DNA from: Lachnospiraceae bacterium
Lineage (GTDB): Bacteria > Bacillota > Clostridia > Lachnospirales > Lachnospiraceae
DNA: 33,014 nt
NCBI GenBank assembly: GCA_024693455.1
Contig: JAILKW010000129.1
Coordinates: 1 to 33,014 of the forward strand
Direction of reading: 5' to 3'
The stretch's first letter is position 1. Every line of letters starts with the position of its first letter. This document shows, piece by piece, positions 1 to 33,014 of this stretch. The notes beneath the pieces are model-generated. The model was not told where the DNA came from. It saw nothing but the letters and a program-made list of their open reading frames with translations, and did not search any database. The position numbers and the translations under genes are program-made.

Positions 1-1488
1 ATTAACCCTATAAACGGGGCAAAGGTACCTATTTGGTTGTCTGATTACGTACTTGCTGATTACGGAACCGGAGCTATCATGTGTGTTCCTGCTCATGATG
101 ACAGAGATTTTGCTTTTGCCAAGAAATTCGATATACCCATCATCCAGGTTATTGCCAAGGACGGTGTGGAAATAGAAGATATGCAGGAAGCTTATACCGA
201 TGCAGTGGGAACTATGATCAATTCCGGTGACTGGAACGGTATGGAGTCTGCAGAGCTTAAGGAAAAAGCACCTGAAATGATCGAAAAGATGGGTGCGGGA
301 AAGAAGACAACCAACTACAAGCTTCGTGACTGGGTATTTTCAAGACAAAGATATTGGGGTGAGCCTATTCCCATTGTTCATTGCGAAAAATGCGGTCCTG
401 TAGCTGTTCCCGAAGAAGAGCTTCCTTTGCTTCTTCCCGATGTTGAATCATATCAACCTACAGGAACAGGAGAGAGTCCCCTTGCAGACATTACGGATTG
501 GGTTAACACAACCTGTCCCTGCTGCGGCGGACCTGCAAAAAGAGAAACTAACACAATGCCTCAGTGGGCCGGTTCTTCATGGTATTTCCTTCGTTATGTT
601 GACAACAAAAACGACAATGAGCTTGTATCAAAAGAAAAAGCAGACAAGTATCTTCCGGTAGATATGTACATCGGAGGAGTAGAGCATGCGGTACTTCACC
701 TTCTTTATGCAAGATTCTACACCAAGTTTTTGTATGATATCGGAGTAGTTGATTTTGAAGAGCCCTTCAAAAAGCTTTTCAACCAGGGAATGATAACCGG
801 TAAAAACGGTATCAAGATGTCAAAATCCAAAGGAAACGTTGTTTCTCCGGATGATCTAGTACGTGATTACGGTTGCGATTCACTTAGGATTTATGAGCTC
901 TTTGTAGGACCGCCCGAGCTTGACAGTGAGTGGGACGACAGAGGAATAGACGGTGTTTATCGTTTCCTTTCAAGAGTTTGGAGACTGTTTTCGGACAATG
1001 CAGAAAAAGACGTTCCCGAGACTAAGGAGCTTATTAAAGTACGTAATCAGATGATCCGTGATATCACAAATCGTCTTGAAGGATTTTCACTTAACACTGT
1101 AATATCCGGATTTATGGAGTATACCAATAAGCTTGTTGATATATCCAAAAAGACCGGTATCGACAAAGAAACCCTTCATACATTCACACTTCTTCTTGCA
1201 CCTTTTGCTCCTCATATTGCAGAAGAGCTGCACGAAGCCATAGGATGTGAAGGCTCAGTATTTACAGAGACCTGGCCCGATTATGATGAAGCTCTTTGCG
1301 TTGAGGATGAAATAGAAGTTGCGGTTCAGATCAACGGAAAGCTTAAGGAAGTTGTTGCGCTCTCAAAGGATGTATCCAAAGAGGATGCAATTTCAGCAGC
1401 AAAAGCGGCGCTTGGGGATAAACTGAGCGGAAACATAGTAAAAGAGATTTATGTGCCCGGCAAGATAATTAATATAGTTGTTAAATAA
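1..1488 (+). CDS. leuS: Leucyl-tRNA synthetase, C-terminal part (5' truncated by window edge)
   Basis: Reading frame is open from base 1 (INPINGAKVPIWLSDYVLADYGTGAIMCVPAHDDRDFAFA...); KMSKS signature (GIKMSKSKGNVVSPDD), editing-domain and anticodon-binding-domain sequence typical of LeuRS. Confidence 0.97.
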   Translation: MNPINGAKVPIWLSDYVLADYGTGAIMCVPAHDDRDFAFAKKFDIPIIQVIAKDGVEIEDMQEAYTDAVGTMINSGDWNGMESAELKEKAPEMIEKMGAGKKTTNYKLRDWVFSRQRYWGEPIPIVHCEKCGPVAVPEEELPLLLPDVESYQPTGTGESPLADITDWVNTTCPCCGGPAKRETNTMPQWAGSSWYFLRYVDNKNDNELVSKEKADKYLPVDMYIGGVEHAVLHLLYARFYTKFLYDIGVVDFEEPFKKLFNQGMITGKNGIKMSKSKGNVVSPDDLVRDYGCDSLRIYELFVGPPELDSEWDDRGIDGVYRFLSRVWRLFSDNAEKDVPETKELIKVRNQMIRDITNRLEGFSLNTVISGFMEYTNKLVDISKKTGIDKETLHTFTLLLAPFAPHIAEELHEAIGCEGSVFTETWPDYDEALCVEDEIEVAVQINGKLKEVVALSKDVSKEDAISAAKAALGDKLSGNIVKEIYVPGKIINIVVK

Positions 1489-1505
1489 TTATCTTTATAT
1501 GGCAA

Positions 1506-1910
1506 GGCCGCATTGTCCGGGGATGAATCACCGCTCGCTCTATAACACGAGCTCGCTTTAGATTATCCCCGTACAATGCTTCAAAATATTGCATGAATTA
1601 TTATATTAAAATGTTTGATCTGCTTGCCGGACAATAAATGGGAAGAGAGTGCAGGGCCGCATTGCCCGAGACTTTAGATTATCCCCGTACAATGCTTCGA
1701 AATATTGTATGAATTATTATATTAAAATGTTTGATCTGCTTGCCGGATAATAAATGGGAAGAGAGTGCAAGGCCGCATTGCCCGGGACTTTAGATTATCC
1801 CCGTACAATGCTTCGAAATAATGCATGATTTATTATAATAAAATGCCTGATCTGCTTGTCGGGCAATAAATGGAAAGAGAGTGCAAGGCCGCATTACTCG
1901 CTTTTAAGAC
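1506..1910. repeat. Tandem ~116-bp intergenic repeat: three full units (starting ~1506, ~1655, ~1771) plus a short partial unit (~1887-1900)
   Basis: Motif GGCCGCATTG(C/T)CCG...TTTAGATTATCCCCGTACAATGCTTC(G/A)AAAT...TGATCTGCTTG(C/T)CGG...CAATAAATGG(G/A)AAGAGAGTGCA recurs at spacings of 149, 116 and 116 bp; units 2 and 3 are ~90% identical by eye; unit 1 carries 33 extra bp. Confidence 0.93.
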
Positions 1911-1926
1911 AAAAAAGGAGAGAGAT

Positions 1927-3135
1927 ATGGGAAAGATAGAAATGAAGACTCCGCTTGTTGAGATGGACGGAGATGAAATGACCAGAGTTCTTTGGCAGAT
2001 AATAAAGGATGAGCTCATTTTGCCGTTTGTGGATTTAAAAAGCGAGTATTATGATCTCGGACTTAAGAAACGAGATGAGACCGATGATGAGATAACGAAA
2101 CAGTCGGCCGAAGCAACAAAGAAATACGGAGTGGCTGTAAAGTGTGCCACTATCACCCCTAATGCCGCAAGAGTGGAGGAATATGACCTTAAAAGAATGT
2201 ATCCTTCACCCAACGGAACGATAAGAGCTATCCTGGACGGAACGGTTTTTAGGGCTCCGATACTTGTTAAAGGGATTGAGCCCTGTGTTAAAAACTGGAA
2301 AAAGCCAATAACTATTGCCCGTCATGCATACGGAGACGTTTATAAAGCATCCGAGATGAAGATTCCCGGAGCAGGCAAAGTTGAACTGGTTTACACAGCG
2401 GATGACGGCAGTGAGCAAAGAGTCCTTGTACATGAATTTAAAGGTGCGGGAGTTGTTCAGGGACAACATAATCTGACAGCTTCCATAGAAAGTTTTGCCA
2501 GAAGTTGTTTTGAATACGCATTGGCCGAAAAACAGGATCTTTGGTTTGCCACAAAGGATACTATTTCAAAACAGTACGATCATACCTTCAAAGATATTTT
2601 CAGTGAGATTTTTGAAGCAGAATACAAAGATAAATTCGATGCTGCCGGAATAGAGTATTTCTATACCTTGATCGATGATGCGGTTGCAAGAGTAATGAAG
2701 TCCGAAGGCGGATTTATCTGGGCATGTAAGAATTATGACGGAGATGTTATGAGTGACATGCTTTCTTCGGCTTTCGGATCACTTGCAATGATGACATCAG
2801 TGCTTGTTTCTCCTCAGGGATATTATGAGTATGAAGCTGCACACGGAACCGTTCAGCGTCATTATTACAAGCATCTTAAAGGTGAAGAAACTTCAACCAA
2901 TTCGGTTGCTACAATATTTGCATGGAGCGGTGCTTTCAGAAAAAGGGCACAGCTTGATGAGCTTCCCGAACTCGAAAAATATGCAAACGCTCTTGAGAAA
3001 GCGACAATTGCTACTATAGAAAATGGGAAAATGACCGGAGATCTTGCCCGTATTACCACAATGAGTGACCCTGTTGTTTTAAACAGCAAAGACTTCATTG
3101 TAGCAATAAGAGAAGAACTTGAAAAAATTCTTTAA
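1927..3135 (+). CDS. icd: NADP-dependent isocitrate dehydrogenase (eukaryotic-like type II family)
   Basis: [34 protein letters not shown]..., [32 protein letters not shown] at 1927 is preceded by AAGGAGAGAG ribosome-binding site; the ORF-track start at 1870 lies inside the upstream repeat. Confidence 0.95.
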
Positions 3136-3153
3136 CAGGAGATTTATTAATTA

Positions 3154-5076
3154 ATGTTACTTTCGGTGTCTAATGTTTCAAAAGAATATCCCGGTAATCT
3201 TTTGTTTTCCGGAGTGTCTTTTTTGATCGATAAGGGAGAAAAGACTGCAATTGTCGGAAATAACGGATGTGGAAAAAGTACACTTCTGAAGATAATAGTG
3301 GGCGAAGAAAGATCGGACGACGGAAGTATTATTTTCGAAAAGGATTCTTCCTTCGGATATCTTGCGCAGTATCAGGAAGAAGATGCTTTCGGAACCATAT
3401 ATGATTACGTGATAGAAGCTCGTCCGGATATCCTCGAGATGGAGGACGAGCTTTCCCGGATGGAAGAAAAAATGGCAGACCTTGATGAGGATGAACTGCA
3501 TTCTTTCATGGAAAGCTACGAAAACAAACGCCATATTTTTTCCTCTATAGGAGGAGAAAGCTATCGCAGTGAAGCAGTAGGCGTATTAAAGGGTTTGGGT
3601 TTTACGGAAGATGAATTTACCCATGATGTAAAAAAACTCTCCGGAGGCCAGAAGACGAGAGCCGCATTATCAAGGCTTTTGCTTTCCGAGCCCGACATAC
3701 TGCTTCTTGACGAGCCTATAAACCATTTGGATATTACAGCGATAGAATGGCTTGAAGGTTTCCTTAAAAATTATAAAGGAGCCGTTATAATAGTTGCTCA
3801 TGACAGGTACTTTCTGGACCGGGTAGTAAGTCGTGTTTTAGACTTATCTGAACATGGTATCCGGGATTATAAGGGAAACTATTCCGAGTTTGTAAGACAA
3901 AAAGACATATATTTAAGTGCTCGTTTTTCCGAGTACGAAAAACAGCAAAAGCAGATCGCTCATGAAAAAGCGGTAATCGAAAAACTCAGAAGTTATAACA
4001 GGGAAAAGTCCATAAAAAGAGCTGAGAGTCGTGTGAAAAAGCTTAATAAAATTGAACTCATCGAGAAACCCAAAGATGAGGATTCATCCATGACGCTTTC
4101 TCTTTCTTCGGGAAAACGAAGTGGAGAGGATGTTCTTGATGTCTCGGGTCTTTCTAAAAGTTACGGTCAAAAAGAGCTGTTTACCGATCTGTCATTTCAT
4201 ATCACAAGAGGCGAAAGAGTTGCTCTTATCGGCGAAAACGGAATCGGGAAATCGACAATTCTTAAGATAATCAACGATCAGGTGCCGGCCGACGGAGGAG
4301 TGATCCGCATAGGCAGTAATGTCAGTATCGGATATTACGATCAGGAACAACAGCTTCTTGATGAATCAAAAACCTTGTTTGATGAGATGAGTGACTCATA
4401 CCCCGGACTTGATAATACAAAAATCAGAAATGTATTGGCTGCTTTTTTATTTACCGGAGAAGATGTTTATAAAAGGATAAGCGATCTTTCCGGAGGTGAA
4501 AGAGGAAGGATATCTCTTGCAAAGCTTATGCTCAGGGATGCAAACTTTTTGATCCTTGATGAGCCTACAAACCACCTGGATATGCAATCAAAAGAAATAC
4601 TTGAAAATGCACTTGCGATCTATGACGGAACAGTATTTTTTGTATCGCACGACAGATATTTTGTAAACAGCTGTGCGGAAAAGATACTTGAACTTACTTC
4701 AAAAGGACTGCGTATCTTTTACGGTGATTACGATTATTATCTCGAAAAAAGAGATAATGTAAACAGTCCGGATACGGATTCAAAAGATGATGTGTCAAGT
4801 ACAGACAATGTATCAAAAGATACAACTTCATCGGGGAAAGCAGATTGGGAGGAGCAAAAGAAAGAGGCTGCAAGACAAAAGAAACGTCAGATTCGTCTTG
4901 CTGAGGTTGAGAATGAGATATCCGCATTGGAGGATGAAAAGCAAAGCTTATCCGAAGAAATGTATAAAGATGAAGTTGCGACAAATTCAGCTAAGTTAAA
5001 TGAAATTTCAACCAGGCTTTCGGAAATAGATAATAAGCTTGATCCTCTTTATGACGAATGGGAAGAACTTAGCTAA
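3154..5076 (+). CDS. ABC-F family ATP-binding protein (YdiF-like, two ABC domains)
   Basis: Two Walker A motifs (GNNGCGKSTL, GENGIGKSTI), two LSGG signatures, DEPINHLD/DEPTNHLD, no transmembrane segments; located directly upstream of rex as ydiF is in Bacillus. Confidence 0.92.
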   Translation: MLLSVSNVSKEYPGNLLFSGVSFLIDKGEKTAIVGNNGCGKSTLLKIIVGEERSDDGSIIFEKDSSFGYLAQYQEEDAFGTIYDYVIEARPDILEMEDELSRMEEKMADLDEDELHSFMESYENKRHIFSSIGGESYRSEAVGVLKGLGFTEDEFTHDVKKLSGGQKTRAALSRLLLSEPDILLLDEPINHLDITAIEWLEGFLKNYKGAVIIVAHDRYFLDRVVSRVLDLSEHGIRDYKGNYSEFVRQKDIYLSARFSEYEKQQKQIAHEKAVIEKLRSYNREKSIKRAESRVKKLNKIELIEKPKDEDSSMTLSLSSGKRSGEDVLDVSGLSKSYGQKELFTDLSFHITRGERVALIGENGIGKSTILKIINDQVPADGGVIRIGSNVSIGYYDQEQQLLDESKTLFDEMSDSYPGLDNTKIRNVLAAFLFTGEDVYKRISDLSGGERGRISLAKLMLRDANFLILDEPTNHLDMQSKEILENALAIYDGTVFFVSHDRYFVNSCAEKILELTSKGLRIFYGDYDYYLEKRDNVNSPDTDSKDDVSSTDNVSKDTTSSGKADWEEQKKEAARQKKRQIRLAEVENEISALEDEKQSLSEEMYKDEVATNSAKLNEISTRLSEIDNKLDPLYDEWEELS

Positions 5077-5092
5077 ACAACGGGGAAATGAA

Positions 5093-5722
5093 ATGGAAAA
5101 AGAAATATCACAGGCAGTGATCAGAAGAATGCCAAGATATTACAGATATTTAGGGGAATTGCTTGAAAGTGGGATCGAGCGTATTTCATCAAGAGAACTT
5201 TCGGTTCTGATGCATGTAACAGCTTCACAGATCAGGCAGGATCTTAATAACTTCGGCGGATTCGGGCAGACCGGATATGGTTATAATGTCAGTTTTTTAC
5301 ATGATGAGATCGGAAGAATTTTAGGTCTTAAAAATGTAAATGACATAATTGTTGTCGGAGTTGGAAATCTCGGAAGGGCTATTGCCAATTATATAATAGC
5401 AGGTGATGAGGCCTTTTCTCTTATCGGATTATTTGATCTTGATAAACAAAAGAAAGGAGAAACTGTATGCGGGATTCCGATTATGCATACAGATGAACTA
5501 AAGGATTTTTGTACGTCCAGAAAGGTTGATATAGCGGTTCTTTCAATGCCTAAAGAGAATGCACCTTCTGTTGCCGCAGAACTGATTTCTTACGGAATTA
5601 AAGGCTTTTGGAATTTTGCACATGTTGATATTGACACTCCTTCCGGAGTTGCTGTTGAAAATGTGCATCTTTCGGAGTCGCTTATGAATCTTTCATATGA
5701 AATGACCGGAGGGGGAGTGTAA
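5093..5722 (+). CDS. rex: Redox-sensing transcriptional repressor Rex
   Basis: N-terminal winged helix (ISQAVIRRMPRYYRYLGELLESGIERISSRELSVLMHVTASQIRQDLNNFGGFGQTGYGYNV) plus Rossmann fold (VVGVGNLGRAIANY); ATG at 5093 with GGGGA Shine-Dalgarno is a better start than 5039. Confidence 0.96.
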   Translation: MEKEISQAVIRRMPRYYRYLGELLESGIERISSRELSVLMHVTASQIRQDLNNFGGFGQTGYGYNVSFLHDEIGRILGLKNVNDIIVVGVGNLGRAIANYIIAGDEAFSLIGLFDLDKQKKGETVCGIPIMHTDELKDFCTSRKVDIAVLSMPKENAPSVAAELISYGIKGFWNFAHVDIDTPSGVAVENVHLSESLMNLSYEMTGGGV

Positions 5723-5723
5723 T

Positions 5724-6530
5724 ATGGATGAAGATTCTTTTAAGCTTGCACTAAAGGGAGCCAGAATACCGGTTTTGGTTTTAGATCAAAAATGGCACAG
5801 GCTGTTTGCTTTAAGCGGCAAACCGGAAGAGATCAAAGAACTTGAAACAGAACTTAATGAACTTCTTGCGAGACAGGGAAAATTAACAACAGAGATAAAA
5901 GAACTTAAAAAGCTTAAGAATAAACTGATGCAAGGCATTGTTGCCAATATGGAAACATCCAAAGACGGCAAACTTGAAAAATCCGTAAACCTGGATCAAA
6001 ACAAGAAGTTGATCGAAGAAACGAATCAAAAAATTGAAGAAGATGAAGATGAACTTTTGGATCTTCCTCCTCAGATAAAAGAAAAAAACGAGGAGCTTAT
6101 GATGGAAACAATGAAATTCACCTACGAAAAGCTCCGAAGTAACACAAACGAAGTAAAAGATATAGCAAATTGGATCGCCCAGGTCAGGGTAGATCTTAAG
6201 AAAAATATAATAAAAAAGCAAAACAGAGAGATCAACAACAGGGAAATATATGCTTACATGCATGACATCTTCGGAAAAGACGTTATCAATATTTTCGATA
6301 TCAAAAACGATGTTGAGATCGCGCTTGTCAGCAAGGATTCCGCAGGAGCTTCACCCGGACAGGATATAAGCGATAAGACTATAGATGTCGAGCCCAAAAA
6401 AGAAACTGTTGTAAAAGAAAAACCCACGGAAAACTTTGATGCTCAAATGTTAAAGCCCGGAGAAAGTCCGGGCGGATCAGACAATAAAAAAGAAAGCAAT
6501 GATGAGGATGAGGAAGACTGGGATTTATGA
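5724..6530 (+). CDS. Hypothetical coiled-coil protein with acidic C-terminal tail
   Basis: Short N-terminal segment ALKGARIPVLVLDQKWHRLF followed by Leu/Glu/Lys heptad-like region and an Asp/Glu-rich C-terminus (NDEDEEDWDL); start right after rex stop, ATGA overlap with next gene. Confidence 0.85.
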   Translation: MDEDSFKLALKGARIPVLVLDQKWHRLFALSGKPEEIKELETELNELLARQGKLTTEIKELKKLKNKLMQGIVANMETSKDGKLEKSVNLDQNKKLIEETNQKIEEDEDELLDLPPQIKEKNEELMMETMKFTYEKLRSNTNEVKDIANWIAQVRVDLKKNIIKKQNREINNREIYAYMHDIFGKDVINIFDIKNDVEIALVSKDSAGASPGQDISDKTIDVEPKKETVVKEKPTENFDAQMLKPGESPGGSDNKKESNDEDEEDWDL

Positions 6531-8005
6531 AAATATATGTAACTCCGGATCAGATGAAAGATGCTGACAAAAACACTCAGGAAGTATTTAAAATGGACGG
6601 TCTTGTTCTTATGGAACGGGCTGCTTTGTTCACTGTCGACGTTATCAAAAGTCTTTGTGATAAAAACTGCTGCATAGCTGTTCTTGCAGGCTCGGGAAAC
6701 AACGGAGGAGACGGAATTGCAATTGCAAGGCTGCTTTGGGAGGAAGGCTATCAGAGTGCGGTTTATTTATGCGGCGACAAAGCCAAAATGACAAAGGATT
6801 GCTTGAGACAGTATGAAACAGCAACCATTTACAAAGTTCCGTTTTTGGACAACCTTTCAGAATTGTCCGGATTCGGACTGATCGTGGATGCTGTTACGGG
6901 TGTGGGATTTAAGGGAGAATTACGCAAAGAGGTGGCTGAAATCACCGGATTTGCAAATACACTTAATGCCAAAAGGATAGCGGTTGATATGCCGACCGGG
7001 GTGTCTTCGGATGACGGAAGTGCGTCCTGTGATTCCTTTAATGCAGATGTGACCGTAACCTTCGGTTTCGAAAAAATCGGCCAGCATCTGTATCCGGGCA
7101 AAGCATTATGCGGTGAAGTGGTAAGAGGCAGGATCGGTATTACAGACAGATCCCTTTCACCGGATGATAAGTATATATTCGGGATAGAAAACAGCGATCT
7201 AACAAGAATGATCCCGGCCCGAAGACCCGACAGTCATAAGGGTACTTACGGGAAAGTGCTTATAATAGCCGGATCATCCGGTATGGCCGGCGCCGCTTAT
7301 ATGTGTGCAGCTTCAGCTTTTGCCTGCGGATGCGGTATGGTTAAGATAATATCGGTTCCCGAAAACCGAAATATACTTCAGACACTTATTCCCGAAGCTA
7401 TGTTTGCGGAGATCGATGAATATAATTTTCAGGATATCATTGATGAGAACCTCGGCTGGGCAGATGTCGTAGTTGCAGGATGCGGACTTTCCCAAAGCTC
7501 CCTGGCTTTTTCGGTAATAGATTATCTTGCGTCTTATTGCGAACTTCCCCTGGTGTTGGATGCAGACGGACTTAATCTTTTTTCCGAAGAACATCCTCAT
7601 ATAGCCTCTGTTGACTGCGTTTTTACTCCCCACATAGGCGAGATGGAAAGACTGACCGGATATATGCGTGAAGAAATTGAAAAAAATGCACTTCCGATAG
7701 CAGAAAAATATGCTTCGGATCTTGGCGTTACGCTTGTATTAAAGAGTTCTTCAACGGTTATATTTGATAAAAAAGGCAGGGGATTTATTAATGATAACGG
7801 TTGCAGCGGAATGGCCACAGCCGGCAGCGGAGATGTTCTTTCGGGTATGATAGGCGGTCTTATGGCTCAAAAGATACCCGGTAATTTGGCAGCACCTCTT
7901 GCCGCATATATTCACGGACTTGCCGGAAGTTACGCTGCAAGCGAAATGGGAGAATCCGGCATGAAAGCATCTGATATTATAAGTGGAATAAAAAAGGTTT
8001 TATAA
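6527..8005 (+). CDS. nnr: Bifunctional NAD(P)H-hydrate epimerase / ADP-dependent NAD(P)H-hydrate dehydratase
   Basis: N-terminal YjeF_N domain (GSGNNGGDGIAIARLL, VDAVTGVGFKGELR) fused to a carbohydrate-kinase-like domain (TPHIGEMERLTG, NGCSGMATAGSGDVLSGMIGG). Confidence 0.94.
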   Translation: MKIYVTPDQMKDADKNTQEVFKMDGLVLMERAALFTVDVIKSLCDKNCCIAVLAGSGNNGGDGIAIARLLWEEGYQSAVYLCGDKAKMTKDCLRQYETATIYKVPFLDNLSELSGFGLIVDAVTGVGFKGELRKEVAEITGFANTLNAKRIAVDMPTGVSSDDGSASCDSFNADVTVTFGFEKIGQHLYPGKALCGEVVRGRIGITDRSLSPDDKYIFGIENSDLTRMIPARRPDSHKGTYGKVLIIAGSSGMAGAAYMCAASAFACGCGMVKIISVPENRNILQTLIPEAMFAEIDEYNFQDIIDENLGWADVVVAGCGLSQSSLAFSVIDYLASYCELPLVLDADGLNLFSEEHPHIASVDCVFTPHIGEMERLTGYMREEIEKNALPIAEKYASDLGVTLVLKSSSTVIFDKKGRGFINDNGCSGMATAGSGDVLSGMIGGLMAQKIPGNLAAPLAAYIHGLAGSYAASEMGESGMKASDIISGIKKVL

Positions 8006-8019
8006 ATATTGGTATTAAT

Positions 8020-9144
8020 ATGGATGAGATGAGATTATCAGCAACGGTTGACATAAGAGCTATTCGTTCAAATATAACAGAATGCAAAAAAAGATTAAAT
8101 GACGGTGTGAAGATTTTTGCGGTATTAAAGGCAGACGGTTACGGCCATGGAGCCATTCCCATTGCAAAAGAAATGGAAAAGTGGGATGAAGTATTCGGAA
8201 TAGCCGTAGCTACTGCGGATGAAGCATTTGAGATGCGCCAAAACAATATCACAAAACCGATCCTAATCCTCGGATACACCTTCCCCGACTCCTACGAGAA
8301 GATAGCGGAGTATGAGATCAGACCGGCTGTTTTCACAGCACAAATGGCCAAAGATTATGCAGCTGCAGCTAAAAAAACAGGAAAAAAAGTATATTGTCAT
8401 ATTAAGATAGATACCGGCATGCACCGGATCGGTTATCAGGTAAACGAAGAAGCTGCGGATGAGATCGCGGAGATATTTAAGTGTAAAGACCTGATCCCTG
8501 AAGGGATATTTACTCATTTTGCAAGAGCGGATGAGGTAGATAAGTCCCATGCCATAAAGCAGAAGGCTTTATTTGACCAAATGATAGATTACCTGGACAA
8601 AAGAGGAGTTAAGTTTGATATAAGACATTGCTCGAATTCCGCAGCGGCTATGGAACTTCCGGATATGAATATGGATGCGGTAAGACTTGGAATAGTTATG
8701 TACGGTTTATGGCCTTCGGATGAAATGGATCACTCGTTTCCTCTCAAACCGGCACTTTCTTTATACAGTCATATCGTGTACATTAAAGAACTTCCCGCGG
8801 GTTGCCCGGTTAGCTATGGCGGAATATATGTTACCCCGTCCAAACGAAGGATAGCAACAATTCCCGTCGGCTATGCGGACGGTTATCCCAGATCATTGTC
8901 GAATAAAGCTTCGGTTATAATAAAAGGCAAACCGGCACCTATAGTCGGAAGAGTATGTATGGATCAAATGATGGTTGATATTACCGATATACCGGATGCA
9001 GGCCTTCTTGATAAGGTCACACTTATAGGAAATGATGGAGATGTTACCATAACCATGGAGGAACTTGGTGACATTTCCGGTAGATTTAATTATGAACTTG
9101 CCTGTGATCTCGGGAACAGAGTCAGGAGGATATTCGTTGGGTAG
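8020..9144 (+). CDS. alr: Alanine racemase
   Basis: PLP-lysine motif AVLKADGYGHGA, HIKIDTGMHRIGY, RVCMDQMMVDITD; located after nnr. Confidence 0.96.
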   Translation: MDEMRLSATVDIRAIRSNITECKKRLNDGVKIFAVLKADGYGHGAIPIAKEMEKWDEVFGIAVATADEAFEMRQNNITKPILILGYTFPDSYEKIAEYEIRPAVFTAQMAKDYAAAAKKTGKKVYCHIKIDTGMHRIGYQVNEEAADEIAEIFKCKDLIPEGIFTHFARADEVDKSHAIKQKALFDQMIDYLDKRGVKFDIRHCSNSAAAMELPDMNMDAVRLGIVMYGLWPSDEMDHSFPLKPALSLYSHIVYIKELPAGCPVSYGGIYVTPSKRRIATIPVGYADGYPRSLSNKASVIIKGKPAPIVGRVCMDQMMVDITDIPDAGLLDKVTLIGNDGDVTITMEELGDISGRFNYELACDLGNRVRRIFVG

Positions 9145-9973
9145 TTTTACGGATTTTTTTTCGGGTTTAAAGAAAAAACTCGGTAACACTTCCGATGTTA
9201 CGGAAGAAGATATAATGTCCATGGTTGCGGAAGGACATGAGCAGGGTGTTTTTTTGGCCACTGAAGCCAAAATGATACAAAATGTTTTTGCGTTTAACGA
9301 TAAAGCCGCAAAAGATATAATGACACACAGAAATGATATTGTGGCTCTTGACGGGGAAAAGACCCTTGAAGAGACTATCCATGTTTTTGAAAACAGTCAT
9401 TATTCAAGATTTCCGGTATATCTGGGCAACCTTGATAATATAATCGGAACGATCCATATGAAGGAAATGTTTTCCTTTTGTATAAAAAAAGATGACTATG
9501 CAAGAAAGATAAGAGATATTGACGGCCTTATGAGAAAGGCTGAATTTGTTCCCGAAACACACAGCATCCATACACTTTTCTCTCAGATGCAGCTTCAAAA
9601 GACTCATCTTTACATAGTTATAGATGAGTATGGTCAGACAAGCGGACTTATTACCTTAGAGGATATTCTCGAAGAGATAGTAGGTAATATCCTTGACGAG
9701 CACGATGACGAGCACGGCATGATAGAAGAGGCTGAAGAGGGAGCTTATATAATGGACGGAAAGACGCCGCTCGATGAAGTTGCGGGGAAACTCTCCATCG
9801 AATTCGAAGAAGATGATATAGAAACACTCAGCGGATTTATGATATACAGATACGGCAGCATTCCGGAAGATGATGAATCTGTTACGGTTGATGCATACGG
9901 ATATCGTTTCGAGGCGGTTGAAACCAAAGGGCATATAATTTTAAAAGCCAAAGTCATACCGTTTTCCGAATAA
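9137..9973 (+). CDS. CBS-domain-pair / CorC-HlyC domain protein lacking DUF21 membrane domain
   Basis: MTHRNDIVALDGEKTLEETIHVFENSHYSRFPVYLGNLDNIIGTIHMKEMF, YIVIDEYGQTSGLITLEDILEEIVGNILDEHD; TTG start at 9137 is 7 nt downstream of AGGAGG (9124-9129) and overlaps the alr stop; ORF-track start 9065 would lie deep inside alr. Confidence 0.87.
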   Translation: MGSFTDFFSGLKKKLGNTSDVTEEDIMSMVAEGHEQGVFLATEAKMIQNVFAFNDKAAKDIMTHRNDIVALDGEKTLEETIHVFENSHYSRFPVYLGNLDNIIGTIHMKEMFSFCIKKDDYARKIRDIDGLMRKAEFVPETHSIHTLFSQMQLQKTHLYIVIDEYGQTSGLITLEDILEEIVGNILDEHDDEHGMIEEAEEGAYIMDGKTPLDEVAGKLSIEFEEDDIETLSGFMIYRYGSIPEDDESVTVDAYGYRFEAVETKGHIILKAKVIPFSE

Positions 9974-10003
9974 AACGCTATGTTTCACATCCAAAACATG
10001 ATG

Positions 10004-10032
10004 TTGAAAGACAATTAAAAAAATGATATGAT
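10004..10032 (+). promoter_or_regulatory. Predicted sigma-A-type promoter for the YebC-family gene
   Basis: TTGAAA (10004-10009), 17-nt spacer, extended -10 TGA-TATGAT (TATGAT 10027-10032) located 36 nt upstream of the ATG at 10069. Confidence 0.75.
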
Positions 10033-10068
10033 AAATGTGATTTTATAGAAAGAATAAGGAAGAGAAAA

Positions 10069-10803
10069 ATGTCAGGACATTCAAAATTTGCTAACATAAA
10101 GCACAAAAAAGAAAAAAATGATGCTGCTAAAGGTAAAATTTTCACTATTATCGGGCGTGAGATTGCTGTTGCGGTAAAGGAAGGCGGTCCGGATCCGGAT
10201 AATAACTCAAGGCTCCGCGATGTCATTGCCAAGGCTAAATCCAACAATATGCCCAATGATACCATAGAAAGAGGTATTAAGAAGGCTGCCGGTGATGTGG
10301 GCAACGTTAATTACGAGACAGTTACCTATGAAGGATACGGTCCCAGTGGTACAGCAATCATAGTAAAGGCTCTGACAGACAATAAAAACAGAACAGCGGC
10401 CAATGTCAGGAACGCTTTTTCAAAAGGACACGGAAGTATAGGTACACAGGGGTGTGTGTCTTATATGTTCGATGAAAAGGGGCAGATCATCATCGCAAAA
10501 GAAGAAACAGATCTTGATGCGGATGATCTTATGATGATGACTCTTGATGCCGGGGCAGAAGACTTTACCGAAGAAGAAGACAGTTATGTTGTTCTTACCG
10601 ATCCGGCTGATTTTTCAACAGTCAGAGAGAACCTTGAAAAAGAAAACATACCTATGGCGGATGCTGAGGTTTCAATGATCCCTCAGAATTATGTTTCACT
10701 TACTGACGAAGGGGATATCGCAAATTTTGAGAGAATACTTTCATTTCTCGATGATGATGATGATGTTCAGGAAGTTTTTCATAACGCAGAGACAGAGGAT
10801 TAG
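10069..10803 (+). CDS. YebC/PmpR family transcriptional/translation regulatory protein
   Basis: [73 protein letters not shown] is a family hallmark. Confidence 0.95.
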
Positions 10804-10830
10804 TTTACCAAATTTAGGAGGGTTATTTCG

Positions 10831-12291
10831 ATGAAAAAGATTTTATACGCATCAAGTGAATGTTTTCCGTTCGTTAAGACCGGAGGACTGGCAGATGTTG
10901 TAGGAGCTTTACCAAAAGAATTCGACAAGCAATATTGGGATATAAGGGTAGTTATTCCCAGTTACACATGCATACCGCCTCAGTATAGGGATAATTTTAA
11001 GTTTGTTACAAGCTTTAATCTTGATGTAGGTCCTTATATCGGCGATAAATATGTCGGGGTAATGGAATATGAATTCATGGGTATTACCTATTATTTCATC
11101 GATAATCTTGAGTATTTCGAATGCTTTTATCCTTATGGTGATACACGCTATGATATGGAAAAATTCACCTTCTTTGACAAGGCGGTTCTTTCCATGCTTC
11201 CGGTTATAGATTTTAAGCCCGATCTTATTCATTGTCATGATTGGCAGACAGGTCTTATACCGGTTTATCTTAAGACTTTATTCCAGGGCAATCCGTTCTT
11301 CTGGGGCATTAAGTCTATGATGACGATCCATAACCTCAAATTCCAGGGTGTATGGGATGTTGAGACCCTTCAGGGACTTTCAGGCCTGCCAAAGGATCTT
11401 TTTACCCCTGATAAGCTTGAATGCAATAAAGCGGGTAATATGTTAAAGGGCGGACTTGTATATGCAGATTACATAACAACTGTTTCACCCACATACTGTA
11501 ATGAGATACAAACACCTTATTACGGAGAAGGTCTTGACGGTTTATTATCCTCAAGACATTTCGATATGAAGGGTATTGTTAACGGTATAGATTACATTAC
11601 CTATGATCCTTCAACAGATATGTCAATTTTCAAGCAGTATGATGTATCATCATTCCGCAAGAATAAGAAGATCAACAAAGAAAGACTTCAGGATGAGCTT
11701 GATCTTTGCGTGGATTCCAAGAAGTACATGATCGGACTTGTTTCACGACTTACCGATCAAAAAGGACTTGACCTTATCAACTACTGCATCGAGGGTATAG
11801 TAGATGACAACACACAGCTTGTTGTTATAGGTACAGGTGAGTCACGTTATGAGAATATGTTCAGGCATTATGCATGGAAGTACCCTGACAGAATTTCAGC
11901 CAATATCTGTTATTCGGATGATCTTGCAAGAAAGGTTTATGCTGCAGCAGACGCATTCCTTGTACCTTCAAGATTTGAGCCTTGCGGACTTACACAGCTT
12001 ATGAGTTACAGATACGGTACGGTTCCTATCGTACGTGAGACCGGAGGACTTAAGGATACGGTTGAACCTTATAACGAATATGATAAGACGGGTGACGGAT
12101 TCTCATTCCGTAATTATAATGGGGATGAGCTTCTTAATATCATCAATTATTCCAAGTGCATCTATTTTACAAAACGCACGGATTGGAACAAGATGGTTGA
12201 GCGCAATATGCAAAAGGATTACTCATGGAGTAATTCAAAAGCTCAATATGAGGAGCTTTATAATTATTTAATAGGGGATAGCGCAGAATAA
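10831..12291 (+). CDS. glgA: Glycogen synthase (ADP-glucose, GT5)
   Basis: KTGGLADVVGALPKEF, HCHDWQTGLIPVYLK, PSRFEPCGLTQLMSYRYGTVPIVRETGGLKDTV. Confidence 0.95.
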   Translation: MKKILYASSECFPFVKTGGLADVVGALPKEFDKQYWDIRVVIPSYTCIPPQYRDNFKFVTSFNLDVGPYIGDKYVGVMEYEFMGITYYFIDNLEYFECFYPYGDTRYDMEKFTFFDKAVLSMLPVIDFKPDLIHCHDWQTGLIPVYLKTLFQGNPFFWGIKSMMTIHNLKFQGVWDVETLQGLSGLPKDLFTPDKLECNKAGNMLKGGLVYADYITTVSPTYCNEIQTPYYGEGLDGLLSSRHFDMKGIVNGIDYITYDPSTDMSIFKQYDVSSFRKNKKINKERLQDELDLCVDSKKYMIGLVSRLTDQKGLDLINYCIEGIVDDNTQLVVIGTGESRYENMFRHYAWKYPDRISANICYSDDLARKVYAAADAFLVPSRFEPCGLTQLMSYRYGTVPIVRETGGLKDTVEPYNEYDKTGDGFSFRNYNGDELLNIINYSKCIYFTKRTDWNKMVERNMQKDYSWSNSKAQYEELYNYLIGDSAE

Positions 12292-12297
12292 ATAACG

Positions 12298-12327
12298 GAC
12301 ATCCTCCGGCATTCGCCGGAGGGTGTC
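12298..12327 (+). terminator. Strong hairpin downstream of glgA, probable terminator
   Basis: GACATCCTCCGGC-ATTC-GCCGGAGGGTGTC: 13-bp stem with one G-T pair and 4-nt loop, starting 6 nt after the stop codon; the following T-tract is weak (TTGTGTAGTTT). Confidence 0.65.
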
Positions 12328-12353
12328 TTGTGTAGTTTAAAAGAATATTATTT

Positions 12354-14990
12354 ATGTCAAACAAAACAAGCAAAAAGCGAAACACAAAAAAAACTTCACA
12401 AACCAAGGAGCAGGAAAGCAATCCCATAGCTTTGGATATAATTCTTTGGGCAATACTTGCTTTTTCCCTGCTTTTATTTCTCGGAAACCTTGGACTTGGC
12501 GGAGTTATAGGCAGTGCAAGTGCCGGAGTATTATTCGGTCTCTTCGGAATCCTTGCATATATAGTTCCGATACTGATCTGTATAGGTGCTTTTTTCTTTA
12601 TTTCGAACAGAAATAATAAACTGGCTTATATAAAACTCATTTTCGGGTTTTTAATGCTGATCTTACTGGATCTTTTGATCGAACTCTTTATAAACGGAAG
12701 TAATCCCATTGGTCCGACAGAAGGTTATGTAAATGGATCGCAAAACCATGTAGGTGGTGGCTTTTTCGGGGCTCTTTTGGCATTTTTACTTACAAAGGGC
12801 TTCGGTCTTGTGGGCGCATATGTCATAGACATTATCCTTATGATAGTTTCTTCGGTAATGATCTCTGAAAGAGCTTTACTTTCCAGACTTCGTGCAGCAG
12901 CCGAAGAAAGAAGGGTATTACAAAAACAAAGAAATGAAAAAAGACGGGAAGAAGCAAGAGCCAGAGCTGCAGAAAGAGAAGCCGCAGAACGCAAAGAAGA
13001 ACTCAGGATCGAAAAAAAAGTTCCAAAGGGCGGCATGAATTTAGATCTTCTTACCATAAACGGTGCAAGTACGACTTCGGACGAAGTTTCTCCCATAGAT
13101 ATAGAAGAATATAAGGAAAGATCGAAGGAAAAAGAAATACAGGATGATAACATAGAAGAAATCGAAAGAGTTCCTCTTGATTCAAACAATCCTTCGGAAT
13201 CTACTTTTGAAATCTACGGTTCAAATGAAATTGACTCAGAAATCCGTGATGAGATAAACGAAGACTATGTTCCGGTTACTTCGGAAGTCAGTGAGCAGGA
13301 AACATATATATCCCCTTATAACGAGGAAAATATATACGAAGAGACTCAAGCCGATCTTAATGATCATCCTGCTGATACATATGAAGAGCCTGTATACGAA
13401 AAAGCCGAACCCTTACCGGAACATAAGGATACGGTAACACCTGAAGATACACCGGCCCAAAAAGAACCTGAGCCCAAACCAATGCCAAAGCCAAAGCCTA
13501 AAAAGCCTTATATCTTGCCCGATACCAATTTGCTTAACCCCATAAAAAGGGGTGCACAGGATACGGCTGAAGCTGTTCAGGAAACGGCGAAACGTCTTCA
13601 GACCACACTTGAAAATTTCGGTGTAAACGTAAAGATCACCGAGGCCAGCATCGGACCTGCAGTTACAAGATATGAGCTTTCTCCCGAACAGGGAGTCAAG
13701 GTATCACGTATCGTAGGTCTTGCAGATGATATAAAACTGAATCTTGCAGCCGAGGATATAAGGATTGAAGCTCCCATACCCGGAAAGGCAGCTGTCGGTA
13801 TTGAAGTGCCGAACAAAAACGTAGTCATGGTCCCTTTTAGGGAAATGATGGAAACAGCAGAATTTAAAAAAGAAAAATCACTTATATCATTTGCTGCCGG
13901 CAAAGATATTGGCGGAAAAACCGTCATTTCGGATATAGCAAAGATGCCTCATGTACTTATCGCGGGTGCTACCGGATCAGGTAAATCCGTTTGTATAAAC
14001 ACCATAATCATGAGTATTCTATATCATGCATCTCCGGATGATGTTAAGTTTATCATGATAGATCCCAAGGTAGTTGAGCTTTCCGTATATAACGGCATCC
14101 CTCATCTTTTGGTACCGGTCGTTACCGATCCCAAAAAGGCAGCTGCAGCGCTTAACTGGGCGGTCAGAGAGATGACGGACAGATACAATAAATTTGCCTC
14201 AGCCGGTGTCAGGGATATGAAGGGCTATAATGCCAAAATTAAAAACGGTTGCATTGAAGTTAACGGAGAAAAGATAGCTACCGAAAAAATGCCGCAGATA
14301 GTAGTTATTGTAGACGAGCTTGCAGACCTTATGATGGTGGCTTCGGGCGAAGTGGAGGAAGCGATCTGTCGTCTTGCCCAGCTTGCAAGAGCAGCAGGTA
14401 TTCATCTTATTATCGCAACACAGCGGCCATCCGTAAATGTCATTACAGGTCTTATAAAAGCAAATATGCCTTCCCGTATAGCGTTTGCGGTTACAAGCGG
14501 AGTTGATTCAAGAACGATACTTGACATGAACGGGGCAGAAAAGCTGCTTGGTAAAGGAGATATGCTTTACTATCCGCAGGGCGCACCGAAACCCATGCGT
14601 GTTCAGGGCGCATTTGTATCTGATGAAGAAGTCGAAAAAGTATGTGACTTTATTAGAAACCAGGAATACGGCACATCTTCGGATACTCAGGAAGTAATGG
14701 AAGCAATGGAAGCGGGAGCCGCCGAAAGCGGAGCTACTTCCATAGGCTCTGATTCCGGCAGATTTGATGATGGCCGGGATCAGTATTTTGCCGATGCGGG
14801 CAGAATTATCATCGAAAAAGAAAAAGGATCCATAGGAATGCTTCAAAGAAGTCTTAAGATCGGCTTTAACAGGGCAGCGAGAATTATGGATCAGCTTGAA
14901 GAAGCAGGTGTTGTGGGACCCGAAGAAGGGACCAAGCCAAGAAAAATCCTTCTTAGCATGGAGGAGTTTGAGGCGATAGTAAATTCATAG
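12354..14990 (+). CDS. DNA translocase FtsK/SpoIIIE
   Basis: N-terminal transmembrane segments, acidic/proline-rich linker (EPEPKPMPKPKPKKPY), Walker A GATGSGKSVCIN, gamma winged-helix domain at the C-terminus. Confidence 0.95.
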   Translation: MSNKTSKKRNTKKTSQTKEQESNPIALDIILWAILAFSLLLFLGNLGLGGVIGSASAGVLFGLFGILAYIVPILICIGAFFFISNRNNKLAYIKLIFGFLMLILLDLLIELFINGSNPIGPTEGYVNGSQNHVGGGFFGALLAFLLTKGFGLVGAYVIDIILMIVSSVMISERALLSRLRAAAEERRVLQKQRNEKRREEARARAAEREAAERKEELRIEKKVPKGGMNLDLLTINGASTTSDEVSPIDIEEYKERSKEKEIQDDNIEEIERVPLDSNNPSESTFEIYGSNEIDSEIRDEINEDYVPVTSEVSEQETYISPYNEENIYEETQADLNDHPADTYEEPVYEKAEPLPEHKDTVTPEDTPAQKEPEPKPMPKPKPKKPYILPDTNLLNPIKRGAQDTAEAVQETAKRLQTTLENFGVNVKITEASIGPAVTRYELSPEQGVKVSRIVGLADDIKLNLAAEDIRIEAPIPGKAAVGIEVPNKNVVMVPFREMMETAEFKKEKSLISFAAGKDIGGKTVISDIAKMPHVLIAGATGSGKSVCINTIIMSILYHASPDDVKFIMIDPKVVELSVYNGIPHLLVPVVTDPKKAAAALNWAVREMTDRYNKFASAGVRDMKGYNAKIKNGCIEVNGEKIATEKMPQIVVIVDELADLMMVASGEVEEAICRLAQLARAAGIHLIIATQRPSVNVITGLIKANMPSRIAFAVTSGVDSRTILDMNGAEKLLGKGDMLYYPQGAPKPMRVQGAFVSDEEVEKVCDFIRNQEYGTSSDTQEVMEAMEAGAAESGATSIGSDSGRFDDGRDQYFADAGRIIIEKEKGSIGMLQRSLKIGFNRAARIMDQLEEAGVVGPEEGTKPRKILLSMEEFEAIVNS

Positions 14991-14999
14991 GAGGGAATT

Positions 15000-16670
15000 A
15001 TGAAATCTGATATTGAAATTGCACAGGAAAACAAAAAAGAGCATATTTCAAAAGTTGCCGAAAAGCTCGGCATTCCCGAAGATGATCTTGAATTATACGG
15101 CAAATACAAAGCCAAGATCAGTGAAGATCATCTGAAAAAAATATCCTCAAACAAAAAGGGGAAACTTGTACTAGTTACAGCAATCAATCCTACCCCCGCA
15201 GGTGAAGGCAAGACTACCACAAGTATCGGTCTTGCGGATGCTCTTTCTTTAAAAGGAGAAAAAGTAGCGCTTGCTCTTCGAGAGCCTTCACTTGGGCCTT
15301 GTTTCGGAATAAAGGGCGGAGCAGCCGGCGGTGGTTTTGCCCAGGTGGTTCCCATGGAGGACTTAAATCTTCATTTTACGGGAGATTTTCACGCTATAAC
15401 AAGTGCCAACAATCTGCTTGCAGCACTGCTTGACAATCATATTCAACAGGGTAACGAGCTTGGCATAGATCCTCGTAACGTTGTTTGGAAACGATGTGAA
15501 GACATGAACGACAGGGCTCTTCGTAATATAGTTATAGGCCTTGGAGCAAAAGCCGACGGAATGGTAAGAGAGGATCACTTCGTTATTTCCGTAGCTTCGG
15601 AAATAATGGCTATTTTCTGTCTTGCCGAAGATATAAATGATCTTAAGACAAGACTCGGAAAAATAATCGTAGCATATAATTTTAACGGAGATCCCGTTAC
15701 GGCAGATGACCTGAATGCTACGGGAGCTATGAGCGCCCTTTTGGTTGATGCCATAAAGCCTAATATAATACAGACACTTGAACATACTCCGGCGATCATT
15801 CACGGTGGACCTTTTGCAAACATTGCTCACGGGTGTAATTCTGTAAGAGCTACAAAAGCAGCACTTTCACTTGCCGATATCGTTGTTACCGAAGCCGGAT
15901 TCGGCGCTGATCTCGGGGCAGAAAAATTCTTTGATATCAAATGCCGCAAGGCAGGTCTTACACCTGATGCGGTTGTACTTGTAGCAACAATAAGGGCTCT
16001 TAAATATAACGGAGGAATTCCGAAGGATGAGCTGTCTGCGGAAAATCTCGACGCACTTTCAAAAGGTATAGTCAATCTTGAAAAACATATCGAGAATCTT
16101 CACAAATATAAAGTTCCAGTAGTTGTTACGCTTAATTCCTTTGCAAGTGATACAGACGCTGAGATTAATTTTGTCAAAGCTTTCTGTGAAGAAAAAGGTG
16201 CCGAGTTTGCACTTTCCAAGGTTTTTGCCGACGGAGGAAAGGGCGGAGCTGAACTTGCGGACAAGCTTCTTTATACACTGAATAATAAAAAGAGTGAATT
16301 CACACCTTTGTATCCGGACGATATGCCTCTTGACAAGAAGATAGAAACCGTTGCAAAGGAAATCTACGGAGCGGACGGAATAAGTTTTTCACCGGCAGCT
16401 AAAAGGTCACTTGACAAGCTCGTATCCTTAGGTATGAATAACCTTCCTGTCTGTATGGCCAAAACACAGTATTCACTTTCGGATAACGCAAAACTTCTCG
16501 GAAGACCATCGGGATTTACCATAAATGTAAGAGAAGTATATCCAAGTGCAGGAGCCGGCTTCGTTGTAGCGGTACTCGGAGATATAATGACTATGCCGGG
16601 CCTTCCCAAAAAGCCTGCGGCTTATGGCATAGATGTTGATGAAAACGGAAGAATAACAGGATTATTCTGA
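15000..16670 (+). CDS. fhs: Formate--tetrahydrofolate ligase
   Basis: [70 protein letters not shown]. Confidence 0.97.
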
Positions 16671-16688
16671 TCAGATAAGGGGATAAGT

Positions 16689-17531
16689 ATGAGCACATTA
16701 ATAGACGGAAAAAAGATTTCACAGGATATTAAAGATGAACTTAAAGAGAAGGTATCCGGACTTAATGCAAAGGGTACAGAGGTTTCTTTAGCGGTAATTC
16801 TTGTTGGCGAAGATCCTGCATCACAGGTTTATGTCAGAAACAAAAAGAAAGCCTGCGAATATATCGGAATAAGATCCATTTCACATGAGTTGCCTGATTC
16901 TACCAGTGAAGAGGAGCTGCTTAGTCTGATATCGGACCTTAACAAAGATGACTCGGTAGACGGAATTTTAGTTCAGTTGCCACTGCCTTCACACATCAAC
17001 GAAGATACCGTCATCAAAGCTATCGCACCGGAAAAAGATGTGGACGGCTTTCATCCTCAAAATGTCGGTGCACTTTCCATCGGACAAAAAGGATATGTTT
17101 CCTGCACACCCGCCGGGATCATACAGCTTCTTAAAAGATCGAATATAAATATGGATGGTGCGCATGCCGTTATAATAGGTCGAAGCAATATAGTAGGTAA
17201 ACCCATGGCCCTTCTTTTGCTTCGGGAAAATGCGACAGTTACCATAACACATTCTCATACGAAAGATTTAAAAGAGATCACAAAACAGGCGGATATTCTT
17301 ATCGTTGCAATAGGAAAAGCTAAGTTTGTAAACGATGAATACATTAAAGAGGGTGCAGTGGTGATCGATGTCGGAATGGACAGAGATGAAAACGGTAAAC
17401 TTTGCGGAGATGTTGATTTTGACTCGGTTAAGGATAAATGTTCTGCAATAACTCCTGTTCCCGGCGGAGTCGGACCTATGACTATAGCTATGCTTATGAA
17501 TAATTGTGTGAGTGCTAAAGGAGAGATTTAA
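16689..17531 (+). CDS. folD: Bifunctional methylenetetrahydrofolate dehydrogenase/cyclohydrolase
   Basis: VGEDPASQVYVRNKKKACEYIGI, DGILVQLPLPSHI, PEKDVDGFHPQNVG, VIIGRSNIVGKPMALLL, TPVPGGVGPMTIAML. Confidence 0.97.
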   Translation: MSTLIDGKKISQDIKDELKEKVSGLNAKGTEVSLAVILVGEDPASQVYVRNKKKACEYIGIRSISHELPDSTSEEELLSLISDLNKDDSVDGILVQLPLPSHINEDTVIKAIAPEKDVDGFHPQNVGALSIGQKGYVSCTPAGIIQLLKRSNINMDGAHAVIIGRSNIVGKPMALLLLRENATVTITHSHTKDLKEITKQADILIVAIGKAKFVNDEYIKEGAVVIDVGMDRDENGKLCGDVDFDSVKDKCSAITPVPGGVGPMTIAMLMNNCVSAKGEI

Positions 17532-18721
17532 TGATCTGTTCCAATTGTAAGACCGAAATTGAAGAAGGCCTTATATATTGTCCCATATGCGGAAAAGCCA
17601 ATCAGATAGTTCCGGACTATAATTTGCTGGAAGATGACATTTTGCCTTCAATGCTGGAAAAGAAAAATCCGAAATCGGATCAATCCCGTCAGATCCCGCT
17701 TCCACAAGGCAACGGATCAAATACATCCGGAGGATCCGGTGGAAAGTCGGGATATGATACTGAAACAAAACCGGCAAAACACGGCAGAAGAGTTATAAGA
17801 CTTGTTATTGCAGGACTTTTGGCCTTGCTCCTTATTCTTACGTTGATACTTCTTGTTATGAATATGTATTCAACACTTATGAAACGGGCATCAAATAAAT
17901 TGCTTTCGGGAGATTATAAGAAAGCAACCGAACTTTATGAACAGGCGCTTAATCGCAACGAATCTTCGGTGGATGCCATGATAGGAGCCGGAAAAGGTTA
18001 TAAGGGATTAGGTGATGTCGAAAAAGCGCGGCAGTATTTTTTTGATGCACTTTCTGCTGATAATTCAAGTTCTGCCGCATATGAAGAATTGCTTAAAACT
18101 TATTCCGAAAGCAATGATTATGACGGGATGCAACAATTGGAATCATATGCGTTAACGGATGAGGAAAAGACTTTATATAATAAATATTACATATGTACTC
18201 CCGAGTTTTCGAAACCCGGAGGGAATTATACAGACGATATCAATCTTATACTTCGTTCTTCTTCGAAAATGGATATTTATTATACGCTTGACGGCAGTGA
18301 GCCTGATGTAAATAACGGTCTTAAATACAATGCAAAAATTTCCTTTGCCGAGGGAACGTATACTGTAAAAGCCGTTTGTGTAAATTCAGAAGGCAAAAAA
18401 GGTCCTGTCAGAGAAGAGTCTTATAATATAGCCTATGTTGAACCGGAAAGACCGATAGTTTCACCAATGACAGGTGTGTTTTTAAATCCGACAACCATAA
18501 CTATTACAACGAACGCCAAAAAGGGAAAGATTTATTATACCTGGGGCGGAAAAGATCCTACGGAAGAATCACAGCTTTATACCGAACCGATCTATATTCC
18601 CAAAGGTGATTCGATTCTTTCCGTGATCGTTGTTGACAGGCACGGACTTTACAGTGATGTATTAAGATGCAGTTATTCTTACCTGCCTGAATCCAAGGAG
18701 GAAGAAACTGATGAAAATTAA
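17531..18721 (+). CDS. Zinc-ribbon / single-TM / TPR protein with C-terminal chitobiase-C-like (CHB_HEX_C) repeats
   Basis: N-terminal CSNCKTEIEEGLIYCPICGK zinc ribbon; TM LVIAGLLALLLILTLILLVMNMY; TPR-like KLLSGDYKKATELYEQALNRNESSVDAMIGAGKGYKGLGDVEKARQYFFDAL; two segments of the form IYYTLDGSEPD / IYYTWGGKDPTEESQLYTEPIYI. Confidence 0.85.
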   Translation: MICSNCKTEIEEGLIYCPICGKANQIVPDYNLLEDDILPSMLEKKNPKSDQSRQIPLPQGNGSNTSGGSGGKSGYDTETKPAKHGRRVIRLVIAGLLALLLILTLILLVMNMYSTLMKRASNKLLSGDYKKATELYEQALNRNESSVDAMIGAGKGYKGLGDVEKARQYFFDALSADNSSSAAYEELLKTYSESNDYDGMQQLESYALTDEEKTLYNKYYICTPEFSKPGGNYTDDINLILRSSSKMDIYYTLDGSEPDVNNGLKYNAKISFAEGTYTVKAVCVNSEGKKGPVREESYNIAYVEPERPIVSPMTGVFLNPTTITITTNAKKGKIYYTWGGKDPTEESQLYTEPIYIPKGDSILSVIVVDRHGLYSDVLRCSYSYLPESKEEETDEN

Positions 18722-19190
18722 CCTGGTTTGTGTCGGTAAGGTTAAAGAAGAATTTTACAGAGCAGCGATCGCGGAATACGAAAAACGTATGCAAAGATAT
18801 TCGCGGCTTACTATAACCGAAGTATCCGATGAGAAAACTCCCGACAAGCTTTCCGACAGGGAAAGAGAGGTAATACTCGATAAAGAGGGAGAGCGGATAA
18901 TCGGAGCTTTAAACAAAGACGATTTCGTGATCGCTTTGGCAATAGAAGGAAAGCAAAAGAGTTCAAAAGAACTTGCGGCTTTTTTGGATGAACACATGAT
19001 ATTTGACGGAAGGGATTTAAGCTTTGTGATCGGAGGATCACTCGGCTTATCTCAATCCGTAATGAAAAGGGCAGATATGTCTCTTAGTTTTTCAAAAATG
19101 ACATTTCCTCATCAACTCATGAGAATAATCCTTTTGGAACAGATTTACAGAAGTTTCAGGATCATGAGAGGTGAGCCCTATGACAAGTAA
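18711..19190 (+). CDS. rlmH: 23S rRNA (pseudouridine1915-N3)-methyltransferase RlmH
   Basis: FVIALAIEGKQKSSKELAAFL, LSFVIGGSLGLSQSVMKRADMSLSFSKMTFPHQLMRIILLEQIYRSFRIMRGEPYDK. Confidence 0.97.
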   Translation: MKINLVCVGKVKEEFYRAAIAEYEKRMQRYSRLTITEVSDEKTPDKLSDREREVILDKEGERIIGALNKDDFVIALAIEGKQKSSKELAAFLDEHMIFDGRDLSFVIGGSLGLSQSVMKRADMSLSFSKMTFPHQLMRIILLEQIYRSFRIMRGEPYDK

Positions 19191-19201
19191 CTGGAGGTTA
19201 A

Positions 19202-20176
19202 ATGGAAGAAAGGGAGATGATGATCCCTGCAGGGGATCTTTTAAATATATTCGGAGAGTTTGACAAGAATTTAAAACTTCTTGAAAAACTCCTTGGGGTT
19301 GATATTGTTGCACGGGAAGACAAGCTTAAAATTTCAGGCAAGCCAAGAGATGTTGATTACGCCGAAAACATAATGAAAGAACTTGCACTTTTGTCAGGCA
19401 AAGGCACACAGATCACTGAGCAAAATATCAGGTATGCGATTTCCCTTAAAGATAAGATAGACGATCATCCGCTTGTAAGTATGGACGATCATACCATATG
19501 TCATACAATTTCCGGCAAACCCGTAAAGCCTAAGACTTTGGGACAAAAATCTTATGTGGATGCCATCAGAGATAAAATGATAGTTTTCGGGGTCGGCCCT
19601 GCGGGAACCGGTAAAACTTATCTGGCAATGGCAATGGCTATAACAGCATTTAAGCAGGAGAGGATAGAAAGGATAATTCTGACAAGACCTGCAATAGAGG
19701 CAGGAGAGAAACTCGGATTTTTACCCGGTGATCTGCAAAGTAAAGTAGATCCTTATCTCAGACCTTTATACGATGCATTATATCAGATCATGGGTGCTGA
19801 AAGTTTTCAGCGTAATATGGAAAGAGGACTGATAGAAGTAGCTCCTCTGGCCTATATGAGAGGGCGTACTCTCGACAACGCTTTTATTATTCTGGATGAG
19901 GCCCAAAATACAACTCCTGCCCAAATGAAGATGTTTCTTACCAGAATAGGCTTTGGTTCAAAGGCGGTCATAACCGGTGATGCCACTCAAAAAGATCTGG
20001 CCCCGGGAGCAAAAAGCGGACTTGATGTTGCGCTAAAGGTCTTGTCAAAGCTAGATGATATAGCGGTTTGCAATCTAACCGGTGCAGATGTTGTAAGACA
20101 TCCTTTGGTACAAAAGATAGTAAATGCTTATGAGGCATACGAAAAATCAAAACAAGGAAATAAACAAAAAAGATGA
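19202..20176 (+). CDS. phoH: PhoH family ATPase
   Basis: FGVGPAGTGKTYLAMAMA, ILTRPAIEAGEKLGFLPGDLQSKVDPYLRPLYDAL, FIILDEAQNTTPAQMKMFLTRIGFGSKAVITGD. Confidence 0.95.
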   Translation: MEEREMMIPAGDLLNIFGEFDKNLKLLEKLLGVDIVAREDKLKISGKPRDVDYAENIMKELALLSGKGTQITEQNIRYAISLKDKIDDHPLVSMDDHTICHTISGKPVKPKTLGQKSYVDAIRDKMIVFGVGPAGTGKTYLAMAMAITAFKQERIERIILTRPAIEAGEKLGFLPGDLQSKVDPYLRPLYDALYQIMGAESFQRNMERGLIEVAPLAYMRGRTLDNAFIILDEAQNTTPAQMKMFLTRIGFGSKAVITGDATQKDLAPGAKSGLDVALKVLSKLDDIAVCNLTGADVVRHPLVQKIVNAYEAYEKSKQGNKQKR

Positions 20177-21360
20177 AAGAGGAAAAATTTTCACCGATAA
20201 GAATATTGTTTTTGATCGCAGGAATTGTATTATGTATAGGTCAATGTATATATTTGTGCCTTAGAAGATCTTTTGAAATAAAAGATATGATAATCTTCGT
20301 TATAATAGCACTTATGCTGACACTTGCAATTTTCCTTACCGTTATCACACAAAGGCGCTCCGAAGAAGGCTTCTATAACGGAACAAATTACAGAAATCTG
20401 CTCCTTGTCCTTTTGGTAGGCTGGATACTTATAGATCTGTCACAATACATACCGGTTATGTTTTTCCCGGTCGCTCTTTTGGTAGCGTTTTTGGCATGTG
20501 AACTTGATGGGATGCTTTCCATGTCTATGAGCATGGGAATGATCCTTTTGCTTTGCATAACGGATGCTGTTCCTCATACTGTGATCTTTGCATATGTGTT
20601 TGAATGTATCTTTGCAGGCCTGCTCTGTGATTATATGAAAAAAACGCAGTTCAGGCATAAGGTATGGCCGGCACTTATGATCTTTATGGCGGAATTTACA
20701 ATAAAGGTCACATTTTATTACTACACCTATCAGGAGCTTGCGGTAGATCATCTGATATTTGCAGGTGTTGCCGGAGCTTTGGCCGCGATCTTTGTTATGA
20801 CTCTGTTTCCTTTTCTTAGTGATATTCTTTCCAGAGAAAAAGAAGCCTTCTATGATACCTTATTGGACGAGGAACATCCTCTGTTGCTTGAGCTTAAAGA
20901 ATATTCGATCATAGATTATGCTCATGCACTTAGGGTAGGAGAGTTGGCAAGAGACTGTGCGCTTGAGGTTGGTGCAGATGCCAATCTTGCAGCTGCAGGC
21001 GGAATTTATTACCGAATTGGAAAGATTTACGGAGATCCGGAAACGGAAAATGCGATCATAGTTGCACACCGCTACAATTTTCCCAAAGAACTTATCAGTA
21101 TATTGTATGAATACGAAGGCACAAACAGGAAACCCACTTCTTTGGAATCCGCAATAGTACTTATGGCCGATCATGTAGTCAAAAAAATAGAAGTAATTAA
21201 AAATCAAAGTGATTCGATGGATAGTAACTGGAATCAGAATATGCTTATATATCAGACCTTGAATGAATTATCCAATACAGGCATTTTTGATGATTCCGGA
21301 CTTGGCATGAATAAATTCCTCAAAATCAGAGAACGACTTGTACAGGAGGAAAAACGTTAA
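20173..21360 (+). CDS. PgpH/YqfF-like multi-TM protein with truncated ectodomain and degenerate C-terminal HD domain
   Basis: About 7-8 hydrophobic helices followed by a C-terminal segment alignable to the PgpH HD domain (YAHALRVGELARD...AAAGGIYYRIGK...YEYEGT...SLESAIVLMADHV); lies between phoH and ybeY, the usual yqfF position. Confidence 0.82.
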   Translation: MKEEKFSPIRILFLIAGIVLCIGQCIYLCLRRSFEIKDMIIFVIIALMLTLAIFLTVITQRRSEEGFYNGTNYRNLLLVLLVGWILIDLSQYIPVMFFPVALLVAFLACELDGMLSMSMSMGMILLLCITDAVPHTVIFAYVFECIFAGLLCDYMKKTQFRHKVWPALMIFMAEFTIKVTFYYYTYQELAVDHLIFAGVAGALAAIFVMTLFPFLSDILSREKEAFYDTLLDEEHPLLLELKEYSIIDYAHALRVGELARDCALEVGADANLAAAGGIYYRIGKIYGDPETENAIIVAHRYNFPKELISILYEYEGTNRKPTSLESAIVLMADHVVKKIEVIKNQSDSMDSNWNQNMLIYQTLNELSNTGIFDDSGLGMNKFLKIRERLVQEEKR

Positions 21361-21861
21361 ATGACTGTTTTATTTGAAGAAGAAACAGAAACGCAGTTTT
21401 CGTTTGACGCCAAAAAGCTGGCTGAAGAAGTCATTTTTGCCGCCCTTACTTATGAGGGTTTTAATAAACCGGCTCAGGTTTCTCTTACGATAGTCGATGA
21501 TGAGAGAATAAGAGAAATAAATAACGAATTTCGCGGAATCGATAAACCCACAGATGTTTTATCATTTCCGATGATAGAATATGAACACCCCGGGGATTTT
21601 TCATCTATAGATGATTTTTCACTTGACCCGGACACAAATGAGGTCATACTCGGAGATATCATCATTTCTTACGACCACGTATGTGATCAGGCTAAAGAAT
21701 ACGGACATTCGAAAAAAAGAGAATTTGCTTTTTTAATTGTCCATAGTATGTTACATTTAATGGGTTATGATCATATGGAAGAAAATATGCGGCTTGAAAT
21801 GGAGGCGCACCAAAAAAGCATTCTGGATCAGACAGGAATAAACAGAGATATAGGAGATTAA
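21361..21861 (+). CDS. ybeY: Endoribonuclease YbeY (rRNA maturation)
   Basis: VDDERIREINNEFRGIDKPTDVLSFPM, LGDIIISYDHV, metal-binding VHSMLHLMGYDH. Confidence 0.96.
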   Translation: MTVLFEEETETQFSFDAKKLAEEVIFAALTYEGFNKPAQVSLTIVDDERIREINNEFRGIDKPTDVLSFPMIEYEHPGDFSSIDDFSLDPDTNEVILGDIIISYDHVCDQAKEYGHSKKREFAFLIVHSMLHLMGYDHMEENMRLEMEAHQKSILDQTGINRDIGD

Positions 21862-21868
21862 TGTTGAA

Positions 21869-22987
21869 ATGAAAAAAAATTTAGTTACACTTCTTGGACT
21901 CTCATTGACATTTACAGTATTATTTACGGGATGTGGTTCAAAACCGGAAGAAAAAGTCGAACAAGAATTACCGGTTATCCAAACAACAGATGCCGCTATA
22001 GAAACAGAACAGGAAGAAGCAAAAGAGCCGGAGGTTTATTCCGGGCCCAGAAGTATTCTTACGGGTGAGCCCATATCAAATAAATTATCAAAGGTCAGAC
22101 CTATTGCTCTTATGGTCGAAAACACTTCTGCCTGCCTTCCCCACTACGGAATAAATAAGGCCGGAGTAATTTATGAATGTCCGGTTGAAGGCGGGATCAC
22201 CAGACTTATGGCTATATTTGAAGATTACAAAGGAATGGATCGTATAGGTAATGTAAGAAGCTGCAGACCTTATTATCCCAAGATAGCAAAAGAATATGGT
22301 GCAGTTTATATGTGTTTCGGACAAAGTACCGAAGGAAAAGCCCTTCTTCAATCCGGATTTATAGACTATGTGAACGGAATTGAAGGCGCTTCTTACAATG
22401 CCAGCTACTACAGAAGTTCCGACAGAAGAGCACCTCATAATGCATATACCAGTTCCAAAGGAATTGAAGCGGGACTTAAACTTAAAAACTATAAATCAAA
22501 ACGAAGCAAAAAATACGAGCAGCATTTTAAATTTACGACAGAAGATAAACCCGTTACGTTTGAAGGGAAAAAGGATTGCGAAGTTGTAACTCTTTATTAT
22601 CCCGATAACGATCCTTATTTTGTTTACAATAAGAAAACCGGATTATATCAAAGATTTGAACACGGCGGAAAAGAAACCGACGCCCTTGACAACAAACAGA
22701 TCAAGGTTAAAAACATTATCTTACAAAATGTACCCTGTACAAATTACTCAGGTACATATAAGCTGAATCTTACGCTTAACGGTTCAGGCGAAGGAAAATA
22801 TATAACAAACGGAAAAGTTGTAAGTATTACCTGGGAGAAAAAATCAGATAATGATATTACTAAATATTACGACAAAAAAGGCAATGAACTGGTATTAAAT
22901 CCCGGTAAGACCTGGGTTAGTCTTATAGAAGAAAACCGGGCCTCGGGAAATCAATTTTACAAGAACAGGAAAGATTTTAATCGTTAA
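21869..22987 (+). CDS. DUF3048 (YerB-like) lipoprotein
   Basis: Signal peptide with lipobox LFTGC; RPIALMVENTSACLPHYGINKAGVIYECPVEGGITRLMAIFEDY...IGNVRSCRPYY typical of DUF3048. Confidence 0.88.
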   Translation: MKKNLVTLLGLSLTFTVLFTGCGSKPEEKVEQELPVIQTTDAAIETEQEEAKEPEVYSGPRSILTGEPISNKLSKVRPIALMVENTSACLPHYGINKAGVIYECPVEGGITRLMAIFEDYKGMDRIGNVRSCRPYYPKIAKEYGAVYMCFGQSTEGKALLQSGFIDYVNGIEGASYNASYYRSSDRRAPHNAYTSSKGIEAGLKLKNYKSKRSKKYEQHFKFTTEDKPVTFEGKKDCEVVTLYYPDNDPYFVYNKKTGLYQRFEHGGKETDALDNKQIKVKNIILQNVPCTNYSGTYKLNLTLNGSGEGKYITNGKVVSITWEKKSDNDITKYYDKKGNELVLNPGKTWVSLIEENRASGNQFYKNRKDFNR

Positions 22988-24639
22988 TGAGTACTAAAAA
23001 AAATGATACAGGTTTTTTGGTACAAGGATCGATTCTGGCCATAGCATCAATAGTATCAAGAGTTGTCGGTCTGTTATACAGACTTCCTCTTGTCAGAATA
23101 ATCGGTAAGAGCGGAAATGACTATTACGGAACTGCATTTGAGATTTACAGTATTATGCTGATAATCTCCGCATACAGTATTCCGCTTGCTGTATCAAAAC
23201 TTGTAGCCGCTAAAGTTTCGGCAGGTGAATTTAAGAATGTTAACAAGATTTTGAAGGGGTCACTCCTGTTTGCTTCGGTAACGGGAGGTACCGCTTCTCT
23301 TGTTGTGTTTTTCGGAGCTGATTTTTTCTGCGGAGAACTTCTTCGTACACCCTTTGCCAACATTGCTCTTAGAGTTCTTGCTCCTGTTATTTTCATGGTA
23401 GCTATCGTCGGAGTTTTAAGGGGATTTTTCCAGGGAATGGGTACAATGATGCCCTCTGCACTTTCCCAGATAGCGGAACAGATAATAAATGCTGTTGTAA
23501 GTGTTGTTGCAGCTTATTTTTTGTTCGATGTGGGAATGAAGATGGGCGGAGTTCTCGGCCATAAAGAGCAGATGGCTGCGGCTTACGGAGCTGCCGGAGG
23601 AACCTGGGGTACATTTGCGGGAGCTGCAACAGCCCTGGCTTTTATGGTCTTCGTATATGCGATCTTTAAAAGATCCTTCGACAAAAAAATAAGACGAGAT
23701 AAGAGTACCGGTGATGAAAGCTATAAAACCATAATGTGGACACTTTTTGTTACCATCGTTCCGGTTCTGCTTTCTACCACGCTTTATAACATCTCTGCAA
23801 TAATAAATACCGGAATGTTCAAGCAGATTGCAAATGCACAAGGTTATGCACCAAAAGACATAAGTGAATGGTGGGGTGTTTTCACCGGTCAGTACAGGGT
23901 TATCATCAATGTGCCGGTTTCTATCGCCTCGGCAATGGCAGCATCCAGCGTACCGGCATTAACAGCTGCATTCAGAAACAAGGAACATGAGATGGTCAAA
24001 TTCCAGATCACCTCAGCCACCAGATTTGTTATGATAATAGCTTTTCCCTGTATGATAGGAGTTGCGGTTCTTGCCGGACCTATAATGCAGCTTCTTTTTG
24101 GTGACAGTGATCCCACATCCGCTTACATGCTCATGGTTGGATGCTCATCTATAGTTTTTTATTCACTTTCAACCTTATCGAACGGTATTCTTCAGGGAAT
24201 CGACAAAATGAAAATTCCTGTAATACATGCGGCCGTAGCCCTTGTGATCCAGGCAGTTTTCCTTGTACTTTGTATGTATGGTTTCAAACTCAATATTTTT
24301 GCGGTTGTACTGGCAAACACTTTTTATGCTCTTATAATGTGCATTTTAAATGAATATTCCATTCAAAAATACAGTGGAACTAAGCTTGATCTTATAGGTG
24401 TTTTTGCAAAACCTTTTGTTGCATCCCTTATTATGGGAGGCTTTTGTCTGGCAGCATATTATATTACTTTAAACGTATCAAAAAACAATGCTATTGCCTG
24501 CGTTATCAGTATAATAATATCAGTTCCGGTATATTTCTTCTTCTTACTCTTCATCAAAGGGATCGGAAGCAATGAACTATCCAGACTTCCCAAAGGAGAT
24601 AAACTTGTAGCTATCGCAAAGAGGTTTAAATTACTATGA
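22987..24639 (+). CDS. MOP-superfamily flippase / polysaccharide biosynthesis protein (SpoVB/MurJ-like)
   Basis: Polytopic; GSILAIASIVSRVVGLLYRLPLVRIIG N-terminus, GFFQGMGTMMPSALSQIAEQIINAVVSV, TLSNGILQGIDKMKIPVIHA. Confidence 0.9.
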   Translation: MSTKKNDTGFLVQGSILAIASIVSRVVGLLYRLPLVRIIGKSGNDYYGTAFEIYSIMLIISAYSIPLAVSKLVAAKVSAGEFKNVNKILKGSLLFASVTGGTASLVVFFGADFFCGELLRTPFANIALRVLAPVIFMVAIVGVLRGFFQGMGTMMPSALSQIAEQIINAVVSVVAAYFLFDVGMKMGGVLGHKEQMAAAYGAAGGTWGTFAGAATALAFMVFVYAIFKRSFDKKIRRDKSTGDESYKTIMWTLFVTIVPVLLSTTLYNISAIINTGMFKQIANAQGYAPKDISEWWGVFTGQYRVIINVPVSIASAMAASSVPALTAAFRNKEHEMVKFQITSATRFVMIIAFPCMIGVAVLAGPIMQLLFGDSDPTSAYMLMVGCSSIVFYSLSTLSNGILQGIDKMKIPVIHAAVALVIQAVFLVLCMYGFKLNIFAVVLANTFYALIMCILNEYSIQKYSGTKLDLIGVFAKPFVASLIMGGFCLAAYYITLNVSKNNAIACVISIIISVPVYFFFLLFIKGIGSNELSRLPKGDKLVAIAKRFKLL

Positions 24640-25829
24640 CAATAGCGGTTATAGGAGCCGGTGCTGCCGGTCTTATGGCAGCCGTTTCGGCGGCGATCCA
24701 TAATAAAGATGCAAAGATCTTTCTTTTTGACAAAAATCCGTCCGCAGGCAAAAAACTTCTGCGTACAGGGTCCGGAAGAGGAAACATAGGAAACGAACAT
24801 CAAAGCATATCGTGCTTTCACGGGAATGACGAAGATTTTTATAATAAAGTTATCACTTCCCATCCTTTATCTTTTTTATTATCTGTATTTGATGAGCTAA
24901 ATATAGATATTACGGTAAAAGACGGATATATTTATCCCAGAAACCAACAGGCCAAATCTGTAAGAGATGCATTTATAACTAAACTTGAAAGTCTGGGCAA
25001 CGTAAGATTCTTGGGATCGAAGGAAATCATATCCATAAGTTATGAAAAAACGGGATTTGTTTTAAATACCGACGGATGGCATTATGAAGCCGACAAGGTG
25101 ATCCTCGCATGCGGCGGAGCTTCTGCTCCGGATACCGGCTCTGACGGGAGTGCTTATAAACTGGCACAAAGTTTCGGACATAAGCTTATCACTCCTTATC
25201 CCGCACTTGTTCCTTTGGTATGTAAAAAAGATCCCCTTTTTAAAACATCAAAAGAAAGGATGAGTGCTTCGGTTTCATACAAAGGTCATACCGCCACGGG
25301 AGAACTTCAGCTTACGGAATACGGTGTGTCAGGTATCGCGGTTTTTCAGATATCACGTTTTGTTTCAATGGATCTTATTAACGGGGAAAAACCTGTTATA
25401 AGTATTAATTTTTTCCCGGAATCGGATAGCGATCATGTTTATGACATGCTTTTAAAAAGGGCATCATCAGGAGGCAGATATATTTTAAACACTTTGCTTC
25501 CGGAGGAGATGGCAAAATCAATAATAAAGTCGAATTCACTCGATTCCGTTGATATTCCAAGTGCTGAAAGTATTCGTGCCCTTTCAGATTTACTGACTGA
25601 TTACAGACTATATGTAACCGACACAAAAGGATTTGAACGCTCACAGGTAACTGCAGGAGGCATAGATACCTCCGATATCGATCCGCAGACCATGGGCTCT
25701 TTTTTAAGAAAGGGGCTTTATATATGCGGAGAACTTTTAGATGTTGACGGAGATTGCGGAGGTTATAATCTCCAGTGGGCATTTACCGGAGGCTATATAG
25801 CGGGAGAGGCCGCAGCAGCAGATGATTAA
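24636..25829 (+). CDS. HI0933-family (BaiN/RdsA-like) NAD(P)/FAD-dependent oxidoreductase
   Basis: GAGAAGLMAAVSAA, FDKNPSAGKKLLRTGSGRGNIGN, VTAGGIDTSDIDPQTMGSFLRKGLYICGELLDVDGDCGGYNLQWAFTGGYIAG. Confidence 0.92.
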   Translation: MTIAVIGAGAAGLMAAVSAAIHNKDAKIFLFDKNPSAGKKLLRTGSGRGNIGNEHQSISCFHGNDEDFYNKVITSHPLSFLLSVFDELNIDITVKDGYIYPRNQQAKSVRDAFITKLESLGNVRFLGSKEIISISYEKTGFVLNTDGWHYEADKVILACGGASAPDTGSDGSAYKLAQSFGHKLITPYPALVPLVCKKDPLFKTSKERMSASVSYKGHTATGELQLTEYGVSGIAVFQISRFVSMDLINGEKPVISINFFPESDSDHVYDMLLKRASSGGRYILNTLLPEEMAKSIIKSNSLDSVDIPSAESIRALSDLLTDYRLYVTDTKGFERSQVTAGGIDTSDIDPQTMGSFLRKGLYICGELLDVDGDCGGYNLQWAFTGGYIAGEAAAADD

Positions 25830-27402
25830 AGTAGATCAGATACGTATCCCTGTAGGGACAGATTTTAACGAAGTTTTGGAAACCAAAAGACTCTGTGCCA
25901 AAAAACTGGGAGTCAAAACTTCAGATCTTTCGGATTTTAAAATAATAAGGCGCTCCATAGATGCACGTAAAAAACCCGATGAAGTTTATTTTGTTTACAG
26001 CGCATGTCTTAATATCTCGGGAAAATATAAAAAAAGCCGTGATGTTAACGAATACAGAGAAGTGATATATAAACTTCCGGACGCCTTAGGCGCAGCTCCA
26101 AAATACAGACCTGTGGTGGTCGGCATGGGACCTGCAGGACTTTTTGCCGCCCTTATCCTGGCTAAATGCGGATACAGACCGATAGTTCTTGAAAGAGGCA
26201 AAAAGGTAGAAGACAGGCAAAAGGATGTTTCCGATTTTTTTGACGGGGGCAAACTTCTTTTGGATTCAAATGTACAGTTCGGTGAAGGCGGGGCAGGAGC
26301 TTTTTCTGACGGAAAGCTTTCAAGTCAGGTTAAAGACAAAGAAGGCAGAATAAATTATATTTTAAATACCTTTGCCAAATGCGGGGCAAATGAAGATATA
26401 TTGTATGAATACAAACCACATGTAGGTACGGATGTTTTAATGACCGTTGTTTCAAATATCAGAAACGAGATAATAGCATCCGGAGGAGAAGTTCGATATC
26501 AGACATGTGTTTCGGATATAATTACTTCAGGTAATTCCGTAACCGGACTAAAGTTAAAAAGTGGTGATATTATAGAAACAGATCACGCTATTCTTGCGAT
26601 AGGCCACAGTGCAAGAGATCTTTTCTTCTCGCTTTATGATTCCGGTGTAAATATGCAGGCAAAGGATTTTGCCGTGGGGCTTAGGGTTGAACATCCGCAG
26701 GAATTGATAAATGAAAGACAATACGGCAAAAAGGCGGCATTGATACTCCCGGCAGCCTCCTACCGTCTTTCCTGTCAGACCAGAAACGAAAGAGGAGTAT
26801 ATTCGTTTTGTATGTGTCCCGGAGGATATGTTGTAAACGCCTCTTCTGAAAATGGATTTTTGGCAGTAAACGGTATGAGCTATTCAAAACGGGATTCGGA
26901 AAATGCCAATTCAGCTATCGTTGTATCGGTAGGAGACAAAGAATTCGACAAATCATATCCTTTGTCAGGAATAAAATATCAAAGAGAACTTGAGAAAAAG
27001 GCCTTTGAACTTGCTCGCGGAGCAGTTCCGCAGCAGTTTTACAAGGATTTTAAAAACAAAGAAAAGGGTAATATAAAAGGTAACCTTACAAGACTTAAAG
27101 GAATTGGTGAAGCGTCTGATCTGTCAAGTCTGTTTTCGGACGATATCTTTTCTTCATTTTGTGAAGGAATGGAAGACTTCGGAAAGAAAATACCGGGCTT
27201 TGCTGCAGATAACACTTTACTTTCAGGAGTGGAAAGCAGAACTTCTTCTCCTGTAAGAATTCCAAGAGACAACAGGTTCGTTTCAAATTACAATGGATTG
27301 TATCCCTGCGGAGAGGGCGCAGGATATGCAGGAGGGATCCTTTCCGCAGCCATCGACGGAATGAAGGTAGCGGAAGCGGTTATTAAGGATTATGCAAAAT
27401 AA
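25822..27402 (+). CDS. COG2509-like FAD-dependent dehydrogenase
   Basis: VVVGMGPAGLFAALILAKCGYRPIVLERGKKVEDRQKDV, NVQFGEGGAGAFSDGKLSSQVKD, GLYPCGEGAGYAGGILSAAIDGMKVAEA. Confidence 0.9.
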   Translation: MIKVDQIRIPVGTDFNEVLETKRLCAKKLGVKTSDLSDFKIIRRSIDARKKPDEVYFVYSACLNISGKYKKSRDVNEYREVIYKLPDALGAAPKYRPVVVGMGPAGLFAALILAKCGYRPIVLERGKKVEDRQKDVSDFFDGGKLLLDSNVQFGEGGAGAFSDGKLSSQVKDKEGRINYILNTFAKCGANEDILYEYKPHVGTDVLMTVVSNIRNEIIASGGEVRYQTCVSDIITSGNSVTGLKLKSGDIIETDHAILAIGHSARDLFFSLYDSGVNMQAKDFAVGLRVEHPQELINERQYGKKAALILPAASYRLSCQTRNERGVYSFCMCPGGYVVNASSENGFLAVNGMSYSKRDSENANSAIVVSVGDKEFDKSYPLSGIKYQRELEKKAFELARGAVPQQFYKDFKNKEKGNIKGNLTRLKGIGEASDLSSLFSDDIFSSFCEGMEDFGKKIPGFAADNTLLSGVESRTSSPVRIPRDNRFVSNYNGLYPCGEGAGYAGGILSAAIDGMKVAEAVIKDYAK

Positions 27403-30037
27403 TATCGACTACGAAAAACTTACTCCGATGATGCTTCAGTATCTTGAAACAAAAGAGCAATATGAGGATTATATCCTTTTTTATCGTTTGGGAGATTTCT
27501 ATGAAATGTTCTTTGACGACGCCATAACTGTTTCAAGAGAACTTGAGCTTACACTCACAGGAAAAAGTTGCGGTCTTGATGAAAGGGCTCCCATGTGCGG
27601 AGTTCCTTTTCATGCAGCGGACAGCTACATATCAAGACTCGTTAAAAAAGGATACAAAGTTGCCATCGGCGAACAGATGGAAGACCCAAAAGAAGCCAAG
27701 GGGCTGGTTAAAAGAGAAGTAATAAGGGTGGTTACTCCGGGAACCATCACAGACACAACAGTTCTTGAAGACGGAAAAAACAACTATGTTTGTTGTTTAT
27801 GTTTTATTTCCGACAGATTCGGAGCTGCTTTTTGTGATGTGTCCACGGGAGATTTTATCACGGGAGAATTCGAAGAAGAAGACAGGTTGTTTGATGAGCT
27901 TGAAAAATTAAAACCCAGTGAAGTTATCTGCAACAGTCCTTTTATTATGACTGCTCCCGAAATCTGCCAGAATTTTAAACAAAACGGAATAAATCCTGCG
28001 GCTCGTGATGATACTTATTTTTCGGATGAGGATGCTTCATCCGTACTTACCAGACATTTTAAGGTAAATAACACAAAGGCACTGGGGCTATATGATCTTC
28101 CCATAGCCATGATAGCTTCCGGAGCACTTCTTTCTTATCTTTTGGAAACCCAGAAAAATGAATTAGTCCATATTCGGACAATCAGGCCCTATGCAACCGA
28201 CAGATTTCTGTTAATAGACAGTTCCTCCCTTCGTAATCTTGAACTGGTGGAATCCATGCGGGACAAGGATAAAAAAGGAAGTCTTCTCTGGGTCCTTGAT
28301 AAAACCAAAACAGCAATGGGTGCAAGGTTACTCCGGGATATGATAAAGTTCCCTCTGATAAACAAAGAAGAAATAGAAAAAAGATATGATGCGATAGAAG
28401 AACTTTCGGGTTCTGTTATTTCAAGGGATGAATTAAGAGAATATCTTACGGCTGTTTACGATCTCGAAAGACTTGTAATGCGGATCTCATACAAAACTGC
28501 AAATCCAAGAGATCTTTTGGCATTTAAAACATCTCTTTCGGTTTTACCGGGAATAAATACCGTTCTTTCTGAATTCGGTTCTTCGCTTCTAAAAGAACTG
28601 AAAGAATCGCTTGATACTTTGAGCGATCTTTGCGGTCTTATTGAAGCAGCTGTTGCTGAAGAACCACCTGTCTCGGTAAGAGACGGAGATATTATTAAAA
28701 CAGGCTTTTCGGAAGATGTGGATACTCTTCGTTCTGCAAAGATCGACGGAAAAAAGTGGCTTGCCAGGCTCGAAGAAAAAGAAAGAGAAAGAACAGGTAT
28801 AAAGAATCTAAAAGTTAAATACAATAAAGTTTTCGGATATTATCTTGAAGTAACCAATTCCTACAAAGATCTTGTTCCGGAAGATTACATCAGAAAACAG
28901 ACTCTTGCAAACGCAGAGCGATTCTATACACCAGAACTTAAAGAACTTGAAAATACCATTCTCGGCGCTGATGAAAAACTAGTCAGGCTTGAATATGATA
29001 TATATATGGAAATCCTTGATTCTCTTTCGAACGAGATAGGACGGATCCAGCAAACAGCGAATGTTATATCTAAACTGGATGTACTTGCAAGCCTTTCATT
29101 TGTTGCTGACAGAAATCAATTTGTAAGACCTAAACTTAACAAAAAAGGCTATATAAATATAAAAGGCGGCAGACATCCCGTGGTTGAGCAGGTCATACCG
29201 AGCGGATTGTATGTTAAAAACGATCTTTATCTGGACCAGGGCGAGAATCTGATCTCAATTATCACAGGCCCGAATATGGCAGGCAAAAGTACCTATATGA
29301 GACAAAATGCTCTTATAGTATTAATGGCCCAAATGGGATCCTTTGTTCCGGCCGATTCAGCCGACATATCAATATGCGATCGTATATTTACCAGAGTAGG
29401 TGCTTCGGACGATCTTTTTTCGGGTCAGAGTACTTTCATGGTTGAAATGAATGAAGTTGCAAACATTTTAAGAAATGCAACCAAAGATTCTCTTATCATC
29501 CTTGATGAGATCGGAAGAGGAACAAGTACCTTTGACGGACTTGCCATTGCCTGGGCAGTGACCGAATATATAAGTGACAGATCGGTGCTCGGTGCCAAAA
29601 CTTTATTTGCCACTCATTATCACGAACTTACGGAACTCGAAGGCAAACTTAAAGGTGTGCAAAATTATTGTGTTGCGGTAAAAGAAAACGGACAGGATAT
29701 CACTTTCTTAAGAAAGATAATCTCAGGCGGAGCGGATAAAAGCTACGGTATTGAAGTAGCAAGACTTGCCGGTGTTCCTGAAGATGTTCTTTTGAGAGCA
29801 AAAGAGATCGCAAATATGCTAAGTTCTCAGGAGCTGTCCCTTGAGTTCGGGAAAGCAAACAAAAAAGAAAAAGAAGTAACCAATGAGAATATCCGAGGTC
29901 AGATGACTCTTTTTGATGCGGTATCGGATGCGGATATCATAGAAGAGATCAAAAATATAGATGTAATGAACATGACTCCCATGGCAGCCTTGAATTGCCT
30001 TGCGGATCTGTGTGATAAGGTAAATAACAGATGGTAA
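27392..30037 (+). CDS. mutS: DNA mismatch repair protein MutS
   Basis: YILFYRLGDFYEMFFDDA mismatch-binding motif, GPNMAGKSTYMRQNALIVLMAQMGSFVPA, ILDEIGRGTSTFDGLAIAWAV. Confidence 0.98.
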   Translation: MQNNIDYEKLTPMMLQYLETKEQYEDYILFYRLGDFYEMFFDDAITVSRELELTLTGKSCGLDERAPMCGVPFHAADSYISRLVKKGYKVAIGEQMEDPKEAKGLVKREVIRVVTPGTITDTTVLEDGKNNYVCCLCFISDRFGAAFCDVSTGDFITGEFEEEDRLFDELEKLKPSEVICNSPFIMTAPEICQNFKQNGINPAARDDTYFSDEDASSVLTRHFKVNNTKALGLYDLPIAMIASGALLSYLLETQKNELVHIRTIRPYATDRFLLIDSSSLRNLELVESMRDKDKKGSLLWVLDKTKTAMGARLLRDMIKFPLINKEEIEKRYDAIEELSGSVISRDELREYLTAVYDLERLVMRISYKTANPRDLLAFKTSLSVLPGINTVLSEFGSSLLKELKESLDTLSDLCGLIEAAVAEEPPVSVRDGDIIKTGFSEDVDTLRSAKIDGKKWLARLEEKERERTGIKNLKVKYNKVFGYYLEVTNSYKDLVPEDYIRKQTLANAERFYTPELKELENTILGADEKLVRLEYDIYMEILDSLSNEIGRIQQTANVISKLDVLASLSFVADRNQFVRPKLNKKGYINIKGGRHPVVEQVIPSGLYVKNDLYLDQGENLISIITGPNMAGKSTYMRQNALIVLMAQMGSFVPADSADISICDRIFTRVGASDDLFSGQSTFMVEMNEVANILRNATKDSLIILDEIGRGTSTFDGLAIAWAVTEYISDRSVLGAKTLFATHYHELTELEGKLKGVQNYCVAVKENGQDITFLRKIISGGADKSYGIEVARLAGVPEDVLLRAKEIANMLSSQELSLEFGKANKKEKEVTNENIRGQMTLFDAVSDADIIEEIKNIDVMNMTPMAALNCLADLCDKVNNRW

Positions 30038-31890
30038 GAAATGAAATAAAACCATTACCGCCGCAAACGGTAGACAAGATAGCGGCAGGTGAAGTTATTG
30101 AGCGGCCTGCATCAATACTTAAAGAACTTATAGAAAATTCCATTGACGCCGGTGCGAGTGCCATCTCCATAGAAATAACGGGCGGTGGTATTGATTCCAT
30201 AAGAATAACCGACAACGGAGCAGGTATAAGAAAAGACGAGATACAAAATGCTTTTCTTCGTCATTATACCAGTAAACTTCGTGATGCATCGGAGCTATCA
30301 CATATCGAAAGTCTGGGATTTCGCGGAGAAGCATTATCAAGTATAGCAGCTGTTTCAAAGGTGGAACTCTATACCAAAGCAAAAGAAGAAGCTATCGGTT
30401 CTTTATATACCATTGAAGGCGGAAGAGAGATCGAACTTATAGATACGGGGGCTCCCGACGGAAGTACCTTTTTTATAAGATCGATATTTTACAATACTCC
30501 CGCCAGGAGGAAATTTTTAAAATCCCCGATGACTGAGGGGAATTATATTAAAGATCTTGTCGAAAAAATGGCTCTTTCTTCGCCCGGCATCTCATTCAGG
30601 TTAAAGAGTAACGGAAAGGAAACCGTCTCCACACCCGGAAACGGGAACCTTCTTGATGCCATATACAGTATATACGGAAAAGACATTACAAACGAAATGC
30701 TTCCGATATCCGTAGAAGAAGCCGGAATAAAAATTGAAGGTTATATTGGAAGTTCAGCCGCAAACAGAGGTAATCGGTCAATGGAAATCTTCTTTGTAAA
30801 CGGAAGATATGTCAGAAGCCGTATATTATCCAATGCTCTTGAAGAAGGATACGAAGGTTTTGCCATGCAGCATCAGTTTCCGGCCGTGATACTTAATATT
30901 TCCGTTGAAGGCGAAAGGCTTGATGTTAACGTACATCCCACAAAACAGGAGATACGTTTTTCAGATGAAAAACTGTTATATGACATTCTAAAAAAAGCAG
31001 TACACCAAAGGCTGATATACAGGGAAGATATCAAAGAAGTTCCGCTTACCGAAACAGACACAAATAATGCAACTCTTATTTCCTATGCTGAACCCTTTGA
31101 AAGCAGCCGGATAGAAGAAATAAAAAACAAGGTCACGCTTGCTATACATAAAGAAAATCTAAAACCGAATCAAAGACGTGAAACCCTTGATATCATAAAA
31201 AAGACTTTTATGGAAGAAAAGTCTTCCGATCCCGATATCCGGGAGTCTGATTTTGAACTTAAAGACGGCCGTATCTCATATGAGCAAATGAGTTTCATGA
31301 CCGAAAAAAGCAGAAAAAATCACAGAATAGTCGGTCAGGTTTTCGGTACGTATTTTATCATAGAATACGATAATGAAATGTACCTTATAGATCAACACGC
31401 AGCCCATGAAAAGGTATTATACGAAAAGACCATGAAAAGAATGCGTGAAAAAAAGCCCGAAACACAGTTGGTTTCACCCCCTATTATAGTTACACTTTCA
31501 CCTGTAGAAGAAGAAGCTTATCTTTCATACAGTGAAGTTTTTACGGATATGGGCTATGAGATATCTCATTTTGGAGGAAAAGAATATCGAATAAGCGGAG
31601 TTCCCGCCGATATGTATTCAATAGATCCAAAAGAGCTTTTTCTTTCGGTACTTTCGGATTCATCTGCCTGGAAAAAGGAAGCCGGTATTGACCTTATAAA
31701 AGAAAGGATAGCATCCATGTCATGTAAAGCGGCAATTAAAGGAAATCACAGTCTTTCCACTGCCGAAATGGAAGCTCTCTTTAACGAACTGATAGATCTT
31801 GATGAACCGTATCATTGTCCGCACGGCAGACCTACAATGATATCATTTTCACATAATGAACTCGATAAAAAATTCGGGAGGATAGTATGA
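30031..31890 (+). CDS. mutL: DNA mismatch repair protein MutL (endonuclease-type)
   Basis: KIAAGEVIERPASILKELIENSIDAGA, FRGEALSSIAAVS; C-terminal DQHAAHEKVLYE endonuclease motif and CPHGRPT. Confidence 0.98.
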   Translation: MVRNEIKPLPPQTVDKIAAGEVIERPASILKELIENSIDAGASAISIEITGGGIDSIRITDNGAGIRKDEIQNAFLRHYTSKLRDASELSHIESLGFRGEALSSIAAVSKVELYTKAKEEAIGSLYTIEGGREIELIDTGAPDGSTFFIRSIFYNTPARRKFLKSPMTEGNYIKDLVEKMALSSPGISFRLKSNGKETVSTPGNGNLLDAIYSIYGKDITNEMLPISVEEAGIKIEGYIGSSAANRGNRSMEIFFVNGRYVRSRILSNALEEGYEGFAMQHQFPAVILNISVEGERLDVNVHPTKQEIRFSDEKLLYDILKKAVHQRLIYREDIKEVPLTETDTNNATLISYAEPFESSRIEEIKNKVTLAIHKENLKPNQRRETLDIIKKTFMEEKSSDPDIRESDFELKDGRISYEQMSFMTEKSRKNHRIVGQVFGTYFIIEYDNEMYLIDQHAAHEKVLYEKTMKRMREKKPETQLVSPPIIVTLSPVEEEAYLSYSEVFTDMGYEISHFGGKEYRISGVPADMYSIDPKELFLSVLSDSSAWKKEAGIDLIKERIASMSCKAAIKGNHSLSTAEMEALFNELIDLDEPYHCPHGRPTMISFSHNELDKKFGRIV

Positions 31891-32849
31891 TCGGAAAAGA
31901 TCCGCTTATCATATTGACCGGTCCGACCGGTGTTGGTAAAAGCGCTCTTTCAATCCGACTTGCAAAGGAACTTGACTGCGAGATAATATCGGCTGATTCC
32001 ATGCAGGTTTATAAAGGAATGGATATAGGAACCGCAAAGATCACAAAGGAAGAAGCATGCGGTATCAGGCATTACGGTATCGATCTGACAAGCCCCGACA
32101 GTTGTTACAACGTTACCGGATTTGTTACCATGGCCAAAAATGCGATAACAGAGATCGTATCAAGAGGAAAACTGCCTCTTGTTGTGGGCGGAACAGGCTT
32201 TTACATTCAGGCGCTTTTATATGATGTTGAATTTACTGAAGAAGAAACCGACGACAAAAGGCGCAAAGAACTGAGTGAATACGCTGAAATTCATGGTCCC
32301 GAGGCCCTGCATGAGCTTTTAAAAGACATTGATCCCATATCATATGAAACCATTCATTACAATAATGTCAAAAGAACCATTCGGGCAATTGAATTTTACG
32401 AGAAAAACAAATTCCCGATCTCATCACATAACAGAGAGCAAAAACAACGGGAATCCTTTTACAACAGTGCATATTTTGTGCTGGAGAGGAAAAGAGATTC
32501 ATTATACGAAAATATCAATAAAAGAGTTGATCTTATGATGGAAAAAGGCCTTCTTGCCGAAGCCCGTCGAATTTACGATCTTGGGATAGACAGAAGTTTT
32601 TGTGCAATGCAGGCCATAGGTTATAAACAGCTCTTTGAATATTTTGACGGAAGTGTTTCTCTTGACGAAGCGATCGATAATATAAAAAAAGAATCCAGAC
32701 ATTATGCCAAAAGACAGTTAACCTGGTTTAGGCGGGAAAAAGATGTGATATGGCTTGAAAGAGAAGAAAGCGATGATGTGATCTTCGATCACATTTTGGA
32801 AATACTAAAAGAAAGAGAGATAGTATCTTATGGACGATGCAGTCAGTAA
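31887..32849 (+). CDS. miaA: tRNA dimethylallyltransferase
   Basis: ILTGPTGVGKSALSIRLAKELDCEIISADSMQVYKGMDIGTAK, VGGTGFYIQALLYDVEF, QAIGYKQLFEYFDG. Confidence 0.97.
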   Translation: MIGKDPLIILTGPTGVGKSALSIRLAKELDCEIISADSMQVYKGMDIGTAKITKEEACGIRHYGIDLTSPDSCYNVTGFVTMAKNAITEIVSRGKLPLVVGGTGFYIQALLYDVEFTEEETDDKRRKELSEYAEIHGPEALHELLKDIDPISYETIHYNNVKRTIRAIEFYEKNKFPISSHNREQKQRESFYNSAYFVLERKRDSLYENINKRVDLMMEKGLLAEARRIYDLGIDRSFCAMQAIGYKQLFEYFDGSVSLDEAIDNIKKESRHYAKRQLTWFRREKDVIWLEREESDDVIFDHILEILKEREIVSYGRCSQ

Positions 32850-33014
32850 AACCAAAGAAATATATTCGAATATAGGAATATCCGAAAAGATACTTGAATT
32901 TGGAAATAAAACCGAAGTCAGACTTAAGGACAGGTTTGACCGTATAGACATGATAGCGGAGGCAAACTCTCTTAAAGTTATTTATGCCATGCAAAAAGCC
33001 AAAGTTTCGGCTGA
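32830..33014 (+). CDS. Aluminium-resistance / methionine gamma-lyase-like PLP protein, N-terminal fragment (3' truncated by window edge)
   Basis: MDDAVSKTKEIYSNIGISEKILEFGNKTEVRLKDRFDRIDMIAEANSLKVIYAMQKAKVSA resembles the N-terminus of this family, which often lies downstream of miaA in Firmicutes. Confidence 0.75.
   Translation, partial: MDDAVSKTKEIYSNIGISEKILEFGNKTEVRLKDRFDRIDMIAEANSLKVIYAMQKAKVSA

What the first reader, a model, noticed from the sequence alone, without database searches (positions are those of the whole stretch)
1506..1910. 116-bp tandem structured repeat filling the leuS-icd intergenic region
Seen directly: three units plus a short remnant occupy almost the whole ~440-bp intergenic gap, while the rest of the window has almost no intergenic DNA. 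Each unit carries inverted arms: ATTGYCCG near the start and CGG(A/G)(C/T)AAT near the end. In unit 1 the arms are ATTGTCCGG / CCGGACAAT and in unit 3 ATTGCCCG / CGGGCAAT, so both sides of one base pair differ while pairing is kept. That hints at selection on a folded RNA or DNA structure. Unit 2 is intermediate, with one wobble and one mismatch. With only three copies, coincidence is possible.
Basis: partly seen in the sequence, partly recalled or inferred. Interest (0 to 1): 0.62.

Follow-up and report, generated by a model that had tools for sequence, protein, structure and literature searches.

The report
Dispersed RNA hairpin between operon genes
The gap between the leuS and icd genes holds one intact and two damaged tandem copies of a small hairpin that also sits behind other genes of this gut or rumen bacterium, always with the same tip but with a stem whose two strands are rewritten together at each place, and related species put a different hairpin of the same design at the same spots, which suggests a common but uncatalogued way of structuring messenger RNA between genes.

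Summary
The repeat is real: units at 1502-1650, 1651-1766 and 1767-1882, remnant 1883-1902. Unit 1 is the key copy. The cap occurs 11 times at 8 places in the host genome and in none of 12 congeners searched. Its flanking arms differ completely from place to place, yet each left arm pairs with its own right arm (rank 1 of 5040 permutations). Congeners carry an unrelated ~145-nt hairpin ("cap-2", up to 24 BLAST matches per genome, absent from Rfam) with the same logic: 34 of 42 pairs show compensatory double changes, arms are locus-specific (0 of 20000 permutations in each of four genomes), and G-U exceeds A-C 48:16, pointing to selection on the sense-strand RNA. Two congeners have cap-2 in the same leuS-icd gap; others have it at parE-parC and tgt-yajC, where the host has cap-1. 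Best reading: a non-autonomous, dispersed intercistronic RNA hairpin, working like ERIC/NEMIS/REP elements but not shown to belong to any. How a constant cap comes to sit on a local stem is unexplained.

The parts
1..1488 (+). leuS (leucyl-tRNA synthetase), 3' part; upstream gene
   Evidence: open frame; orthologous C-terminus found in congeners
1502..1650 (+). Unit 1, the only intact copy of the element in the window (149 nt)
1510..1579 (+). Intact hairpin: arm GCATTGT, C/T mismatch, CGGGGAT/ATCCCCG, cap, arm ACAATGC; starts 22 nt after the leuS stop
   Evidence: MFE -31.5 kcal/mol, z -6.8; arm pairing tested
1526..1564 (+). Conserved cap-1 (AATCACCGCTCGCTC..ACGAGCTCGCTTTAGATT); 11 copies in the host genome
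1612..1633 (+).
   Evidence: weak here, z -0.2
1651..1766 (+). Unit 2: tandem copy with 33 nt of the cap deleted
   Evidence: local hairpin z -1.7
1767..1882 (+). Unit 3: tandem copy with the same deletion; hairpins 1775-1811 and 1844-1865 still fold
   Evidence: z -3.7 and -4.1
1883..1902 (+). Remnant of a fourth unit (GCAAGGCCGCATT...), just before the icd ribosome-binding site
   Evidence: family D2
1927..3135 (+). icd (isocitrate dehydrogenase), downstream gene
   Evidence: relatives up to 91% identical

Best explanation
The leuS-icd gap holds an array of a species-specific, dispersed, non-autonomous hairpin element. The intact form is a constant ~37-nt cap on a stem whose sequence differs at every locus but stays self-complementary. 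It lies just downstream of stop codons, in the direction of transcription, between or behind co-directional genes. After arriving it was amplified in tandem at some loci; here two copies lost the cap. Most likely mechanism (inferred): it is transcribed as part of the polycistronic mRNA and acts as an intercistronic RNA hairpin that changes the stability or processing of the upstream versus the downstream message, in the way reported for ERIC and NEMIS RNA. Shown here: dispersal, structure, locus-specific arm pairing, position and orientation, absence from congeners, and replacement by another hairpin family (cap-2) at the same sites in congeners, with G-U over A-C bias in cap-2. Not shown: transcription, nuclease cleavage, any effect on leuS or icd, or the means of mobility.
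For: Dispersal: BLAST E 4.5e-16 to 4e-10 at further copies; 11 copies with CM R1, E <= 5e-14, none in 12 congeners at E < 0.5. Structure: 5 of 15 core pairs with double changes, 94.7% of cells paired against 27-37% when slid (small and related sample). Locus-specific arms: own-left x own-right duplex energy -23.7 against -12.9 kcal/mol, rank 1 of 5040 permutations over 7 independent loci; outer arms alone also rank 1. Position: cap-1 in sense, directly after the stop of leuS, parE, tgt, a ClC channel gene and a GH32 gene, 5 of 5 where the upstream gene is known. Same sites in congeners: cap-2 in leuS-icd of G009 and G007, parE-parC of G010 and tgt-yajC of G007. Cap-2: 34 of 42 pairs with compensatory changes, outer arms 0 of 20000 permutations in G010, G009, G007 and G002, sense in 17 of 20 classifiable loci, G-U:A-C 48:16, p 8e-5, and 19 pairs against 3. 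No terminator signature in the window region.
Against: No transcript data. Cap-1 and cap-2 are not shown to be homologous (R2 finds nothing beyond E 0.01-0.7 self-complementary stretches in the cap-1 loci), so transferring RNA-level selection from cap-2 to the window element is by analogy. Eleven copies from one MAG is a small sample. Two cap-1 copies (subfamily 2, C102 and C202:504) are not in sense with their neighbours. Symmetric DNA functions fit the palindrome too. The G-U test counts cells, not independent events.
Confidence: 0.6

Rival explanations
1. Mobile DNA hairpin: the cap is a tiny non-autonomous transposable element, moved in trans through a folded single-stranded DNA form, that lands in the loop of pre-existing locus palindromes; stems are target sequence and any RNA effect is secondary.
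For: Constant cap on unrelated arms at seven independent loci; absent from congeners; leuS-icd of other species has unrelated hairpins (G001/G004/G005 and XBD2001), so palindromes at such sites pre-exist in the group.
Against: No Y1 transposase (PF01797) in the 80%-complete genome; no target duplication seen; the G-U bias in cap-2 favours RNA-level selection; orthologous gaps in congeners show no empty palindrome with the window's arms.
Confidence: 0.2
2. Ordinary local tandem duplication of intergenic DNA with a chance palindrome; no element.
For: The 116-nt unit itself matches nothing else.
Against: The cap inside unit 1 recurs at seven other places with E down to 1e-16, and arm complementarity is locus by locus.
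Confidence: 0.02
3. Intrinsic transcription terminator or attenuator between leuS and icd.
For: Stable hairpin right after a stop codon; one copy (C169, second unit) is followed by a T run.
Against: No T tract at most copies; terminator scan finds none in 1400-2000; the element also lies inside parE-parC, where both genes are needed.
Confidence: 0.08
4. Protein- or nucleoid-binding DNA palindrome (gyrase- or HU-type site, as in BIMEs).
For: Palindromes with conserved centre in intergenic DNA; REP/BIME precedent (own knowledge).
Against: The conserved internal loops are strand-asymmetric and kept in all 11 copies; orientation bias; the G-U asymmetry in cap-2 should not exist for a strand-symmetric DNA site.
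Confidence: 0.08

Closest known systems
ERIC / IRU (127 bp, enterobacteria)
   Same: Intergenic imperfect palindromes, co-transcribed with neighbours; orientation-dependent effect on upstream mRNA stability (PMC2229807, citing De Gregorio 2005)
   Different: ERIC is described as one consensus sequence; here only the tip is constant and the stem is locus-specific; host is Lachnospiraceae; no sequence relation
NEMIS / Correia elements (Neisseria)
   Same: Small dispersed hairpins beside genes; RNA stem-loops proposed as RNase III targets (PMC2229807)
   Different: NEMIS have constant 24-bp terminal inverted repeats; the outer arms here are the variable part
REP / BIME and REPINs
   Same: Short palindromes in intercistronic DNA, sometimes in tandem mosaics
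   Different: REPs are constant 20-40-bp palindromes tied to RAYT (Y1) transposases (PMC2817692, PMC3733652); no PF01797 match in this genome
Stem-loop repeat families surveyed in 40 bacterial genomes (Cozzuto 2008, PMC2267715)
   Same: General class of repeated, foldable intergenic sequences
   Different: The places read do not discuss locus-specific stems, and no Lachnospiraceae appear in the part of its species table that was shown

Membership tests
REP / REPIN | RAYT / Y1 transposase (PF01797) in the genome | tested here: not met
   0 matches (genome 80.6% complete)
REP / REPIN | Constant 20-40-nt palindrome with a GTAG/CGTC tag | tested here: not met
   arms variable; no such tag noted by eye in the 11 copies
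ERIC | Full-length conserved imperfect palindrome of about 127 bp | tested here: not met
   only ~37-52 nt are conserved between loci
ERIC | Co-transcription and effect on upstream mRNA | not testable with these tools
   no transcript data; position and orientation fit
NEMIS / MITE | Constant terminal inverted repeats and TA target-site duplication | tested here: not met
   ends are locus-specific; no consistent duplication seen by eye
Known structured RNA (Rfam 15) | Match to a covariance model | tested here: not met
   cap-1; cap-2 (only neighbouring T-box and S10 leaders match)
Intrinsic terminator | G+C stem followed by a T tract | tested here: not met
   0 found in 1400-2000
Cap-2 family (this report) | Three-way junction with GC-GNRA-GC stem, match to CM R2 | tested here: not met
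   the window element scores 11 bits, E 0.7, antisense; same design, not shown to be the same family

The most novel reading that the evidence does not exclude
Lachnospiraceae carry a previously undescribed class of mobile, transcribed intercistronic RNA hairpins in which a constant, recognised cap is grafted onto, or builds, a locus-specific stem. Species replace one cap family by another at the same operon gaps (leuS-icd, parE-parC, tgt-yajC), so the hairpin at those gaps is what selection keeps, not its sequence.
Probability: 0.35. Interest if true: 0.85.

Novelty: new variant of a known kind. Interest (0 to 1): 0.66.

Why it matters
Known bacterial interspersed palindromes keep their ends constant, because the ends are what a transposase reads. 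Here the tip is constant and the ends are local, yet paired, in two unrelated families. That needs either a mobility mechanism that reads a hairpin tip, or strong selection for a stem of any sequence between operon genes. Cap-2 is also a strongly covarying structure (34 of 42 pairs) that Rfam lacks, present in up to 24 BLAST matches per genome in this genus and found at E 2e-9 or better in at least three loci outside it, including the isolate Bilifractor porci, so it can be tested in culture.

Tried and rejected
Whole 136-nt unit as query in the own genome and 98 relatives: only the array itself. Rfam at gathering and E 5: none. IMG/VR pattern, plasmid and phage BLAST: none. Strict cap-1 pattern in 397 Lachnospiraceae: own genome only. 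XBD2001 leuS-icd hairpin as a dispersed family: single copy. G001/G004/G005 leuS-icd hairpin: one place per genome, not dispersed. G003 hairpins: dispersed, but arms constant and loop variable, a REP-like design, set aside. Cap-1 and cap-2 as one family: not supported. Systematic scan of leuS-icd gaps in 80 icd loci: only three recognisable cases, too few. Coding reading (a frame ...DESPLALSNELAIDYP... crosses the cap): noticed, not pursued because the frame ends or shifts at several copies. Paper searches found nothing on this in Lachnospiraceae.

Full report
What is there. The window is contig C151 of a 2.56-Mb, 350-contig, 80.6% complete genome whose nearest icd relatives are Lachnospiraceae MAGs. 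Between leuS (stop at 1488) and icd (start 1927) lie three tandem units and a remnant. Units 2 and 3 are 116 nt; unit 1 is 149 nt because it keeps 33 nt that the others lost. Units 2 and 3 retain the 3' half of the lost part (CTTTAGATTATCCCCG), which is also the conserved 3' half of the cap at other loci, so they are deletion derivatives rather than empty sites (inference).

The unit is private, the cap is not. A 136-nt query from units 2-3 finds only the array in the own genome and 98 relatives. A query from unit 1 finds the inner hairpin at C252, C169 (twice), C217, C275, C133 (twice), C202 (twice) and C102. A covariance model of the core finds exactly 11 copies in this genome, E 2.6e-20 to 4.6e-14, and nothing convincing in 12 congeners (best E 0.79). 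A strict pattern finds none in 396 other Lachnospiraceae, and IMG/VR, plasmids and phages are empty. Several copies lie near contig ends, so more may be missing from the assembly.

Constant tip, local stem. Aligned, the copies share AATCACCGCTCGCTC-loop-ACGAGCTCGCTATAGATT nearly invariantly, including strand-asymmetric internal loops. Outside it the sequences diverge completely: GCATTGT/ACAATGC in the window, GCAAAAG/CTTTTGC at C252, GCCTCCG/CGGAGGC at C169, CAGCCG/CGGCTG at C275, CCCCTTG/CAAGGGG at C133. Among seven independent loci each left arm pairs with its own right arm much better than with the others (mean -23.7 against -12.9 kcal/mol; rank 1 of 5040 permutations).

Context. Cap-1 follows the stop codon of leuS, parE, tgt, a ClC channel gene and a GH32 gene by roughly 10-40 nt in the sense direction. 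There is no terminator signature in the window. The 5' neighbour of the hairpin often reads TGCAAG(A/G)CC, and the unit is repeated in tandem at C169, C133 and C275 too, so local amplification is a habit of the element.

Congeners. A chimeric query of the C-termini of five neighbouring proteins located the orthologous gaps in 12 congeners. None has cap-1. Instead G010 has a long hairpin in parE-parC and G007 one in tgt-yajC with the same tip and different arms. This second family, cap-2, is dispersed: 24 BLAST matches in G010, 18 in G009, 10 in G007, 9 in G002. In G009 and G007 a copy sits in leuS-icd, the very gap of the finding (L212/L236 and L270). Hence unrelated hairpins of one design occupy the same operon gap in different species of one genus.

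Cap-2 as RNA. 42 copies align over 154 columns; RNAalifold gives 42 pairs, 34 with compensatory double changes, and a three-way junction with a GC-GNRA-GC stem whose closing pair also covaries. Its arms are locus-specific by the same permutation test in four genomes (0 of 20000 for the outer arms). On fixed alignment columns G-U outnumbers A-C 48 to 16 (p 8e-5; 19 pairs against 3). On the complementary strand this ratio would be reversed, so the selected molecule is the sense RNA; cells are not independent, so the p-value is optimistic. 17 of 20 classifiable copies are in sense with their neighbours (corrected with protein starts seen). CM R2 also finds copies outside the genus: L129 twice, L059 (Bilifractor porci) and L022, E 2e-21 to 1.6e-9, and a divergent one in G008, E 2e-9. 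Rfam has no match. Cap-1 and cap-2 are not shown to be homologous.

How it probably works. Of the known elements, ERIC and NEMIS work most like it: small repeats transcribed with neighbouring genes, reported or proposed to alter mRNA stability through their hairpins (PMC2229807, read). By analogy the window array is most likely an intercistronic mRNA structure that sets leuS and icd message levels apart; this last step is inference. Mobility is inferred from dispersal and patchy presence; no Y1 transposase was found. Exchange among copies is suggested by G009 and G007 leuS-icd, which share flanks and outermost pairs but have different inner arms and caps, and by one mosaic right arm (L235 against L238).

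Limits. One incomplete host genome; unnamed congener genomes; cap-1 evidence rests on eleven copies; the RNA-level argument is made on cap-2 and carried over by similarity of design and location; no expression data.

Noticed in passing
L175, L185, L198-L227, L228-L272 (congeners G002, G007, G009, G010): Cap-2: ~145-nt covarying three-way-junction hairpin with GNRA loop and locus-specific arms, up to 24 BLAST matches per genome, absent from Rfam; also L129, L059 (Bilifractor porci), L022 and L141.
   Followed up: yes
L171 and L179, parE-parC gap of G007 and G011: Another style of intercistronic hairpin with short iterated arms (GAGTTATGAG.. / ..CTCATAACTC; GTGAGAG.. / ..ACCTCGCACCTC).
   Followed up: no
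L273-L277 (G003): Dispersed palindromes with constant arms TTTCCGTACCA / TGGTACGGAAA and a variable loop, tandem in L274 and L275; REP-like.
   Followed up: partly
L264 and L265: A cap-2 hairpin lies between a T-box leader and thrS.
   Followed up: no
L149:87-244 (C169) and L150:1-700 (C217): Cap-1 hairpin upstream of a small peptide gene (MYNKPKVIELDNLAEGIF..., looks like a RiPP precursor) on two contigs; on C169 the gene is followed by its own inverted copy, perhaps an assembly palindrome.
   Followed up: no
L148:4800-5174 (C252): Left half-arms (GCAAAAGCCGGGGATC) repeated about six times before, and right half-arms (CGGCTTTTGC) three to four times after, one intact cap-1 hairpin.
   Followed up: no
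L192, L195, L197 (leuS-icd of G004, G005, G001): A further unrelated hairpin (ATGCCCGGCCTTCTTTATAGCCCATTCGGCCGTAAGGA..GGGCAT) occupies the same leuS-icd gap, single copy per genome.
   Followed up: partly
L229 against L177, L228 against L184: Two orthologous sites where the left arm and most of the cap-2 hairpin are deleted but the right arm is kept.
   Followed up: no
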